Source: Acidobacteriota bacterium
GTDB lineage: Bacteria > Acidobacteriota > Terriglobia > UBA7540
Direction of reading: 5' to 3'
Assembly (NCBI GenBank): GCA_902812415.1
Contig: CADDZJ010000006.1
Location: forward strand, 1-64,000
Length of the DNA: 64,000 nucleotides
Positions 1 through 64,000 of the stretch are shown here, piece by piece (position 1 is the stretch's first letter; the number at the start of each line of letters is the position of its first letter). The translations under genes and the position numbers were made by a program. The notes under the pieces are model-generated. The model was given only the letters and a program-made list of their open reading frames with translations, searched no databases and was not told where the DNA came from.

Positions 1-126
1 TGCCGCCCATGCTGTGGCTCGTCAATCCTCTCGGAGGTAACACTACCGACCGGAGAGCCGGATGCGGGAAATCCGCCCGTCCGGTTCGGAGGGAGGAGGA
101 GCGGACCCCGCTCTTCCTACCCCTAT
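1..126 (+). mobile_element. 3' end of a group II intron (domains V and VI)
   Basis: Positions 55-87 form a domain V: GAGCCGGA pairs with TCCGGTTC around an inner GCGG/CCGC stem, with the AGC catalytic triad at 56-58 and a GAAA-containing loop. It is followed by a domain VI-like stem (about 94-117) with an unpaired A at 119, which would be the branch point, and then CCCTAT up to about 126 as the 3' splice end. In group II introns the reverse transcriptase lies in domain IV, upstream of domain V, so the coding part should lie just before base 1. The wording resembles bacterial class C introns, which tend to insert behind terminator hairpins; that assignment is from memory. The exact 3' boundary is uncertain by one or two bases. 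Confidence 0.8.
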
Positions 127-256
127 CAACTTCTCCATATTGACCCTGCGCAGACGCGGCACCTGTCGAATCTCAACTTGTGCACAGCAGCAGGTAGGCG
201 TGCCAGCCCGCGGAAGCTGTTGGATCGTTGTTTCAAATGGGGAAGCCCGTTCCCAC

Positions 257-709
257 TTACCTTTGTCCGTAGCCGTCCTGACATCGTTTGGGATCGTTGT
301 AACAGTTCATGCACAAAGTCGGGCCGCAACACTGCCATCCGCTGACCCGGTCATACTTGTAATGCCCGTAATTCACGTGGTCTGTGGAGCGCGGATCTGC
401 GGCATTGCAAGGGCGTGTTCTTTGGGGTTGTACCCCCTACCTCCACCACTGCCACCGCCATAGCGCCCGTCTCCAGGCCCACCATCGTCCGATCCTCCTC
501 CGCCCAATCTCGGATCGGGGATACACTGTGTATTCCAACCCTCACCGATTTGCAGGAAGCCGGGGGGGACAACCATGGACCTCAATGATTTCCATAACCG
601 GGTAGACTTCTCTTCGCACGCGGAGAGAATCCATCCCATGTCTACTCGCTGCATAACACTCGTTGGCAGTAATCAGCGAAACATCTGCGGTAAATCCTGG
701 CGTTTTCAT
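257..709 (-). pseudogene. Frameshifted small precursor-like gene: PGFTADVSL N-terminus, Gly-rich middle, Cys-rich end
   Basis: The start ATG at 709 has a strong ribosome site (AAGGAG, 7-nt spacing). Frame 1 begins MKTPGFTADVSL and runs to a stop at 542. Inside a run of seven C (562-568 on the plus strand) the sense moves to a second frame, which reads GCPPGFLQIGEGWNTQCIPD, then a Gly/Ser/Asp/Arg-rich stretch, and stops at 373. Below about 437 a third frame continues with RPCNAADPRSTDHVNYGHY and a Cys cluster CCGPTLCMNCYNDPKRC, ending at the stop at 257. Joined, this gives roughly 150 residues: a conserved-looking N-terminus, a flexible linker and a Cys-rich C-terminus. Short proteins starting PGFTAEASL-like are common uncharacterised proteins in Acidobacteriota (family knowledge). 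A peptide precursor or leader role is inferred from this layout and the PatA-like protease upstream. The frameshifts may be real decay or homopolymer errors. Confidence 0.6.
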
Positions 710-813
710 GGCACTCTCCTTTTTAAATTTCTTTTTCCAGCCGATGGCCGGCTGAGTAAATATCTTTCTGCGGAGTCTACCCTTCGCCCCCCTGAGCCCG
801 GGTCCACTCGGCG

Positions 814-1020
814 CTACCGGTGAAAGGTCATCCAGCGGTTGAGCGCTGCGGCGCGCTTCTCGCAGCCGCCGCACGGCTTGATCCCCATCGCATAAGTGAC
901 TCGCTTGACGACATCGCCGAGGCCAATCTCTTCGTCGATGAGAAAGCCCGGTAGACGCATCCGGTGAGGCCGGCGTTGCGCCTCTCCACCCTCACCCTTC
1001 ATGACCGCTTTCCTTTTCAT
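814..1020 (-). CDS. Small CGGC-motif protein coupled to the S8 protease
   Basis: This 68-residue protein has the core IGLGDVVKRVTYAMGIKPCGG followed by CEKRAAALNRWMTF. The ATG at 1020 overlaps the protease stop by four bases (ATGA), and GGGGAG sits six bases upstream, so translation is probably coupled. The N-terminal third is basic and holds RLPGFLIDEE, which shares the PGF tripeptide with the downstream precursor-like gene. There is no signal peptide or membrane segment. The CxxC pair could bind a metal or form a disulfide. I recognise the shape as a recurring small uncharacterised protein but know no named family or function. It is intact, unlike both neighbours. Confidence 0.65.
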   Translation of the reverse strand: MKRKAVMKGEGGEAQRRPHRMRLPGFLIDEEIGLGDVVKRVTYAMGIKPCGGCEKRAAALNRWMTFHR

Positions 1021-1899
1021 GATACTCTCCCCGCCCTGTGAGCCGAGGCCATGAATTCATAGGCTGCCCATGCATCGAGCACCGGCGGCACAATGGCGTT
1101 CCGCGGCTGCCGGCCGCATCGGGTGACTGCTAACTTAACCTCAGCAGCCCGGGCGCTCGGGAATTCCGACAAGATGAGCGCCATAGCGCCGGTAACAAAA
1201 GGTGTTGCGGCGCTTGTGCCTCCCAAGGAGCGCGGTTTACCATCCGCGCCGAGGCTCGCAACCTCAAAGTTCGGCGCACTCAGCCCTCGCCGTCCGATGG
1301 AACTGCCCAAATTGGATTCGGAGGTCGGCCTTCCTTGGGCATCGCAGCCCGTCACCGGAATCACCCAGGGATGGCGGATGATCGCGGAACTTCCCAAGGT
1401 TCCCTGATTTCCAGCTGCCGCCACAACGTTCACGCCGCGATGGGCCGCGTAATCGAGAGCCTGTCCGAGAGTGGGATAGCCTTGAGGCGCAGGCTGAGCG
1501 AGAGCGGCACTGGTATTTAACAGGCGCGCGCCGGCGTCTATGGTTTCCACGATGGCCGCTGCCAACTCCTTGGGGTCGGAACTCGGCAGATCGCCGTTAG
1601 TTCCATTGGTTTCAGAAAAAATCGGGCGAAGCAGCAGGGTACAATCCGGGCAAATGGCCCGGCGCCGAGCCGCGCCGGGCCGAAAGGATGCCAGCCACAA
1701 ACGTCCCGTGCATGCAGGCGACGCTGCTCGCCCGTGAGCAAGCCGCGCTCGCACTCTGGTTCGCAGGGCGAATGGGCTGACCGGCAAGATCAGGATGGTC
1801 CAAGGCAACAGGACCGTCAATCAGGCCGATGCTGATATCAGGCCTACCGCGCGTTCGCTGCATGAGGGGGGTCAGCCTCACCAGATCCAGCGGGTGCAT
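1017..1899 (-). pseudogene. PatA/PatG-like subtilisin (S8) protease, frameshifted
   Basis: The N-terminal frame starts at 1899 (MHPLDLVRLTPLM) and carries the catalytic Asp (D28 in IGLIDGPV) and His (H64 in HGTFVAGIL); it hits a stop at 1612. The second frame resumes at AICPDCTLLLRPIF and carries the oxyanion Asn (AAAGNQG) and catalytic Ser (GGTSAATPFVTGA), ending at 1017. A single-base indel near 1656-1662, a short G/C run, reconciles the halves into a protein of about 293 residues. The DGPV and HGT signatures resemble the protease domain of cyanobactin-type PatA/PatG, which cut peptide precursors. There is no signal peptide, so it would act in the cytoplasm. It is first in the operon with the two small genes. 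All three catalytic residues survive, so a repaired reading or sequencing error is possible; as written it is broken. Confidence 0.75.
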
Positions 1900-2092
1900 G
1901 AAACACCTTCAACTTAACTTGTAATCGTTAAATGACTACCTTGAATAGGGGGTTATTACGGGAAGAGACTATCGCGCGCGGGGAGGGAAGTCAAGCGCTG
2001 AATCGAGCGCGTCTTCCGGCTTTTTCACAACAACTCTTCAGGTCTGGCATGCTGCCTTGAAGGACGTCGCTACAGCAACATCCTCCAACAGG
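1900..2092. other. Intergenic region upstream of the protease locus
   Basis: This 193-base gap separates the protease start from the end of the fucosidase-like gene. On the minus strand it holds TTAACG and AAGTTAAGTTGAAGG just before the protease ATG, an AT-rich patch unlike the GC-rich surroundings that could hold the promoter. No clear -35/-10 pair with standard spacing was found. Confidence 0.35.
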
Positions 2093-3613
2093 TTACGTAA
2101 TCCTGAACGCAAAGGCGTCATCGCAGGGCCTCCGGCGCGGAGTCTCAATGATCAGAGCATCCGGCGCCTGCCGCCATTTCAGAGGTTCGCTTTCACCAAC
2201 CAGCCGCACATCGGAAATCTTTGCCGGGGCATAGGATGACCTCGAGCCTAGCGACTGGATTCTGGCCTCGCCTTCCGGCCACGCGAGAAAGATGGCATAG
2301 ATGGCTTCTCTTTTGGCCGTAAACCGGATATCTTGCGGAGTGAATTTCGGTGGCGCGGCTTTGCGCGCGCTGAAAGAGCCGGCCTGGAACCTGCCAGGGC
2401 CTTCGCTCCATACTTTCCAGGGCCGCGTTCCATAAATGGCCTCGCCGTTCACGCCAATCCACCGGCCAACCTGATGAAGCAGTTCGATGGCCTTCTCAGG
2501 GATCGTTCCGTCAGACCTGGGGCCGACGTTCAGCAGCAGGTTGCCATTCTTGCTCACAATGTCCACGAATTCGTGAATGATCTCGGAAGGGGAGCTATAA
2601 ACGTCATCTTCGATGTAACCCCAGGACTTCCTGCTGATGGAGTTTTCCGCCTGCCAGGGCCGCTCGCGGATAGCCTCCTCGGTTCCGCGTTCAATATCCA
2701 TAACCGCAGCGCCGGGCGGGAAACCATTCCCCTTGTGAGTGAGCACGACTTCACTTCCCCAGGCTTCCGCGCTGTTGTAGAAATAAGCGGCAAGCTCTCT
2801 TCGATAGGGTTCAAATTCCGGGGCCTCGACGCCCCACTCAAGCCATAACAGATCCGGCTGATACTGGTTGACGATTTCGATGGTTCTGGCGTACCAATCC
2901 TGAAGAAACGCGGGAGGCGCCGTCTGCAAAATTTCTCCCGGCCGGTTATCGATCGGAGAAGTTGGCGGGTGCGGCTTCCCGTAGAGGCCCGAATAACGAG
3001 GATTGACGGTGTCGAAATCTTTTTCATACGTATACCAGGACCAATGCCAATTGCGGTGCGTTGAAACGCCGAATTTCAACCGCTGATTTCGAACCTCGCG
3101 CTCGAGTTCGCCGACCACATCCCGCCGCGGCCCCATCCTGGCCGCGCACCATTCCGTCAGCGAGCAGTCGTACATCGGAAAGCCGTCGCAATGCTCGCCG
3201 ACCGGCACGATGTACTTCGCGCCGATCTTTCTGAATAAATCCACCCATTCTTCCGGCTTCCATCGCTCGGCGCGGAACAGCGGAATGAAGTCTTTGTAGC
3301 CGAACAGGGATTGCGGACCCCAGTGCGCTTTGTGCCATTCAAACACCGGGCTTTCCCAGCGATACATCAGCCGCGGATACCACTCGGTCAAATGCGCGGG
3401 CACGGAATAAACGCCCCAGTGCAGGAAGATTCCGAACTTCGCATCGCGGAACCAATCCGGCGGCTGATAGCGTGAAAGAGAATCCCAGGCGGGCTTGTAC
3501 TTCCCAGGGAAAGGCGTCGAGGTTGTCCGCGCGAATTGCGAACTCAAGGCGAACGCGGCGCTGGCCGTTGGGACCTGCTTAAGAAATTGTCGGCGCGAAA
3601 AACGTTGGGTCAT
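2093..3613 (-). CDS. GH29-like alpha-L-fucosidase, Tat-exported
   Basis: This 506-residue protein has a twin-arginine signal (FSRRQFLKQ, residues 5-13) followed by a GH29 (beta/alpha)8 domain. Recognisable pieces are WFRDAKFGIFLHWGVYS (54-70), VGEHCDGF (138-145), NGNLLLNVGP and a C-terminal beta region. GH29 enzymes release alpha-linked L-fucose through an Asp nucleophile in a DxLWxD-type strand. Here that strand reads PDLLWLEWG, so the nucleophile position (E259) is Glu rather than Asp. The start directly abuts the stop of the upstream gene (TAAATG), indicating one transcript with the GH43-like gene. The fold assignment is firm; fucose specificity is not. Confidence 0.85.
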   Translation of the reverse strand: MTQRFSRRQFLKQVPTASAAFALSSQFARTTSTPFPGKYKPAWDSLSRYQPPDWFRDAKFGIFLHWGVYSVPAHLTEWYPRLMYRWESPVFEWHKAHWGPQSLFGYKDFIPLFRAERWKPEEWVDLFRKIGAKYIVPVGEHCDGFPMYDCSLTEWCAARMGPRRDVVGELEREVRNQRLKFGVSTHRNWHWSWYTYEKDFDTVNPRYSGLYGKPHPPTSPIDNRPGEILQTAPPAFLQDWYARTIEIVNQYQPDLLWLEWGVEAPEFEPYRRELAAYFYNSAEAWGSEVVLTHKGNGFPPGAAVMDIERGTEEAIRERPWQAENSISRKSWGYIEDDVYSSPSEIIHEFVDIVSKNGNLLLNVGPRSDGTIPEKAIELLHQVGRWIGVNGEAIYGTRPWKVWSEGPGRFQAGSFSARKAAPPKFTPQDIRFTAKREAIYAIFLAWPEGEARIQSLGSRSSYAPAKISDVRLVGESEPLKWRQAPDALIIETPRRRPCDDAFAFRIT

Positions 3614-4648
3614 TTAAATGTTCCACGGGCGAGAGGCGGCCACGGAGATGCCGCGGCCAAACTCCTTGGATACGGCGCAATAAAAGTGAAACAAAGCGCC
3701 TCGATGAAAGATGATCGAAGGCTTGTGAGCGAACATCGAGTCGATGGAGCCTTTAGGCCCTACATCAATCAGGACTCCGGCGCACTTGCGCACTTTAACT
3801 AAGTCTGGTGAAAGCGCCAGCAGGTCGCGGGCGATGAATTTTGGGCCCAGGCCGTAGTAAAACACCGCCCAGCCTTTGCGATACTTGAGCACACAAGGGT
3901 CGCTTGCGAAATATTCGTCGTCGCTCCCGGGCGGCCCGTTTCTCAGGATGGGATTCGCCGGATTTCGCGTCCACGTTTTGAGGTCGCGCGAAGTGGCGAC
4001 TCCGGTTTGTTCCCGCCAATGAACCGGGCGGTTCTTCGCGTTGTAAAAAATGTGATAAAGTCCGCGCTCTTCAAGAATGCAGGCCTTGTAAAGGCCGCCG
4101 CGCTCCCACTCAGCCCCGTCCACGGGCCGGAGACAAGGCGGCTCAATTTCCCAGTTCCTCAAGTTGTGACTCCAGCACAGGCCAATCACCGCCGGGCCCG
4201 CTTCGTACCCTGGCTTTGGATAAGCATGGTAGACGCCCAGATAGCGGCCACGGACGCGCTTCAACTTGCCGGCCCCGAAGACATTGTTTTCACGCAAAAT
4301 CCACGTGAGTGCGGCGTTGTAGCGGATGATCGGCGAGGAAGCGTCCCGTTTCAGGATGACCCCCTCACGCTGCCAATGGATGAGGTCATGGGATGAGGCA
4401 AGGCCCGTCTGGTAGCCGATGCCGTCAAAGCCCACATAAGTCATGTAAAAACGGCGTCCGTGCCTGAAAACAAAAGGAACGTCGGCGCCCTTTTCGTCGA
4501 ATGAGCCGGGTTCCTTCGAGGGGCCGATCAGAAGCTTTTCCAGCTTGTAGGGAGTCTTCAAATCGTCGGGAATGGCAAGCGGGTGCGCGGCCATGGCGCT
4601 TGGCCCAACGGCCAGGACACTCGCCAGAAATTCTCGTCGTGAAATCAT
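3614..4648 (-). CDS. GH43/GH117/GH130-like five-bladed propeller glycosidase, Tat-exported
   Basis: This 344-residue protein begins ISRREFLASVLA, a twin-arginine signal ending near AMAAHP. The mature part has repeated propeller strands such as DVPFVFRHGRRFYMTYVGFDG-type blades and SHDLIHWQREG and SRDLKTWTRNP, typical of the GH43/GH117/GH130 superfamily. Asp in ADVPFV is a plausible catalytic base. The sequence alone does not fix the family or substrate. It lies immediately upstream of the GH29-like gene with no gap and about 130 bases downstream of the RuBisCO-like gene, so the three probably form one glycan-use operon, although a palindromic repeat sits in that gap. Confidence 0.75.
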   Translation of the reverse strand: MISRREFLASVLAVGPSAMAAHPLAIPDDLKTPYKLEKLLIGPSKEPGSFDEKGADVPFVFRHGRRFYMTYVGFDGIGYQTGLASSHDLIHWQREGVILKRDASSPIIRYNAALTWILRENNVFGAGKLKRVRGRYLGVYHAYPKPGYEAGPAVIGLCWSHNLRNWEIEPPCLRPVDGAEWERGGLYKACILEERGLYHIFYNAKNRPVHWREQTGVATSRDLKTWTRNPANPILRNGPPGSDDEYFASDPCVLKYRKGWAVFYYGLGPKFIARDLLALSPDLVKVRKCAGVLIDVGPKGSIDSMFAHKPSIIFHRGALFHFYCAVSKEFGRGISVAASRPWNI

Positions 4649-4686
4649 CGTCCGCGCGCTTCAGGAGTTTGTGTGATAACCGCGAT

Positions 4687-4750
4687 TGTAGCGGCGGCGT
4701 CCTCACCGCTGACCCCGATTTATTTCGACGATAAGGAGATCGCCGCTACA
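4687..4750. repeat. Palindromic repeat, TGTAGCGGCG family
   Basis: The segment starts TGTAGCGGCGG and ends ATCGCCGCTACA, giving inverted ends that pair over about 10 bases. Related copies with the same ends lie at 6297-6365, 7231-7299 and 11656-11747. It sits between the RuBisCO-like gene and the GH43-like gene and could act as a transcriptional attenuator or mRNA stabiliser; this is inference. Confidence 0.6.
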
Positions 4751-4780
4751 GCGCGAATCCGGGCTTTTCATACGCGCTCT

Positions 4781-6073
4781 TTAGGTCCCGTCGCGGGCTG
4801 CTGCGCCCGGAGAAGACAAGCGGCCGAATTTCTCAATCGCTTCGCGCAACTCTGGATGGTTGCAGGCGTAAGTTTCAAGCGGCACGCCCGAAAGGGCCGC
4901 TTCCCACGCCTGGTGAATCGCCTTGAGACCGGCGGCTGGCCCGCCCGGGTGAGCCATGATGCCGCCGCCGGCCAGATAGAGAAGATCGACCGTTCCGGTA
5001 AGCCGGTAAGTCTCCGGCGCCTGCCCGCCCCACTGTCCGGAAGAAATCACCGGCATGATGGGATAGCCTCCGAGCAGCGGCTGAAGGCAGGCCCTGATGG
5101 ATTTGACCACCGATTCGTCCGATTCCCAGAACTTGTTCTTTAATCCGTTCACGTGGATGTGGTCCACCCCCGCCAGCCGCCAGAACTTCTGATAGGCTGC
5201 AAAATCCATCCCCAGCGAAGGGCATCGGGTGAGCATGCCCCATCCGTTGCGGTGGCCATGAATGGGAAGCTGGCAACGCCGCCGCAAGTGTGAAATCCCC
5301 ACCAGTCCCACGCTGTTAAGGCTTGCCATCACACACGTTCCTCCGGCCTTGAGGACGGCGTCATGATGGCGCAGCATGGCTTCCAGATCATCCGTGATGT
5401 TGAACGCGTACATCACCTTCTTGCCGGTTTCGTCCGCGATGGCGTTGATCTCGCGCATCACGGCTTCCACTCTTTTTTCGAGCGGCGAATGCGGCGGGTT
5501 GGCCATGAGCTCGTCATCTTTGATGAAGTCAATTCCCGCCCGCGCAAGCTTCCGAGCAAGTTCCGCCGTTTGTTCCGGCCTGAGACCTACGCTGGGTTTG
5601 ACGATGGTTCCGACCAGCGGCCGCTCCCAGACCCCTGCCAGCTTGCGGGTTCCCTCAATTCCAAATTGCGGACCCGGATATCGCTCGCGGAAAGCGTCGG
5701 GAAACTCGACATCCATCAGTCTCAAACCCGATATTTCGCTTAACTCAAACAGGTTCCCGGCCACGGTTGAAAGCATGGTCGGCAGGTTGGTTCCCACGTT
5801 TTCAAGCGGAAAAGAGATGACGACCTTCGCCGTTTTGTATTCCGCCTGGCCTGAGCGCGCCGGGCCGCGCGAACCCGGCAGGCTCGGAGCGCCCCTTGCG
5901 CCGAGAGTCTCGATGCTTTCAATCTGCGCGCGGTGGCGGGCGCGAAGCTCGCTCGTTTCCCCAGGCACACGGACAAACGTGCCACAGGATTGTTCCCCTG
6001 CGATCACTTCCGCCGCATGCTCGACGGAATGCGGCGTTTCAACCCGATAAGTTGCCAGGATGCGGTCTCTCAT
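4781..6073 (-). CDS. RuBisCO-like protein (form IV)
   Basis: This 430-residue cytosolic protein follows the RuBisCO large-subunit fold. The N-terminal domain (1-150) is followed by the barrel motifs GTIVKPSVGL (K159), DFIKDDELMANPP (K185-D186-D187-E188, matching the carbamylated Lys and metal-binding acids), HGHRNGWG, DHIHVNGLKNKFWES in the loop-6 region, VISSGQWGG and GGGIMAHPGGPAAG. KPS replaces the KPK of true RuBisCO and the loop-6 environment differs, so CO2 fixation is unlikely. Form IV homologues include enolases and the OiaX-type enzymes of apionate breakdown (family knowledge). Its place beside glycosidases suggests a step in catabolism of an unusual sugar acid; the reaction is unknown. 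A TTCC-N7-GGAA palindrome lies 130 bases upstream. Confidence 0.85.
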   Translation of the reverse strand: MRDRILATYRVETPHSVEHAAEVIAGEQSCGTFVRVPGETSELRARHRAQIESIETLGARGAPSLPGSRGPARSGQAEYKTAKVVISFPLENVGTNLPTMLSTVAGNLFELSEISGLRLMDVEFPDAFRERYPGPQFGIEGTRKLAGVWERPLVGTIVKPSVGLRPEQTAELARKLARAGIDFIKDDELMANPPHSPLEKRVEAVMREINAIADETGKKVMYAFNITDDLEAMLRHHDAVLKAGGTCVMASLNSVGLVGISHLRRRCQLPIHGHRNGWGMLTRCPSLGMDFAAYQKFWRLAGVDHIHVNGLKNKFWESDESVVKSIRACLQPLLGGYPIMPVISSGQWGGQAPETYRLTGTVDLLYLAGGGIMAHPGGPAAGLKAIHQAWEAALSGVPLETYACNHPELREAIEKFGRLSSPGAAARDGT

Positions 6074-6202
6074 ATCGCGCCATCCCCTCTAAGCGAAGTC
6101 CTCAACAACCCTGTCCGTCAGGGTGATGCTTTGTGGGATTCATCAGAATGATTTTATGAATCAGCTCAAGCGGGGTGAAACTCAAATGCCTATCACCATA
6201 AA

Positions 6203-6223
6203 TTATTCCGCGATGTGGAATAA
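6203..6223. promoter_or_regulatory. TTCC-N7-GGAA operator candidate upstream of the RuBisCO-like operon
   Basis: TTATTCC, seven spacer bases, then GGAATAA: a perfect 7-bp inverted repeat. The same core and spacer length occur at 8554-8570 and 8630-8648 beside the regulator gene. IclR-family regulators commonly bind GGAA/TTCC palindromes, so the 7392-8540 regulator is the obvious candidate. Binding is inferred. Confidence 0.6.
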
Positions 6224-6296
6224 AAGTAATTACCCGCATACCTTGCCGTCTCTCAGGTTTCGGGATTGGCATAAGAATCTGCGCGATCACTGCGGC

Positions 6297-6365
6297 TGTA
6301 GCGGCGAACTATGTTCGCCGATTTCCGGGCGATCCAAGCGTCGGCGATCGCAGATCGCCGCTACA
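6297..6365. repeat. Palindromic repeat, TGTAGCGGCG family
   Basis: Begins TGTAGCGGCGAACTATGTTC and ends GATCGCAGATCGCCGCTACA. The ends pair over about 11 bases and there are internal CGCCGA/TCGGCG repeats. It is the same family as 7231-7299 and 11656-11747, all intergenic. Confidence 0.7.
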
Positions 6366-6382
6366 GCATAAAACCGGGCTTT

Positions 6383-6979
6383 TCACCCAGACTCCTCCAT
6401 CGCATTCGTCATTTCCCCAGCCGGAAGGGCCAATCGCCCCAGCAGCCACAGTGCGTAAAGTTCAGCCAGGCTCCCGATCGGAATCACCCTCGCCGTCAGC
6501 CGCCGTCGCCGCCTTCGTCCGAAGACAAACCGCAGCGCGCGGCCTCGCGCATTGCCTTCAATCCGAATCGGGACTCGCAAGTTATCTTCCGAACTCCCGC
6601 CTTTTCCAGCACATCGTCGGTTCGTTTTCATCCGCTCGACGGCCTTCCAGCCGTAGCACCACACCTGGCGCGCCAGCCGCTCCGTGGTCTGCTGCTCGCG
6701 CTTCCAGTCCACCTGGAAGTGGAGGCTGATGCGGCTGACGATCCCCCAGTAGACTTGCAGTTGTTCGCGCTCGCCCGCCCGCTCCAGGGTGCGGGTCAAC
6801 TTGCGGGCATAGCGCCCGTGCTTGAGAGCGTTCAGGGAGGAACGGGCCTTGCCGCGCGCCGTGCGGGGGCCGGTGGATTTGCGGGCGTTGGCGCGGCAGG
6901 CGGCCAGGCGCGCCGGCGTAAGCTTGGGAGATCGGCATAAACGGGGTTTGGGTGGTCGGTTGCAACCCTTCGTCTTCAT
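6383..6979 (-). CDS. Basic acidobacterial multicopy-type hypothetical protein (STGPRT..GKARSSLNALKHG motif)
   Basis: This 198-residue protein has the N-terminal motif NARKSTGPRTARGKARSSLN followed by ALKHG, flanked by an alpha-helical region rich in Arg and Lys. The reading frame stays open upstream to 7171, but that part translates the tandem repeat, so the ATG at 6979 (MKTKGCNRPPK) is chosen. Proteins with this motif occur in many copies per genome in Acidobacteriota and some Planctomycetes (family knowledge); their function is unknown to me. The motif looks like a nucleic-acid-binding basic segment, and the C-terminal half has RRRRRR. It lies between the two arms of the carbohydrate island and has no evident link to them. 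Confidence 0.6.
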   Translation of the reverse strand: MKTKGCNRPPKPRLCRSPKLTPARLAACRANARKSTGPRTARGKARSSLNALKHGRYARKLTRTLERAGEREQLQVYWGIVSRISLHFQVDWKREQQTTERLARQVWCYGWKAVERMKTNRRCAGKGGSSEDNLRVPIRIEGNARGRALRFVFGRRRRRRLTARVIPIGSLAELYALWLLGRLALPAGEMTNAMEESG

Positions 6980-7057
6980 AGCGGTTTCAGGATAACAGAG
7001 CGGGCGGCGCGGATGGAGACAAATGAGACGTTTGAGACACTTTTTCGCCGTTTCAGC

Positions 7058-7177
7058 AACGTGGCCTGGGCATCCTGCCCATGCGCACGGCCAGGATGGC
7101 CGTGTCACGAGCGGGGGAAGAACGTGGCCTGGGCATCCTGCCCATGCGCACGGCCAGGATGGCCGTGTCACGAGCGG
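7058..7177. repeat. Two-copy tandem repeat (63-bp period) of a REP-like palindrome
   Basis: Copy 1 starts at 7058 and copy 2 at 7121, nearly identical except at the last few bases. Each unit holds GGGCATCCTGCCC and ACGGCCAGGATGGCCGT hairpins. A related unit (TGGCACGGGCGTCCCGCCCG and GGCCGAGGCGGCCGTGCCAC) is at 10622-10670. Similar dispersed palindromes are typical of REP-type elements. Confidence 0.7.
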
Positions 7178-7230
7178 GTAGCGCTACCGGCGTTGATGAG
7201 TGAAAAGTAAGAAGTTGTGAAAAATTTCGC

Positions 7231-7299
7231 TGTAGCGGCGATCTGTGATCACCGGGTTTTTGTTTTCAAAAACTTCGGCGAACACAGTTCGCCGCTACA
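7231..7299. repeat. Palindromic repeat, TGTAGCGGCG family
   Basis: Starts TGTAGCGGCGATCTGTGATC and ends AACACAGTTCGCCGCTACA. It has strong terminal pairing and an inner TTTTGTTTTCAAAAAC loop region. It lies downstream of the regulator gene's stop and could form its terminator hairpin. Confidence 0.65.
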
Positions 7300-7391
7300 A
7301 CGGCGCGGATTGACTTTTTCTCATCACTCGCCACTGATCGCTGTTTTTCGGCTTCTCGGAATGACACACAACGTCAGTTTTCACACGGACT

Positions 7392-8540
7392 CTATTGCGT
7401 GGCCGTGATTTTCAGTCCGCTTGCAACCCTGAGCTTCTCATCCCGGTTATCGAGCGGGTAGATCAAATCCACGTTCTTGGGCGTGATGAGCTGATGCTTC
7501 ACGAATACGGCGGAAGAAACCGGTTTCTTCTGGAGAATATCCAGCGCCAGGGGAATAAGCTGGTCTCCGTAGCGTTCCGGGAAATACGCGACCGATCCCA
7601 CAAGCCGGGTTCGCGGGCGGCGCAGTTCATTGCGGGCTTCTGGAATGGCGTTGTGTCCCATCACCGCGCACAACTGGATGGCGCCCGCTTCTTCAAACGC
7701 CCTCAGAGTGGCCAGCGCGCAGATGTCATTCACGGCGCCAATCAGCGTCTGTTCAGGGTGAGTGCGGCGCAGGTAACGCCGCACCGCCTCGAGATTCTGT
7801 TCAAATCCGCCTTTGCCGTTCAGGTGGAAAATCGGCTTCTTATCGATCGCGGGGAGCGTTTCCTTGAGCCCGGCCACCATCCCGCTGATCCGCAACTGGG
7901 GAAGAGGCCCGGCAATGGGCAGTTCCAGAAGCAGAACCTGACCCACCGCGCCTTCCCAATTGTGTTTCGCCCACTGCCCCAGCGCGCGCCCGCCGATAAG
8001 CCCGGCCTGGTAATTATTTGCGCCAAAATAAGTCGCTCCGGGATGAGGAATTTCGATGGCGATCACCGGAATCTTCGCTTCAAGGAACTTGGCGGCAATG
8101 GTGGGCGCCACGCGTTCGTAGGTCTGAAATTCGAGGACCAGATCCACGCGCTCCCGGATCAGCAGATCGGCATTCCGAAGAGCTTCCTTGGCGCTGTATT
8201 TGTTGTTGACGACGATCAGGTGGATGTTCTCCCGCGCCGCCGCGCGCCGAAGGCTTTCGGTGACTTCTCTGCAAAACTCCGAGTCGGTTTGAACAGCGAA
8301 GCCCAGGCGGACAGCCGGGTGAGAAAGCAATTTCACCTGACAGCGGTAAATTCCTTTGCCGACCCGCTCCAGGATGCCGCCCCTCACGAGGCTCTGAAGC
8401 AGGCGGAAGGCTGTGGTCTTTCTCAGGCGGGTGCGTTCCACCATGTCGGACAATGACAGCACCTCGCCTTCGTACTTGAAGGCCTTCAGGATGCCGCAGG
8501 CTTTGATGACGGATTTTACTTCTCCCGGATCTCGGATCAT
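7392..8540 (-). CDS. IclR-type HTH fused to a periplasmic-binding-protein-like sensor domain (regulator)
   Basis: This 382-residue protein has two parts. Residues about 8-70 form an IclR-like winged helix (VIKACGILKAF, LSLSDMVERTRLRKTTAFRL, LQSLVRGGILERVGKGIYR). Residues about 78-370 form a type I periplasmic-binding-protein fold (FAVQTDSEFCREV, DLLIRERVDLVLEFQ, IPVIAIEIPHPGATYFGANN, GAVNDICALATLRAFEEAG, GSVAYFPERYGDQLIPLALD), as in LacI sensors. Normal IclR proteins carry a GAF-like sensor instead. It has no signal peptide, so it acts in the cytoplasm and should sense a sugar. It sits divergent to the GH127 operon with two TTCC-N7-GGAA palindromes in the shared gap. It most likely represses or activates both arms of the carbohydrate island. 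Confidence 0.85.
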   Translation of the reverse strand: MIRDPGEVKSVIKACGILKAFKYEGEVLSLSDMVERTRLRKTTAFRLLQSLVRGGILERVGKGIYRCQVKLLSHPAVRLGFAVQTDSEFCREVTESLRRAAARENIHLIVVNNKYSAKEALRNADLLIRERVDLVLEFQTYERVAPTIAAKFLEAKIPVIAIEIPHPGATYFGANNYQAGLIGGRALGQWAKHNWEGAVGQVLLLELPIAGPLPQLRISGMVAGLKETLPAIDKKPIFHLNGKGGFEQNLEAVRRYLRRTHPEQTLIGAVNDICALATLRAFEEAGAIQLCAVMGHNAIPEARNELRRPRTRLVGSVAYFPERYGDQLIPLALDILQKKPVSSAVFVKHQLITPKNVDLIYPLDNRDEKLRVASGLKITATQ

Positions 8541-8553
8541 CAGCGCTCCAGGC

Positions 8554-8570
8554 GTTCCTTAGAACGGAAT
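8554..8570. promoter_or_regulatory. TTCC-N7-GGAA operator candidate, regulator-proximal
   Basis: GTTCC, seven bases, GGAAT, starting 14 bases upstream of the regulator's start codon. It shares core and spacer with 6203-6223 and 8630-8648. The position suits autoregulation of the regulator. Binding is inferred from the repeated architecture. Confidence 0.55.
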
Positions 8571-8629
8571 ATCGTAGCTTAGAGATGCTTGAATGCCAAG
8601 GTATAACTCATTGAAAAGGAAATTTCCGC

Positions 8630-8648
8630 TGTTCCGTATCATGGAACA
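8630..8648. promoter_or_regulatory. TTCC-N7-GGAA operator candidate, GH127 side
   Basis: TGTTCC, seven bases, GGAACA: a perfect 6-bp inverted repeat, 64 bases upstream of the GH127 start. GGAAATTTCC lies just before it (8618-8627). It is the most symmetric of the three sites. Confidence 0.6.
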
Positions 8649-8712
8649 CCTGGCGGTTATGCAGCGTAACATTGAACTTATGTCTGAGGTTAGCTTAAGT
8701 TAAGTCTCGAAA

Positions 8713-10527
8713 ATGAAACAGCGTGCTGTCAGGTTCTCGCGCCGAAACTTCCTGCAAGGGGTGGCCGCTGCTGCGGCCATGTCCGGCTTCTCTTCGCGGC
8801 GCGCTGCGCAGGCGTCCTCGAACCGGGAAAAGTTGTACGAGCTTGACTATTCCGCCGTAAAAATCACGGCCGGCCCGCTTCGGGATCAATTCGATCGAAT
8901 CCATACCGCTTATCTCGCGCTTGATAACAACCGGCTGCTGAAAGTTTATCGCCAGCGAGCGGGATTGCCGGCTCCGGGTGAAGACATGGGAGGCTGGTAC
9001 GACGCGGATGGATTTGTGCCAGGCCACAGTCTGGGACAATACATTTCCGGTCTCGCCCGCTTCGCGCGCGCCACGGGGAATAAAGCAACCTACGATAAAG
9101 TCGCGCAGTTGGTTAATGGGTTTGCTGAAACTCTCGGGCCGGGCGGCTATCCTTACGCCAGCGCCAGGGCCTCCACCACCTGGCCGTGCTACATCCTTGA
9201 CAAGTTTGAGATAGGACTTCTGGATGCCTACCGGCTGGGCAGGCTTTCTTCAGCGCGAGACCTGCTCGCGCGAGTCATCCGGGGCGCCATGCCTTCTCTT
9301 CCTCCCAAGGTTCATGATCGGGTGGGCGTCAAACATCCGCCTTATGATGAACCCTATATCCTGCCGGAGAATCTATTCAACTCCTTTGAGGTTACGGGAG
9401 AAAAAGAATTTCTGGCGATGGCGCGAAAGTATCTTTTAAACAAAGAATACTTTGATCCGCTGGCGCAAGGCATCAACGCGCTTCCAGGGAAGCATGCTTA
9501 CAGTCACGTGATGGCTCTAAGTTCTGCGGCCAAAACGTTTCGGGTGGATGGGGAGCCTCGATATCTTGAGGCGCTTCGCAACGCCTGGGACATGCTCGAA
9601 AAAACGCAGGAGTACCGCTCGGGCGGCTGGGGCCCCAATGAAACTTTTGTGGAGCCGGACGAGGGAAAGCTGGGCGAAAGCCTGACATCGACCCACGCGC
9701 ACTTTGAGACGCCGTGCGGCTGTTATGCGCATTTCAAACTGGCGCGCTATCTGCTTTGTTTCACCGGCGAAGCTCGATACGGCGATGGCCTCGAGCGCCT
9801 ACTCTACAACACAGTTCTGGGGGCGAAAGACCCCAGCGGCGACGGGCGCTTCTTCTACTACTCGGATTATCACCCTTCAGCGCAGAAGTCTTACTATCCG
9901 CAGAAATGGCCCTGCTGCTCGGGAACACTGGTGCAGGATGTGGCGGATTACCTCGTGGGAATCTATTTCCCAAGCCATGACGGGATTTGCGTGAACCTGT
10001 TTGTTCCCTCTGAAGCGGACGTCTCTTTCGGGGGCGTTCCCGTCAGGATCATTCAAACCACCCGATATCCGCAAGACGGCGAGATCGAGCTTCGCATCGA
10101 AACTCCGGCGCCCACCACGTTCACAGTCTACGCGCGGATGCCAGGCTGGCTTGAATCGCCGGCAACCGTATCCGTCAACGGCAAGCCGCTCGACCTCAAG
10201 ACTGAACGCAACACCTTCGCCGCTCTCCGGCGCCGGTGGAAGCGAAATGATACGATCCAGATTAAATTTCCGCTCCGTCTTCGAGCCGAAGCGGTCGACC
10301 TGCAACATCCAAAGACCGTTGCCATCATGTGGGGTCCGGTGATGCTGGCGGCCGTTAACCCACCGCCGGGGCTTTTCGCTGATCCGCTTCCCATTCCGCA
10401 AGGGCTTCGGTCGGTTCCTTACAATCCGATGACGTTTGAGATGGATCAGGCTGGGAAACGATTGCGCTTCGCGCCGTTCTTTTCAGTGGGCGATGAAGCT
10501 TACACGACCTATTTTCTTAAGACCTGA
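8713..10527 (+). CDS. GH127-family glycosidase (beta-L-arabinofuranosidase type), Tat-exported
   Basis: This 604-residue protein has a twin-arginine signal (FSRRNFLQG, residues 8-16) and then an (alpha/alpha)6-barrel of the GH127 (DUF1680) family. Family enzymes use a zinc-bound Cys thiolate as nucleophile. Candidate ligands here are E332, C335 and C337 in HFETPCGCY and C401/C402 in KWPCCSGT. A C-terminal beta-sandwich follows (FTVYARMPGWLESPATVSVNG). Members act on beta-L-arabinofuranose, and some on other rhamnogalacturonan-II sugars (family knowledge). It is first gene of the plus-strand arm, downstream of an operator candidate. The start is the only ATG before the Tat motif; its ribosome site is weak. 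Confidence 0.85.
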   Translation: MKQRAVRFSRRNFLQGVAAAAAMSGFSSRRAAQASSNREKLYELDYSAVKITAGPLRDQFDRIHTAYLALDNNRLLKVYRQRAGLPAPGEDMGGWYDADGFVPGHSLGQYISGLARFARATGNKATYDKVAQLVNGFAETLGPGGYPYASARASTTWPCYILDKFEIGLLDAYRLGRLSSARDLLARVIRGAMPSLPPKVHDRVGVKHPPYDEPYILPENLFNSFEVTGEKEFLAMARKYLLNKEYFDPLAQGINALPGKHAYSHVMALSSAAKTFRVDGEPRYLEALRNAWDMLEKTQEYRSGGWGPNETFVEPDEGKLGESLTSTHAHFETPCGCYAHFKLARYLLCFTGEARYGDGLERLLYNTVLGAKDPSGDGRFFYYSDYHPSAQKSYYPQKWPCCSGTLVQDVADYLVGIYFPSHDGICVNLFVPSEADVSFGGVPVRIIQTTRYPQDGEIELRIETPAPTTFTVYARMPGWLESPATVSVNGKPLDLKTERNTFAALRRRWKRNDTIQIKFPLRLRAEAVDLQHPKTVAIMWGPVMLAAVNPPPGLFADPLPIPQGLRSVPYNPMTFEMDQAGKRLRFAPFFSVGDEAYTTYFLKT

Positions 10528-10863
10528 ACGAGCTTTTTGGGTTTGCTCAAAGCAGTCCAAGGCTACCAGGTTAAGTCCGTATCACGGCACGACTGATCTC
10601 ATGCCCTGCCCTGAAAATTCTTGTGGCACGGGCGTCCCGCCCGTGATCACGGCCGAGGCGGCCGTGCCACGCGTTTTCATCCTTCGGGGTGTCGCGAAGC
10701 GACATGGCAGACTGAGCGCAGCGAAGAATCCCTGTATTTCTTTAAAAACAAATACGAGATCTTTCGCTACGCTCAGGATGACAGGCGCCAGAATTGTTTT
10801 TCGACAACGGGTCAAAGGCGCGCCAACAGCAACCGACCTCTCCGAGAACAGAAAGGTGAACTC
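10528..10863. other. Intergenic: REP-like and GAAGAATCCCTG repeats
   Basis: This 336-base gap holds a REP-like palindrome at 10622-10670 (related to 7058-7177) and an inverted repeat at 10710-10785 of the GAAGAATCCCTGTATTT family, whose arms are AGCGCAGCGAAGAATCCCTG and the ATCTTTCGCTACGCTCAGGA side. No gene was seen. The hairpins could end the GH127 message or separate its level from that of the next gene. Confidence 0.55.
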
Positions 10864-11556
10864 ATGTCCAAGACCCTGGCGATGCTCCACACCAGTCATG
10901 TGCTGATTCCAACATTTTCAGAATTGTGCGAAAAGAATCTTCCCAAGGTCGGCGCCTTCCATATGGTCGATGAAAGCCTGATCAAAAATACGATTGCGGC
11001 CGGGAAGCTGACGAAGGCGACGATCCGCCGCATGGCGACGCTTGTGGCTTCAGCCCGCGAAGGCGGCGCGGATGCGGTCATGGTAACCTGTTCCTCGATT
11101 GGTCCCGGAGTGAACGTCCTGCGGACGCTGTTTGATTTTCCCATTCTCCGCATCGACGAAGCCATGGCGGAGGAAGCGGTGCGTCGAGGCGCGCGGATTG
11201 GGGTGCTCGCGACGCTCAAAACCACTCTGGAACCCACCGTGGATTTGCTGCGTGAGACCGCTGCGGCCCAGTCTCGCGCTGTGAAGCTCGTTCCATGCCT
11301 GTGCGAAGGCGCCTTTGACGCCATCCTTTCCGGCGACGATCAGACGCACCATGAGATTGTGGCGGAGAATTTGAAGGACTTAATGCGGCGAGCCGATGTG
11401 GTGGTGTTGGCTCAGGCGTCGATGGCGGGCGTCATTCAGAAACTTCCCGCAAAATTGAGAAAAGTCCCGGTGCTGAGCAGCCCTGAGTTGGCCGTCAAGC
11501 GCGCCAGGGAAATCTTCTTGAACATGAAGCGGCGCTCAAACTCAGCCCACGGATGA
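10864..11556 (+). CDS. Aspartate/glutamate racemase-superfamily protein
   Basis: This 230-residue cytosolic protein has the two-domain Asp/Glu/hydantoin racemase fold. The first catalytic Cys is C76 in VMVTCSSIGPG, with DFPILRIDEAMAEEA and GARIGVLATLKTT around it. The usual second catalytic Cys is replaced: the matching segment reads VVLAQASMAGV (S186). A two-base racemase mechanism is therefore unlikely, and it may act as a decarboxylase, isomerase or lyase, as seen in other one-Cys members. The start ATG at 10864 has AAAGGTGA upstream. It sits between the GH127 and MFS genes, suggesting a step in the same sugar-acid pathway. Confidence 0.75.
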   Translation: MSKTLAMLHTSHVLIPTFSELCEKNLPKVGAFHMVDESLIKNTIAAGKLTKATIRRMATLVASAREGGADAVMVTCSSIGPGVNVLRTLFDFPILRIDEAMAEEAVRRGARIGVLATLKTTLEPTVDLLRETAAAQSRAVKLVPCLCEGAFDAILSGDDQTHHEIVAENLKDLMRRADVVVLAQASMAGVIQKLPAKLRKVPVLSSPELAVKRAREIFLNMKRRSNSAHG

Positions 11557-11828
11557 GTATGAGAAGGGCGCTGAAAGACCTCCAGATCTGTCATCCTGAG
11601 GAGCCGAAAAAACCAGTGATGCGTGACAAGGTGTGAATCAATTCATCCGCGCCGTTGTAGCGGCGAACTATGTTCGCCGAAGTTTTTGAAAACGAAAACC
11701 CGGCGATCACAGATCGAGGGCGTCGGCGATCACAGATCGCCGCTACAGCGCTGCGCTCAGAATGACAGTTCAAGGGACTTTTTCAACATCTTAGAGGACG
11801 CAAAAGGCTGACGAAGGCCGGACCTGTC
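11557..11828. other. Intergenic repeat between racemase-like and MFS genes
   Basis: The 272-base gap starts a TCATCCTGAGGAGCCG repeat at about 11590, has a TGTAGCGGCG palindrome at 11656-11747 with a duplicated ATCACAGATCG unit, and closes with CTCAGAATGACAG and a TTTTTCAACA tail at 11755-11790. This looks like one palindrome family inserted in another. No gene was recognised. Confidence 0.5.
11656..11747. repeat. Palindromic repeat, TGTAGCGGCG family, extended copy
   Basis: Starts TGTAGCGGCGAACTATGTTC and ends ACAGATCGCCGCTACA. It has an internal direct duplication of CGGCGATCACAGATCG, which makes it longer than the copies at 6297 and 7231. Confidence 0.7.
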
Positions 11829-13100
11829 GTGACTTTCCTCCAGAACCCCGTGAAAAACCGTCATCTTGTCCTGTTATTTCTGGTCCTGCTTTCGGTCATC
11901 ACCTTTCTGGACCGGCTGTGCATCGCCGTCGCGGGGCCGCGAATGCAGCAGGAGCTTAAAATTTCACCGGCGCAATGGGGCTGGGTGCTGGGAGCTTTCG
12001 TTCTGGCGTATGGAATTTTTGAGATTCCCAGCGGTGGGCTGGGCGACCGGCTGGGCCAGCGCAAAGTCTTAACCCGGATCGCCCTGTGGTGGTCGGCGTT
12101 TACGTTTCTCACCGGGATGGCGTCGGGCATTGCGACGCTGATTGTAACCCAGTTTCTTTTTGGCGCGGGGGAAGCCGGCGCGTATCCCAATATTTCCGGA
12201 AGCATCAAACGCTGGTTTCCAGCCGAGGAATGCGCCCGCGCGCAAGGGTATGTCTGGAGCGCGAGCCGTCTCGGCGGCGCGCTTTCGCCTCTGCTGGTGG
12301 TGCCGATTCTGACCCTCTGGGGCTGGCGGACTTCATTCTGGATTTTTGGAGTCGCAGGTTTCCTGTGGGCTGGCGTCTGGTACTTCTGGTACAGAGACCC
12401 TGACATCGAATTGCCAGCCAGGAATCAGAGCGCATGGGAACTTGCTGATAAACCCTTTGCCGCTTCTCGACCCATTCACATTCCCTGGCGCAGCCTGTAT
12501 CGCAGTCGCGCCATCCGGTTCATTGTTGCGATGTACTTCTGCTACGCCTGGGGATCCTGGTTTTTCCTGTCGTGGTTTCCCACTTATCTCGTTCGCGGCC
12601 GCGGCCTGACCTTGAAGGAGATGGGCGTTTTTTCATCGTTTCCGTTTCTCCTGGGCGCCGCTGGAAATTTATTGGGCGGGTATCTGAGTGACTTCCTTGT
12701 CGAGCGGCATGGACTGAAGCTTGGCCGCCGGTTGATTGGGGCGACGGCTCTTGCGGCATCCGGTTTGCTCATCCTCATTACGGCCATGACTCATGGCAAG
12801 GCAGCCGGAGTGGCGCTTCTCGCGGCAGCATTTGGAATTATGGACCTGATGCTGCCTTCGGCATGGGCTGTTTGCCTGGACGTGGGAAGGGCGCATGCGG
12901 GCGCGGTCACCGGCGTGATGAACACCGCCGGGCTTTGCGGAGGCTTTGTCTGCACCCTGGTGTTCGGTTATGCGGTGAAAATGACGGGGAATTACAATCT
13001 GCCGCTCATTGCCATCGGAGTAATGCTGCTCGCGAGCACAGCATTGTTCTACCAGATCGATCCAACCCAGCAACTGCCTGAGAGCGACAAAACGCCGTGA
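11829..13100 (+). CDS. MFS transporter, anion:cation symporter (hexuronate/sugar-acid) type
   Basis: This 423-residue protein is predicted to have 12 membrane helices. The N-terminal half holds the ACS-family signatures ITFLDRLCIAVAGP, GDRLGQRKVLTRIALWW and FLFGAGEAGAYPNISGSI. The central loop is hydrophilic and the second half has GGYLSDFLVERHGLKLGRR. ACS members (GudP, ExuT, LgoT types) carry sugar acids with protons (family knowledge). The start is GTG at 11829. It is the last gene of the plus-strand arm and is the likely importer for the product of the exported glycosidases. Confidence 0.85.
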   Translation: MTFLQNPVKNRHLVLLFLVLLSVITFLDRLCIAVAGPRMQQELKISPAQWGWVLGAFVLAYGIFEIPSGGLGDRLGQRKVLTRIALWWSAFTFLTGMASGIATLIVTQFLFGAGEAGAYPNISGSIKRWFPAEECARAQGYVWSASRLGGALSPLLVVPILTLWGWRTSFWIFGVAGFLWAGVWYFWYRDPDIELPARNQSAWELADKPFAASRPIHIPWRSLYRSRAIRFIVAMYFCYAWGSWFFLSWFPTYLVRGRGLTLKEMGVFSSFPFLLGAAGNLLGGYLSDFLVERHGLKLGRRLIGATALAASGLLILITAMTHGKAAGVALLAAAFGIMDLMLPSAWAVCLDVGRAHAGAVTGVMNTAGLCGGFVCTLVFGYAVKMTGNYNLPLIAIGVMLLASTALFYQIDPTQQLPESDKTP

Positions 13101-13108
13101 ACCGCTTT

Positions 13109-13249
13109 TGTCGCGGCGCTGTCCCCAGCGCCGAAAAGCGCCGGTGAGGACACCGGCGCTACAGAAAACGGTGTCACGATAATTTGTAGGCCTCCGTAAT
13201 TATGTCGGCGCTGGGGACAGCGCCGCGACAGTTTTCGTTGTCACGATAA
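13109..13249. repeat. Palindromic repeat, GCGGCGCTGTCCCCAGCGCC family, compound copy
   Basis: Two inverted modules: TCGCGGCGCTGTCCCCAGCG at 13111 and its reverse complement ending GCGCCGCGACA near 13231. Between them lie CCGGTGAGGACACCGG and GGTGTCACGATAATTTGTAG. The last motif is the terminal sequence of the element at 26478-26596. It lies between convergent genes and touches the end of cutA. Confidence 0.65.
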
Positions 13250-13579
13250 CTCGCGTCTCTCGGATTTAATGGAACCGTCGATCCATTGAAGATAATCGGA
13301 AGAGCCTTCGATGATGGGCAAGGCAATGATTTCCGGCGTGGCATAGCTGTGAATCTTCAAAATAGCCAGTTTAACGCTCTCGAAAAGACCCCGCGAGGTC
13401 TTGATGAAAAGTAGGTGTTCCCGATCATCCACAATTTTTCCCTGCCAGCGATAAATGGATCGCACCGGCTGGCTGATGTTCACGCAGGCTGCCAGGCGCG
13501 ATTCCACCAGGCGCTTTGCAATCCGCTTGCTTTCACGCAAGTTCCCGGCAGTGACAAGAATCACAATCTTATCCGTCAT
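13241..13579 (-). CDS. cutA: CutA-type divalent-cation tolerance protein
   Basis: This 112-residue protein has the trimeric CutA1 fold: IVILVTAGNLRESKRIAKRL, VESRLAACVNI, RSIYRWQGKIVDDREHLLFI and HSYATPEIIALPI. CutA is a small cytosolic trimer linked to copper tolerance, though its molecular role is unsettled. An upstream extension to 13669 stays in frame, but the ATG at 13579 has GGAG six bases before it and matches the family length. It is divergent from the phosphohexomutase and convergent with the MFS gene, so it is probably a single-gene unit. Confidence 0.9.
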   Translation of the reverse strand: MTDKIVILVTAGNLRESKRIAKRLVESRLAACVNISQPVRSIYRWQGKIVDDREHLLFIKTSRGLFESVKLAILKIHSYATPEIIALPIIEGSSDYLQWIDGSIKSERRELS

Positions 13580-13648
13580 AAGCTTCTCCGGACCGGCAAT
13601 CGCAGGTTCTTGCGCCAGACACAGCGCAACGATATACAATAGGACGAA

Positions 13649-15064
13649 ATGCCAACAAATCCTATCCACTTCGGAACCTCGGGCTGGCGCGGAATCATCG
13701 CGGAAGATTTCACCTTTGGGAACGTGCGCCTGGCAGCCTCAGCCATTGCTCATTATCTGTTGGAGCGTTCCACACGCCCACGCGTGTTGGCGGGTTACGA
13801 CACGCGCTTCCTTTCCGAAAAGTTTGCCGACGCGGCAGGAGAAATTTTAGCCTCGCACGGAATTGAGGTGCACACCACCTCTCGCGCTCATCCGACGCCC
13901 GCGCTTTCGTTTGGCATCATTCACGAGCGGATGGAAGGCGGCATCAACATTACCGCGAGCCATAATCCGGCGGAATATAACGGCCTGAAATTCTCAACTT
14001 CAGATGGCGCCCCCGCCCTGCCGGAAGTGACCCGCGAGATCGAGAAACTCGTGGAGCAGGTCCTGGCAGGCGAGCGTTCGCTGAAAGGGCCGAAGTTTGC
14101 GGCTCCGCTCTACCGGCCCGCCGATCCCCGGCCGGCCTATCTCGAAGAAATCCGGAAGAAAGTGGACCTGAAAGCCATCGCCGATGCCGGGCTCAAAATC
14201 GCTTACGATCCGCTTTACGGAACCGCTCGCGGCTATCTGGACGATCTGCTGCGCGAGCACGGCGTCGAGGTGCGCCTCCTGCACGATTTCCGCGACGTGC
14301 TCTTTTCCGGAGCGGGACCGGAACCCAGCGCTCAAAATCTCGCGGAACTTGGGAAATTTGTGAAGGAACATCGCTGCGCGGTCGGCCTTTCAACCGATGG
14401 CGACGCCGACCGTTTTGGCATTGTGGACTCCGACGGAACCTGGATTCATCCGAATTATATTCTGGGGCTGCTGGCGGATTATCTCATCGAGGTTCGCAAG
14501 TTGCCTGGAGGCTTGGCGCGGACGGTCGCCACGACTCACTTGATGGATGCCGTTGCCCAGCATCACCATGTCTCGCTTTATCAAACTCCGGTGGGCTTCA
14601 AGTATATCGGCGAACTCATCAAAGAGGGCAAGATCGCCATGGGCGGAGAAGAGAGCGCCGGCATGAGCATTGCGGGGCATCTGCCGGAAAAAGACGGCAT
14701 CCTGGCTTGCCTGTTGCTGGCGGAATCCGTGGCCCGGCGAGGGCTTTCAGTCCGGCAACAGATTGAGGCGCTGTTCAAAAAAGTGGGCGCTTATCACACC
14801 GAGCGGGTGAACCTGCATCTTAAGCCTGAGGTTCAGAAGCGACTTCTGGAAAAACTCAAACGCGATTGGAATGAATTCGATTCGCGCAAGGTGGTTCGCA
14901 TTGATCGCACCGACGGATTGAAGATGATCTGCCAGGACGGTTCCTGGATTCTGATGCGCTTGTCAGGCACGGAGCCGGTGGTTCGAGTTTACGGGGAGGC
15001 TGCCTCCGATCGCGAACTTGAAAAACTCATGACCGCAGCCAAGGCTTTTGTGTTGAATCCTTAG
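13649..15064 (+). CDS. Alpha-D-phosphohexomutase (phosphoglucomutase/phosphomannomutase family)
   Basis: This 471-residue enzyme has all four family domains. The catalytic phosphoserine loop is NITASHNP (S104), the metal loop STDGDADRFG, the sugar-binding loop MGGEESAGMS and the phosphate-binding loop MRLSGTEPVVRVYG. It interconverts hexose 1- and 6-phosphates in the cytosol. Which hexose (glucose, mannose or glucosamine) cannot be told from these motifs. The gene is followed 12 bases later by the FtsB-like gene, so the two may share a transcript. Confidence 0.9.
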   Translation: MPTNPIHFGTSGWRGIIAEDFTFGNVRLAASAIAHYLLERSTRPRVLAGYDTRFLSEKFADAAGEILASHGIEVHTTSRAHPTPALSFGIIHERMEGGINITASHNPAEYNGLKFSTSDGAPALPEVTREIEKLVEQVLAGERSLKGPKFAAPLYRPADPRPAYLEEIRKKVDLKAIADAGLKIAYDPLYGTARGYLDDLLREHGVEVRLLHDFRDVLFSGAGPEPSAQNLAELGKFVKEHRCAVGLSTDGDADRFGIVDSDGTWIHPNYILGLLADYLIEVRKLPGGLARTVATTHLMDAVAQHHHVSLYQTPVGFKYIGELIKEGKIAMGGEESAGMSIAGHLPEKDGILACLLLAESVARRGLSVRQQIEALFKKVGAYHTERVNLHLKPEVQKRLLEKLKRDWNEFDSRKVVRIDRTDGLKMICQDGSWILMRLSGTEPVVRVYGEAASDRELEKLMTAAKAFVLNP

Positions 15065-15076
15065 ACGGCTGAGTGT

Positions 15077-15454
15077 ATGCTCGGCTCAAGAGCTGAAATG
15101 AGACGGTGGAATGAGCGAGACCAGAACTTTCGACGGGCCGTTCTGGCAGCCTGCGCGCTGATTGGCATCGCGCTGGTGGCCCACGGAATTTTTGGCGCAG
15201 ACGGCTTGCTGACGCTTCTCGAAAAGCGACACCAGCAACAATCGCTCTCCCGCCAAATCCAGCAAATGAAGCAGGAAAATCAGAATCTGCAAAAGGAAGT
15301 TCAGGGCCTGAAGTCTGACCCTGCAACCATCGAGCGCTATGCGCGCGAGGAACTTCATATGGCGCGGCAAGGCGAGATCATTTATGTGCTTCCCCAGCGG
15401 GAAAAGAACCCTGCTAATGTTTCACTCAACCAACAAGGCAAAAAGCCCCGGTAG
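15077..15454 (+). CDS. ftsB: FtsB/DivIC-like septum formation protein
   Basis: This 125-residue protein has a short basic cytosolic tail, one membrane helix (about residues 20-40), and then a coiled coil (about 50-85: RHQQQSLSRQIQQMKQENQN). It ends in the conserved region around YAREELHMARQGEIIYVLP. The layout matches FtsB/DivIC, which joins FtsL and FtsQ in the divisome on the outer face of the inner membrane. Length is slightly above the usual 100 residues because of a charged tail. A shorter start at residue 8 is possible. Confidence 0.8.
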   Translation: MLGSRAEMRRWNERDQNFRRAVLAACALIGIALVAHGIFGADGLLTLLEKRHQQQSLSRQIQQMKQENQNLQKEVQGLKSDPATIERYAREELHMARQGEIIYVLPQREKNPANVSLNQQGKKPR

Positions 15455-15593
15455 AAATCAGAAAGAGTAAGTCGGGGTATGGCAGGCATGCGAAGGCGTA
15501 GCTTTGCGCGAAAGGCGGCTTTTCGTTCAGCTCTCAGCAGGGTTGGGTGTTTCCGCTTTTCAACAAATCGCTGTCGGTCAGGGGCGCGAACTG

Positions 15594-16373
15594 CTATCGC
15601 ACCACGCCTTCCAGAGGGCTCGACGCGGCAGCGTAAAGTTTTTTAGGCATACGCCCGGCAAGATAAGCTTTTCGGCCCGCGATGACAGCATGTCGCATCG
15701 CTTCCGCCATTAAGACGGCATCCTCTGCGCCGGCAATGCCGGTATTCATCAGCACCGCGTCAGCTCCCAATTCCATGGCAACCGCCGCATCGGAGGCGGT
15801 CCCCACTCCGGCATCTAAAATAAGTGGAACATCTGGAATCATTTCGCGCAAGATGCGGATGTTGGCTGGGTTTTGGATGCCCAACCCCGAGCCGATCGGC
15901 GCTCCCAGCGGCATCACCGCGGCGGCGCCCGCGTCGATCAGCCGGCGCGCAGAGATCAGATCGTCATTCGTATAAGGCAGCACCACAAAACCCTCGCGCG
16001 CGAGAACTTCCGTGGCCTTCACCAGTTCGAAATTGTCGGGGAATAGCGTTTTCTGATCGCCGATCACCTCCAGCTTGATCCAATGGGAAAGCCCCACCTC
16101 ACGCGCCAGGCGGGCGGTGCGAATCGCTTCATCGGCGGTGTAGCAACCGGCGGTGTTCGGGAGAATGAAGTATTTTTCGCGGTCGATATAATCCAGCATC
16201 GACTCCTTGCTTCGATCCGTCAGATTCACGCGACGCACCGCGACCGTAACAATTTCCGCCCCCGAAGCCTCATGGGCGCGGGCCATTTCCTGGAAGCTTC
16301 GATATTTTCCGGTGCCGACAATAAGACGGGAATGAAATTCACGGTCGGCGATTTTAAAAACTTCTTTTTCCAT
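15594..16373 (-). CDS. thiG: Thiazole synthase ThiG
   Basis: This 259-residue protein follows ThiG from end to end: [32 protein letters not shown], the Schiff-base Lys region [57 protein letters not shown] and [10 protein letters not shown]. ThiG builds the thiazole phosphate of thiamine from deoxyxylulose 5-phosphate, dehydroglycine and ThiS-thiocarboxylate. ThiS, ThiF and the glycine-oxidising enzyme are not in the window. No TPP riboswitch (CTGAGA core) was found in the 136 bases upstream. Confidence 0.95.
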
Positions 16374-16509
16374 GTAGGCGCTCCTTCAAGCTAGATTCTA
16401 ACGTGGATTTCCGGCCATGCAAACCTTATGGGCTGGGCCGCCTTCTTGCCGCGCAGGGCGATACCATAAAACCGAAGCGCAAAGATGAATATCCAGTCCG
16501 GGCATAATC

Positions 16510-16926
16510 ATGCAAGCCTTTCATATTCTTGACCACCCCGCTGATGTTGGATTTGAGGCTTTCGGAGCAACGCGCGAGGAAGTGTTTGAAAATGCCGCGC
16601 GCGCCCTCGTTTCCCTTCGAGTGGATCTGGATTCCGTTGCCGCGCAGGAATCCAGAAACGTTCAAGTCCAGGGTTCGGACTGGCTCAGCCTTCTGGTGAA
16701 TTGGCTGAGCGAAATCCTCTACCTTCAGGATGCGGAGCGGCGGCTGTTTTGCGATTTCAAGCTCACTGGTCTCCGTGAAACCGAACTCACGGCCATTGCG
16801 CAGGGAGAGCAATTCAATCCCTCAAAGCACCGTCTGAAGAGCCTCGTGAAGGCGATCACCTATCATCAGCTCGCTTTTGAAAAGCGGGGAGACCTTTGGC
16901 GCGCGCGGGTCTTTGTGGATGTTTGA
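16510..16926 (+). CDS. Archease-family protein
   Basis: This 138-residue protein has the archease signatures FHILDHPADVGFEAFG (start), ENAARALVSL, LLVNWLSEILYLQD and the C-terminal KSLVKAITYHQLAFEK and ARVFVDV. Asp in DHPADVG and the terminal DV belong to the metal site. Archease activates the RNA ligase RtcB by helping guanylation and metal loading (family knowledge). No rtcB is visible in this window, so the partner must be elsewhere. Confidence 0.9.
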   Translation: MQAFHILDHPADVGFEAFGATREEVFENAARALVSLRVDLDSVAAQESRNVQVQGSDWLSLLVNWLSEILYLQDAERRLFCDFKLTGLRETELTAIAQGEQFNPSKHRLKSLVKAITYHQLAFEKRGDLWRARVFVDV

Positions 16927-17102
16927 GCGCGCAAAGCCGGCGATCATAGGGTTTTGGGCCGATCGACGCAGCGCCTGCTTGCATCCGAAAAGGATATTCA
17001 ATATCTTGGTGTCAGAGAAAGGATTCAAAGGCTGGGCCTTAGAAGGTGGCTGAAAAACGCTCGTGGGCCGGATGAGTTTTTCAGCAACCTGTTAGAACCA
17101 CC
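16927..17102. other. Intergenic with TTTTTCAGCAACCTG repeat remnant
   Basis: This 176-base gap contains GGCTGAAAAACG near 17048 and GAGTTTTTCAGCAACCTG at 17078-17095. The two are the facing ends of the long palindromic repeat family, here almost without an interior. No promoter was identified. Confidence 0.45.
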
Positions 17103-18254
17103 ATGGGATCGTCCGTAGGGTGGAAATCATTTCGGTCGTGGGCGCGCCGGAAACATCCGGCAAGGTCAGTCGCCAGTCTTCTCACTTGCCTGGCAACCCT
17201 CGTTGCAGCGACCGGCCTGATTTCTTCTCCTACGCTCCGCGCGGCGGATCAGCCCTACGAAGTCAGGCAACTGGCGCCGCACACCTTCGTTTGGATTCCC
17301 GACGACATTATGGATCAGAACGGCGACCCGAACTTCAGCCGCTCGGGCAACGTCGGCTTTGTAATCACGAACGAGGGGGTGGTCGTCATCAATACCACGA
17401 ACAACCCGTTTCATGCGCGCGAAGTGCTCTATGAAATCCGCCAGCGCACGGATCTTCCAGTCCGGCTGGTTATCGACACCGGCCCGCAGGCAGACGAGGT
17501 ATTAGGCAACGAGGTGTTTGCCGAGCAGCGCGCGACAATTATTGCAACTTCTGGAGCCGCAGCTCAGATGCACTCTTATCAGTCCGGCCTTGCCCGGCGA
17601 ATGTCTCTTGATCCGCAACTCCCTGGCCACATGCGCGGCATCCATCTTACTTTTCCCACTCAGACCTTTCAAGAAACAGCGTCGTTCAACCTGGGAGGGC
17701 AGGAAATCCGCGTGCTCGGCTTGAATTGCGATCTGCCCGGCGACGCCGGGGCCGATGCGGCGGTGTTCCTCCCCCAGGAAAAGGTGCTCTTTCTGGGCGA
17801 TCTTTATGTGAACGGATATGTGCCGCAGGTGGGCTCGCGCGACGTTCAACGCTGGATCGACGCTTTAGGCAACGTTGAGAAGTGGAATGCGACAACCTAC
17901 GTTCCCGGGCACGGCGACCCCAGCACGGAGAAAACGCTCGCTAATTTCAGAGGATTTCTCCAGTGGCTTCAGGCCGGAGTCCAGGCTGGCATCCAGCAGG
18001 GCAAATCCCTTTCGGCTGTCGAGGATCAGCTTCTCTCCTCCAGCGCCTTTAATTTGCGCGCTCTTGACCTGGCCCCGAAGGCCATCGCAGCCGTTTATAA
18101 CCAACTCGCCCGAGCGCGCGCCGCGCACGTTGCGCCCAACCGCCCGACGCCTTCTCCCGTTCCGCAAAGCCGAACCGCCAATCCCTCGACCGATGGCGCG
18201 ATTAAAGGGTTCCTGAATCGCATCTCATCCCGCGCGCTGAATGGCGATCATTGA
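17103..18254 (+). CDS. Exported metallo-beta-lactamase-fold protein lacking the metal-binding motif
   Basis: This 383-residue protein has an N-terminal signal (about residues 20-47, ending LRAADQ) and an MBL fold similar to the quinoprotein-associated hydrolase-like family: HTFVWIPDDI, NVGFVITNEGVVVINTTNNP, FLPQEKVLFLGDLYVNGYVP and TTYVPGHGDPS. The HxHxDH metal motif, expected in THWHGDHxxGN, is TGPQADEVLGN, so three His are lost. The second-site His is also absent (LNCDLPGD), while the late GD and GHG elements survive. It is therefore probably non-catalytic or uses another chemistry. A Pro-rich C-terminal tail follows. Confidence 0.75.
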   Translation: MGSSVGWKSFRSWARRKHPARSVASLLTCLATLVAATGLISSPTLRAADQPYEVRQLAPHTFVWIPDDIMDQNGDPNFSRSGNVGFVITNEGVVVINTTNNPFHAREVLYEIRQRTDLPVRLVIDTGPQADEVLGNEVFAEQRATIIATSGAAAQMHSYQSGLARRMSLDPQLPGHMRGIHLTFPTQTFQETASFNLGGQEIRVLGLNCDLPGDAGADAAVFLPQEKVLFLGDLYVNGYVPQVGSRDVQRWIDALGNVEKWNATTYVPGHGDPSTEKTLANFRGFLQWLQAGVQAGIQQGKSLSAVEDQLLSSSAFNLRALDLAPKAIAAVYNQLARARAAHVAPNRPTPSPVPQSRTANPSTDGAIKGFLNRISSRALNGDH

Positions 18255-18333
18255 GAAAAATCCACGGTTGAGAAAATACCCATCGCAGCCACCGCTCCTG
18301 CTGATATGCCATTGCAGTTACAAGCAGCAATCT

Positions 18334-20100
18334 TCACTGCGACATCACCGGCAACACCAGCGCCGAAGGGTGCGCTGAATCGTGATAAATGGTCTGCGTC
18401 GCCTTCACCCAGCGGCTGCCGGTTTCGGGACTCTCGCCGGTATTCAGATTGCGGTCGAAGCGAGGGAAATTGCTGCTTGAGACTTCCAGGCGCAATCGGT
18501 GACCTTTCAGAAAAATGTTGCTCGTGGCCCAGAGATCGATGGTGAATTTGTAGACCTGACCAGGCGTCATGTACTCGGGTGTTTCAGCGGAATTGCGATA
18601 GCGCGCGCGAAGGATGCCGCCGGTCACGTTGCGGGCAAAGCCGTCCGGTGAGACATCAACCAGCTTGGCCGTGAAATCGGTATCGACGGCTGTCGAGCTG
18701 GCGTAAAGTTCTAGGCTCACCGGCCCGGTCACATCCAGGTTGTGAGTCAACACAGGGGTCGAATAGACCAGCACATCTTCTCGCGCCTCATTGGGTCGCT
18801 GGTCGCGCGCCCCCGGTTCAAGATGGAGCGAATCGCAGCAGAGCCTGCCGCCAATCGTTGGCACGGGATTGGAAGGATCGTAAACGAACTTATCCGGCGT
18901 TTCCTCATGCGGCGAGCCTGTGCTGAGCGTTCCATCGCCCAATGCCGAGTTCGCTTTGCCGCGGGAGTGGAGGTAAAAACGGGTCAGCCGTTCGCCGGGT
19001 GGCGGCCAGGCATCCGCTTCGCGCCATTCGTTTGCGCCCATCACAAAATATTTCACGGGTTTCTCCTGGGCCATTCCGTTGGACTCGCCTTTCAGGAGAT
19101 AGTCATACCAGCGCAGCATGAGCTTGTTGAGATCGATGACGGACTGCGACCCAAAATCAACGTCGCCCACTTTGCGCCCCAGCCCGGCGTGCCCGCCCAC
19201 AATGACGAGCAAACGCTGGCCTTGCCGCGCCTCGTCCGTTCCACCGTGGGCCTTGATGCCTTCGTAGTTGCGCAGAGTCCCGCCCAGAAAAAGGTCATAC
19301 CAGCCTCCCACGTGGAACGCCGGCACGCGAATGCGCGAATAGTCCGCTTCAATCGACCACTGCTTCCAGTAATCGTCATAATTGGGATGCTGGAGCCAGT
19401 CCAGGAAATAAGGCGCCAGTTTCTGGAGGCCGGCATTGCCGAGAGTGGCCGGAGTCGGAAAGAGCGAATAATCCTCAAGCGGCAGCGCGCGGACGGCAGT
19501 CATCGCGTCGGTGCTCTCCGCCACCTGGCGATTGAGCGTATCCTGGGCCAGTCCGGAAGTCCAAGATTCATCAAACCACTGCGTAAAGGCTCCGCCCTGG
19601 TACGTCCAGTTTTCGTGATAGTTCGATGCCGTCACTACCGGAAAGATTCCGGCCAGATGGGGCGGGTGAGCGATGGCGGTAAGCATCTGCGTAGCGCCCA
19701 CGTAGGACCCACCGAACATTCCCACCTTCCCATTCGATGAGGGCAGCGACGCGGCCCACTCCACCGTGTCGTACCCATCCTGCGATTCGTGCTTGAAGGG
19801 ATACCACTCGCCTTCGGAAGCATAACGGCCGCGGCAATCTTCAATCACCGTCACGTACCCGCGCCGCGCCGCAAGATACCCGGTCTCAATCTCGTTGGCT
19901 TTGTTGTAAGGCGTGCGCTCAAGAAGCACAGGGAACTTGCCCGGAGCGTCGGGCCGGTAAATATCGGCGCGCAGTGTGACCCCATCGCGCATCCGAACCG
20001 GCACATTGTGCTCAATCACCACCTGATAGGGCTGGGCAGCCCAACAGGCAACAGCGCCCAGCATCCACACCGCCACGCCCAGTGCCATGCTTCGCTTCAT
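18334..20100 (-). CDS. CocE/NonD-type X-Pro dipeptidyl-peptidase-like hydrolase, exported
   Basis: This 588-residue protein has a signal peptide (MKRSMALGVAVWMLGAVACW). An alpha/beta-hydrolase domain follows with VPVRMRDGVTLRADIYRP, PVLLERTPYNK, RGYVTVIEDCRGRYASEG, and the nucleophile elbow FGGSYVGATQ. A jelly-roll C-terminal domain contains DVTGPVSLELYASSTAVDTD and KGHRLRLEVSSSNFPRFDRN, which hold the expected Asp and His. CocE-type enzymes cleave esters or acyl-peptides; the substrate here is unknown. It is convergent with the MBL-like gene and transcribed alone. Confidence 0.85.
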   Translation of the reverse strand: MKRSMALGVAVWMLGAVACWAAQPYQVVIEHNVPVRMRDGVTLRADIYRPDAPGKFPVLLERTPYNKANEIETGYLAARRGYVTVIEDCRGRYASEGEWYPFKHESQDGYDTVEWAASLPSSNGKVGMFGGSYVGATQMLTAIAHPPHLAGIFPVVTASNYHENWTYQGGAFTQWFDESWTSGLAQDTLNRQVAESTDAMTAVRALPLEDYSLFPTPATLGNAGLQKLAPYFLDWLQHPNYDDYWKQWSIEADYSRIRVPAFHVGGWYDLFLGGTLRNYEGIKAHGGTDEARQGQRLLVIVGGHAGLGRKVGDVDFGSQSVIDLNKLMLRWYDYLLKGESNGMAQEKPVKYFVMGANEWREADAWPPPGERLTRFYLHSRGKANSALGDGTLSTGSPHEETPDKFVYDPSNPVPTIGGRLCCDSLHLEPGARDQRPNEAREDVLVYSTPVLTHNLDVTGPVSLELYASSTAVDTDFTAKLVDVSPDGFARNVTGGILRARYRNSAETPEYMTPGQVYKFTIDLWATSNIFLKGHRLRLEVSSSNFPRFDRNLNTGESPETGSRWVKATQTIYHDSAHPSALVLPVMSQ

Positions 20101-20408
20101 AAGTCTCCTCAGTAGAGCAGCGTTAGCGGATTGCTGAAAACGATTACGAAAGCTGTCATCCCGAGGAGCCGAAGGCGGTTCCTTCGCCTCGCTCAGGACA
20201 GACTCTGAGTGAAACGAAGGAAAGATCTCCGCATTTGCTCGACTATCAATATAGGGATCCTTCGCTGCGCTCAGGATGACAAGCGAAAGGACCTGGAATA
20301 ACAGGCTGCGAAATTTTTGGGCAACCCGCCTGGTTTTAAGGCATGGAGTATAAACGATTTGTGGGAATAATCAAAAGCTTACGAGGGAAATTCCGATGAG
20401 GCGTCTCT
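20101..20408. other. Intergenic palindromic repeat element
   Basis: The gap is almost filled by one copy of the long palindromic family (20129-20328): it starts GGATTGCTGAAAA, has GCTGTCATCCCGAGGAGCCG, then AGGGATCCTTCGCTGCGCTC and CAGGATGACA, and ends TTTTTGGGCAACCC. No gene was seen. Confidence 0.55.
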
Positions 20409-21497
20409 CTAAACCTGTGAGGAGGACGGGATTGAAGGGGCGCTGGTAATCTCAGAAGGGCAGGAGGGCACGTCACGCCCTTCGCCAAAATCCAGCTTCC
20501 AGAATTGCGGCATGGGGTTGCCGGCCTCTTTTAAAGCTCGCTCCAGATCGGTCGCCGGCTCCTTTTCGCCTTCGTCGGCCAGGGCAAATGTTCCAAAATG
20601 AATGCCGACGCTCGTTTGGGCTCCGAGCGCCTGATGCGCGCGGACAGCTTCGAACGGCGACATATGAACGGGAGACATAAACCATGCCGGTTTGTAAGCG
20701 CCGATGGGAAGCAACGCCAGGCGGATAGGCGCAAATTGGCGCGCAATCTGTTCGAAATGAGGCCCGTAGCCCGTATCGCCCGCGAAATAGATTCGGCCTC
20801 CTGACGCCTCCAGCACATAACCGCACCATAGGGCGTTATTCCGGTCGCGGAAGCCGCGCGCGGAAAAATGCCGCGCAGGCACACACGTCGCTTTCATTCC
20901 GTTTCGAAGCGAGATGGTCTGCCACCAATCAAGCTCGGCGGTCGAGGGCAGCCCCTTGGCCTCTAACAGCGCGCGCACGCCCAGAGGCGCGATTAGTTGT
21001 GGCGCATGGGCCTCCACCAGATTTCGGAGCGTGGGCAAGTCCAGGTGATCGTAGTGATTGTGGCTGAGCAGAATCACATCGATTCGCGGCAGATCGTTGA
21101 TTCGCAAGCCCGGCGAGCGCCGTCGCCGAGGCCCCAGCCATGAAACCGGCCCCACACGTTTTGACCAGAGAGGATCGGTAAGAATATTCAGGCCCGCCGT
21201 TTGAATCAGAACTGTTGAATGCTGAACGAACGTCACACGCAGACGGTCGCCTTCCACGCGGGATGGAGGAGGCGGGCCTGGCGGTTCGTCGATGAAGTCA
21301 GGCCAGAAGCCGCGCTCGGAATGAAATTGCCAGCGCAGAAAATCGCGGAAGCCGCGGTCACTGAAAGGGCCAGGATTGAAGAATCGCCGGCCGTCGAAGT
21401 GGTCTGAAACCGGCCCGCGGTAACGAGGGTTGGCGTAAGGATCAACCACATAAAAGAGAAATGCAACTGCCAGCGCTGTGAGCGTTCCATAAAACAT
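20409..21497 (-). CDS. Metallo-beta-lactamase-fold hydrolase (UlaG/NAPE-PLD type)
   Basis: This 362-residue protein starts with a hydrophobic N-terminal segment (YGTLTALAVAFLFYVVDPYA), probably a membrane anchor or uncleaved signal. The MBL domain has a complete metal set: SHNHYDHLD, CVPARHFSARG, YFAGDTGYG and GIHFGTFALADE. The HNHYDH, WCGYV and HMSP arrangement matches the N-acylphosphatidylethanolamine phospholipase D/UlaG group. The substrate is unknown, but the anchor suggests a lipid at the inner membrane. It contrasts with the metal-less MBL protein 2.2 kb away. Confidence 0.8.
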   Translation of the reverse strand: MFYGTLTALAVAFLFYVVDPYANPRYRGPVSDHFDGRRFFNPGPFSDRGFRDFLRWQFHSERGFWPDFIDEPPGPPPPSRVEGDRLRVTFVQHSTVLIQTAGLNILTDPLWSKRVGPVSWLGPRRRRSPGLRINDLPRIDVILLSHNHYDHLDLPTLRNLVEAHAPQLIAPLGVRALLEAKGLPSTAELDWWQTISLRNGMKATCVPARHFSARGFRDRNNALWCGYVLEASGGRIYFAGDTGYGPHFEQIARQFAPIRLALLPIGAYKPAWFMSPVHMSPFEAVRAHQALGAQTSVGIHFGTFALADEGEKEPATDLERALKEAGNPMPQFWKLDFGEGRDVPSCPSEITSAPSIPSSSQV

Positions 21498-21718
21498 GCG
21501 CGAGTTTTTCCCCAGGCATTTTCATGCCATAACTTACAGCTTTCGGCAAGTGGATTGACAGAATGGGCAGCCTGTCACCCTGAGCGCGCCGAAGGGTCTT
21601 TGCATTTTGTTTTCTGCAAATGCCGGAATGTTTCGCGGAATCTACCCTGAGCCGAAATACAGGGATTCTTCGCTGCCGCTCAGAATGACAGGTACTGAGA
21701 ACCCACACGACGCGACCT
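21498..21718. other. Intergenic palindromic repeat
   Basis: It contains one inverted copy (about 21571-21692) with CACCCTGAGCGCGCCGAAGG on the left and TACAGGGATTCTTCGCTGCC and CTCAGAATGACAGG on the right. No gene was seen. Confidence 0.5.
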
Positions 21719-22621
21719 TCAATGGACCAGCCGCAAATCGATGGTACTTCCCGGCCCCAGGCTGGCCTTTCCATCGGGAGCCACCATGTAAGGAGTTCCG
21801 GAAGGGTCGCGCGGCATACGGCGTAGCAAGCCTGCCGCAACCAAATCCTTGAAAGAGCTTGCCGGATGCCCGGTCTGTTTCTCATAAAACGCCAGAGCTT
21901 TGTCCAACTCTTGAAGCTCTTGCGCGGCCTCAAGCGCTTCGAGGTGCGCAAGCGCGCTCTTCCGCACGGTTTCATCCTCCGTCGCGCGGTAAATCTGAGC
22001 CCAGAGGACTTGCGACGTCCGAAGCTCGCCGCCCTTCGCGGCCACGGCCGCCGCCAAGGTTTTCATCCAGATTTCCGCTCCTGGACGCTCGCTGCCCGCT
22101 CTGAAGACTCTTGCCGCGGCGCGATAATCGTGGAGGTCCCAATAGTAGATAAATCCCAGGTCCTGCCAAAGACGCCAGTATTGAGGATTCGCGACAATGC
22201 CTCGTCGAAGCAATTGCAGCGCCTCGGCGGGCCGCCCGGCGCCGCCCGGCGGTTTTTCCGCAAGAAAGATCGCTCCGAAGCGGTAGGCGATGATCAGATG
22301 CGGGTCCAGCGTGGTGGTGATTCGCAGCAGCGGCCCAAGCTGGTCAAAACGGGGATGCCCGGAAAGCCGCTCTCTCCCGAAATATTGGACGGTCCGGGTC
22401 CAGTAGATATCGGCCAGCAAGCCGTCGTATCCCAAGCTCAAATCGCGCAGCAGCTTCCCGGAAGAGATGTAGAGCGGGGTGGTCGCGGCTGCCGAACCTG
22501 TCTGCATTGATCCCGTTGTCCAACGAAGCGCGGCTTGAGCCATCAGGGCGATAACGAGCGCCGCCCATAAAAGGCCGCGAGGCAACTGTCGAGGCCGTGA
22601 CAGAGCGTCTTCGAGCCTCAT
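21719..22621 (-). CDS. TPR-like membrane-anchored protein of an ABC export operon
   Basis: This 300-residue protein has one N-terminal membrane helix (about 16-36) followed by helical TPR-like repeats (LLRITTTLDPHLIIAYRFGA, RRGIVANPQYWRLWQDLGFI, RAAARVFRAGSERPGAEIW). The C-terminal section holds KQTGHPASSFKDLVAAG and DPSGTPYMVAPDGKASLGPG, reminiscent of short sequences near pilin-type C-termini. The start overlaps the permease stop by four bases, so it is translated with the ABC genes. It probably acts in the periplasm as a scaffold; its function is unknown. Confidence 0.75.
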   Translation of the reverse strand: MRLEDALSRPRQLPRGLLWAALVIALMAQAALRWTTGSMQTGSAAATTPLYISSGKLLRDLSLGYDGLLADIYWTRTVQYFGRERLSGHPRFDQLGPLLRITTTLDPHLIIAYRFGAIFLAEKPPGGAGRPAEALQLLRRGIVANPQYWRLWQDLGFIYYWDLHDYRAAARVFRAGSERPGAEIWMKTLAAAVAAKGGELRTSQVLWAQIYRATEDETVRKSALAHLEALEAAQELQELDKALAFYEKQTGHPASSFKDLVAAGLLRRMPRDPSGTPYMVAPDGKASLGPGSTIDLRLVH

Positions 22622-23397
22622 TGCAACTCGCGCTCCTCGAAAATCAGAATCGACGCCGAGACCAGAATGGCCGCATAAAGCAAAGCGTAGAGCGACCGTG
22701 AAACGAGGAGATATCCCGCAACCGGAGCGCCGTGCGCCGCGCTCCCGATCACGTTGAAGAGGCTGAAATTCGGAAGGAGGTAATAAAGAAAAGTGGTGAT
22801 CGCTGAAACCAAAGCGCTGTGCGTCTCACTGCCAAACCATCGGATATCCGCCAGCAGATTGCCGATAATGAAAACGCAGAAAGTGAAGACGGCGGAGAGC
22901 GTCAGCGAAGAGATGCAGGAAAAGAACAGAGCGACTCCCACCATGAGAGCCAGCTCAAGCAGAATGAAATAGATCGCTTCGAGCGAGGCCACATCCTGCG
23001 CCTGGAAGCGGCGGTCCTGATAAAACAGGGCCAGGTAGAATCCCGCGGCCATAATGGCCGTATTCACCAGCAAGGTGAGCAGCAATCCCAGGTACTTCCC
23101 CAGAACAAATTCCCAGCGAGCGACGGGCTTGGAAAGGATGTTGTAAAGCGTGCGCCGGTCGATTTCCCGCCACACCAGGCTGATGCCGATGAAAATAGCG
23201 ATGAGCAGCCCGAAGATGGCGATGGCGGTGAGTCCCAGGTTGACAAGGATGATGCGCTGAATATCGACCGAAATCTTGCCGAAGAGAATCGAAGCGGCGA
23301 TCAGCAGGAATGCAAAGACGATGAGGTTATAGAGAACCTTATCGCGCACGGATTGCTTGAACGTGTGACGCGCGATGCTGGAGATGCGATGAATCAT
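22618..23397 (-). CDS. ABC-2 type transporter permease
   Basis: This 259-residue integral membrane protein has six hydrophobic segments. The typical ABC-2 features are FKQSVRDKVLYNLIVFAF near the start, the cytosolic loop RREIDRRTLYNILSKPVARWEFVLGK-type segment near residue 80, and GLLLTLLVNTAIMAAGFYLAL. It pairs with the ATPase encoded about 200 bases upstream. A palindromic repeat lies in that gap (23421-23571). The substrate is unknown. Confidence 0.85.
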   Translation of the reverse strand: MIHRISSIARHTFKQSVRDKVLYNLIVFAFLLIAASILFGKISVDIQRIILVNLGLTAIAIFGLLIAIFIGISLVWREIDRRTLYNILSKPVARWEFVLGKYLGLLLTLLVNTAIMAAGFYLALFYQDRRFQAQDVASLEAIYFILLELALMVGVALFFSCISSLTLSAVFTFCVFIIGNLLADIRWFGSETHSALVSAITTFLYYLLPNFSLFNVIGSAAHGAPVAGYLLVSRSLYALLYAAILVSASILIFEERELQ

Positions 23398-23420
23398 TGA
23401 TTTGCGCCTGCAAGCTCAAA

Positions 23421-23571
23421 GGGTTGTTGAAAAACGATTCTGAGCACTGTCATTCTGACTCAGAGCGGAGCGATGGGGAGGAATCTTGCCCTGAAAAGCA
23501 GCCCAATGCGAGATTCCTCGTCACCATCGGTTCCTCGGAATGACAGGCTGCTGGAGTTTTTCAGCAACCTG
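23421..23571. repeat. Long palindromic repeat with GGTTGCTGAAAAA-type ends
   Basis: It starts GGGTTGTTGAAAAACG and ends GTTTTTCAGCAACCTG. Inside, CACTGTCATTCTGACTC faces TTCCTCGGAATGACAGGCTG, and GAGGAATCTTGCC faces GCGAGATTCCTCG. It is nested inverted repeats within the ABC operon, between the ATPase and permease genes. The whole could fold into one long hairpin. Confidence 0.75.
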
Positions 23572-23595
23572 TGAAACGGCGGCCAAGCCGCGCCT

Positions 23596-24576
23596 CTACC
23601 GCGTCTGGACTCGATCCTTTTCCGGCGCGCGCTGCTCCGTGGCGGCGCCGACCTGCGCCATGAAATAGTCTTCCAGAGAAGACTTGACCGGATTCAGAGA
23701 GACAATTCGGACTCCGCACGATAGCGCAAGTTCGAGCAGCCGGTTCGTGTCATATTCGCTCCCAAACTCCAGCCGCACCCGGCCTCCGGTGCGAGTGAGG
23801 CTCTGGGCGCAGGATGCGAGCTTTTCAAGAGCAGTTGCAGAAGGACTTTCCACGACCATCTCGATTGCGGAAACTTCCATTCGCAGAATCTGGCGCAGTT
23901 CCCCCGAGCCCAGTAATTTCCCGCGATTCAGGATGCCGACCCGGTCGCAGAGCATCTCCGCGTCGGAAAGAATGTGGGTGGAAAAGAAGATCGTCTTTCC
24001 CTGCTTGCGAAGCTCCAGAATAAGATCGCGCATTTCATGCCGGCCAATCGGATCGAGGCCAGACATCGGCTCATCCAGAAAGATCAGTTCCGGATCGTTG
24101 ATCAGGGCCTGAGCGATGCCCAGCCTCTGCACCATGCCCTTGGAAAATTTCCGAATGGGGAGATCGCCCGTGTCGGCCAGCTTCACGCGCTCAAGAAGTT
24201 CGGTCGTCCGGCGGCGTGTTGTAGTGGAGTCAATTCCGAAAAGCTGAGCGGCGTATTCCAGGAATTCGCGGGCGCTCAAATGGTCATAAAAACTGGGGTT
24301 TTCGGGAAGGAATCCCAGGCGGGCGTGCGCCGCAAGGTCGCCCAGTTCGTGTCCCAGGATGCGCGCTGAGCCCGAAGTGGGAAAAATCAGGCGGAAGAGA
24401 AGCTTGAGCGTGGTGCTCTTTCCGGCTCCGTTTGGCCCAAGCAGGCCAAAAGTTTCATCCATCTCAACCTGGAGATTGAGATGGTCCAAAGCTCGCCGTG
24501 GGCGCTTGCGCCAGAACCCTATCGCATAATCCTTGGTGAGATCGTTTGTCTCAACGGCCAGCATAGGCAGAGTCAT
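23596..24576 (-). CDS. ABC transporter ATPase
   Basis: This 326-residue protein has a complete nucleotide-binding domain: Walker [15 protein letters not shown]-loop GFLPENPSFYDHLS, signature FSKGMVQRLGIAQ, Walker B LIFLDEPMSGLDP and H-loop FFSTHI. A C-terminal extension of about 100 residues is typical of export ATPases of the gliding/Nos/CcmA-like class. It works with the permease and the TPR protein downstream. The start may be residue 1 or the Met at residue 5. Confidence 0.9.
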   Translation of the reverse strand: MTLPMLAVETNDLTKDYAIGFWRKRPRRALDHLNLQVEMDETFGLLGPNGAGKSTTLKLLFRLIFPTSGSARILGHELGDLAAHARLGFLPENPSFYDHLSAREFLEYAAQLFGIDSTTTRRRTTELLERVKLADTGDLPIRKFSKGMVQRLGIAQALINDPELIFLDEPMSGLDPIGRHEMRDLILELRKQGKTIFFSTHILSDAEMLCDRVGILNRGKLLGSGELRQILRMEVSAIEMVVESPSATALEKLASCAQSLTRTGGRVRLEFGSEYDTNRLLELALSCGVRIVSLNPVKSSLEDYFMAQVGAATEQRAPEKDRVQTR

Positions 24577-24690
24577 AACCCTGACTGTGATCTTTGCCTA
24601 TATTATCATCCGCGTAAGACGGTTGTTCGATGTGCCTGGAAATTAGTGATTCCCATCTGCGATTATTTGCTGCACTGTACGAGCAAGCCC

Positions 24691-24744
24691 GGTCATTCCC
24701 GCGCAAGCATCAATCCAACTCGCCCCGCTTGCGCGGGAATGACC
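24691..24744. repeat. 18-bp inverted repeat (GTCATTCCCGCGCAAGC family)
   Basis: The left arm, 24691-24708, is the exact reverse complement of 24727-24744 with an 18-base loop. A degraded relative (CCATTCCCTCGCAAGCGGGA ... GCGCGGGAATGACT) lies at about 49132-49209. This is a separate family from the GAAGAATCCCTG repeats. Confidence 0.8.
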
Positions 24745-24764
24745 GGGAGGCCTGCTCAAGCGAA

Positions 24765-24790
24765 AGGGGGAAGCCTTGTGGCTTCCCCCT
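24765..24790 (-). terminator. Hairpin downstream of pilA
   Basis: AGGGGGAAGCC (24765-24775) pairs perfectly with GGCTTCCCCCT (24780-24790) around a 4-base loop. It is 37 bases past the pilin stop. On the minus strand the hairpin is followed by TTTCGCTTG, only a weak T-run, so its terminator strength is uncertain. Confidence 0.6.
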
Positions 24791-24826
24791 GAGAACGCTG
24801 CGCGTTGGACGAACAGCAGTACGTTA

Positions 24827-25333
24827 CTACTGAAGCGGACTGTCGGTGGTATCCGGGGTCGAGCCGTCCGTGATGCTCACTGCCGCCGACGTATTGTAGC
24901 GGATGACGCCCGACTGGTCAGAACCGTAATGGTTTTGACCCGAAGTGCCAGGCGTCGTCGGATCGGCTTTCACGCCATACGTGTTGATGTTGCCGTTGGC
25001 ATCCGCAGCGCCAGGCGTGTACGTAAAGGTGTAACCGCTCTTGGTGCCGCTGGCCAGCACGCTGTCAATCAAATCCGCGTTCGTCGCCGTCGGAGCGCCG
25101 CCCCCGGCAACCGGACCCAACGCCTGAAGCGACGGGCTGTAGCCCTTGTTGTAAGTGGTCGAGTACGTGACATCAGCTGTATTGATGGTGCGTAATGAGC
25201 CTACGGCTGAAGCCTGATTGGCGGCAATACGCGAGCGCAGCAGATTGGGAATGGCAATCGCTGCAATGATCAGGATGATTGCCACAACGATTAGAAGCTC
25301 AATCAACGAAAAGCCTCTCGAATCCTTTTTCAT
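24827..25333 (-). CDS. pilA: Type IV major pilin (PilA-like)
   Basis: This 168-residue prepilin starts MKKDSRGFSLIELLIVVAII: a short basic leader, the Gly-Phe cleavage site, Glu at mature position 5 and the long hydrophobic helix. The globular part contains RTINTADVTYSTTYNKGY and ends with a flexible Ser/Thr/Asp-rich tail; there is no Cys pair in the D-region. It assembles into pili for twitching, adhesion or DNA uptake. The ATG at 25333 has AAGGAG six bases upstream, better than the in-frame ATG at 25363. A sigma-54-like promoter lies 70-80 bases upstream. No pil assembly genes are in the window. Confidence 0.92.
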   Translation of the reverse strand: MKKDSRGFSLIELLIVVAIILIIAAIAIPNLLRSRIAANQASAVGSLRTINTADVTYSTTYNKGYSPSLQALGPVAGGGAPTATNADLIDSVLASGTKSGYTFTYTPGAADANGNINTYGVKADPTTPGTSGQNHYGSDQSGVIRYNTSAAVSITDGSTPDTTDSPLQ

Positions 25334-25399
25334 GAACATCTCCTTCAAAGTTAAGTTTTCCATCCGTGACTCTCACCCCGGAATGGCGCAATGGTAATG

Positions 25400-25415
25400 G
25401 GCAACTCGTTTTCCA
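25400..25415 (-). promoter_or_regulatory. Sigma-54-type -24/-12 promoter candidate for pilA
   Basis: Read on the minus strand the site is TGGAAAACGAGTTGCC. It keeps the GG (-24) and GC (-12) dinucleotides at the exact 10-base spacing of the TGGCAC-N5-TTGC consensus. Pilin genes are often RpoN/PilR controlled, and rpoN lies at 34194-35651. The -24 box loses the C after GG. Confidence 0.5.
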
Positions 25416-25427
25416 AACCTCTGGAAA
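25410..25427. promoter_or_regulatory. TTTCCA-N6-TGGAAA palindrome over the pilA promoter
   Basis: A perfect 6-bp inverted repeat with a 6-base spacer overlapping the -24 element. A nearby CCAGAGG copy at about 25442 suggests a repeated binding half-site. The binding protein is unknown; this is a candidate operator or activator site. Confidence 0.4.
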
Positions 25428-25735
25428 TTAGTGTTTGCTAATCCAGAGGCTATCTCCCGCGAATTGTGGGCGTTAAGAGCGGCGTTAAGTGAGCCTTAAT
25501 CAGAAGGTGCGTATGAACCAGGATGCATGTGACGTTTTTTGTCATTTCGGGTTGCCCGGTTGGGTCAAATTGAAAGAAGAATGAGAATCCTTCACGGTTT
25601 GAGCGGGATGCATTCCGGGGAGAATTGGGTTAAACTTCTTAATTTTAGGCTGGACGCTCAGTATTCTGCCTGCCATTCAGAATGACAAGTCGGCGCCCGA
25701 CAGGCCTTGAAGCAGCTTACTGAAGAGAGAAGATC

Positions 25736-26002
25736 GTGACTGACTCGATGATTCAATTTCAGAGACTGGAAGAAAAGCTGGCGAAAATGGCCGAAATCTT
25801 CCGGCAAACGCAAGCTGAGAACAAGTCCCTTTTGCAACAGATTGAGAGGCTCAAAGCCGAATCGAAGGAGACCTCTCAGCGTCAAAACACTTTGGAGCAC
25901 GAAATCCAGACTCTGCGCCGGGAGCGGGAGGAGGTGCGCTCGCGCGTGGAGCGGCTGCTGGAACAGGTCGAGGCGTTGACAAATCAGGATTCTGCGGGAT
26001 AA
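25736..26002 (+). CDS. Short coiled-coil protein upstream of zapA (ZapB-like)
   Basis: This 88-residue protein is nearly all coiled coil: FQRLEEKLAKMAEIFRQTQA, ENKSLLQQIERLKAES and ETSQRQNTLEHEIQTLRRER. It starts with GTG at 25736. Its stop overlaps the zapA start by one base (TAATG), so the two are translationally coupled. It looks like ZapB or a similar division coiled coil by shape and location; sequence similarity cannot be judged because the composition is low in complexity. Confidence 0.7.
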   Translation: MTDSMIQFQRLEEKLAKMAEIFRQTQAENKSLLQQIERLKAESKETSQRQNTLEHEIQTLRREREEVRSRVERLLEQVEALTNQDSAG

Positions 26003-26340
26003 TGGACTCTACTCCATCCCAGTCACGAAGGCGAGATTTGGCCATTCCCTCGCAGGACGGAATCACGGTCTACATCTACGATCAGGAATATCACATGCGG
26101 GGCCAGCTTGACCCGGAATATATCCGCACGCTGGCCAGATTTGTGGATGAGAAAATGCGCTCGGTCGCCGCCCGATCGCAGACGGTGGATTCGCTGCGAG
26201 CCGCCATCCTTGCAGCCTTAAACATCGCCGACGATTATCACCAGTTGCTGGCTAAATATGAGGCGATCACCCGCGAGTTGGATCAAAAGGTGGACGAGTG
26301 CCATCAGGTGCTGGACCGGCTTCTGGGTTCCGCCGTCTGA
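26002..26340 (+). CDS. zapA: Cell division protein ZapA
   Basis: This 112-residue protein has the ZapA N-terminal domain (ITVYIYDQEYHMRGQLDPEY and IRTLARFVDEKMRSVAAR) and a C-terminal coiled coil (DYHQLLAKYEAITRELDQKV). ZapA binds and bundles FtsZ at midcell. The first 15 residues before the domain are Ser/Arg-rich. It forms an operon with the preceding coiled-coil gene. Confidence 0.88.
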   Translation: MDSTPSQSRRRDLAIPSQDGITVYIYDQEYHMRGQLDPEYIRTLARFVDEKMRSVAARSQTVDSLRAAILAALNIADDYHQLLAKYEAITRELDQKVDECHQVLDRLLGSAV

Positions 26341-26365
26341 GGGGCGATCGCCTTCGAACCGATCC

Positions 26366-26666
26366 GGTTGCTGAAAAAACCTCGAAACCTGTCATTCTGA
26401 GAAGCCGAAGGCGGCGAAGAATCCCTGTATTTTGCTTGATTCTGTAGCTACGGGACGCCTCTCGGAGTTTGATCTATTGAGGTTTACAAATTATCGTGAC
26501 AACGAAAACTGTAGCGGCGCTGTCCCCAGCGCCGAAAAACGCCGGTGAGGACACCGGCGCTACAGAAAACGGTGTCACGATAATTTGTAAACCTCAGTAA
26601 TTCGAAATACAGGGATTCTTCGCTGTCGCTCAGAACGGCAAGCTCCAGAGAGTTCTTCAGTAACCC
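26366..26666. repeat. Long palindromic repeat interrupted by a nested element
   Basis: Starts GGTTGCTGAAAAAACC and ends GAGTTCTTCAGTAACCC. The left inner arm is CTGTCATTCTGAGAAGCCG and GAAGAATCCCTGTATTTT; the right inner arm is AAATACAGGGATTCTTCGC and CTCAGAACGGCA. The middle is split by the 26478-26596 element, which shows the order of insertion. Confidence 0.7.
26478..26596. mobile_element. Miniature inverted-repeat element with perfect 24-bp ends
   Basis: Positions 26478-26501 are the exact reverse complement of 26573-26596 (ends TGAGGTTTACAA ... TTGTAAACCTCA). The interior has GTAGCGGCGCTGTCCCCAGC and GGACACCGGCGCTACA. It is 119 bases long with no coding capacity, as in a MITE. Partial relatives lie at 13109-13249 and about 43287-43313. 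No clear target-site duplication could be defined. Confidence 0.7.
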
Positions 26667-26821
26667 ACTCCCGGCGCATCCCTCATCCTACGAGCCGCTG
26701 ATCTCAACAACAGATCTGCGCTGCCTGCTCCGTAGTGGCGCATGACATGCCCCCTGGGGCGGGCGCCGTCCGCCCCGACTGTCGCTCGGAATGACTAGTA
26801 ATTCCTTGGGAGAATAAAGGC

Positions 26822-27616
26822 GTGGATAGTCCCTTCAGGGTTTTATTCATTGGAGATATTTTCGGCCAGCCGGGGCGCCGAGTTGTGAAGGAAAAGCTGC
26901 CGGACCTGGTGAAGGAATTCAACCCCGATCTCACTCTGGCTAACGCGGAAAACGCCGCGGCCGGATTCGGCATCACACCGCCTTTAGTCGAGGAGTTGCT
27001 GGGCGCCGGCATTGCCGTGCTCACTTCCGGCAACCACATCTGGGATAAGAAAGAGATCATCCCGTATCTGGCTGGCTCCTCAAACGGACGCCTGTTGCGC
27101 CCGGCCAATTTCCCGGCGCAGGCTCCCGGAAGCGGGCTTTTTCTGGGGAAGACTTCTGCGGGAGTGCCCTACGCCGTGCTGAACCTGCAGGGCCGGATCT
27201 TTATGGCCTCCATCGATTGCCCATTCCGCGCTGCGGACGCGCTGCTGGCTCAGGTTCCCGCCGAAGTCAAAATCCGCATCGTGGATGCGCACGCGGAAGC
27301 TACTTCCGAGAAGCTGGCCCTGGGCTGGTATTTGGATGGCCGAGTCACGGCGGTGGTGGGGACTCACACCCACGTTCCCACGGCGGATGAAATGATTTTG
27401 CCTAAAGGCTCCGCTTACATTACCGATGTCGGAATGAGCGGGCCGTATGACTCCGTGATCGGCATGGAAAAAGAAGCGGTCATCAGGAAGTTTCTGGATC
27501 AGATGCCTGCGCGCTTTGAAGTGGCCAAGGGCGATGCGCGGCTGTGCGGCGCGCTGATCGAAGCCAATCCCCAGGATGGCCGCGCTCTCTCCATCCAACG
27601 CATCATGCGGCGATAG
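26822..27616 (+). CDS. YmdB-type metallophosphoesterase (2',3'-cAMP phosphodiesterase family)
   Basis: This 264-residue protein carries the calcineurin-like metal motifs VLFIGDIFGQPGRR, NAENAAAGFG, TSGNHIWDKKE, DAHAEATSEK and VGTHTHVPTAD, matching the TIGR00282/YmdB family. Homologues hydrolyse 2',3'-cyclic nucleotides and affect biofilm and sporulation in other bacteria (family knowledge). The start is GTG at 26822 with GGAG upstream. The gene stands alone behind the nested repeat, whereas in many bacteria it follows rny. Confidence 0.9.
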   Translation: MDSPFRVLFIGDIFGQPGRRVVKEKLPDLVKEFNPDLTLANAENAAAGFGITPPLVEELLGAGIAVLTSGNHIWDKKEIIPYLAGSSNGRLLRPANFPAQAPGSGLFLGKTSAGVPYAVLNLQGRIFMASIDCPFRAADALLAQVPAEVKIRIVDAHAEATSEKLALGWYLDGRVTAVVGTHTHVPTADEMILPKGSAYITDVGMSGPYDSVIGMEKEAVIRKFLDQMPARFEVAKGDARLCGALIEANPQDGRALSIQRIMRR

Positions 27617-27734
27617 CTTGCGTAACCGGAAGCGCCCTGACCGCGTCCAAGGTTAGTTGGCATTGATTTTGGCCGGTTGCAGGTTATAATCCCTTCAAGG
27701 AGTCCCTCAAAGAAATTATTGCGAAAGGGTCTGC

Positions 27735-28079
27735 ATGACCGATCTCGGAAAGCGATTAGGCGATTTGATTGATGATTACTGCCCTCGCTGCCGCCTGCTG
27801 TTGAACCATGCCATCGCCAGCATGGTGGATGGACAGGTCGTCAAAGTTATCTGCCAGACGTGTTTCAGCGAGCACCCTTACCGCCACGGCGAAGGGGGCA
27901 AGAAAAAGCCCCCCAATCCGCGCGCAACGTTGTTTGACCAGGTGGTGGCCAAATTGCCCTCGCCGGCTGCCCCTGATCCTCCTCCCGCTCCCCCTGCTTC
28001 GCAGCCCAAGAAGAGGTCTCTGAACCCAGCCCGCTACATCTCCCGACACAAAGGAAAACCGCCCCACGGCAAGCGCTGA
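27735..28079 (+). CDS. Hypothetical protein with N-terminal zinc ribbon
   Basis: This 114-residue protein has two CxxC pairs, YCPRC (about residues 15-18) and ICQTC (about 40-43), spaced as in a zinc ribbon. A Pro-rich linker (PAAPDPPPAPPASQPKKR) and a basic tail ending HKGKPPHGKR follow. No signal peptide or membrane segment. The ribbon plus basic tail hints at RNA, DNA or ribosome binding; no family is recognised. Confidence 0.65.
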   Translation: MTDLGKRLGDLIDDYCPRCRLLLNHAIASMVDGQVVKVICQTCFSEHPYRHGEGGKKKPPNPRATLFDQVVAKLPSPAAPDPPPAPPASQPKKRSLNPARYISRHKGKPPHGKR

Positions 28080-28130
28080 GTTCATTGTAGCGCTGCGGGG
28101 ACGTGGGACATTGCGGGCCGCCAGCAATCG

Positions 28131-28874
28131 TCAACCAGCGTCGTGTCTTTCGCGGATTTGCGTTTGCATGCACAGATTCATGGCCGGAGTAACTTCACGA
28201 AAGATGGCCAGCATGGCCTCTATCAAGTCCACGCCGGATGAGCCGCGCACCTCGTCCTCGCTCATGGGGTAATAAAGCTGTAAAGCCGCCCACTCATTCC
28301 TGGCTGCCCTTGCAAGCAGCCGGCGCAGCTTTTGCACGCCTGGCCAATTCGCCTTGGAAAGCTGGGCAGGCTCGCTCCAGGTTCCGGCATGGATATGGAA
28401 ACCCTCGCGCTTCACCAACCTGTTCAATTCGCGTTCCATGGCCGCGCCTGGCCTCAGCCCCTTCACCAACCGGTGCCAGTCCCAATCGGAGTGGAGGCTG
28501 TAATCGGACGATCGATCGGCGCGTTCAATCCGTCCGCGCTCAACCTGCAGGCCGCATTTGAAGAGCTTGTCTTCCGTATCGACCATCACGAAGAACTTCG
28601 AGCAGCCGAAGCTTACGTGGGATGAGATCGGCTTTGCCTCGCGATTTGACCGCGGCAGATATCCGATCCATTGCCAGTAGACGCCTCGCCCATATCGCTC
28701 GGTCACGAAGGGTTCTCCATAGCGCGCCTCGAGCTCGAGCTTCAGGATGCGCGTGATGCGCTCATGATCCTCGAGGTTCCCCACCCGGATGCCGCGACGG
28801 AAATCCAGATATTCGGGCCTGAAGCCAATGGCCGCTTTGGGAAAAGGCAGGCTTTGAAGGTTTTTTGACGCCAT
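28131..28874 (-). CDS. Conserved-looking hypothetical protein
   Basis: This 247-residue soluble protein is not recognised. It begins with PFPKAAIGFRPEYLDFRRGI, has paired aromatic strands (YGRGVYWQWIGYLPR, SSHVSFGCSKFFVMVDTED, FKCGLQVERGRIER) that suggest a mixed alpha/beta fold, and a helical C-terminus. No signal, membrane segment, catalytic motif or nucleotide-binding site is evident. It is a single-gene unit flanked by repeats. Reading-frame composition agrees with the neighbours. Confidence 0.6.
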   Translation of the reverse strand: MASKNLQSLPFPKAAIGFRPEYLDFRRGIRVGNLEDHERITRILKLELEARYGEPFVTERYGRGVYWQWIGYLPRSNREAKPISSHVSFGCSKFFVMVDTEDKLFKCGLQVERGRIERADRSSDYSLHSDWDWHRLVKGLRPGAAMERELNRLVKREGFHIHAGTWSEPAQLSKANWPGVQKLRRLLARAARNEWAALQLYYPMSEDEVRGSSGVDLIEAMLAIFREVTPAMNLCMQTQIRERHDAG

Positions 28875-29116
28875 CCCCAGATTATTGACAAAGTCCTTTT
28901 TCTGTTATTCCAAGTCCTTCGCCGGTCATGGCTGACGCCGAGCGCAGCGAGGGTGAAGAATCCCCGCATTTTTGCTTGACTTCACAAATACAGGGATTCT
29001 TCGCCGCCTTTGGCACCTCAGAATGACATATTCGAGACTTTTTCAGCAACATGCCGGGTACTCAGAGGCGCAACGGTCTTGCAGGGCATCGCGGGTTTGG
29101 AACGAGTCCGACGGAT
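28875..29116. other. Intergenic palindromic repeat
   Basis: The 242-base gap holds one inverted repeat (about 28926-29052): GCCGAGCGCAGCGAGGGTGA and GAATCCCCGCATTTT face AATACAGGGATTCTTCGCCG and CTCAGAATGACA, ending in GACTTTTTCAGCAACATG. No gene was seen. Confidence 0.5.
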
Positions 29117-31264
29117 TCAGCGGCTCAGAGCGTAGGCAACATAACTGCCTCCCGATGGCGCTCCCCATTTTCCGCCTCCGGCAGCAATCACAACATACTG
29201 CCGCCCATCAATCTCGTAGGTTGCTGGCGTGGCGTTGCCGGCCGCCGGCAGCGTCGCTTCCCAAAGCAGTTTTCCCGTGGTCTTGTCGTAGGCGTGGAAC
29301 TTATTGTCATGGTCTGTCGCTCCGATAAAGACCAGACCTCCCGCCGTCACCAGCGGCCCACCATAATTTTCGCTGCCGGTGTTGCGAATGCCCTCTTTCA
29401 CGAGTTCCGGAAACTCGCCCAATGGGATTCTCCAGAGAAACTTCCCCGTGTTCAAGTTGATGGCATTCAGCGTGCCCCACGGCGGCTTCACAGCCGGGTA
29501 GCCTTGTGGGTCGAGGAACTTGTTATAGCCGTCAATCATATATTTCAGCCACGGTCCCATTTTCTCCTGGTTCCACGCAGCCTTTGCCAGGGTCTCCCGT
29601 CCCGTTGTCACATAAGTTGCCATGGCTTCAATCGCCGAGTCTCCAAGCGGCGCAAAAGCTGGCATGCGGCCGCCGCCCTTTCGGACGATTTCCGCAACTT
29701 GCGATTCGCTGTACTTCCTGCCAATGTTTTTGAGCGAAGGAAATTCCGGAGGACTGCCGCTGAGGTCAGCCTTGTGGCAACTGGAGCAGTTGGTGAGATA
29801 AAGCTCGCGCCCGTTCACCTGTCCCCTGGTTTTCGGACGCGGGACAAGTCTTAAAATCCAGGCCATCTCGTTGGCATTCACGTAGAGGGTTCCCGTAGTG
29901 GGATCAAATGCGGGGCCGCCCCACTCTCCGCCGCCATCGAAACCCGGGAAAATGACTGTTCCCTGGCGGCTCGGAGCGATGAACTGCCCTCCGTAACGAA
30001 GCGTTTTGAGTTGCGCCAGAACCGCCTCATGCGCTGCGCGCGCGCGGTCAGTCACGATGGCGGGCGTGAATTCCTGGCGGGCAAAAGGCGGCGGCAGAAG
30101 CGGAAAGGGCTGCATCGCGGCGGCCTTTTCTCCGTCAACATCCGAAGACGAAACCTTCCGATATTCGATGGGGAACAGGGATTTGCCTGTCTCGCGGTCG
30201 AAAACAAAGACATAACCGGACTTGGTAATCTGGGCGACGGCATCCACCCGGCGTCCATTGCGCCTCACGGTGATTAAAGCCGGGGCGGCGGGGAAATCGC
30301 GATCCCAAAGATCGTGCCGGACGCCTTGAAAATACCAGACGAGCCTGCCGGTTTCAGCGTTCAAGGCCAGCAGGCAGTTGGCGAACAAGTCGTCCCCAAT
30401 GCGGTCGGCGCCATAGAAATCAAAAGCCGCCGAGCCGGTGGATGCAAACACCAGGCCGCGTTTCACGTCCACGCTCATTCCACCCCAGTCGTTGGCCCCG
30501 CCCGAGTACTTCCACGCATTTTTCGGCCAGGTGTTGTAGCCGAACTCGCCCGGATGAGGAATGGTGTGGAAAATCCACCGCATTTTGCCGGTGCGAACAT
30601 CATAGGCCCGGATGTCGCCGGGTGCGGACGGTAAATCCTCCGGCACGATCGTGCCCATGATGATGAGGTCGTTGTAAATCACACCCGGACTGGTGGCGCT
30701 GACCGAAAGCGTTTGGGGATCGCGCCCCAATCCCTCCCGAAGGTCAACGTACCCTGACTGCCCGAACGAAGTAATCAGACTGCCAGTCCTCGCGTTGATG
30801 GCGTAAAGGTTCGGTCCGGCCACAAGGAAGATTCGCCGATCCTGGCCGTCGCTCCAATAAGTGACGCCGCGATTGCGCATCTTGCGCAAGGTCCCTTCAT
30901 CGGGCGGTGCGAAGCTCCAGATGAGTTTTCCGGTAGTTGCGTTCAAGGCGATCAGGCGAAGCCTGGGAGTTGTGGCATAAAGGACATTCCCGATGATAAT
31001 CGGATTGCACTCCATTTCCGATTGCGGGAACTGGTCGCCTGAATCGTAGCGCCAGGCCACTTTGAGCTGAGCGACGTTGCTGCGGTTGATCTGGTCAAGG
31101 GCCGAGTAATGGATGTTGTCCTGGCCTCCGCCATAGACTTGCCAGGTGCGATAGTTCTCAACAGAAACCGTCTGCTTTCGCCCTCCCTGGCATCGTGTGA
31201 GCATCGTCATGGCGAGGAAGATCATGGCGACAGGGAAGAGTCGCAGAATGCTTATATCATCCAT
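29117..31264 (-). CDS. PQQ-dependent dehydrogenase with internal cytochrome c domain, lipoprotein
   Basis: This 715-residue protein starts with a lipoprotein-type signal ([20 protein letters not shown]). It is an eight-bladed PQQ propeller ([80 protein letters not shown]). A monohaem cytochrome c domain is inserted before the last blades ([15 protein letters not shown], with distal Met in [12 protein letters not shown]). It should oxidise a sugar or alcohol in the periplasm and pass electrons through its own haem. The ATG at 31264 lies 17 bases past the ROK kinase stop and suits the lipoprotein signal; a longer frame to 31390 would overlap that gene. Confidence 0.88.
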
Positions 31265-31281
31265 GCTTTGATGTGGTTTAA

Positions 31282-32241
31282 CTATCTTCCCGCTTCCATG
31301 GCCAGCGCTGCGGCGCCGTAGAGCGGCGAGTAGTCCGCCAGTTTGGCAAGAATAATCTCCGTGGTGTAGGGAAACATCGGCGACCACCACTCCTGAAGCG
31401 CCTTCTTCAGAGACTGAACCAGGAAATCGCCCGCCTGCGCCACGCCGCCTCCCAGCACGATCTTATCCGGATCGAGCAACCGAATGGCGATCAGCAGAGC
31501 GCGAGCGAGCCAGCGCATGGATTCCATAAAAAGGGAAATTGCCGCCGTATCGCCCTCCTGCGCAGCCTTAGCAAGCTCGCGGGCTGAAAGATTCTGCGCT
31601 TCGCCGCCTGCAAGCGCCAGTAGCCGGGCGGATTCGCTGGGATAACGCTTTGCGAATTCCTGAACTTTACGGCCCATCGCCCGTCCTGAAGCAAGCGCCT
31701 CCGTGCAGCCGCTCTTCAAACCGCAGGTGCAGACCTCCTCTGAATCTGTCAACGGCAAGTGCCCGATTTCACCCGCCATGCTATCACGGCCCCGATGCAA
31801 GTGGCCGTGGCAGATGATCCCCGAACCAATTCCGGTGCTCAGCGTAAGATAAATCATCGATTCAACGCCCTGCCCCGCGCCAAAACGATACTCGCCGAGC
31901 GCGCCACAGTTGGCGTCGTTATCCACAAGGCATGGCACGCCGAAAATGCCCCGAGCCCATTCCGTAAGCGCAAAATTCTTCCATCCGGGCGTATGAACGG
32001 ATGTGACCCGTTGACGCTTGAAATCAACCGGCCCGCCAAAACTGATCCCGCAGGATTGAATGGCCGCCCGGTTTTTGCCAGTCAATTCCGCCGCATACTC
32101 CCGCAATTGCGTCAGCATCCAATCGCGTCCGCCGGAATGCAGAGTCTCACCGTGCTTCACCTGGAGAAGCCGCCCTTCAGGATCAAAGTGCGCCACTCGA
32201 AAGCGGGTGCCGCCGATATCGATGGCCAGGAAGTTTCCCAA
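31282..32241 (-). CDS. ROK-family sugar kinase (glucokinase-like)
   Basis: This 319-residue kinase has the ATP motif [16 protein letters not shown], the sugar-binding [24 protein letters not shown] and GEIGHLPL, and the ROK zinc motif [18 protein letters not shown] kinases phosphorylate glucose, mannose, N-acetylglucosamine or similar sugars in the cytosol. The gene is 17 bases upstream of the PQQ dehydrogenase and likely shares its message, giving one cytosolic and one periplasmic route for a sugar. There is no regulator-type HTH, so it is not a ROK repressor. Confidence 0.88.
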
Positions 32242-32476
32242 TGAGAATCACTCCGGTCTTAAGCCGAGATGGAAAAACTCTTGCAGCTTGTCATTCCGAG
32301 GAGCCAAAAACCAGTGATCAGTGAGGAGTGACCAAAGGGAAATCCCTTCCAGAATTTGGGTTTTGGCTCGTCACTTTTCACGGATCACCGCCGTTGGGAT
32401 TCTTCCACCTCGCAGGGTTTACCCTGGACGAAGCCGAAGGGCTTGGCGTCAGAATGACGCAAGTGAGAACGTTTGG
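32242..32476. other. Intergenic palindromic repeat fragments
   Basis: The gap contains a TTGTCATTCCGAGGAGCC repeat at about 32289, paired ACCAGTGATCAGTGAGGAGT and TCGTCACTTTTCACGGATCA stretches, and a TCAGAATGACGCAAGTGAGA end near 32449. No gene or clear promoter was recognised. Confidence 0.4.
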
Positions 32477-33457
32477 TCACGCTGTGCTGCGACCGATATC
32501 GCGGTGCGACAGCCTGATTTTGTATCCCTCGTGATCCAGAATCTTCGCCGCTTGCTCCGCCAACGCCACAGAGCGATGCCGCCCTCCCGTGCAGCCTAGC
32601 GCAATCGTCAGGTAGCTTTTCCCCTCCCGCAGATAATGGGGAAGCAGATAGAGGAGCATTTCCGTCAGCCGGTTCAGGAACTCCCGGGTTTGAGGGTAAC
32701 GCTCCATATAACGCTGAACCTCGCGATCCTTGCCTGTTTTCTCCTTCAGACCGGCGACATAGTTGGGGTTGGGAAGAAACCTGACGTCAAAAACCAGATC
32801 GGCGTCAGTGGGGATTCCGAATCGAAATCCGAATGAGATCACGGAAACCAGCATCGCTTTTCGAGACTCGATGCCCGCAAAACGCTGCTGCACAAAATCC
32901 CGCAGTTCGTGAGCGGTCATTCGCGTGGTCGAAATCACCACGTCCGCAAGCTGACGCATGGGCTTCAGCAGCATGCGCTCCAATCGAATGCCCTCGCGCA
33001 CGGGCAGATGGCGGCCCAGCGGATGTGGCCGGCGGGTTTCTTCAAAGCGCCGCATCAGCACCTCATCCGACGCTTCCAGAAATACAAGGGTCGGTTTGGG
33101 CTTTTCCTGGGCGAGCTTCTGATAAATCGCGGGCAACTGGCTGAGGGCTTCTCCCTCTCGGACATCCACCACCACCGCCGCGCGATCGATTCGGCTGCCC
33201 GGCTGGCGGCAAAGCTCCGCAAACACGGGAATCAGATTAACCGGCAGATTATCAATGCAGTAGAAGCCCAGATCCTCAAAAGCCTTGAGCACCGATCCTT
33301 TGCCGGAGCCGCTCAGCCCCGTAATCAGCACAAACTGTTTGAGGGCCCTGCGGGGAGATGTCTTCTGCCCTGCCGAGGGCCGTTTTTTATTGGGTTTAAC
33401 GGTTCGAACGGTCACGATATTTCCCAGACGCAATGAGCGCCGACAAAAACATTGCAC
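32477..33457 (-). CDS. rapZ: RNase adapter/nucleotide-binding protein RapZ
   Basis: This protein (up to 326 residues) has the P-loop VLITGLSGSGKGSVLKAFED, followed by GFYCIDNLPVNLIPVFAEL, the kinase-like VFLEASDEVLMRRFEETRRP, FGFRFGIPTDADLVFDVRFL and the C-terminal IALGCTGGRHRSVALAE. RapZ controls GlmS in enterobacteria by directing RNase E to a small RNA; elsewhere (YvcJ) its target is less clear. A GTG at 33415 is a shorter start possibility that would drop a Cys/Arg-rich segment. It closes the recJ-lpt-rpoN-hpf block, with a repeat between it and hpf. Confidence 0.92.
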   Translation of the reverse strand: MQCFCRRSLRLGNIVTVRTVKPNKKRPSAGQKTSPRRALKQFVLITGLSGSGKGSVLKAFEDLGFYCIDNLPVNLIPVFAELCRQPGSRIDRAAVVVDVREGEALSQLPAIYQKLAQEKPKPTLVFLEASDEVLMRRFEETRRPHPLGRHLPVREGIRLERMLLKPMRQLADVVISTTRMTAHELRDFVQQRFAGIESRKAMLVSVISFGFRFGIPTDADLVFDVRFLPNPNYVAGLKEKTGKDREVQRYMERYPQTREFLNRLTEMLLYLLPHYLREGKSYLTIALGCTGGRHRSVALAEQAAKILDHEGYKIRLSHRDIGRSTA

Positions 33458-33610
33458 TGTCGGGGGAGCATGGGTTGATTACGGCAATGGCGACCTTGGG
33501 CGCTGCCGCCTGAAGCCTTTGCTTGTCATCCTGACGCCGCGCCCTCCGGTTTCACTCAGTGTAAACTCCGCGGAGCGGAAGAATGACGGGCTGCAAGAGT
33601 CTTTCAGCAA
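33458..33610. other. Intergenic, repeat remnant
   Basis: This 153-base gap between hpf and rapZ carries half of the long palindromic family: TCATCCTGACGCCGCG at 33527, GCGGAAGAATGACGGGCTGC at 33576 and TCTTTCAGCAACTA at 33599-33612. No gene was seen. Confidence 0.4.
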
Positions 33611-34144
33611 CTAAGGCTCAGGCTCTACCAGGACCAGCCGTCCATTCTGTTGGCGATAAACAACGTTGACGCGATCGGTCTGGACGTTTCGGAAGATGAC
33701 CAGTTCTCTGGAATCCGCCTCCAGGCTTTCGATAGCCTCTTCCATCGTGAGCGGCTTGATGGGAATCCGCTCTGTGGTCAACACCTGCCGCGTCTCATTC
33801 GATTTCGGCTCCGCCATCACGTTGAACGTCACCGCCGAGGCAGGCGCGGGCCGGCGCTTTCGGGTCCATTTCCGCTGGAGCAGACGCACGGCCTGTTTTT
33901 CCAGCTTGTCGAGAGCGCCGTGAATCGAGGAGCGCGGATCGGCGGTCTCTTCCAATGCCACCAGCGTGTGATCCCGCCACTGGAGGGTGATTTCCGCGAT
34001 GCGCCGGTGCTTCGCGGCTTCGAGAATCACGTGGATTTTACAATGATTGCGGAGAACGCGGTTCAGCTTGCCCAGACGCTCTTCAGTATATTGGCGAAGA
34101 TCAGGAGTGACTTCCATCTGCCTTCCGGTATATTCAATCTGCAT
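33611..34144 (-). CDS. hpf: Long-form ribosome hibernation promoting factor
   Basis: This 177-residue protein has the ribosome-binding HPF/YfiA domain (MQIEYTGRQMEVTPDLRQYT, HVILEAAKHRRIAEITLQWR) and the C-terminal dimerisation domain of long HPF (RIPIKPLTMEEAIESLEADS, RELVIFRNVQTDRVNVVYRQ, QNGRLVLVEPEP). Long HPF dimerises 70S ribosomes in stationary phase. It follows rpoN by 49 bases, the standard order for this cluster. Confidence 0.93.
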   Translation of the reverse strand: MQIEYTGRQMEVTPDLRQYTEERLGKLNRVLRNHCKIHVILEAAKHRRIAEITLQWRDHTLVALEETADPRSSIHGALDKLEKQAVRLLQRKWTRKRRPAPASAVTFNVMAEPKSNETRQVLTTERIPIKPLTMEEAIESLEADSRELVIFRNVQTDRVNVVYRQQNGRLVLVEPEP

Positions 34145-34193
34145 AGCAGACCTCCCGAAACCCAGAGTCGAAAAGCGCGATGACTGCGTCGTT

Positions 34194-35651
34194 TCATGTT
34201 CTTTTCCTGCGCTGGTGCGTGCTGGGGATCTTCAGATCCTCACGGTATTTTGCCACCGTTCTGCGCGTCACGTGGATGCCCATCTCCCGCAGACGATGAG
34301 TGATCTGTTCATCGGTCAGCGGGTGCGCCGCATCTTCCTGCTCGATCATTTTCTGAACCGTTCGCTTGAGATTCACCAAGGAAGTGCTCGCCCCGGAAGG
34401 CCCTTGAACGGCTTCGGAAAAGAAGAAGCGCAGTTCAAAAACGCCCTGGGGAGTATGGGCGTATTTATTGGCGACGGCGCGGCTCACCGTCGAGGGATGA
34501 ACGCCCACTTCTTCGGCAACCTCCTTGATCATCATGGGGCGCAGGTAATCCAATCCTTTATCGAGAAAGTCCGTCTGGCGGCGGATAATCGCCTCGCAAA
34601 CGCGGATGATGGTCTGCTTGCGCTGCTCAATGTTCTTGATAAGCTGGAGCGCGGAATTGAAGCGCTCGCGGACATATTTCCGAACGTCGCCGCTGGCGTT
34701 GCCGTCGCCCATCAGGCGGCGATAATGCCGACTCAGTCGCAACTGGGGCAGACCTTCCTCATTGAGAATCACGCGGTAGGCGTCATCGACCTTGACCAAA
34801 GCAACGTCCGGCTCAATCAGGCGCGGTAAAGCATTGTTATAGCGCTGCCCCGGACGAGGGTCCAGTCGCCGGATCGTCTCAAGACTCCGCTCCACATCTT
34901 CCACCGAACAATCCAGGGCGCTCGCAATCTTGCGATACTGCCTGCTTTCGAGATCATTGAGATGATCCGAGACGATGCGCGCGGCGAGCTCGTCTTCTGA
35001 CTCCGCCATGCGAAGCTGGATGAGCAGGCACTCGCGCAAGTCGCGGGCCCCGACGCCCGCAGGGTCCAACTCCTGAATCAACGCCAGCGCGTCTTTCACA
35101 TCCTGCAACTCGTGCCCGCCCGCCTGCGCTACCTCTTCCAGAGTGGCGGTCAGATAGCCATCCTCATTCAGGTTTCCAATGATAGAATAAGCCGCATCAC
35201 GCACGGCATCCGAGCACGGCGAAAGATTCACCTGCCACTGTAAATGATCTGAAAGAGAAGTGGGTCGTGAGACGAAGTTCTCAAACGACGGCTTTTCGAT
35301 ATCCTCGTTCGCCGGCGACTTATAGCCTGGGTCGAGATAGTCATTGAAAAAAGAGCCGTAATCGACCTCGTCAAAGGGGTCGTGATGATCGTTCACCGTG
35401 GAGGATGCCTCATGGTTTGCTGCCGCCACGGTGGGCTCAGTTTCGTTTTTCTTCTGAACGTCTTCCAGGACAGGAACAATATCTGTCACCTCTTCCAGCA
35501 GCGGATTTTCGACCATCTCCTGATTGATCATTTCACGCAGCTCGAGCTTGTTGAGCGCGAGCACCGTGACCATCTGGACGAGCCCCGGCGTCAAAATCTG
35601 CTTCTGAGCAACTTTGAGGTTCAGTCCGATTCTAGGTTGCGGCTTGGTCAT
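34194..35651 (-). CDS. rpoN: RNA polymerase sigma-54 factor
   Basis: This 485-residue sigma factor has the activator-responsive N-terminal region (LKVAQKQILTPGLVQMVTVL), an acidic linker, the core-binding region (LREMINQEMVENPLLEE at the start, DGYLTATLEEVAQAGGHELQ), the DNA-binding helix-turn-helix (EEVGVHPSTVSRAVANKYA) and the RpoN box (RRTVAKYREDLKIP). Its start overlaps the lptB stop by one base, so the two are coupled. It should read GG-N10-GC promoters such as the candidate in front of pilA. Confidence 0.95.
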   Translation of the reverse strand: MTKPQPRIGLNLKVAQKQILTPGLVQMVTVLALNKLELREMINQEMVENPLLEEVTDIVPVLEDVQKKNETEPTVAAANHEASSTVNDHHDPFDEVDYGSFFNDYLDPGYKSPANEDIEKPSFENFVSRPTSLSDHLQWQVNLSPCSDAVRDAAYSIIGNLNEDGYLTATLEEVAQAGGHELQDVKDALALIQELDPAGVGARDLRECLLIQLRMAESEDELAARIVSDHLNDLESRQYRKIASALDCSVEDVERSLETIRRLDPRPGQRYNNALPRLIEPDVALVKVDDAYRVILNEEGLPQLRLSRHYRRLMGDGNASGDVRKYVRERFNSALQLIKNIEQRKQTIIRVCEAIIRRQTDFLDKGLDYLRPMMIKEVAEEVGVHPSTVSRAVANKYAHTPQGVFELRFFFSEAVQGPSGASTSLVNLKRTVQKMIEQEDAAHPLTDEQITHRLREMGIHVTRRTVAKYREDLKIPSTHQRRKRT

Positions 35652-36379
35652 TATATAGCTAACTTGAAATTATCTCCGAGATAAACTTTTTTTACTTCGG
35701 AGTCGTTCCCCAACTCTTCCGGCGTTCCGGAGCGGAAAATCCGCCCGCTATTAATTATATAAGCTCTGTCGGTGACTTGAAGGGTCTCGCGGACGTTATG
35801 GTCTGTCAAAAGCACGCCAATTCCTGAAGCCTTCAGTTGCAAAATGATCTTTTGAATATCCAGCACGGCGAGCGGGTCAATACCCGCAAATGGTTCATCC
35901 AAAAGGACAAAGGAAGGCGAGATGACCAGAGACCGGGCCACTTCTACCCGCCGTCGCTCACCGCCGGAGAGCAGATATCCATAATTACGGCGCACCTTTT
36001 GGAGGCCAAATTCTTCCAGCAACTCCTCCAGCCGCTCGCGTCGTTGATGGGGTGTGAGAGGAATGGTCTCCAGAACCGCCATCAGGTTTTCTTCGACGGT
36101 GAGCTTCCTGAAAACCGAAGGCTCTTGAGGAAGGTAACTGATGCCGTTCCTCGCTCGAAGGTACATGGGGAAATCGGAAATATCCACTCCGTCCAGCAAC
36201 ACTTCTCCCGCATCCGCGCTGATCAAGCCCACGATGATGTAAAAAGTTGTGGTCTTGCCTGCACCGTTTGGCCCTAGCAGTCCGACCACCTCGCCCTGAG
36301 ATATTCTTAGGCTAATGCCATCAACAACTTTGCGGCCTTTGAACGACTTGGTGAGGTCCACCGTGGAGAGAATTTGCAT
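35651..36379 (-). CDS. lptB: Lipopolysaccharide export ATPase LptB
   Basis: This 242-residue ABC ATPase has [19 protein letters not shown] (Walker A), [18 protein letters not shown] (Q-loop), [17 protein letters not shown] (signature), [13 protein letters not shown] (Walker B) and [11 protein letters not shown] (switch). It powers LPS transport with LptFG and LptC. It sits between the LptC/A fusion gene and rpoN, the conserved order in many Gram-negatives. Confidence 0.95.
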
Positions 36380-36382
36380 GGC

Positions 36383-38749
36383 TCATTGCCGTGGGATGCG
36401 CCGTTTGGAGAGGGTTTGCGATTTGCCGCCTCCGTCTGCGAAAAGGCTAGCATCGTGAATAAAGAAAGTCAAACGTTCGCCAGTCAGGAACCCTTGTTGC
36501 TCATCGTAAATAACCGGCGGGCCGCCGGTTAAAACAATTTTGCCCGCTTTGGCAAAATACTCGGCTCGCTCGCCCTGGGCATGTCTGCCGGTTAATTGAG
36601 TAACTCGGACTTCCCCTTCAGCGATCGCTTTCTCAACCTCCGGATCTTTCCCTTGAAGGGGCTGAGAAAGGTAAACTTGCAATCGATTGGCGTGGAGAGT
36701 CGTATTTTGAGTCTCCATCCGGACGTGCCCCTGGTAGATGGCCTCCCGTCCCAAATTCAAGTATATCAGCCGATCAGCATGGATCGTCACTGGCTGATTG
36801 GCAGTCTCCTTTGGCGCATTCTTGCGGCTCGCTTCTGCCGTGGGGCCTCCGGACTGGAATGGAACCTGCAGGAATGAAGTCAATACCCCGTAGCCTGATG
36901 TCAGCTTCTGTTCTCGCTTGTAGACATTCAGTGACGAGCATTCCACCACGTTTGCGCCACGCCAGGCGCGGACGTTTCCTTCGTAACGGATGAATTGCTC
37001 CTGCCTCTTGGCGACAACCTTATCCGCAAGCACGATGAGGGGATCGGCCTGAGTCGGTGTGTTGCTGCTCACCCTGGAAGAAGTGGACGCAAAATGGATG
37101 GATTGCACATTGCCCCATCCCGTTGCCGTCCCTGCGCCCAAATTCATCATCACGTGCTCGGCTCGGATTCGGTCATCGGGATCCCAAAGCTCAGGATGCC
37201 CAGAAAGAATCAGTTGTTGCTCCGCGGCCACGTAGACTGCTTCATCAGCGCTTGCGCGCCGATCCCCTTCTTGAAACTCAAAATTGCCATGCTGCCGAAG
37301 GGTTTTGAGGGCGCCGGTGGCGGGATCAAGCTCAGCGTCCAGCCCGGCTGCGGAGCTCTCACACGGCAGCCGGCTGCGGGGCGCATGGGGCGGCGGCTGA
37401 TCCAGAATGCGCGTCGGCGAGAGTCCTCGCAAGTTTTCGGGGCGCCCCTGCTGATCGAAAGCGATCCATAGCTGCCCCGCTGTAATGGTTTCCCTGTCTG
37501 AACTACGGTCTTCCGGAATCAAGTCGATCCGGCCCGGCCCGACCGTGCGAACGTTCTCCAGGACGCCTGTCGTTTGAAACGCGAATTGCAACTCCGCGCC
37601 GGTCAGGATTTTCTTGCCAGCAGCAGAAGTCGAATTGGGCTGACCGGCAACCATGGCTCCGGCGGCGGATTCCAGAATCAATTGGGCGTGGCCTGAAGCG
37701 CTTCCGGAGCGCGGCCGGGACTTCAACCCCGCGAAATCAACTTGAACCCGCTCAGCTGTGAGACGCCGCAGGCCGCCCTGCTCGCGCGTTTCCACGCCCA
37801 CATGACCGGTCGCAACCAATTGCCGGACCTGCTCGGTGGAAGGATCAAAGTCTGCGTCAAGCGCCGCAGCGCTTCCGTGGGCTTCCCCAGAAGGCAAGCT
37901 TGCTAGCCCCCTGACGCCTCCGCCCAGCTTCGCCTGCGTGACGCGGTTCTGGCGATCTAAAGAGATGGTCCCCGTTGAGGCTGCCAAGCGGCGCGAGCCC
38001 TGAACGCATTCAACCGGGGCCTGAAGCGTGATCAGTTCCGAGGGCTTCTGGTAGTCGAGACTGCCAGCGCTGAGCTCAATGGGCAACGCGTCGCCCGCCT
38101 GAGACGAAACGCGCAGCCGTACGTCCCTGATCAGCTTGAACGAACCCTCGCGCGTGTCATATTGCAGGCCGACGGCCGAGCCAGAGGCGGAACCGAAGTG
38201 GAAGCGAGCGGGAGCGTCGGTTGAAACCATCGAACGGCGCGGATCATAGGAAATGTCGGAGGTTTCCAGCAAAAACGGCTGAGGCTCCTGAAGGCCAGTG
38301 GGCGCTTGTGTTTGAGTTTTGGATTCCAGCTTGACGGAAGCCGCGCCGTGGCAGGCCAGCGCTCCGGAGGAATTATAATAAGTGCATTGCTCCGTCTGGA
38401 TTTCATCGTGGCGATTTCCCTGCCGCCCGAAAATGACGACGTGAACGCCTTCCAGAACCGTGCTGACCCCGCCATCGTAAGCCAGCGTGCGAGCGGCGTG
38501 GATGGTGAAAATCTGCCGCCCTTCCTCAGACCGGGTGAACGTATATCCTGAGAGCCTGCGGTTTACATTTTGCGGCAGCGGAGCGGAAACTTTCACAGCG
38601 GCAGTTCGCCGGCGAAAGCTTGCCCAGAGCGCAGTCAGAATGACCGCGACAGTCATCACCAGAATCAGTCCCAGGAGCCTGGTGAGCCTTTTGCGGCGAG
38701 CGTCGAATTTTTGCTCTTGCAGTTCGAGCGGATTTTTCTCGAATTTCAA
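36383..38749 (-). CDS. LptC/LptA-type periplasmic LPS transport protein, fused and multidomain
   Basis: This 788-residue protein has one N-terminal membrane helix (about residues 25-47) and then an LptC-like domain (GYTFTRSEEGRQIFTIHAAR, VLEGVHVVIFGRQGN). A series of OstA/LptA-like beta-jelly-roll units follows (ADEAVYVAAEQQLILSGHPE, DKVVAKRQEQFIRYEGNVRA, HADRLIYLNLGREAIYQGHV, ERAEYFAKAGKIVLTGGPPV). LptC and LptA are usually separate proteins of about 190 residues; here one long chain could span the periplasm. It lies 3 bases upstream of lptB and 3 bases downstream of recJ. Confidence 0.85.
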   Translation of the reverse strand: MKFEKNPLELQEQKFDARRKRLTRLLGLILVMTVAVILTALWASFRRRTAAVKVSAPLPQNVNRRLSGYTFTRSEEGRQIFTIHAARTLAYDGGVSTVLEGVHVVIFGRQGNRHDEIQTEQCTYYNSSGALACHGAASVKLESKTQTQAPTGLQEPQPFLLETSDISYDPRRSMVSTDAPARFHFGSASGSAVGLQYDTREGSFKLIRDVRLRVSSQAGDALPIELSAGSLDYQKPSELITLQAPVECVQGSRRLAASTGTISLDRQNRVTQAKLGGGVRGLASLPSGEAHGSAAALDADFDPSTEQVRQLVATGHVGVETREQGGLRRLTAERVQVDFAGLKSRPRSGSASGHAQLILESAAGAMVAGQPNSTSAAGKKILTGAELQFAFQTTGVLENVRTVGPGRIDLIPEDRSSDRETITAGQLWIAFDQQGRPENLRGLSPTRILDQPPPHAPRSRLPCESSAAGLDAELDPATGALKTLRQHGNFEFQEGDRRASADEAVYVAAEQQLILSGHPELWDPDDRIRAEHVMMNLGAGTATGWGNVQSIHFASTSSRVSSNTPTQADPLIVLADKVVAKRQEQFIRYEGNVRAWRGANVVECSSLNVYKREQKLTSGYGVLTSFLQVPFQSGGPTAEASRKNAPKETANQPVTIHADRLIYLNLGREAIYQGHVRMETQNTTLHANRLQVYLSQPLQGKDPEVEKAIAEGEVRVTQLTGRHAQGERAEYFAKAGKIVLTGGPPVIYDEQQGFLTGERLTFFIHDASLFADGGGKSQTLSKRRIPRQ

Positions 38750-38752
38750 AGG

Positions 38753-40540
38753 TCACCGGCCCTCGTCCCGTCGATGGTTCACGACAGTCTGTCTTTCTGG
38801 GGCTTTATCGCCACAGCGCAAATCCCGCAGCATTAGTCGCAGTCTCGACTTCCCCGCAAAATCGTCTTCCGTCAGGGTGTAGGCTATTTCCACCGGTTTT
38901 CCGGGCGTAAGCAGCGCTGCCTTATCAGCCATCCCCCAGCCGACAGCATCCATCCAGCCTCTCGCTTCCGTCACCCGTATTTTTAGATGCTTCTCCTTCA
39001 GAATACGAGGCTTGTCGATCAAATCAACTTTTGACGTGAAAACCGGGAGAGGATTGCCGTAACCAAACGGAGCGAGCTTCTGAACCTGCTGATAGATCTT
39101 CGGGGTAAGCTGAGCAAGGCCCACTTCAGCATCCACGCGCAGCATGGGTTCGACATCCGAAGCCGAAAGCGCGTTGCGCGCATAAGCCTCCAGCGACTCT
39201 TCAAGCTGAGGTATGCTGGAGGGAGCCAGGGAGAAACCCACCGCCTGAGCGTGCCCGCCGAAGCGTTCAAAGAGAGATTTGCATGAATCGAGGGCATTAA
39301 GTAAGTGAAACCCGGGAATCGACCTGCCTGAGCCGTAAGCCATCCCGTCTTCGATGGCGATGACGAGCGCCGGCCGGAAGTAAAGGTCCACTAGGCGCTG
39401 GGCCACAATGCCGATGACGCCCCGGTGCCAACCTTCTCCGGCAAAGACCAGGGAGCAACGTTCCGTTCTCGCGGGTTCCTGCTCAATCTGTCTTTTGACT
39501 TCATCCAGAATGGCTTCTTCCGTCTGCTGACGATGGCGGTTGAGGGATTCGAGCCGCTCGGCAATTTCCCGCGCTTTGCCGGAATCGGTGAAAAGATCAA
39601 TCACATCCCGCGCACTTTGCATGCGGCCTGCTGCATTGAGCCGGGGCGCGATGCGGAACGCCACGTCATTCGCCGACACGCTTTTGCCATCCAACCCCGC
39701 CGCAGAAAGCAGCGCAGAAAGACCAGCCCGGCCGGCGCTCGCCGGGACGCTTCCTCGCCGCGCCTCGCTCAGCCCTTCGAGGCCGTAGTAAGCGATCACC
39801 CGGTTTTCACCCGTCAAGGGAACCACGTCCGCGATGGAGCCTAAGGCTACAATCTTGAGGTAGGAGCGCAGGGCGCGTTCCGACAGTTTGCGTCCCATCA
39901 ATGCCTGGACAAGTTTGAAGGCTACTCCTACGCCGGAAAGGTTCTTCTCAGGGTAGCGGCAGTCCGCGCGGCGGGGATTCAGGATAGCGCAGGCATCTGG
40001 CAAAGACCCCGCCGGCAGGTGATGATCCGTGACAACGCAATCCATTCCAAGCGCGCGGGCGCGAGCCAGAACCTCATGTTCGCGGATGCCCGTATCCACG
40101 CTGATCACCACGCGGCAGCCTTCGCGCGCCGCGCGCTCGATCACGTGCGCGCGCATCCCATACCCTTCCTTGAGCCGATGCGGAATATGAACATCAGTCT
40201 GCGCGCCCAGTGACCTGAGCGCCGTCATCAGAACCACAGCGGCCATGGCGCCATCAACGTCATAGTCGCCATAGATCAGGATTTTTTCCTTGAACGCAAT
40301 CGCAGATTGCAGGCGATTGACGGCGGCGGGCATATCCTGCATCAGAAAAGGATCATGGAGGTGGTTTAACTGCGGCGACAGAAAGCAGCTTGCCTGTTCG
40401 GGATTTTCGAGCCCGCGCAGGACCAGCAGGCGGGCCAGTAACGGAGGGACATCTAGTTCTTGCGAGAGTTGACGGACTCGAACGGCGTCCGCTTCACCAG
40501 TCACCCAGCGCATGGAAGAAAAAAGCCCCACAGGATGCAC
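38753..40540 (-). CDS. recJ: Single-stranded-DNA exonuclease RecJ
   Basis: This 595-residue nuclease has the DHH motifs IYGDYDVDGAMAAVVLMTAL, VISVDTGIREHE and CVVTDHHLPAGSLPDACAIL, the DHHA1 region (SGRSIPGFHLLNALDSCKSL, FGGHAQAVGFSL) and an OB-like C-terminus. It degrades single-stranded DNA 5' to 3' in recombination and mismatch repair. It is first gene in the block reaching rapZ and lies close to mutL and a cold-shock gene. Confidence 0.95.
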   Translation of the reverse strand: MHPVGLFSSMRWVTGEADAVRVRQLSQELDVPPLLARLLVLRGLENPEQASCFLSPQLNHLHDPFLMQDMPAAVNRLQSAIAFKEKILIYGDYDVDGAMAAVVLMTALRSLGAQTDVHIPHRLKEGYGMRAHVIERAAREGCRVVISVDTGIREHEVLARARALGMDCVVTDHHLPAGSLPDACAILNPRRADCRYPEKNLSGVGVAFKLVQALMGRKLSERALRSYLKIVALGSIADVVPLTGENRVIAYYGLEGLSEARRGSVPASAGRAGLSALLSAAGLDGKSVSANDVAFRIAPRLNAAGRMQSARDVIDLFTDSGKAREIAERLESLNRHRQQTEEAILDEVKRQIEQEPARTERCSLVFAGEGWHRGVIGIVAQRLVDLYFRPALVIAIEDGMAYGSGRSIPGFHLLNALDSCKSLFERFGGHAQAVGFSLAPSSIPQLEESLEAYARNALSASDVEPMLRVDAEVGLAQLTPKIYQQVQKLAPFGYGNPLPVFTSKVDLIDKPRILKEKHLKIRVTEARGWMDAVGWGMADKAALLTPGKPVEIAYTLTEDDFAGKSRLRLMLRDLRCGDKAPERQTVVNHRRDEGR

Positions 40541-40688
40541 CTCTCACCCACAGCGCTTTCTCCCCCAGGGGAGCGAGAGCCGCAAGCCCGGTAAAATCCA
40601 CCCCGCGCTCCCACAGGGGAATGGGGGGGCAGAGGTGTAGAGTGTTGAAGCTTCGGGCGAGTATCAAAACTTTGCGTGAGACAGGACG
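40541..40688. other. Intergenic, nothing recognised
   Basis: The 148 bases between the cold-shock gene and recJ contain C-rich runs and a GGGGGGG run at about 40625. No repeat family member, promoter or gene could be identified. Confidence 0.4.
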
Positions 40689-40892
40689 CTAGCTTGCGGC
40701 GGCGCGCACGTTATTTGCGCGCAAACCCTTGTTGCCCTTCTCCAATTCAAATTCCACCTTCTCGCCTTCTCGCAGTCCGTCAAAGTTGACGCCGCGCAGA
40801 GAGCTGCGGTGGAAAAACACTTCCTGACCGTCATCGGCGCGAATAAAACCGAATCCCCGGTCACGAATCAATCTTTTGATAGTACCTTGCAT
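40689..40892 (-). CDS. Cold-shock-domain protein
   Basis: This 67-residue protein has RNP1 (DRGFGFIR) and RNP2-like (EVFFHRSSL) motifs in a single cold-shock domain, then EGEKVEFELEKGNKGLRANN. It is an RNA chaperone. The ATG at 40892 is chosen over an upstream ATG at 40910 because family members begin MQGTIKRL-like. The 258 bases upstream lack other genes and may hold a long 5' leader, as in csp mRNAs. Confidence 0.92.
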   Translation of the reverse strand: MQGTIKRLIRDRGFGFIRADDGQEVFFHRSSLRGVNFDGLREGEKVEFELEKGNKGLRANNVRAAAS

Positions 40893-41150
40893 CGTAAGCC
40901 TCGCTGGCATAGAAGAGGGGCAGCATCCGCAGGCTGAACGGAAGATGCGCAGGAATTGAGAAGCCTCTCTTATGCTAAAGGGACTCTATCAACCTGCGAG
41001 CAATTTGTCAAAGATTACAGCGGGTCGCGGAAGCTTTTCAGCATCAGGGCGTTGGCAAGTTCGCCGCCTCGCGCCCAGGCTCTGCGCCGCCCGCGTAGGT
41101 CCATGTGGATTCCACGGAATGACAGGGGATGAGTTTTTCAGCGCCTTGTT
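40893..41150. other. Leader/intergenic region of the cold-shock gene
   Basis: A minus-strand leader of up to 258 bases with GAGGCTTACG shortly before the start. The far end carries a repeat remnant (GGAATGACAGGGGATGAGTT and TTTCAGCGCCTTG at 41116-41149). No gene was seen. Confidence 0.4.
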
Positions 41151-43235
41151 TCAAATTCTCTTGAAGGCCCGCTGAATGTCTCTCAGCGAGTACCGCAACA
41201 GGACGGGGCGTCCGTGAGGGCAACTCATGGGACATTCGGTTTTCCCGAGTTCCCGCAACAACCACTCCATCTTTCTTGAATCCAGGGGCATATTAATCTT
41301 GATGGCCGCGTGGCAGGCGACCGAGGCCGCGATTTTGCGGCGCAGGTCGTCCATCGTCAGGCTGCGCACTTCCGACCTCACGTGATCCAGAATCTCCAGA
41401 AGCAGCTTTTGTGAGTCTTCCGGACGGATTTCCGCCGGCGCCGCCTTGATGGCAATCGTCCTCTGGCCGAACGACTCCACTTCAAAGGCGTTGGTTCCAA
41501 GCTCCTGCGCGATTTCCTGAAAGACAGCCAGTTGCTCCGGCTTCAGCTCCACAATGATCGGCAGCAGCAACCGTTGCCCTTCCACCCGCTTCTCAAGGCG
41601 CATGTTCAGATGATGCTCAAAGAGCACGCGCTCGTGAGCCACGTGCTGATCGATGATCCAAAGCCCTTCGTCATTGGCGGCGACAATGAAACTTTCATGA
41701 ACCTGACCAAGAGGGCGCAGATTGCGGGGAAATTCGCCACCGCTCCCTGACGGGGGCAATCCCTCGATGCCGGAACGGGCTTCCTCAGTCCGAAATTCGA
41801 CGCTCGGGCCGCAACTCTCACCTGAAAGCCCTCTGCCAGGAGCGGGCAGTGTGGCGCTCCCCCCGAATGCCGCAGGTTGTCTGAAAGCTCGAGATTCTGC
41901 GCTTCCCGGCGAGGCTGCCGGAACCTGAGCCTCAAGCGGTAACATCCCTGATTGAGGCAGCGGCTGCGGCGCGGAGAGCGCAAAGCCCGCCACAGGTTGC
42001 GCCTTTTGATAGGGCGAATTTGGATCAGCCGGGGGAACGCTTCGTGGTCGGACGCCAAAGTCGTGGCCGGGTGGGGATTCCTGCTCGATCCTCTCCATCG
42101 CTTCCAGGGCTTCAATTTCAGCATTGTCTACCGGCTGAAAGCGCCCTCGCATGGCCTGTCCTCGCATCGGAAAAGCCGCCATGGGCCGGGAAGCGACCAG
42201 CGCGCCTCGAATCGCGTCGCGCGTAAATTCGTGGACGAAGTTGGAATGACGGAAGCGAACCTCGACCTTCGATGGATGCACGTTGACGTCCACGTCGTGG
42301 GCCGGCAGTTCCAGGAAAATGAGAGCCACCGGAAACATGCCCGAAGGGAGAATATTGCGATAAGCTTCGGTGATGGCATGCAGGATGACGCGATCGCGCA
42401 CCAGCCGTCGATTGATGAAAAAATAGATCTGATTGCGGTTGAGCTTCTGAACCTCGGGCCGGGAGACAAAGCCAAAAAGCCTCACTTTGGCAGGTTCCGG
42501 CGGCTCACCCCCTTCGGTTTCTTCCGGCGCTGCGCCCAGAGGGATCGCGCGTTCGACGGGCGCAATCTCAATCAGTTGCTCCAGGATTTGCGATCCCATC
42601 ACCTGATAGAGGCGCTCGCGGAGGGTCGCGACCGGGGCGGCGTTCAAGATCTCATGCGTGAGGGAAGCGAGGCGAAAGGACTTTTCCGGGTAGGCCAGCG
42701 CGTAATGCGTCACGTGGCTCGCGATGTGCGCGAGTTCGGTGGATTCAGATTTCAGAAACCTTCGTCGCGCGGGCGTGTTGTAAAAGAGATCGCGCACTTC
42801 CAGACTCGTTCCGCCTGGCCGGGCAATCTCCTTGACGTCGCGCAATCGCCCGCCGGCAATTTCTACCTGAATGCCGGCGCTTTCTGAAGCGTGCCGCGTT
42901 TGAAGCAGCACGCGCGAGACGGAGGCAATGGACGGCAGCGCCTCGCCGCGGAAGCCCAGGGTAGTAATCTCAAAGAGATCCTCGGCAGAGTGAATTTTGC
43001 TGGTGGCATGGCGCTCGAAGGCGGCGATGGCGTCGTCGCGATCCATTCCACAGCCATCGTCTTCCACGCGAATCAACCGCTTACCGCCCGCCTCGACATA
43101 AACATCGACGCGATTTGCGCCCGCGTCGAGCGAGTTCTCCAACAATTCCTTCACCACCGATGCCGGTCGCTCCACCACTTCACCAGCGGCGATTTTGTTC
43201 GCAACAGCTTCAGGAAGGATGCGGATGATCGACAT
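41151..43235 (-). CDS. mutL: DNA mismatch repair protein MutL
   Basis: This 694-residue protein has the GHKL ATPase motifs IAAGEVVERPASVVKELLEN, DDGCGMDRDDAIAAF and TTLGFRGEALPSIASVS, the transducer domain (INRRLVRDRVILHAITEAY, VNVHPSKVEVRF) and a C-terminal dimerisation domain (QVHESFIVAANDEGLWIIDQ, HVAHERVLFE, CHAAIKINMPLDS, CPHGRPVLL). The start at 43235 matches MutL N-termini; an in-frame extension to 43301 is unlikely. A long low-complexity Pro/Ser linker joins the halves. Confidence 0.95.
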   Translation of the reverse strand: MSIIRILPEAVANKIAAGEVVERPASVVKELLENSLDAGANRVDVYVEAGGKRLIRVEDDGCGMDRDDAIAAFERHATSKIHSAEDLFEITTLGFRGEALPSIASVSRVLLQTRHASESAGIQVEIAGGRLRDVKEIARPGGTSLEVRDLFYNTPARRRFLKSESTELAHIASHVTHYALAYPEKSFRLASLTHEILNAAPVATLRERLYQVMGSQILEQLIEIAPVERAIPLGAAPEETEGGEPPEPAKVRLFGFVSRPEVQKLNRNQIYFFINRRLVRDRVILHAITEAYRNILPSGMFPVALIFLELPAHDVDVNVHPSKVEVRFRHSNFVHEFTRDAIRGALVASRPMAAFPMRGQAMRGRFQPVDNAEIEALEAMERIEQESPPGHDFGVRPRSVPPADPNSPYQKAQPVAGFALSAPQPLPQSGMLPLEAQVPAASPGSAESRAFRQPAAFGGSATLPAPGRGLSGESCGPSVEFRTEEARSGIEGLPPSGSGGEFPRNLRPLGQVHESFIVAANDEGLWIIDQHVAHERVLFEHHLNMRLEKRVEGQRLLLPIIVELKPEQLAVFQEIAQELGTNAFEVESFGQRTIAIKAAPAEIRPEDSQKLLLEILDHVRSEVRSLTMDDLRRKIAASVACHAAIKINMPLDSRKMEWLLRELGKTECPMSCPHGRPVLLRYSLRDIQRAFKRI

Positions 43236-43324
43236 GCCAGTGTCCTGTCCACGAATCGGGTGGACACTCTTTCTCCCGGGCAAAATCGCCGGTGGGGACA
43301 CCGGCGCTACAGAACTCGCGACCG

Positions 43325-45124
43325 TTAACCTTCAACAGGACTTTCCTTGATTTCCAAACCCAACTCCTCAAGTTGCTCCGGCTCAACCGTAGACGGGGCG
43401 TCGCACATCACATCCACGGCGCTCGCCGTCTTCGGGAAAGCAATCACTTCGCGGATGTTGGATTCGCCCGCCATGAGCCCAACGATACGATCGAAGCCAA
43501 GGGCGATGCCGCCATGCGGAGGCGTCCCATATTCCAGCGCATCCAGGAAAAAGCCGAAGCGCTCGCGGGCCTTTTCCGGCGTCATCCCCAGGGCGCTGAA
43601 AACCCGGCGCTGAATATCCGGACGATGGATACGAATCGACCCGCCGCCAATCTCCGAGCCGTTAAGCACCAGGTCGTAAGCGCGCGCCTTCACGCCGCCA
43701 GGGTCCGTTTCGAGCATTCCCAGGTCTTCCTCGCGAGGTGAGGTAAAAGGATGATGCATGGCGACAAAGCGATTTTCCTTGTCGTCGTAATCGAACATGG
43801 GAAAATCAACCACCCAGAGAAAATGCCAGCCGCCGGATTTTAAGAGGTCAAGCTTCCGCGCAAGCTCCAGGCGCACTTCGCTCGAAGCCTCGTCGAGCCG
43901 GTGTTGAGGGCCCTGCGCGCTCTGCCCGGGTTTGAGACCCAGGAGAATTACCAGATCGCCCGGCTGCGCGCCGGCTGCGCTCGCCAACTGCCGAACAGCA
44001 TCCTCACCCAGCGCTTTGACAAGCGAAGATTGAGGCTCAGCGCCGCTCATCTTGATGGCGCTGAACCAATCGGCGCCCGCAGCCTGAGCCGTTTCCTGAA
44101 GCTTGTCAATTTGGCTGCGGTTGGTCGAAGCCCAGCCCGGAACCCGCAGCGCCTTGAGCGGGCAGGAGACTCTGACCTTTTCCTGGGCGCCTTCCGGCAA
44201 ATTGACGCGCTTCCATTCCAGGCCAAATTCGGTATGCGGCTTGTCCGAACCGTAGCGCTCCATCGCTTCGTCATAAGAAAGAATCGGAAAGGGGCGCGAG
44301 ACCTGGACATCAACCAGCGCAAAAAGGCTTGCCATCAGTTCTTCAATGATCGCAAAAAGAACCGAGCGCTGCGGGAAGGCCATCTCGATATCAATTTGCG
44401 TGAATTCCGGCTGCCGGTCGGCGCGCAAATCCTCATCCCGGAAGCAGCGGACAATCTGGAAATAGCGGTCGAAGCCGCCGATCATCAGAATCTGCTTGAA
44501 CAATTGCGGCGACTGCGGAAGAGCGTAGAAATGTCCGTGATGCACGCGGCTGGGAACCAGATAGTCGCGCGCGCCTTCAGGAGTGGATCGCGTAAGGAAA
44601 GGCGTTTCAATTTCGACGAACCGATGCCGGCTGAGGACTTCGCGCACGGTGAGGCTGGCGCGGTGGCGCAGGCGGATGTTCTGTTGCATGCGGCTGCGGC
44701 GAAGGTCCAGATAGCGATAACGCAGGCGGGTTTCTTCAGCCATGCGCCCCTCGTCCTCGATGGGAAATGGCGGCGTCCTCGATTCGTTTAACAATAGAAG
44801 CTTGCGCGCCTGCACTTCAACTTTGCCGGTGGGAATCTGCGGGTTCACGGTGGCCGGGTCGCGCAGCACCACCTCGCCCTCGACTCCCACTACGTATTCA
44901 GGCCGCACCTGTTCGGCCTTTTCGTGAGCCTCAGGACTGATTTCGAGATTGCAGACGATCTGTGTGACGCCTGTATGATCGCGCAAGTCGAGGAAGACGA
45001 GGCTGCCCAGGTCGCGCCGCCGCGCTACCCATCCCGCCAGAAAGACGGTCTGTCCTTGATGCGATTCTCGGAGTTCACCGCAATAATGTGTCCGCTGCCG
45101 CTCGCCTAAAAGATCGAGAGCCAA
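43325..45124 (-). CDS. aspS: Aspartyl-tRNA synthetase (bacterial type)
   Basis: This 599-residue class II synthetase has the OB anticodon domain (VFLAGWVARRRDLGSLVFLD), motif 2 (FRDEDLRADRQPEFTQIDIE), the bacterial GAD insertion (about 290-420) and motif 3 (GGIALGFDRIVGLMAGESNI). SPQLFKQ and RYRYLDLRR are also typical. The bacterial-type length suggests a discriminating or non-discriminating enzyme; which cannot be told here. A partial GGGACACCGGCGCTACAG repeat lies in the 89-base gap to mutL. Confidence 0.95.
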   Translation of the reverse strand: MALDLLGERQRTHYCGELRESHQGQTVFLAGWVARRRDLGSLVFLDLRDHTGVTQIVCNLEISPEAHEKAEQVRPEYVVGVEGEVVLRDPATVNPQIPTGKVEVQARKLLLLNESRTPPFPIEDEGRMAEETRLRYRYLDLRRSRMQQNIRLRHRASLTVREVLSRHRFVEIETPFLTRSTPEGARDYLVPSRVHHGHFYALPQSPQLFKQILMIGGFDRYFQIVRCFRDEDLRADRQPEFTQIDIEMAFPQRSVLFAIIEELMASLFALVDVQVSRPFPILSYDEAMERYGSDKPHTEFGLEWKRVNLPEGAQEKVRVSCPLKALRVPGWASTNRSQIDKLQETAQAAGADWFSAIKMSGAEPQSSLVKALGEDAVRQLASAAGAQPGDLVILLGLKPGQSAQGPQHRLDEASSEVRLELARKLDLLKSGGWHFLWVVDFPMFDYDDKENRFVAMHHPFTSPREEDLGMLETDPGGVKARAYDLVLNGSEIGGGSIRIHRPDIQRRVFSALGMTPEKARERFGFFLDALEYGTPPHGGIALGFDRIVGLMAGESNIREVIAFPKTASAVDVMCDAPSTVEPEQLEELGLEIKESPVEG

Positions 45125-45543
45125 TCTTTACTCCTTTACTCATCGGGTTGCTGAAAAATGACTAGGGACGCTGTCATTCCGAGTTCTCCACCTGTTGCTC
45201 TGAACACAGCCCCTCTTGTCATTCCGCGCGGAGCCCTTCCTCTGTCATTCTGACGCCGAGCGAAGCGAGGCGGAAGAATCCCTGCATTTGGTTGCTCTGT
45301 AAAAACCGAAACGTTTCGCAGACTTTACTCTAAGCTGAAATACGGAGATTCTTCACTTCGCTGCGCTCCTCTGCTCAGCCTGCCATGTCGCTTTACAACA
45401 CCCCGAAGAATGAAAATTACGCCGAGACTGGCAGGTGTCTGGGTTGCGTGCCGAAATATCGGCGTATTTTTCAGGGCAGAATGACAGGTTGCAAGCTTTT
45501 TCAGCAACCTGCTAAGACTGCAAAACCGCCTCGCCGGGGCGCC
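45125..45543. other. Intergenic filled by one long palindromic repeat
   Basis: This 419-base gap between aspS and hisS is almost entirely the element at 45145-45511. The remaining ends hold only a few dozen bases each. No gene was recognised. Confidence 0.6.
45145..45511. repeat. Long palindromic repeat with GGTTGCTGAAAAA ends
   Basis: Starts GGGTTGCTGAAAAATG and ends CTTTTTCAGCAACCTG. The interior holds CTGTCATTCCGAG and CTGTCATTCTGACG, GGAAGAATCCCTGCATTTGG on the left, and AATACGGAGATTCTTCACTT and GGCAGAATGACAGG on the right. It looks like a long hairpin with partly duplicated arms and is the largest uninterrupted copy in the window. Confidence 0.75.
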
Positions 45544-46821
45544 TCACGCCTTCAACCTCTCCCATAAATAAGGGCCGATCAGTTCCGGCGCCACCTGCTC
45601 CTGCTGGCCCGCTTCCATATCCTTCACCTGAAGCCGCCCGCTCGCAAGCTCCTCTTCCCCCATGATAATGGCAAACCGCGCGCGCAGGCGGCTGGCCTGG
45701 CCGAGCATTTTCTTCAGCTTTACCGGCTCAAATCCGATCTCCACCCGGAAGCCTTCCCGCCGCAGGCTTCGGGCGAGTTCCAGGGCGGGAGCCAGCGCGC
45801 TTTCTCCCATCCAGGCAATGTAGGCATCCGGCCGGGTTTGGGCTTCGAGGGAATGGGCAGCCTCAACCGCCAGCGCCAGCCGATCTTCGCCGATGGCGAA
45901 GCCGAACCCGGGCGTAGGCGCGCCGCCCAGAATTTCCGACAACCCATCGTAGCGCCCTCCACCGAGCAAGGCATTCTGCGCGCCTAATTCGCCATGGATG
46001 ATTTCAAACGTCGTTCGGGTGTAATAATCGAGGCCCCGCACCAGGCGGACCGTGATTTCATACGGAATGCCGCGCCGTTTCAATTCGCTTGTCACCGTCT
46101 CAAAATGCTGGCGGCATTCCGGGCAGAGGTGATCAAGGATGCTCGGCAATCGGCCGATGATCGGCTGATCGGCTTCAACCTTGCAGTCGAGCACTCGAAG
46201 CGGATTGGTCTCAATGCGGCGCTGGCAATCCGCGCACATTCGGGATTTGACCGGTTCGAGTTCGCGCCGCAAGAGCTTGACGTATTCCGGGCGGCAGCGG
46301 CTGCAACCCACAGAATTGAGAAGCAACGACGACTGCTTCAATCCCAGCCGTTCAAGCAGCAGCATCAGCATTTCGAGCGTTTCCGCGTCGATCAAGGGAT
46401 GATCAGAGCCCAGCACCTCAGCGCCAATCTGATAGAACTGCCGGTAGCGCCCCTTCTGCGGCCTCTCGCGCCGGAACATGGGGCCCAGATAGTAGAGTTT
46501 CTGGATGCGGCCCTCGTTCGATAAACCGCGCTCAATATAGGCGCGCACGACGCTGGCCGTAGCCTCCGGGCGCAGAGTGAGCAATTGATGGTCGCGGTCC
46601 TCAAACGTATACATCTCCTTTGAGACAATGTCGGTCTCGGCCCCCACGCTGCGTGCAAACAGCGCCGTCTGTTCCAAAACGGGCGTTCGGATCTCTTCAA
46701 AGTTGTAGGCGGAAAGCACGTGTCGGCATTCCCTCTCAATTCGTTGCCAGAGCGCTGTTTCAGGCGGCAGGAGATCGCGTGTGCCCTTCACGGCCCGGAT
46801 TGTGGATGGTTTCTGTGACAC
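45544..46821 (-). CDS. hisS: Histidyl-tRNA synthetase
   Basis: This 425-residue class II synthetase has the N-terminal RAVKGTRDLLPPETALWQRI, motif 2 (LYYLGPMFRRERPQKGRYRQ and FYQIGAEV), the His-specific LVRGLDYYTRTTFEI, motif 3 (GGAPTPGFGFAIGEDRLALA) and a C-terminal anticodon domain. It lies 23 bases downstream of the carbonic-anhydrase-like gene's stop, with a TTTTTCAGCAACCC repeat end within the overlap zone. Confidence 0.95.
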   Translation of the reverse strand: MSQKPSTIRAVKGTRDLLPPETALWQRIERECRHVLSAYNFEEIRTPVLEQTALFARSVGAETDIVSKEMYTFEDRDHQLLTLRPEATASVVRAYIERGLSNEGRIQKLYYLGPMFRRERPQKGRYRQFYQIGAEVLGSDHPLIDAETLEMLMLLLERLGLKQSSLLLNSVGCSRCRPEYVKLLRRELEPVKSRMCADCQRRIETNPLRVLDCKVEADQPIIGRLPSILDHLCPECRQHFETVTSELKRRGIPYEITVRLVRGLDYYTRTTFEIIHGELGAQNALLGGGRYDGLSEILGGAPTPGFGFAIGEDRLALAVEAAHSLEAQTRPDAYIAWMGESALAPALELARSLRREGFRVEIGFEPVKLKKMLGQASRLRARFAIIMGEEELASGRLQVKDMEAGQQEQVAPELIGPYLWERLKA

Positions 46822-46844
46822 GGGATCAATCGGAATGACAACGT

Positions 46845-47369
46845 TCAGGATCGTTTTTCAGCAACCCGCTGGAGATAAGCCTCTTTATAGCGCAGGTAAT
46901 GCTCGGCATGGGCGTCAATAAACGCCCGGTCGAGGTCGTGAAGCTCGCGCCGAAAGCGCGCCGGAATTCCCATATAAAGGCTGCGCGGCGGAACGACCGT
47001 GCCTTCGGCCACCACGGCCCCGGCGGCAATGATCGACCCCTCACCCACCCGAGCGCCGCTCAGGATGATGGCGCCCATGCCGATGAGGCAATGATCTTCG
47101 ATGGCGCAGCCGTGAATCACGGCTCGATGACCTACGGTGACCCATTCGCCAATGATCGTCGGCGCTCCTTCCACCGTGTGCAGCACTGAGCCATCCTGAA
47201 TATTGCTGTTCGCTCCGACGCGGATCGGCTCGATATCGCCTCGCAACACCGACTGAAACCAGACGCTGGCATTTTCGCCGACTTCGACTTCGCCGATAAC
47301 GTCGGCGCTGGGCGCGATAAAAGCTGAAGCGGCAATCTGCGGCGAACGGCCTGAATAAGCAAGAATCAT
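46845..47369 (-). CDS. Gamma-class carbonic anhydrase-like hexapeptide protein
   Basis: This 174-residue protein is a left-handed beta-helix. Motifs are GENASVWFQSVLRGDIEPIR, IQDGSVLHTVEG, VGHRAVIHGCAIEDHCLIGM and GSIIAAGAVVAEGTVVPP. The three His (HTVEG, GHRAV, IHGC) match the zinc ligands of gamma-carbonic anhydrases. Homologues include YrdA/CaiE-like proteins, so activity is not assured. The start at 47369 gives the family length; the frame is open to 47447. Confidence 0.85.
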   Translation of the reverse strand: MILAYSGRSPQIAASAFIAPSADVIGEVEVGENASVWFQSVLRGDIEPIRVGANSNIQDGSVLHTVEGAPTIIGEWVTVGHRAVIHGCAIEDHCLIGMGAIILSGARVGEGSIIAAGAVVAEGTVVPPRSLYMGIPARFRRELHDLDRAFIDAHAEHYLRYKEAYLQRVAEKRS

Positions 47370-47921
47370 GCGGCGTCCGGATGGATAGATGCCTTGAAAG
47401 CCCTGAGCTTCCTGACGGGTCGCTGAAAAACGCAGCCAGCCTGTCATTCCGAGGAGCCGAAAGCGGTTCTGAGCTTGCGAGATAAGAATCTCGTCATTAC
47501 TGTATTTGCAAGGCGCGATTCCTCGCTGCGCTCGGAATGACTATTGTTCGGGAGCATTTTTCACCAACTTGCTAAACGTAGCATAGAGGCTCAAACAGCC
47601 GCAAGGCAACGCGGTTAAGGGTTGTGGGTCAGTTTGGGGTGTAGCGGCGGGTTAATCCCGCCATGCGTGGCGGCATAAAGCCGCCTCTACTGCCCCGCTA
47701 CTCGGTCAATGCGATAAGGATTTCAACGCTCAGTCCTGACGCAGTTGAATACGCAACCTAATTTCAGCGCACTGCTGTCATTCTGAGCGATAGCGAAGAA
47801 TCTCTATATTTGTAGAATCCACCAAATACAGGGATCCTTCGTCGCCTTCGGCTCCTCAGGATGACACTTTGGCAGGTTGTTGACCAAACTGTCGATTATC
47901 TGAAGGGTTTTAAACCAACTT
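47370..47921. other. Intergenic with two palindromic repeats
   Basis: The 552-base gap holds one long palindromic copy (47417-47571), a short GTAGCGGCGGGTTAATCCCG / CGGCATAAAGCCGCCTCTAC hairpin (47641-47690) and a second inverted copy (about 47775-47865, TCATTCTGAGCGATAGCGAA facing CCTTCGGCTCCTCAGGATGA). No gene was seen. Confidence 0.55.
47417..47571. repeat. Long palindromic repeat with GGTCGCTGAAAAA ends
   Basis: Starts GGGTCGCTGAAAAACG and ends TTTTTCACCAACTTG; inner arms are CTGTCATTCCGAGGAGCCG and GATTCCTCGCTGCGCTCGGA followed by ATGAC. It overlaps the possible N-terminal extension of the carbonic-anhydrase-like gene. Confidence 0.65.
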
Positions 47922-48368
47922 CTAGCTTTTGATGATGCGGCAGAGGATGACGAGGCCTTGGCAGATCGCTCTTCTTTCAGCCGGCGTTGCCCGCTTCAAG
48001 GCCTCGGCCAAGGGGTGAATTTGAAGCTTGGCAATCCTTTCTTCCCCAAGCTTCCGGAGGCGCGCGGGGACCATAATTCTGGTGAACCGGCGGTCGCTTG
48101 GGTCAGGCCGCCGCCTGACCAACCCCTTTTTTTCAAGCCGGTCCACAACGCCGGAGACCGTGGAATGAGCGAGTCCGACCTGCCGACTCAGGTCCTTGAG
48201 GCTCATGCCCTCCGACCGGAATAAAACCCGCATGACGCTGAGCTGGGGCGGAGTGAGCCCAAGGCGCGCCGTTTCTTCTTCCACCGGCTTCCGCAGGATG
48301 CGCCGCACCTCCCGCAGGTTGCGATCGAGTTCCTGCGCCATCTCATGGAGAGCCGGTTTCCTTTTCAT
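47922..48368 (-). CDS. MarR-family transcriptional regulator
   Basis: This 148-residue protein has the MarR winged helix: LGLTPPQLSVMRVLFRSEGM, SLKDLSRQVGLAHSTVSGVV, DRLEKKGLVRRRPDPSDRRF and TRIMVPA in the wing, with dimerisation helices at both ends. It is 32 bases downstream of the methyltransferase-like gene and probably co-transcribed with it. It is the candidate ligand-responsive repressor for the palindrome at 49014-49029. Confidence 0.9.
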   Translation of the reverse strand: MKRKPALHEMAQELDRNLREVRRILRKPVEEETARLGLTPPQLSVMRVLFRSEGMSLKDLSRQVGLAHSTVSGVVDRLEKKGLVRRRPDPSDRRFTRIMVPARLRKLGEERIAKLQIHPLAEALKRATPAERRAICQGLVILCRIIKS

Positions 48369-48400
48369 CTCATCCTCGCGCGCCGAAGTAATTTGCCGGT

Positions 48401-48973
48401 TTACCAGATAAACGGAATCAAGGCTTTCACCTGCTGCTCATACTGGCGGTATTCCGAGCCAAACTCTTCCTTCATAAACCTCTCCTCGGTGCGGGACTTC
48501 ATGCGCAACATGGCCAGCAACAGTCCGGCGGCCACGAGACCGCGCAACTCGCGGTAGACGACGACCGAGCCCAGGATCGCAAGCAGCAGGCCGGAATAAA
48601 TCGGATGGCGCACGATGGCGTAAGGGCCCCGCCGGACCAGGGTATGGTCTTTCTTGACTGTGACGACGCCGCTCCAGTTGCCGCCCAGGTAAAACCGCGC
48701 CCATACGGCGAAGCCGACGCCGGCAAACACCAGGGCAAGTCCGGCATAAGCAACCGCAGGCGAGGCGGGAACGAAGGGGTGGGCGAGCCATCCGAAGTGA
48801 AAGTATCTCGTGAACCCGATGACCACAGCCAGCGCCCCGAGCGCCGTCACCAGCAGGCGCGAACCCGCAGGTTCTCGGCGGACAGCAGGCTTGGCCGTGA
48901 AAGCGCCGACTAACCAGACCGCACCCAACGCAAGCCAGAGGTACAAAATGATGGTCTTGACGTGCAATGGCAT
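48401..48973 (-). CDS. Isoprenylcysteine carboxyl methyltransferase-like membrane protein (ICMT/PEMT fold)
   Basis: This 190-residue membrane protein has about five hydrophobic segments and the C-terminal ICMT signature: LVRRGPYAIVRHPIYSGLLL (SAM-binding RHP), RMKSRTEERFMKEEFGSEYR and QYEQQVKALIPFIW. Such proteins methylate lipids, thiols or quinones in the membrane; the substrate is unknown. The ATG at 48973 begins the first hydrophobic stretch. The frame is open to 49105, but that region holds promoter-like signals. It forms an operon with the MarR gene. Confidence 0.85.
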   Translation of the reverse strand: MPLHVKTIILYLWLALGAVWLVGAFTAKPAVRREPAGSRLLVTALGALAVVIGFTRYFHFGWLAHPFVPASPAVAYAGLALVFAGVGFAVWARFYLGGNWSGVVTVKKDHTLVRRGPYAIVRHPIYSGLLLAILGSVVVYRELRGLVAAGLLLAMLRMKSRTEERFMKEEFGSEYRQYEQQVKALIPFIW

Positions 48974-49013
48974 GGCGTTATGGACCTCGACTGCATTGAG
49001 ACGATTGTTAATT

Positions 49014-49029
49014 GCGTCGTATACGACGC
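49014..49029. promoter_or_regulatory. 16-bp perfect palindrome, operator candidate for the MarR operon
   Basis: GCGTCGTATACGACGC is fully self-complementary, with a second CGACGCGTCG overlapping at 49024-49033. It lies between the -10-like box and the methyltransferase start codon, a typical site for MarR-family repression. Binding by the co-transcribed MarR protein is inferred. Confidence 0.6.
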
Positions 49030-49045
49030 GTCGCACACAACATAG

Positions 49046-49072
49046 AATGTAACGCAAAGTTCGACTTGTCAA
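49046..49072 (-). promoter_or_regulatory. Sigma-70-type promoter candidate
   Basis: Read on the minus strand, TTGACA (49067-49072) and TACATT (49046-49051) are 15 bases apart, slightly short of the ideal 17. It lies just upstream of the palindrome and directs transcription toward the methyltransferase/MarR genes. Confidence 0.45.
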
Positions 49073-49410
49073 GTCCTCGAAACAGATGCGTGGCCATTGG
49101 CCCAACCCAAAACATCAAGCCTTTTGAGCAATGCCATTCCCTCGCAAGCGGGAATCTACTGGCTGATAAGCGTGCCGGCGCTGGGTTTCCTCTGGCGCGG
49201 GAATGACTGTTCTTTTCTTTTCCGGCTGAACTGAGGTAATCTGCGCCATGGGTCTGCGCAATGCCACTCGCCCGGAGTCTCTTGCGGAGCGACGCCCCAA
49301 AAGATGATATAAATAGAATATTGAGGTCCTTTTCGTGCAGGCGAAACATGCGGCGCATTGCGCCTGCCCAATGGTTTGCTGACAGGGTTCCAAGAAATCG
49401 TCTACAGGTC

Positions 49411-49687
49411 AGGTTGCTGAAAAACTCTTGAGGTCTGTCATTCTGGGCGCAGCGAAGAATCCCGGCATTTCAGCTTGAAGCAAACTCTGCGACTCCGTAT
49501 TTGAAGAACGAAGAAATGCAGGGATTCTTCGCTGCGCCCGGCATCAGAATGACAAAATGGAAGGGCTGCGCTTGGCGTTGGGATGACAAAAGGGGAAGGA
49601 CCCAGCGTCGGAGTGACAGGCGAAAGGTTCTGAATGGCAAGCAAGAGGCTTGGAATGACAGCGCCCATCATGGTTTTTGAGCAACCG
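49411..49687. repeat. Long palindromic repeat with AGGTTGCTGAAAAA ends
   Basis: Starts AGGTTGCTGAAAAACTC and ends GTTTTTGAGCAACC. Inner arms are CATTCTGGGCGCAGCGAAGA and CAGGGATTCTTCGCTGCGCC. After the right arm come short units ending GGAATGACAG (near 49620 and 49660), as if the arm were partly duplicated. Confidence 0.65.
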
Positions 49688-49709
49688 CCAAAAGGATGGA
49701 GGTTTTTGC

Positions 49710-50492
49710 ATGCCTGAAATTGATGTCCCTCTGGAGCGAGTGGGCTTTGGGAGCACATCGCGCTCCGACTTCTGGTGGGTAGCGCCCCTCGTAGTTTTTC
49801 TCGGCCTCGGCGCCTTCGTGGTTTACGCCACCTGGGCCGGATTGCAGGGCGATTACTACCGCTTCGGGCCGTACCTTTCGCCCTTCTACTCTCCCGAGTT
49901 GTTTGGCAGCGCCCACGCCTGGTTTGGACCGAAGCCTGGTTGGTGGCCTGCGTGGCTTATCTGGTCTCCGGCCATTCTGATTCTCTGGGCGCCGGGCGGT
50001 TTTCGCGTGACTTGCTACTACTACCGCGGCGCGTACTATAAGGCTTTCTGGGCCGACCCTCCCTCCTGCACTGTCGGGGAACCCCGCAAATACTATCGGG
50101 GCGAACATTCTTTCCCGCTGATCTGGCAAAATATTCACCGTTATTTTCTCTACCTCGGCATCTTTTTTATCGGCGACCTGGCTTATGACGCCTGGAATGG
50201 TTTCTGGTTCAATGGCCATTTCGGAGTGGGCGTGGGGTCGCTCGTGCTGCTGGTGAATGTTATTCTGCTGAGCGGCTACACCTTTGGTTGCCACTCGCTG
50301 CGGCACCTGGTGGGCGGGGTTCTTGACCGGCTCTCGCGTTCCCCGGCTCGCAAGAAAGTCTATGACTGCGTAAGCTGCCTGAACGCTCGCCACATGACCT
50401 GGGCGTGGTGCAGTCTTTTCTGGGTGGCGTTCTCGGATGTTTATATCAGGCTGTGCGCAATGGGCGTCTGGCACGACTGGAGGATCTTCTGA
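49710..50492 (+). CDS. sdhC: Succinate dehydrogenase/fumarate reductase membrane anchor subunit
   Basis: This 260-residue membrane protein has about five helices. Haem-ligand candidates are HRYFLYLGIFF and GCHSLRHLVGG. It also has KYYRGEHSFPLIWQNIHRYF and, near the end, a cytosolic CVSCLNARHMTWAWC segment. A single large anchor (rather than separate SdhC/SdhD) resembles Sdh1-type complexes of mycobacteria and relatives (family knowledge). The ATG at 49710 has GGAGG upstream; the stop overlaps the sdhA start (TGATG). Confidence 0.8.
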   Translation: MPEIDVPLERVGFGSTSRSDFWWVAPLVVFLGLGAFVVYATWAGLQGDYYRFGPYLSPFYSPELFGSAHAWFGPKPGWWPAWLIWSPAILILWAPGGFRVTCYYYRGAYYKAFWADPPSCTVGEPRKYYRGEHSFPLIWQNIHRYFLYLGIFFIGDLAYDAWNGFWFNGHFGVGVGSLVLLVNVILLSGYTFGCHSLRHLVGGVLDRLSRSPARKKVYDCVSCLNARHMTWAWCSLFWVAFSDVYIRLCAMGVWHDWRIF

Positions 50493-52303
50493 TGGCGGAG
50501 TATGAGACGCACCAACATGATGTTCTGGTGATCGGGGCGGGTGGCGCGGGCCTGCGGGCGGCCATTGAAGCCTCAGCCGCGGGCGTTTCCGTGGGCGTTG
50601 TCACCAAGTCGCTGCTTGGAAAAGCGCACACGGTGATGGCGGAAGGCGGCATCGCGGCGGCGCTTGCCAACGTGGACGACCGCGACAACTGGAAAGTTCA
50701 TTTTGCCGACACCATGCGCGGCGGCCAATATCTGAACAATCCCCGCATGGCTCAATTGCACGCTCAGGAAGCGCCCGCGCGCGTGAGGGAATTGGAAGCC
50801 TGGGGAGCGTTGTTTGACCGCACCCAGGATGGCCGCATCCTTCAGCGCAACTTTGGAGGACACAAGTATCCCCGCCTGGCGCACGTGGGTGACCGCACGG
50901 GTCTTGAAATGATCCGCACGCTGCAGGATCACGGCATCCATCAGGGCATCGACGTGCATATGGAATGCACGATTGTGACGCTGCTCAAGGATGGCGACCG
51001 CGTGGCAGGGGCGTTCGGCTACGACCGCGAGCGAGGGCGCTTCAAGCTGTTCCAGGCCAAGGCTGTGGTGCTGGCCACAGGCGGCATCGGACGCGCCTAT
51101 AAGGTCACCAGCAACAGTTGGGAGTATACGGGCGATGGCCTGGCCCTGGCCTATCACGCCGGCGCGACGCTGATGGATATGGAGTTTGTCCAGTTTCACC
51201 CCACCGGCATGGTCTGGCCGCCCAGCGTGCGCGGCATTCTGGTGACGGAAGGAGTTCGCGGCGAGGGCGGAATCCTGCTGAACAAGGACAAGCGCCGCTT
51301 CATGTTTGACGATATCCCGCCGCTCTATAAGAACCAGACGGCTGATAACCCGGAAGAAGGCTGGCGCTATACTCAAGGCGACAAGAACGCGAAACGCCCT
51401 CCCGAGCTCTTGACGCGCGACCATGTGGCGCGCTGCATTGTGCGAGAGGTCAAAGAGGGCCGGGGCAGCCCGCACGGAGGAGTGTTTCTGGACATCTCCT
51501 GGATTAAGGAAAAGCTTCCGAACGCGGCTGAGCATATCAAAAAGAAGCTGCCCAGCATGTATCATCAATTCAAGCAACTGGCGGATATTGATATCACGCA
51601 GGAGCCGATGGAAGTAGGCCCCACGGTCCATTACGTGATGGGCGGCGTGCGCGTGGATGCCGATACTCAAATGTCGGACGTGCCCGGGCTTTTCGCAGCG
51701 GGAGAATGCGGCGCCGGGCTGCACGGAGCTAACCGGCTGGGCGGCAATTCGCTTTCAGACCTTCTGGTTTTCGGAAAGCGCGCCGGAGAGTACGCGGCGT
51801 GTTTTGCCAAGGAACATTCTGCTGTAAGCGTTAACCCAGACGAAGTAGAGGCGGCGGCACGCCAGGCGCTTGAACCCTTCGAGCGCGAGTCGGGCGAAGG
51901 GCCATTCCAGGTGCAGCATGATCTCCAAAACATGATGCAGGATTGGGTGGGAATTGTGCGGCGGGAAGAGGAACTTGAAAAGGCTCTCAGCCAGATACCC
52001 GTTCTGTGGGAACGATGGCGAAAAGTCTCGGTGGGCGGCAATCGCGAATACAATCCGGGCTGGCATACAGCGCTCGATCTGCGCAACCTATTGACCGTTT
52101 CTGAGGCGATCACTCGTGCCGCCCTTGAGCGCAAAGAGAGCCGCGGGGCGCACTTTCGGGATGATTATCCAGCCAAGGATGAATCCTTTGCGAAGGTTCA
52201 CATGACGATTCGCAAAGGCCCGGATGGCGAGATGCGCATAAGCCGCGAACCAGCCTCGGAAATTCCCGCCGACCTTCAGCAAATTATCGAGGAGATGAAA
52301 TAA
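50492..52303 (+). CDS. sdhA: Succinate dehydrogenase/fumarate reductase flavoprotein subunit
   Basis: This 603-residue flavoprotein has the FAD motif HDVLVIGAGGAGLRAAIEA, the flavin-linkage region SLLGKAHTVMAEGGIAAAL, VVLATGGIGRAYKVTSNSWE, QFHPTG, EGVRGEGGILLN, the active-site HxxR region (GPTVHYVMGGVRVDADTQ) and GLFAAGECGAGLHGANRLGG. The start ATG at 50492 lies within the sdhC stop. It works with sdhB and sdhC in the cytoplasmic membrane. The direction (oxidation or fumarate reduction) cannot be told. Confidence 0.95.
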   Translation: MAEYETHQHDVLVIGAGGAGLRAAIEASAAGVSVGVVTKSLLGKAHTVMAEGGIAAALANVDDRDNWKVHFADTMRGGQYLNNPRMAQLHAQEAPARVRELEAWGALFDRTQDGRILQRNFGGHKYPRLAHVGDRTGLEMIRTLQDHGIHQGIDVHMECTIVTLLKDGDRVAGAFGYDRERGRFKLFQAKAVVLATGGIGRAYKVTSNSWEYTGDGLALAYHAGATLMDMEFVQFHPTGMVWPPSVRGILVTEGVRGEGGILLNKDKRRFMFDDIPPLYKNQTADNPEEGWRYTQGDKNAKRPPELLTRDHVARCIVREVKEGRGSPHGGVFLDISWIKEKLPNAAEHIKKKLPSMYHQFKQLADIDITQEPMEVGPTVHYVMGGVRVDADTQMSDVPGLFAAGECGAGLHGANRLGGNSLSDLLVFGKRAGEYAACFAKEHSAVSVNPDEVEAAARQALEPFERESGEGPFQVQHDLQNMMQDWVGIVRREEELEKALSQIPVLWERWRKVSVGGNREYNPGWHTALDLRNLLTVSEAITRAALERKESRGAHFRDDYPAKDESFAKVHMTIRKGPDGEMRISREPASEIPADLQQIIEEMK

Positions 52304-53049
52304 TGGCGACGGCGACCTTCAGAGTCTGGCGCGGCGATGCCAAAGGGGGAAAGTTTCAGGACTTTGTGATGGAAGTTGCTCCGGGCATGGTCGTGCTGGA
52401 TGCGATCCACGAAATTCAGTCCAGTCAGGCCAACGATCTGGCCGTGCGCTGGAATTGCAAGGCGGGCAAGTGCGGGTCCTGTTCCGCGGAGATCAACGGC
52501 ATGCCGAAGCTCATGTGCATGACCCGGCTCAGCCAGCTGCCTCTGGAAAAGCCGATTACGGTAGAGCCCATGCGCAGCTTTCCTTTGGTCAAAGATCTGG
52601 TTACGGATGTTTCCTGGAACTTCCGCGTCAAGGAGCAGATCAAGCCTTTCCGGCCCCGCAAGCCAGATGCGCCGGATGGAACCTGGCGAATGGATCAGAA
52701 GGACGTGGACCGCGTTCAGGAGTTCCGCAAATGTATCGAATGCTTTCTGTGCCAGGATGTTTGCCACGTGCTGCGGAATCACCACCTTTACGATCAATTC
52801 ATTGGCCCGCGCTTCTTCGTCTACGCGGCAGCGCTCGAAATGCATCCTCTGGATGTGGAGGACCGGTTGAAGGATCTGAGAAAAACGCAGGGCATCGGCT
52901 TCTGCAACATCACCAAGTGTTGCACCAAGGTCTGTCCCGAAAGCATTCACATCACCGATAACGCCATTATCCCCTTGAAAGAGAGGGTGGTGGACCAATT
53001 CTACGACCCGTTGAAGAAACTGTTTCGAGTGTTCCAGGGAGATAAGTAA
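52303..53049 (+). CDS. sdhB: Succinate dehydrogenase/fumarate reductase iron-sulfur subunit
   Basis: This 248-residue protein has the plant-type [2Fe-2S] domain (WNCKAGKCGSCSAEINGMPK, LMCMTRLS) and two clusters in the C-terminal ferredoxin domain (CIECFLCQDVCHVL and CNITKCCTKVCPESI). It links FAD to the membrane anchor. It overlaps the sdhA stop by one base (TAATG). The operon order is sdhC-sdhA-sdhB. Confidence 0.95.
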   Translation: MATATFRVWRGDAKGGKFQDFVMEVAPGMVVLDAIHEIQSSQANDLAVRWNCKAGKCGSCSAEINGMPKLMCMTRLSQLPLEKPITVEPMRSFPLVKDLVTDVSWNFRVKEQIKPFRPRKPDAPDGTWRMDQKDVDRVQEFRKCIECFLCQDVCHVLRNHHLYDQFIGPRFFVYAAALEMHPLDVEDRLKDLRKTQGIGFCNITKCCTKVCPESIHITDNAIIPLKERVVDQFYDPLKKLFRVFQGDK

Positions 53050-53119
53050 CACCGCGTGGGGCAGGGCCGCATCTTCTTTTCTCGAAACAGCATCCAATCG
53101 AGCAGCAAGGAGGTCGCTT

Positions 53120-53653
53120 GTGCAGCCTATGGAGGTTCCGGCGATCGATAAAGGCAGGGAGAGTGCAGCCGGTCAACAAGCCGCTTCGGGCGAGAAGAAG
53201 GGTTTCTTTCTGATTTCGCTTCTGGCAGGGCTTCTGGCAGGGCTTTGCTGCTTCACGCCTATCGTGATCGTCTTGCTGGGTCTGGCGACTCTTTCCGCGG
53301 CGACGAGCCTGGGTAATGTCCTCTACGGAAACTATGCCTGGTATTTCCGCGCCGGAGCACTTGTTTTTCTTGCCCTGGCGCTGTGGTTCTATTTTCGCCG
53401 GCAGGGCATCTGCACGCTCAATCAGGCGCGCCGGCAACGCAACCGGATTATCAACACGTCGCTGCTCGCTCTGATTTTTGCAATCGGCGTCTATATCGTT
53501 TGGACCTACATCATCGTGCAATACTGGGGCATTGCCGAAGGGCTGCCTTGGGCTCAGTATGACGAAAGCTGGGCCATTCCAGCGGCGGCTGTGGTCATTG
53601 GGATTGGCGTGCTCTTCTACGTTCTCCGATTTCGCCGGTCGAGAAAAGTGTAA
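53120..53653 (+). CDS. MerT-like small membrane protein
   Basis: This 177-residue protein has four predicted membrane helices. The first contains AGLLAGLCCFTPIVIVLLGL, the paired Cys typical of mercuric transporter MerT, and the second region has FYFRRQGICTLNQARRQRNR. MerT moves Hg(II) from periplasmic MerP to the reductase. No merR, merP or merA is nearby, so the metal or substrate is unknown. It starts at GTG 53120 with AGGAGG seven bases before it; an in-frame ATG is at 53129. Confidence 0.7.
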   Translation: MQPMEVPAIDKGRESAAGQQAASGEKKGFFLISLLAGLLAGLCCFTPIVIVLLGLATLSAATSLGNVLYGNYAWYFRAGALVFLALALWFYFRRQGICTLNQARRQRNRIINTSLLALIFAIGVYIVWTYIIVQYWGIAEGLPWAQYDESWAIPAAAVVIGIGVLFYVLRFRRSRKV

Positions 53654-53664
53654 ATCGCTGATCT

Positions 53665-53694
53665 ACGGGACGCTCCGCCAGGGAAGCGTCCCGT
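53665..53694. terminator. Bidirectional hairpin between convergent genes
   Basis: ACGGGACGCT (53665-53674) pairs with AGCGTCCCGT (53685-53694) around a 10-base loop. It lies between the plus-strand MerT-like gene and the minus-strand lipoprotein gene. There is no T-run on either side, so termination would be weak or Rho-assisted. Confidence 0.5.
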
Positions 53695-53707
53695 CGGCAG
53701 CCCACAC

Positions 53708-54433
53708 TCAAGGATTGCTTCGAGTAATCGTAATCGGTTGGTTTAAAACAAAGCGAAGAGGCGTTTCGGCTGACAACACAATCTGCTTCTGACCGGTAAA
53801 CGCCGCACCTGCCGTTCCCGCGCCTGCCCCAACCGCCGCGCCAATTGCGGCGCCTTTACCCTTCCCGGCAAGCGCGCCGATTAAAGCGCCCACGCCCGCG
53901 CCGCCTCCAATCATTTCCACATTGCGTTTGGTTCGGGATTTTGCCTTGGCGCTCCACGCATCTGTAGAGATGGGAATGCTCTCGCCTCCCGTGGGCCTCA
54001 ACGCTGTGAGGGTCAGAGAAAGCGCGGCCGGGTGATGTAACCTTCCGCCGCGGTCCACGCCTGTCACCTGGCCGCTCACTGCGCTTCCGGCGGGCACGAC
54101 CACAACCCCATCCGCCGTCAGAGGCGATGACAACGTGCCATCAAAAGCCGAGCCGGAGGTAGCGGTGCCCGTGCTGATGGCCTCATTGAGCCGGATGTGC
54201 AATGCGGTTCCGGCTGGAATGGTGTAGGTCTTAACCTGCGGCGCACTGGCTTCTTTTGCCGCTCGATGGCCTGCGCCTTCCCGAGCCGCTTGACCTGCGG
54301 CGCTGGCCCCCGATTGCGGTTGTTGCGATTGGGCCGCCTCCTGGCTGGCCGTCTGTTGGTTCTTCGATCCGCAACTCATCAAAAGCATCAGCAGCAACGC
54401 CATGGCCGCTGCTATGAAAGGTTGTCTTTTCAT
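53708..54433 (-). CDS. Glycine-zipper lipoprotein
   Basis: This 241-residue protein has a lipoprotein signal (ALLLMLLMSCGS, cleavage before Cys at about residue 21). A Gln/Ala/Ser-rich linker follows, then a beta domain (TYTIPAGTALHIRLNEAIST, FDGTLSSPLTADGVVVVPAG, SAVSGQVTGVDRGG). Near the end is a glycine zipper (EMIGGGAGVGALIGALAGKG, KGAAIGAAVGAGAGTAGAAF). The beta part resembles domains in acidobacterial envelope proteins. It should sit in the outer membrane facing the periplasm; its function is unknown. Confidence 0.75.
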   Translation of the reverse strand: MKRQPFIAAAMALLLMLLMSCGSKNQQTASQEAAQSQQPQSGASAAGQAAREGAGHRAAKEASAPQVKTYTIPAGTALHIRLNEAISTGTATSGSAFDGTLSSPLTADGVVVVPAGSAVSGQVTGVDRGGRLHHPAALSLTLTALRPTGGESIPISTDAWSAKAKSRTKRNVEMIGGGAGVGALIGALAGKGKGAAIGAAVGAGAGTAGAAFTGQKQIVLSAETPLRFVLNQPITITRSNP

Positions 54434-54755
54434 ACGAGACTTCCTCCTTATTCAGGACTTCAATAACTTAAGAGTAATAAATCGTAAAACACCATCTCTG
54501 CGTCTCGCAGACCGAAATCTGAGTGGCAGACAGGGGGTCTTCTTGATTACCCTTGAAAAGTATCTCAAAGTTAAGGGGGGCGTCAAGTTATGCCTTGTTC
54601 TGCTTTGACGTAGCATAATCGTTAAGTTGACAGGTCTTTCGTTCTATGGTTAGAGAAACTCTGAGGGTCGCGTGAAGAGCTCTCACAGCTAAAACTTCGA
54701 TGCACTCTTAAGGGAACGACAGGCTGGCGGCACAGAAATAAGGAGGTATCCAGCG
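54434..54755. other. Divergent promoter region of the lipoprotein and TonB receptor genes
   Basis: This 322-base AT-rich gap holds AACTTAAGAGTAATAAATCG near 54467, AAAGTTAAGG near 54567 and ATCGTTAAGTTGACAGG near 54617-54633. The last contains a TTGACA (-35 like) on the plus strand. The AGGAGG ribosome site of the receptor gene is at about 54741. No gene was seen. Confidence 0.45.
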
Positions 54756-57700
54756 ATGAGAGTCCTGAAACTTCGGAAGATGGAATTTAGCCGAGGGCTT
54801 TCGATCTGGATGGGAAAACTATTACTCGCCTTGCTCGCCGCAGCTCTGCCCGGTCTCGCGCAGCAGAATACAGGGACCATCCTCGGAACCATTCTCGATC
54901 CGTCTGGCGCCGTCATTCCTGGGGCGACGGTCGTGGTTGAGAATCAGGGCACAGGGCACGCCCTGAAATTGACGACCAACTCCACAGGGAATTTCTTCGC
55001 TCCCGAGCTGCCGGTGGGAATTTACAGCGTGAGCGCTTCCCACGCGGGCTTTCGAACGGAGGTACGCAAGAATATCGCTCTGGCGGTGTCAGACCGGCTG
55101 CGGCTGACAATCACGCTTCAGCCCGGAGAAGCCCTGCAAACCGTGACCGTCTCAGGCGGAGCGCCCATTGTGGACACAGCCTCAACGACGCTGGGGCGTG
55201 TTGTAGTGACTCGCGAGGCGCAGGACCTTCCCACCAATGGGCGTGACTTGAGCCAATTATTGGAATTGGTGCCGGGCGTGAATCTGCAAGGTGGGCCTGG
55301 GAGCATTTCGGGACAGAGCCTGTTTTCAAACGGAGGGGACACGATTCACCTGCTGATTGACGGCGCCGATGCGAGCCGCGTGGACTACAATTTGCTGGAT
55401 AACACTTATGGGTCAAGCCAGAACCGCATTTCGCGGACCAGCATCGAGAACGTTCAGGAATTCCGGGTTTATGAGAATTCCTTCTCTGCCGAGTTTGGCG
55501 ACACGCTGGGCGGCGTGGTCAACATCATCACAAAATCCGGAACCAATGAATACCATGGAGATGCTTTTGAATTTTTCCGCAACAGTTCCCTGGACGCGCG
55601 CAACTATTTTGACCCCGCCCCGCAGTTCAAGCCCCCTTTCAACCTGAACCAGTTTGGCGGCAGTCTGGGTGGGCCCATCAAGCGCAACAAATTATTCTTT
55701 TTCGGAAACTATGAGGGCATTCGCCAGCGGACGGGAGTTTCTTTACTTACTTTTGTGCCAACGGCGGCTTTTCGTCAGACCGTGAATCCGGCTGTGCTGC
55801 CGGCCGTCAACATGCTCCCCCTGCCCAACGGTCCCGTTTCTCTGACCAACCCGGATGTGGCTCTCTACTCCGCGCAAAAATCGAATTTCCTGGATGAAGA
55901 TACGGCGGCTGCGAAACTGAACGATAATCTCACTCCTTCAAAGCGCCTGGACTTTCGCTACAGCGTTGATGATTCCCTGACAAAAAGCGTTTTTGGCGTC
56001 GCCCAGGGGCAGATTGCTCCTTCTTACGGGTTAAATCAGAACGCAAAGCTCACCTATACGGACAATCTCTCGCCGCATTGGCTGAATGAGGCCGGCGTGG
56101 CTTTCAATCGGATTCACATCGATCCGCGCTCCTCCATCGATCCGGCGATCATCAATTTTCCTATCGTCAACATCCTTGGGATTGCGGGCGTGGGGCCGCA
56201 TATCTTTGACCTCCGCGTGGCGAACAACTCCTTCTCTTATCTGGACACGGCCTCTTACGTGCAAGGCCGGCAGGAAGTGAAGTTCGGCGCTCAGATCATC
56301 CGCAACCAGGACAACAAGGCCCTGGACTTTCAGGAAACTGAGACCTATTTGAGCCTGCAGGATTTTGCGAATAACCGGCCCTTTGCCGTGGGCACCCTGG
56401 GACAGCCGCGCGCCGGCATGCGGAACACGTACTATAACTTTTTCGCTCAGGATGACATTCAGGCTACCCAGAAGCTTACTGTCAACGTGGGCTTGCGATA
56501 TCAATATGACACGTCGCCTTCGGAATCCCACCGCCGGGCGGCAAACTTCAACCTGAACACGGGCAAGCTCGATGTTGCCGGGTCACCCATTCTTAATGCG
56601 CCCGCGCTCGATTTTGCGCCCCGTCTCGGGCTGGCCTATTCGCCGTTCCATTCCAATCGCACCGTGCTGAGAGCCGGCTTCGGTCTTTTCTATCCAGACC
56701 TTCTTGCCGCCGACGCGCAGAATCTTCCCAACAACCTCTTCCAGCAATCGTTTTCGCTGAACGTATTTCAAGACCCCACGCTCCAGGGCTTCCCTTTCCC
56801 CACCATCACCCAGTTCAGCGGCGTCACTACTCTCACCGCCCTACAAAAGAATTGGAACAGCCCTTACCTTGAAGCGTGGAACTTCACGGCGCAGCAAGAG
56901 CTGACGCCCAATTCACGGCTTCAGATCGCCTACGTCGGCAATCATGGCTTGCACCAGATTGGCCCCGCCGAAAATATCAATCGCTTCTTTCCCGCCGGAA
57001 CCACCAACCGCCCTTATCCGGCATTTGGAAACATTAATGAAACCCTGACTCGCGGCGTCTCAAGCTACAATGCCTTGCAAGTGAGTTTTAACCGCCGCTT
57101 CGCCGGAGGGATTACGTTCAACGCCAACTATACTTATTCCCATTGCCTGGACGATTTGCCGGCGCTCTTCGGCTCCTATCAGGACGACCACAACCCGATG
57201 CTGGACTACGGCAACTGCGATCCCGACGTGCGGCATCAACTGGAGTTCGATTACGTCTATGCGCTGCCCTCCGTACCGCGCCTGCCACACGCCGTAGGAG
57301 GCGGCTGGCAGGTGAATGGCATTACGACCATGAGGACGGGGCTTCCCTTCAGCGTGACGTGCGGTTGTGATCCCTTTCAGTACGGATCTCTGACGGCTCT
57401 GGCGGATGTGGTTCCCAATGTTCCCAGGCGTCCCATGCCATTCGATATTCCCAGTGCGCAGATCAATCCGGCGGCTTACACCGCTCCAGCGCCCTTCACC
57501 TGGGGAAACTCGGGCCGCAACAGCCTGTTTGGGCCCAGCGCAGTGAATTTCGATTTCTCTTTGTTCAAGAATTTTCAGATCAAGGAGAGTCAAAGCCTGC
57601 AATTCCGCGCGGAGTTCTTTAACATCTTCAATACTCCGCAGTTTGTAAATCCAGCGGCCACGGTTGGGCAGCCCGGGTTCGGGACAAGCTTCGGCACGAT

Positions 57701-57764
57701 CGGCACTGTGGACGGTTTCGGAACAAATCGCCAGATTCAATTTGCCTTGAAATATTCTTTTTGA
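54756..57764 (+). CDS. Oar-like TonB-dependent outer-membrane receptor with carboxypeptidase regulatory domain
   Basis: This 1002-residue protein has a signal peptide (residues about 16-36) and then an N-terminal carboxypeptidase-regulatory-like beta-sandwich (TILGTILDPSGAVIPGATVV, TGNFFAPELPVGIYSVSASH). A plug follows (LPTNGRDLSQLLELVPGVNL, GGDTIHLLIDGADASRVDYN, VVNIITKSGTNEYHGDAFEF) and a 22-strand-type barrel that ends RQIQFALKYSF, a C-terminal aromatic. Such Oar-type receptors are greatly expanded in Acidobacteriota and import glycans or peptides (family knowledge). No SusD-like partner is present. The substrate is unknown; the AGGAGG box sits 9 bases before the start. Confidence 0.9.
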   Translation: MRVLKLRKMEFSRGLSIWMGKLLLALLAAALPGLAQQNTGTILGTILDPSGAVIPGATVVVENQGTGHALKLTTNSTGNFFAPELPVGIYSVSASHAGFRTEVRKNIALAVSDRLRLTITLQPGEALQTVTVSGGAPIVDTASTTLGRVVVTREAQDLPTNGRDLSQLLELVPGVNLQGGPGSISGQSLFSNGGDTIHLLIDGADASRVDYNLLDNTYGSSQNRISRTSIENVQEFRVYENSFSAEFGDTLGGVVNIITKSGTNEYHGDAFEFFRNSSLDARNYFDPAPQFKPPFNLNQFGGSLGGPIKRNKLFFFGNYEGIRQRTGVSLLTFVPTAAFRQTVNPAVLPAVNMLPLPNGPVSLTNPDVALYSAQKSNFLDEDTAAAKLNDNLTPSKRLDFRYSVDDSLTKSVFGVAQGQIAPSYGLNQNAKLTYTDNLSPHWLNEAGVAFNRIHIDPRSSIDPAIINFPIVNILGIAGVGPHIFDLRVANNSFSYLDTASYVQGRQEVKFGAQIIRNQDNKALDFQETETYLSLQDFANNRPFAVGTLGQPRAGMRNTYYNFFAQDDIQATQKLTVNVGLRYQYDTSPSESHRRAANFNLNTGKLDVAGSPILNAPALDFAPRLGLAYSPFHSNRTVLRAGFGLFYPDLLAADAQNLPNNLFQQSFSLNVFQDPTLQGFPFPTITQFSGVTTLTALQKNWNSPYLEAWNFTAQQELTPNSRLQIAYVGNHGLHQIGPAENINRFFPAGTTNRPYPAFGNINETLTRGVSSYNALQVSFNRRFAGGITFNANYTYSHCLDDLPALFGSYQDDHNPMLDYGNCDPDVRHQLEFDYVYALPSVPRLPHAVGGGWQVNGITTMRTGLPFSVTCGCDPFQYGSLTALADVVPNVPRRPMPFDIPSAQINPAAYTAPAPFTWGNSGRNSLFGPSAVNFDFSLFKNFQIKESQSLQFRAEFFNIFNTPQFVNPAATVGQPGFGTSFGTIGTVDGFGTNRQIQFALKYSF

Positions 57765-58095
57765 TGGAACGTCTTTTTTACGGTGGTAGCTGCAGCCACG
57801 ATCATCGTTTTGGGCCGACCATGGGCTTTGGGTCAAAGGACGTGCAAGTGGCGAGGTTCCGATCGTCGAAAATGAAGAACCCACGGCCAATCAAAAAGCC
57901 AATTACTGTGGCTGCCCGCTGTTGGCTTTATAAATCGTGGTATTATGACCGGCTTGGGCCAGAGCTAATGTGGAGCGCAGTAAACCTAATCCATGCGCTT
58001 CGCATCGAAGTTGCCTTGCGTTGGCGGTACGGCAGGTTAAAGGGCGCATGCGAACCTGTTCGCCCCTACCTCAACTCTGGAGATCGGGAAATACG
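57765..58095. other. Intergenic, no repeat recognised
   Basis: A 331-base gap before the b561-like gene. It contains AT-rich TTTATAAATCGTGGTATTATG at about 57928-57949, which may hold a promoter (TATTAT as -10), but no -35 with standard spacing was found. No member of the palindromic families was seen, in contrast with most gaps here. Confidence 0.4.
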
Positions 58096-58932
58096 ATGAA
58101 CCGGGTTGATCCGAAGGTCTTGGCCCTGACCTTTTCCTGGTTGCTGGCGACCGCAGCATGGTCATTCCCGCAAACAAGCAGCAAGATCCCAACGCATCAG
58201 AATCAGACCGCGGTGACCTCCAGCAAGGTGTCGGCTCAAGGGCGGCAGGTGTTAGCCTTGCCTGTTGATCTCCCTCAAGCCAATCCCAATCAGTGGGCAA
58301 CCGTGATTCCGAGCGAGACAGCCAGCCATTACAACCGGAATATCCGGGCGTTTTTACTGCAGGAAACGGCTTTTTCCTTTGACCAGACGCCGGCAGGCGC
58401 CCCGCAGCAGACAAAGCCTGCTGCAGACAATCAGCTTTCACTTAAGGATCTGGGTTTCCCTTCGAGCGCGATTCAAGGGAACAGCAGGGAACAGGAGCTG
58501 CTGGACAAACGCTCACACATGTTGCAAATTCATCAAAAGCTGGGTCTGCTCACCACGATTCCCATGGTCGCGGCCGTTTTCACCGGACCCGGCGCCAAAG
58601 GCCACCACGGCTTGCCCGGCAGCCCCACCGGACGCGACGTGCATATGGGACTCGGCATTTTAACGACGGGCATGTATTTCACTTCGGCCTACTTTGCCAT
58701 CCGCGCTCCGAAGATTCCGGAAACCAAGTCCTACGGCCTCATCCGCCTGCACAAAGCCCTGGCCTGGGTTCATGGTCCGGGGATGATCCTGACTCCCATT
58801 CTCGGGTCGATTGCCTTCAGTCAACTCAGCAAGGGAGAAAGGGTTCACGGGATCGCCAAGTATCATTCCTGGGCGGCGTATACGACGGTCGCGGCTTATG
58901 GAGCGGCAATTTTATCCGTAACTTTCAAATGA
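58096..58932 (+). CDS. Cytochrome b561-like membrane protein
   Basis: This 278-residue protein has a signal peptide (LALTFSWLLATAAWSFPQ), a periplasmic segment of about 120 residues, and then four membrane helices with His at similar depths: KRSHMLQIHQKLGLLTTIPM, GRDVHMGLGILTTGMYFTSA, LIRLHKALAWVHGPGMILTP and HGIAKYHSWAAYTTVAAYGA. The His pattern would suit two haems. It is 16 bases upstream of a YceI-family gene, a pairing also known from E. coli yceJ-yceI. Its start is the ATG at 58096. Confidence 0.7.
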   Translation: MNRVDPKVLALTFSWLLATAAWSFPQTSSKIPTHQNQTAVTSSKVSAQGRQVLALPVDLPQANPNQWATVIPSETASHYNRNIRAFLLQETAFSFDQTPAGAPQQTKPAADNQLSLKDLGFPSSAIQGNSREQELLDKRSHMLQIHQKLGLLTTIPMVAAVFTGPGAKGHHGLPGSPTGRDVHMGLGILTTGMYFTSAYFAIRAPKIPETKSYGLIRLHKALAWVHGPGMILTPILGSIAFSQLSKGERVHGIAKYHSWAAYTTVAAYGAAILSVTFK

Positions 58933-58948
58933 AATTCGGTGCGGCGTG

Positions 58949-59488
58949 ATGAATAAGAAATTCGTAGCGCTCTTCCTGCTTCTTGCCCTTCCTCAACTTC
59001 TTCAGGACGCCCGCCAATGGGTTCTGACACGATCCACCCTGACATATGATATTTCTCACCCGTTGCACGACGCGGATGGCGTCAGCCATGCAGCGCGAGG
59101 CAAGGGGATTTGCGATGCCGGAACGTGCAATTTTCTGGTTGCGGCGCCGGTCAAGTCCTTTGATTCGGGAAACAGCAACCGCGATCTTCACATGCTTGAG
59201 GTGGTGCGCGGGGCGGAATTCCCCATGATCATCGTGCGCTTCAACCTGCCTGGGTCAGCTCTCACATCGACGACGTTGCATGCCAATTTGGAGATCCAGT
59301 TTGCCGGCCAAACCGCCGAATATCGGCAGGTGCCGTTTCAACGGACAGCTAAAGGGAACGAGATCGAGGTCACAGGAACCATTCCACTGAAGCTATCCGA
59401 TTTCAAGATTACCCCTCCCTCGCTTCTGGCAATGCCCATCAAGAACGAGGTCCCCGTGCGCGTGGATACGTTCTGGCGTTCGCAGTGA
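58949..59488 (+). CDS. YceI-family lipocalin-like periplasmic protein
   Basis: This 179-residue protein has a short signal (KKFVALFLLLALPQLLQDA) and the YceI barrel pattern: TRSTLTYDISHPLHDADGVS, VAAPVKSFDSGNSNRDLHML, EVVRGAEFPMIIVRF and EIEVTGTIPLKLSDFKI. YceI proteins bind polyisoprenoid-type lipids or quinone precursors. A Cys pair (ICDAGTCNF) is present. The gene follows the b561-like gene and probably works with it. The ATG at 58949 is preferred to a GTG three bases earlier. Confidence 0.85.
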   Translation: MNKKFVALFLLLALPQLLQDARQWVLTRSTLTYDISHPLHDADGVSHAARGKGICDAGTCNFLVAAPVKSFDSGNSNRDLHMLEVVRGAEFPMIIVRFNLPGSALTSTTLHANLEIQFAGQTAEYRQVPFQRTAKGNEIEVTGTIPLKLSDFKITPPSLLAMPIKNEVPVRVDTFWRSQ

Positions 59489-59679
59489 AAGGCGAGGCAT
59501 CGTGATGACAAATCCACTGCATCCTGAAAGAAACGCGGTAGCAGCAATGTCCTCATCGCCGAAACGAAAAACTCACAATCAATCAAAAGCTGGTTGACCA
59601 TCGCTGCCTTCTCCCTCATGCCATCGTGTGTTGCGCACCTTCGCAGAGATGTGTTGATTCCGGGTGTTCATTGAACTTT

Positions 59680-62403
59680 ATGTCATTTCTCGTCAAATGG
59701 GCGCTGTTGCTGGTTCTCGGCGCATGCTTTTTGCCCTTTACGGCGTTCGCGCAGATTAAGACCATTTACGTCATTCCTTCAAGCCATTGGGATCGCGGCT
59801 TCATCACCAGCCCCAACGAAATTCTTCCTTTGGTCAAAACCCACATCGACGAAGTTATCGACGACGCCCACGCCGATCCGAAATTCCGCTGGACCATCGA
59901 GAGCATCTGGCAACTCGAAGCATGGTTTGATCGGAACCCAAACCCCACGAGAGTCAAGGAACTGGCTGACCTCGTCAGGAACGGGCAGATTGAAATTTCC
60001 GCCTGCTATGGGAGCATGCACACTTCCTTTATGGGGACGGAAGAACTGAATCTGCTTACGCAGGATAGCTTCAGGATCACGAAGGCGCTGGACGTTGGAC
60101 TTACTGATCTCGCCATGATGGACGATGTGCCAGGGTTCAGCCGAAGGCTGCCCCAGGCGCTTGCGGCAAGCCACGTCCGATACTTTCTGAACGGCTCCAA
60201 CCTCTTTATCGGCGGCGGAACGAGCCTTGCGCCCGGGCATGTTCCGTTTTACTGGGAAGGGCCGGATGGCAGCCGCGTGCTTACCTGGGTAAGCCAGGGG
60301 AAGCTGGGCGGCTATACGGAAGGCCTGGCCGATTATTATCTGGCGCCCGCCGCGCGCGACTTTTACCAGCACGCCCTTTTCATCCCCAAAAATCTCCAGG
60401 GCAAACCTCCGCTTGAAATCATGGAAGTTGGAGTGAAGAAACTGCTCGCAAAGTATCAGAAGGCTGGCTACAAGTACGATGCAGTATTGGTGATGTTTTT
60501 GCACGACTTTCTTCCTCCTTCCGTCGAAGAAGAGGACCTGCTTCCCATGGTTGAGCGGTGGAATGCCTCAGGCCGCAAGCCCCGGATCCACGTGGCCATT
60601 CCCCGTGAATTCTTCCAGCACATTCTCTTGAAGTATGGTTCTGAGATTCCCACTTATCGCGGCGATTGGAGCGGCCTGTGGGCGGAGGTGAAAACCAATT
60701 CTCCGGGCATCAGCGCTATGGCGCGGAAGCTTCAGATGGAACTGAGAAGCACGAGCCTTCTCTGGGGCAGCCTTTGGCTTCGTTCAGGCAGCGCCATCCC
60801 TTCGGGCAATCTGCTGCTGGACTACCGGCAACTTTGGAATTATGACGAACATTCAGGAGCCGGCCAGGTGGGCTGGCCCGGGCTGATGACGGTTGAAGAA
60901 ACCAACCAGACCAATCGGGAATATGTGGATTACGTGCGCAGCGCTTTTAAGGATCAGCAATTTCTGGCCCAGACCGGCATGCAAATTCAGGGAGACGGCA
61001 ATGGCGACAGAGCCGCAACGGAATCTGGCTCATCATCGAAGTCGGTTGACTCGGACCGCGCCGCATTGGAAGTCTTTCAGCCCCTCAGTTGGAAAACAGA
61101 ATCGGTCGTCCATATTCCTGTTTCTCCCGCTTTGAAAGGGACTCAGTGCCTGCGGCAGGCCGGTTCTACTGAGGTTCTGCCTGTTCAATGGTCGTCCACA
61201 AGCGGCGTCTTTGTGGCCAGGCTCACCCCCACGGGCTTCAGCGCGTTTCGTTCCGTCGCGTGTCCTGAAACAACTGTCGGACTGGAAAATGAAGTCGGCT
61301 CGACAGTGCTTCAAAATCGCTTCTATCGGCTGGAACTGCGGACGGCGGATGGGGCAATCCGTCATCTGATTGACCGCGCGGCAGGCCGCGAGATCGTGAA
61401 TCAGGCGGCGCCGGACGCATTTAATCAACTGGTGCAGGTTCAGGGACTCGCCAGAGTGAAAACGCCACAAAGTCTGATCTCTTTTCACACAACGCGCGGC
61501 CCTGTCTACGATGCGCTCACCGTCGTTCGGCCCGGATCGGTGGAACCGGTTACCGAATATCGCCTCTATCACGCGGTGAAGCGGCTCGAAATTCGCAACG
61601 AGCTTGACCATTCACGGATGCCGGTTGGCGCAGACTCCGGCAAGGCGCAGAATTACGAGTTCGCTTTTCCCGTGATGCCCCGCGCGGTCATCAGGTCAGT
61701 TCAGTATGAAGACGGCGCTGGCCTGGTATCCTTGCCGCAGGATTATCTGCCGGGCGCGCGCATCGATGCGGCGGTTTCACACGGTCTGGTCATTACCGCT
61801 GATCGGTTGCACATTGCTCTGGCTTCAGCCCAGGCCTTCTTCTGGAATTTTCCGAGGAAGGATTCCGGACCCTGGACTCTATGGAACAATGAGGCGCTTT
61901 CCACCGCGTGGCGACACGCCGACTCGGGTGAGACACGCGATGTGGGCTATTATATTTTTCCGACGGTTGAACCCGGCTTTCCTCAAAAACAGTGGTTTGT
62001 CTATTCCGTGGTATCCTGGCAAGGAGACGCCGATAACGGCCTGGCCTTCCGAAAAATCTGGAGTGCCATTTCGTTTCCTTTTGTGACTGTTAGCCAGGAA
62101 ACAGGCCCCGGCCAGCAAACCGCGCTAGACTCCTCATTTTTCAAGGTGGACAACCCCAACGTTGTGGTCCTTGCCGCCGCTTCATCCTGCACCCATCCCG
62201 GTGCGCTGGTGCTGCGCTTGCAGGAAATTTCAGGACATCCACAGAAAGTGAGTTTGGAGTTGCCCTCGGCTGGAATAAAGGCTACCGAAGTGGACCTTAC
62301 TGAAAGTCCTGTCAGCCCTGACCGATTGACGACGAAGGGCAAGGTCATATCGCTCGAAATCGGCGTGAACGCCACGGTTTCGATTCTGTTCATCAAACAG
62401 TAG
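59680..62403 (+). CDS. GH38-like glycoside hydrolase (alpha-mannosidase type), exported
   Basis: This 907-residue protein has a signal peptide (SFLVKWALLLVLGACFLPFT and AFAQ). A catalytic domain follows with VIPSSHWDRGFI (zinc ligands His and Asp), RWTIESIWQLEAWFD, MMDDVPGFSRRLPQAL (possible nucleophile Asp, in a sequence unlike the usual DPFGHS), LVMFLHDFLPPS and NYDEHSGAGQVGW. A C-terminal beta-sandwich region fills residues 450-907 (EVFQPLSWKTESVVHIPV, NRFYRLELRTADGAIRHLID). GH38 enzymes retain zinc and cut alpha-mannosides. The divergent nucleophile region suggests a distinct subfamily. The ATG at 59680 precedes the signal; an earlier in-frame start at 59626 is less likely. Confidence 0.8.
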   Translation: MSFLVKWALLLVLGACFLPFTAFAQIKTIYVIPSSHWDRGFITSPNEILPLVKTHIDEVIDDAHADPKFRWTIESIWQLEAWFDRNPNPTRVKELADLVRNGQIEISACYGSMHTSFMGTEELNLLTQDSFRITKALDVGLTDLAMMDDVPGFSRRLPQALAASHVRYFLNGSNLFIGGGTSLAPGHVPFYWEGPDGSRVLTWVSQGKLGGYTEGLADYYLAPAARDFYQHALFIPKNLQGKPPLEIMEVGVKKLLAKYQKAGYKYDAVLVMFLHDFLPPSVEEEDLLPMVERWNASGRKPRIHVAIPREFFQHILLKYGSEIPTYRGDWSGLWAEVKTNSPGISAMARKLQMELRSTSLLWGSLWLRSGSAIPSGNLLLDYRQLWNYDEHSGAGQVGWPGLMTVEETNQTNREYVDYVRSAFKDQQFLAQTGMQIQGDGNGDRAATESGSSSKSVDSDRAALEVFQPLSWKTESVVHIPVSPALKGTQCLRQAGSTEVLPVQWSSTSGVFVARLTPTGFSAFRSVACPETTVGLENEVGSTVLQNRFYRLELRTADGAIRHLIDRAAGREIVNQAAPDAFNQLVQVQGLARVKTPQSLISFHTTRGPVYDALTVVRPGSVEPVTEYRLYHAVKRLEIRNELDHSRMPVGADSGKAQNYEFAFPVMPRAVIRSVQYEDGAGLVSLPQDYLPGARIDAAVSHGLVITADRLHIALASAQAFFWNFPRKDSGPWTLWNNEALSTAWRHADSGETRDVGYYIFPTVEPGFPQKQWFVYSVVSWQGDADNGLAFRKIWSAISFPFVTVSQETGPGQQTALDSSFFKVDNPNVVVLAAASSCTHPGALVLRLQEISGHPQKVSLELPSAGIKATEVDLTESPVSPDRLTTKGKVISLEIGVNATVSILFIKQ

Positions 62404-62653
62404 GCGCAATCGGATAGACCGGAAAGAAAATGATCCCGCGGCTCGGGCGATGCCCCAACCGGCAACGGCGGATTTTCTTAAAATTTCAGCGCGGCATGAG
62501 GTCTTGACATTTTTGCTGAGTACGGAAATTCTTCGCTATCGCTCGGAATGACAAACGGAGCACTCAGACGGTCGCCATCCCGCCCTTCGTCAATTTGACA
62601 CCCTCCGAAGCCCTCTGTTAACTTAAATTACGTTAGGATTTTCCAAGGGGTCT
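62404..62653. other. Intergenic with repeat remnant and AT-rich promoter zone
   Basis: A half-copy of the palindromic family (GGAAATTCTTCGCTATCGCT and CGGAATGACAAACG) lies at 62523-62558. Around 62618-62640 is TTAACTTAAATTACGTTAGG, probably promoter or operator sequence for the next gene. No gene was seen. Confidence 0.4.
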
Positions 62654-63550
62654 CTGTCAATAAGCAAGCAGTTTCAGAACGGCCTTGCCATCTTCCTGCT
62701 CGCGATCGGCTCTTTCGGTTGTGCCGTGAGCAGAACCCGGCACATCGCAAAATCTCAACTGCCACCGCCACCCAAAGAGGCCTCGGTAGCGCAACTCATC
62801 CAACAGCTTAATGCGCAAAGCGGGGCGGTCCGAAGCCTTACGGCTACGGTGGATATGGCGCCGACGGCGGGCTCAATCTACTCCGGGGTCATCAAGCAAT
62901 ACCACGACGTCAAGGGATTTATTCTGGTCAAGAAACCGGACTCGATCCGCGTGGTGGGGCAGGCGCCGGTGGTGCGGACCGACATTTTTGACATGGCTTC
63001 CACCGGAAATGATTTCAGCCTTTACATCCCTTCCAAGCAGAAATTTTACGTGGGCACGGTAGGCATGCTGAAACCCTCGAAGAATTCGCTGGAAAATCTG
63101 CGACCGCAGCACATCGTGGACGCCCTGCTGCTTCAACCGATCGACCCTTCAAAGGAGAGCTATTTTCGGGAGGATGTGGAAAACGGCCCGGAGCGGGATT
63201 ACGTCATCACCGAGCTTGCCGCCTGCGCTCCGGGCCTTGTGAGTCTGAAGCGGAAGGTCTGGTTTGACCGTTCAGACTTGGAAATCTCCCGCGTTCAGCT
63301 TTACGACCAGGCGGGAGGGGAGATGGAAGATATTCACTATTCAAACTACCAGGATTTCACCGGCATCCATTACCCCGCGAAAATCGTCATCAATCGCCCC
63401 ACGGAGGACTATTCGCTCGCCATTACGATTCTCCAGGCGAGGTTTAACCAGCCGATTCCCGACTCAAAGTTTACTCTGAAAAAGCCTGAGAATGCGCAAT
63501 TGATCAACCTAAGCGCGGCCGGGCAGCCAGGAGAACCGGATGGTCGGTAA
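62654..63550 (+). CDS. LolA/DUF4292-like lipoprotein
   Basis: This protein has a LolA-type fold pattern (VAQLIQQLNAQSGAVRSLTA, VKGFILVKKPDSIRVVGQAP, DIFDMASTGNDFSLYIPSKQ, KFYVGTVGM, FDRSDLEISRVQLYDQAGGE). The GTG at 62726 is the first usual start, but the frame upstream encodes LSISKQFQNGLAIFLLAIGS followed by FGC, a clear lipoprotein signal with no ordinary start codon. A CTG at 62654 with AGGGG just before it is a plausible start, and the frame is closed by a stop at 62624. The gene overlaps the following permease by 11 bases. It may help lipid or lipoprotein export with it. Confidence 0.7.
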   Translation: MSISKQFQNGLAIFLLAIGSFGCAVSRTRHIAKSQLPPPPKEASVAQLIQQLNAQSGAVRSLTATVDMAPTAGSIYSGVIKQYHDVKGFILVKKPDSIRVVGQAPVVRTDIFDMASTGNDFSLYIPSKQKFYVGTVGMLKPSKNSLENLRPQHIVDALLLQPIDPSKESYFREDVENGPERDYVITELAACAPGLVSLKRKVWFDRSDLEISRVQLYDQAGGEMEDIHYSNYQDFTGIHYPAKIVINRPTEDYSLAITILQARFNQPIPDSKFTLKKPENAQLINLSAAGQPGEPDGR

Positions 63551-64000
63551 GATGATCGTCGCCAATGTCCTGCATCGCCCCATCCGGACGATTGTTAGCA
63601 TTCTGGCTGTGGCGATTGAGGTGGGCATGGTGTTGCTCGTGGTTGGTATGACCTCCGGGATGCTGAATGAATCCGCGAAGCGGGTGGAGGGAGTGGGGGC
63701 CGATATTATGGTGCAACCCCCGGGCGCATCCTTCTTCCTTGGCATCACGGCTGCGCCAATGCCGATCAAAATTGCTGACCGGCTGAAGGAAATTCCGCAC
63801 GTGCAGGCTGTGGCTCCGGTGCTGCTGCAATTTAACACCACGAGCGGGCTGAACCTGGTTTACGGAATCGACATGAAGACCTTTGACGAGGTGAGCGGCG
63901 GCTTCGTTTACTTCGACGGCGGCCCGCTGAAAAACCCTTGGGACATTCTGGTGGATGACTGGTATGCCCGTTCCAATCATGTCAAGGTAGGAGAAACCCT
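63540..64000 (+). CDS. MacB/FtsX-type ABC permease, cut by window end
   Basis: The visible 153 codons begin VGKMIVANVLHRPIRTIVSI with an N-terminal membrane helix (TIVSILAVAIEVGMVLLVVG), then a periplasmic domain typical of MacB/LolC permeases (GADIMVQPPGASFFLGITAA, VQAVAPVLLQFNTTSGLNLV, DEVSGGFVYFDGGPL). The remaining helices lie past base 64000. The start overlaps the LolA-like gene by 11 bases, so the two are co-translated. An ATPase partner should follow. Confidence 0.85.
   Translation, partial: MVGKMIVANVLHRPIRTIVSILAVAIEVGMVLLVVGMTSGMLNESAKRVEGVGADIMVQPPGASFFLGITAAPMPIKIADRLKEIPHVQAVAPVLLQFNTTSGLNLVYGIDMKTFDEVSGGFVYFDGGPLKNPWDILVDDWYARSNHVKVGET

Follow-up and report, generated by a model that had tools for sequence, protein, structure and literature searches.

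What does a RuBisCO-like protein do among exported glycosidases in an acidobacterial genome? In the window, by which we mean the whole 64,000-nucleotide stretch of DNA that was analyzed, positions 4781–6073 of the minus strand hold an intact gene for a 430-aa RuBisCO-like protein (RLP) of form IV and the OiaX-like family. The initial annotation had located this gene correctly, leaving its strand unstated, and had seen in it a new sugar-acid step. We suggest, with a probability of roughly 0.4, that the pathway in which this RLP acts is a route for aceric acid, a sugar of rhamnogalacturonan-II (RG-II). The host is a soil bacterium, and comparison with roughly 100 related clusters suggests that RLPs of this type act on branched sugars of plant pectin, probably with aceric acid among them. 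RG-II is among the most complex plant polysaccharides, and the question is how bacteria use aceric acid after its release.

Sequence and Family Placement of the RLP

Pfam recognizes both RuBisCO domains in the protein (RuBisCO_large, 7.3e-72; RuBisCO_large_N, 2.8e-11), and its best PDB match, 3nwr, covers the full length (8e-137). The metal-site residues K185, D187 and E188, within IKDDE, are all present, as had been claimed. At the position of the RuBisCO KPK motif the protein has K159-P160-S161, with the first lysine retained and the second replaced by serine. This serine had been noted earlier; it is there, but KPS is the usual state in the OiaX-like family and does not set the window RLP apart. 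Loop 6 had also been said to differ, which is not wholly the case, as K314 aligns with the loop-6 lysine in an alignment to the form III RuBisCO 6hun and N313-K314 is invariant among 11 aligned relatives. Apart from the C-terminal tail, the protein deviates at no near-invariant position of its family.

The best NCBIfam match is OiaX (NF042437) at 537 bits, which is below the cut-off of 700 (a plasmid OiaX reaches 786 bits), and strict OiaX membership was rejected on this score. The rubisco_III model gave 265 bits (cut-off, 497), and with KPS rather than KPK the protein does not qualify as a RuBisCO of forms I–III. Could it be the methionine-salvage enolase MtnW, with which it has the superfamily in common and nothing more? 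The RLP scored 158 bits on the MtnW model TIGR03332, against a cut-off of 513.6, and in a tree of 66 sequences the MtnW proteins formed a clade of their own (support 100/100), apart from a 60-row clade (100/100) that unites OiaX, the kinase-linked RLPs and the window RLP. The score and the tree exclude MtnW identity, which we regard as exceedingly improbable; the placement within MtnW that the initial annotation had named as speaking against its reading did not occur. Judged by its sequence, the RLP is a member of the OiaX-like family in the broad sense and not an MtnW. Four Bacillales genomes (Paenibacillus, Cohnella, Cytobacillus) have a true MtnW and an OiaX-like-family RLP together.

Two Genomic Contexts among the Relatives

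At least 555 relatives of the RLP were confirmed in the genome collection and 80 were kept, coming from many bacterial phyla and one archaeon. The genes of 95 loci were called, clustered and annotated, and were rechecked by tblastn with eight more plasmid loci. Contexts were counted over the 92 loci of at least 9 kb, which were collected by similarity to a query set holding both kinds of context, so that their proportions are not a census. In context A, the partners of the RLP are a DUF1537 kinase and ApnO, an enzyme of apionate metabolism (the PGDH_C neighbor, which we take to be the expected apionate oxidoisomerase). In context B, a transporter and a single-cysteine Asp/Glu-racemase-like protein join the RLP and the kinase, and RG-II glycosidases are usually present as well. 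The neighborhood comparison, which had been suggested earlier as a check, found the racemase-like gene at 45 of the 92 loci, ApnO at 30 and both at 2 (Fisher p = 5.6e-9). The two contexts are nearly exclusive, and context B recurs in many phyla.

The kinase beside the relatives' RLPs resembles OiaK (482 bits; cut-off, 700) and is present at all but five of the 92 loci (L033, L050, L058, L082 and the window), two of which end at a contig end. ApnO loci carry ABC transporters for sugars along with a Gfo/Idh dehydrogenase, and of the five clustered apiosidases four are found there. Racemase-type loci have carriers of the bile-acid-symporter type or of the MFS, and their glycosidases belong to GH127, GH106, GH137, GH29, GH42 and GH95, with GH28 in one annotated plasmid. 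A GH127-type glycosidase occurs at 26 of the 45 racemase-type loci compared with 1 of the 47 others (L050), and the RLP of that one locus falls within a racemase-type RLP clade. At L050, from Cytophagales, an aceric acid hydrolase adjoins the RLP, and there is no kinase or racemase-like gene nearby.

We found no convincing residues that mark context A versus context B across several clades. A single clade of all racemase-type RLPs was rejected (AU p = 2e-5), and therefore several switches between the ApnO and racemase contexts are needed. Such repeated switching fits a near-identical RLP reaction in both pathways.

Other neighborhoods were also observed. A block of fucose-isomerase-like, split transketolase and FGGY kinase genes, which presumably resembles the non-oxidative apiose pathway, lies whole or in part beside the RLP module at L038, L053, L056, L065, L066, L071, L088, L089, L091 and L094. 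A third context, at L112 and L118, has a VOC-family protein just before the RLP and kinase, together with TRAP transporters, and neither ApnO nor the racemase-like gene at the locus. On an archaeal plasmid (Haloterrigena, L018), an RLP of the OiaX-like family is accompanied by a DUF1537 kinase, an ApnO-like gene, an enolase and a pyruvate kinase, a neighborhood that would suit the product of an OiaT-type reaction, 3-phosphoglycerate.

What could the racemase-like protein of context B do? Its predicted model has the racemase fold (pLDDT 96). The first catalytic cysteine (TCSS) is retained in the family and the second is lost in all members, with LAQ[AG]S at the site where the hydantoin racemase 3qvj has LGCGG. 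The family is therefore not one of ordinary two-base racemases, and its residues make a one-base proton shuttle more likely than two-base racemization. We propose that the protein is an aldose–ketose isomerase, which is the least certain step of the route described below; to our knowledge, this reaction has yet to be established for the Asp/Glu racemase fold.

Aceric Acid Hydrolase Genes beside the RLP

In Bacteroidota, PVC bacteria and a Chloroflexota, a hydrolase of the BT1003 type often adjoins the RLP in context B. The Bacteroidota GH127 protein passes the aceric acid hydrolase model NF049879 (1145 bits; cut-off, 950) and scores 846 bits against the BT1003 structure 5mqo, and at eight loci its gene is co-directional with the RLP gene and 5–124 bp upstream of it. 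A GH106 rhamnosidase gene stands ahead of GH127 and the RLP in five loci, the order that RG-II side chain B would lead one to expect.

The hydrolase counts track relatedness, the link being concentrated in one RLP clade, and are to be read with this in mind: genome-wide, BT1003-type hydrolases (called at 830 bits or more) were found in 22 of 29 racemase-type genomes compared with 1 of 20 ApnO-type genomes (p = 9e-7), and, among 300 Sphingobacteriales genomes whose selection ignored the RLP (108 with the hydrolase, 35 with the RLP), in 34 of the 35 RLP genomes compared with 74 of the 265 others (p = 4e-16). The sole Sphingobacteriales RLP genome without the hydrolase (G688) has an RLP that diverges more than any other in the set. 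A test on phylogenetically independent pairs, which had 5 pairs only, was not significant.

In Acidobacteriota, the GH127 group that is nearer to GH146, and to which the window's GH127-like enzyme belongs, lies 15–195 bp upstream of the RLP at nine loci (two of them on one contig). In L099, the single acidobacterial type-B genome that was searched, there was no BT1003-type hydrolase, the best score being 498 bits, and the link to aceric acid in this phylum therefore rests on synteny.

The Cluster in the Window

Downstream of the RLP, on the same strand, lie genes for a GH137-like glycosidase of the beta-L-arabinofuranosidase type (3614–4648, minus strand; best PDB match 5mt2, 5e-31) and a GH29 alpha-L-fucosidase-like glycosidase (2093–3613, minus strand; Alpha_L_fucos, 6.7e-95). 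The N-terminal part of the former, a GH32/43/137-like enzyme, matches NF049877 at 123 bits; its homologues are present at about 10 RLP loci, and the GH29 and GH137-like genes are paired also in L026 and L028. On the other side, an unrelated 262-aa ORF (6383–7171) separates the RLP from a regulator gene (7392–8540, minus strand), which fuses an IclR-type HTH to a periplasmic-binding-protein-like sensor domain, is conserved in the acidobacterial versions of the module and is 62–67% identical to its homologues. The opposite strand holds a divergent transcription unit of a GH127/GH146-like glycosidase (8713–10527, plus), a 230-aa Asp/Glu-racemase-like protein (10864–11556, plus) and an MFS transporter (11829–13100, plus) of the anion:cation symporter (D-galactonate) group (TIGR00893, 241 bits; cut-off, 395), which we propose to be a sugar-acid importer. 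Farther along the minus strand, a subtilase (Peptidase_S8, 1017–1899) is apparently split over two frames, with its Asp and His motifs in ORF 1612–1899 and its Ser motif in ORF 1017–1820, which suggests a frameshift or an assembly error.

The glycosidases, the racemase-like enzyme and the sugar-acid-type transporter that the initial annotation had named as neighbors are thus the genes just listed. Its glycosidase operon, however, shrinks to RLP–GH137–GH29, since the racemase-like gene and the transporter belong to the divergent GH127 unit. Its description of the glycosidases as exported agrees with the Tat-like twin-arginine leader with which all three begin, as judged by eye; the NCBIfam TAT model gave only 9.6e-4, for the GH127-like enzyme.

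How closely does this cluster follow context B? The GH127-like enzyme belongs to the acidobacterial group and has E332, C335, C401 and C402, the zinc-cysteine site of GH127, in common with the BT1003-type group. It scored 93 bits on NF049879 (cut-off, 950) and is nearer to GH146 (best PDB match 5opj, 134 bits) than to BT1003 (5mqo, 69 bits), which rules it out as a BT1003 orthologue. The racemase-like protein has one catalytic cysteine (C76), with LAQAS at the second-cysteine site, departs from the near-invariant D163 and R189, and falls in the acidobacterial clade (100/99). The RLP is discordant with this neighbor. A position inside the acidobacterial type-B RLP clade was rejected (AU p = 4e-5); the RLP joins OiaX in a sub-clade (83/90) and is nearest to the RLPs of L031 and L035 (81/69), with 71% identity to that of L035, an apionate-type locus. 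The nearest RLPs (L031, L032, L035 and L036) have as a neighbor ApnO, a Gfo/Idh dehydrogenase or a conserved 645-aa gene that typifies ApnO loci.

No DUF1537 kinase (PF07005/PF17042) was found in the window or in the whole assembly, which is 96% complete. In relatives, the kinase gene directly follows the RLP gene; here, a 132-bp gap (4649–4780) leads to the GH137-like gene and contains one GTAGCGGCGA-type repeat element, and no kinase remnant was found around it. Apparent remnant matches proved to be alternative-frame readings of the RLP from over-extended kinase ORFs and were discarded. ApnO was also absent from the genome in a protein search whose positive controls elsewhere matched. Without the DUF1537 kinase, either the phosphorylation must fall to another kinase or the pathway has been changed or lost; several FGGY kinases are encoded in the genome, and in principle any one of them could take over.

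Seven copies of a GTAGCGGCGA / TCGCCGCTAC core (4740, 6298, 6355, 7232, 7289, 11657 and 11737), mostly paired and intergenic, lie around the cluster and flank the RLP gene. This REP-like element may have mediated a rearrangement of the cluster. Inside the 262-aa ORF, at ~7060–7180, a unit of roughly 55–60 bp (GTGGCCTGGGCATCCTGCCCATGCGCACGGCCAGGATGGCCGTGTCACGAGCG) occurs in two tandem copies.

The racemase-like, MFS, regulator, GH127-like, GH137-like and GH29 neighbors correspond to acidobacterial modules, and of the type-B features the window has the racemase-like gene and the GH127-type gene and lacks the DUF1537 kinase and an acidobacterial type-B RLP. What the window holds is a type-B cluster of derived form, either incomplete or altered. 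In the simplest reading, a foreign RLP took the place of the RLP–kinase pair that the ancestral cluster had, and the function of the kinase was relocated or lost. As the kinase is missing and the RLP lies outside the acidobacterial type-B clade, the substrate of this particular RLP is uncertain: it could be an aceric-derived or an apionate-derived phosphate, and a third option is that the function has been lost. The evidence is strong for the family, less so for this member of it. The new sugar-acid step of the initial annotation holds insofar as the RLP is not MtnW and is related to, yet distinct from, strict OiaX; the annotation had missed the recurrence of the module, the link to the aceric acid hydrolase and the absence of the kinase.

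A Proposed Route for Aceric Acid

Aceric acid is 3-C-carboxy-5-deoxy-L-xylose, a branched acid sugar of RG-II. The substrate of OiaX is HOOC-C(OH)(CH2OH)-CO-CH2-OPO3, and aceric acid, after an aldose-to-ketose shift, is the methyl homologue of 3-oxo-isoapionate. An isomerase, a kinase and an RLP would therefore make a short pathway. Beyond the apiose-type steps, the pathway would need one further enzyme, an isomerase; the racemase-like protein, the only additional enzyme that is conserved, may fill this place. For the combination of RLP, racemase-like protein and GH127, aceric acid is the most likely sugar.

In the proposed route, aceric acid would be freed by the exported glycosidases and imported by an MFS or bile-acid-symporter-type carrier. 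The single-cysteine racemase-like protein would convert the aldose to the ketose, HOOC-C(OH)(CHOH-CH3)-CO-CH2OH, whose terminal CH2OH would be phosphorylated by the DUF1537 kinase. The RLP, a putative metal-dependent 3-oxo sugar-acid 4-phosphate decarboxylase, would then strip the carboxyl via a metal-stabilized enediolate, with the same chemistry as OiaX, to leave a 5-deoxy-pentulose 1-phosphate. Compounds of this type are known substrates of fuculose- and rhamnulose-1-phosphate aldolases, and such an aldolase would yield dihydroxyacetone phosphate and acetaldehyde. The basis of the route is the family membership and conserved metal site of the RLP, its conserved neighborhood, the near exclusion of ApnO and the hydrolase link elsewhere, from which we infer the substrate, each reaction and its direction. 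We tentatively read the whole widespread RLP–kinase–racemase-like module, at somewhat less than even odds, as one for aceric acid catabolism, with the RLP as decarboxylase and the racemase-fold protein as isomerase, and the window as a variant in which the RLP has been replaced and the kinase is another one.

How well does this fit the window itself? The acidobacterial-clade racemase-like gene, the GH127-like, GH137-like and GH29 genes, the MFS transporter and the regulator, in a genome without ApnO, argue for aceric acid. On the other hand, the DUF1537 kinase is missing, the RLP is closest to apionate-type RLPs, the GH127-like enzyme is not close to BT1003 and D163 and R189 of the racemase-like protein are changed; furthermore, the hydrolase link is mainly that of one RLP clade, and no residues separate the contexts. 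Could the RLP instead be an apiose-pathway enzyme that decarboxylates (as OiaX) or splits (as OiaT) 3-oxo-isoapionate 4-phosphate, the apiose coming from RG-II or apiosides? RG-II does contain apiose, OiaX is the top NCBIfam match and the nearest RLPs are at ApnO-type loci, but the RLP is below the OiaX cut-off, the genome has neither ApnO nor the kinase, and the window neighbors are of the racemase type. At nine type-B loci, moreover, parts of a putative non-oxidative apiose block beside the module would make the RLP redundant for apiose. We consider this reading doubtful.

It is rather unlikely that the RLP performs the same beta-keto-acid decarboxylation on another acidic sugar of RG-II or plants, such as Dha or a branched or oxidized pentonate. 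The family also occurs near TRAP transporters, aldo/keto reductases and VOC proteins, so that its substrate range is probably wider, and GH127/GH146 enzymes free more than one sugar; however, it is the aceric acid hydrolase that recurs at type-B loci, and the clusters that we examined showed no consistent Dha-releasing enzyme. Finally, the cluster may be decaying or repurposed, with the kinase lost, the RLP foreign, the racemase-like protein altered and the pathway no longer running. The absent kinase, the discordant trees, the changed near-invariant positions, and the repeats and unrelated ORF between RLP and regulator are consistent with such decay, but the RLP is intact and keeps its near-invariant positions outside the C-terminal tail, and the remaining cluster genes are all intact, which makes decay improbable.

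In the literature that we searched by title and abstract, with most subscription papers and the primary D-apiose paper outside its scope, no catabolic route for aceric acid was described, and aceric acid was never joined with RuBisCO-like proteins. If true, the aceric acid route would give RuBisCO-like proteins, whose known functions are few, one more reaction, and would extend the Asp/Glu racemase fold to an activity new to it. As a candidate three-enzyme route with a substrate named for each step, it makes aceric acid use directly testable in culturable Pedobacter.

Comparison with Known Systems

The initial annotation had limited form IV roles to methionine salvage and apionate breakdown, but there are more: OiaX, OiaT, MtnW, a methylthio-xylulose isomerase and a reported hamamelose-pathway oxygenase (PMC6302742; PMC10176493). 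RLPs in D-apiose catabolism are mentioned with citation of Carter et al. 2018 (PMC6302742), and the hamamelose-pathway RLP oxygenase is reported in a reference of PMC10176493.

MtnW, the 2,3-diketo-5-methylthiopentyl-1-phosphate enolase, is of form IV like the window RLP but forms a separate clade, and its model scores the RLP far under the cut-off. The closest solved RLP structure by sequence, 3nwr, presumably from Burkholderia fungorum, was deposited without an assigned function. With BT1003, the GH127 aceric acid hydrolase of RG-II, the window has in common a GH127-type enzyme in the cluster, but a divergent one nearer to GH146; the true BT1003 type stands directly before the RLP in other phyla, not in the window. 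OiaT, the transcarboxylase/hydrolase RLP of D-apiose catabolism, has the superfamily and the substrate type in common with the window RLP, and some of the relatives encoded close to enolase and pyruvate kinase, as in Haloterrigena, may be OiaT. OiaX (3-oxo-isoapionate-4-phosphate decarboxylase) resembles the window RLP in fold, family and KDDE, at about 52% identity, and most relatives of that RLP in having a DUF1537-kinase partner. Unlike OiaX, the window RLP reaches 537 of the 700 bits and has no kinase and no ApnO, and it has a racemase-like gene instead.
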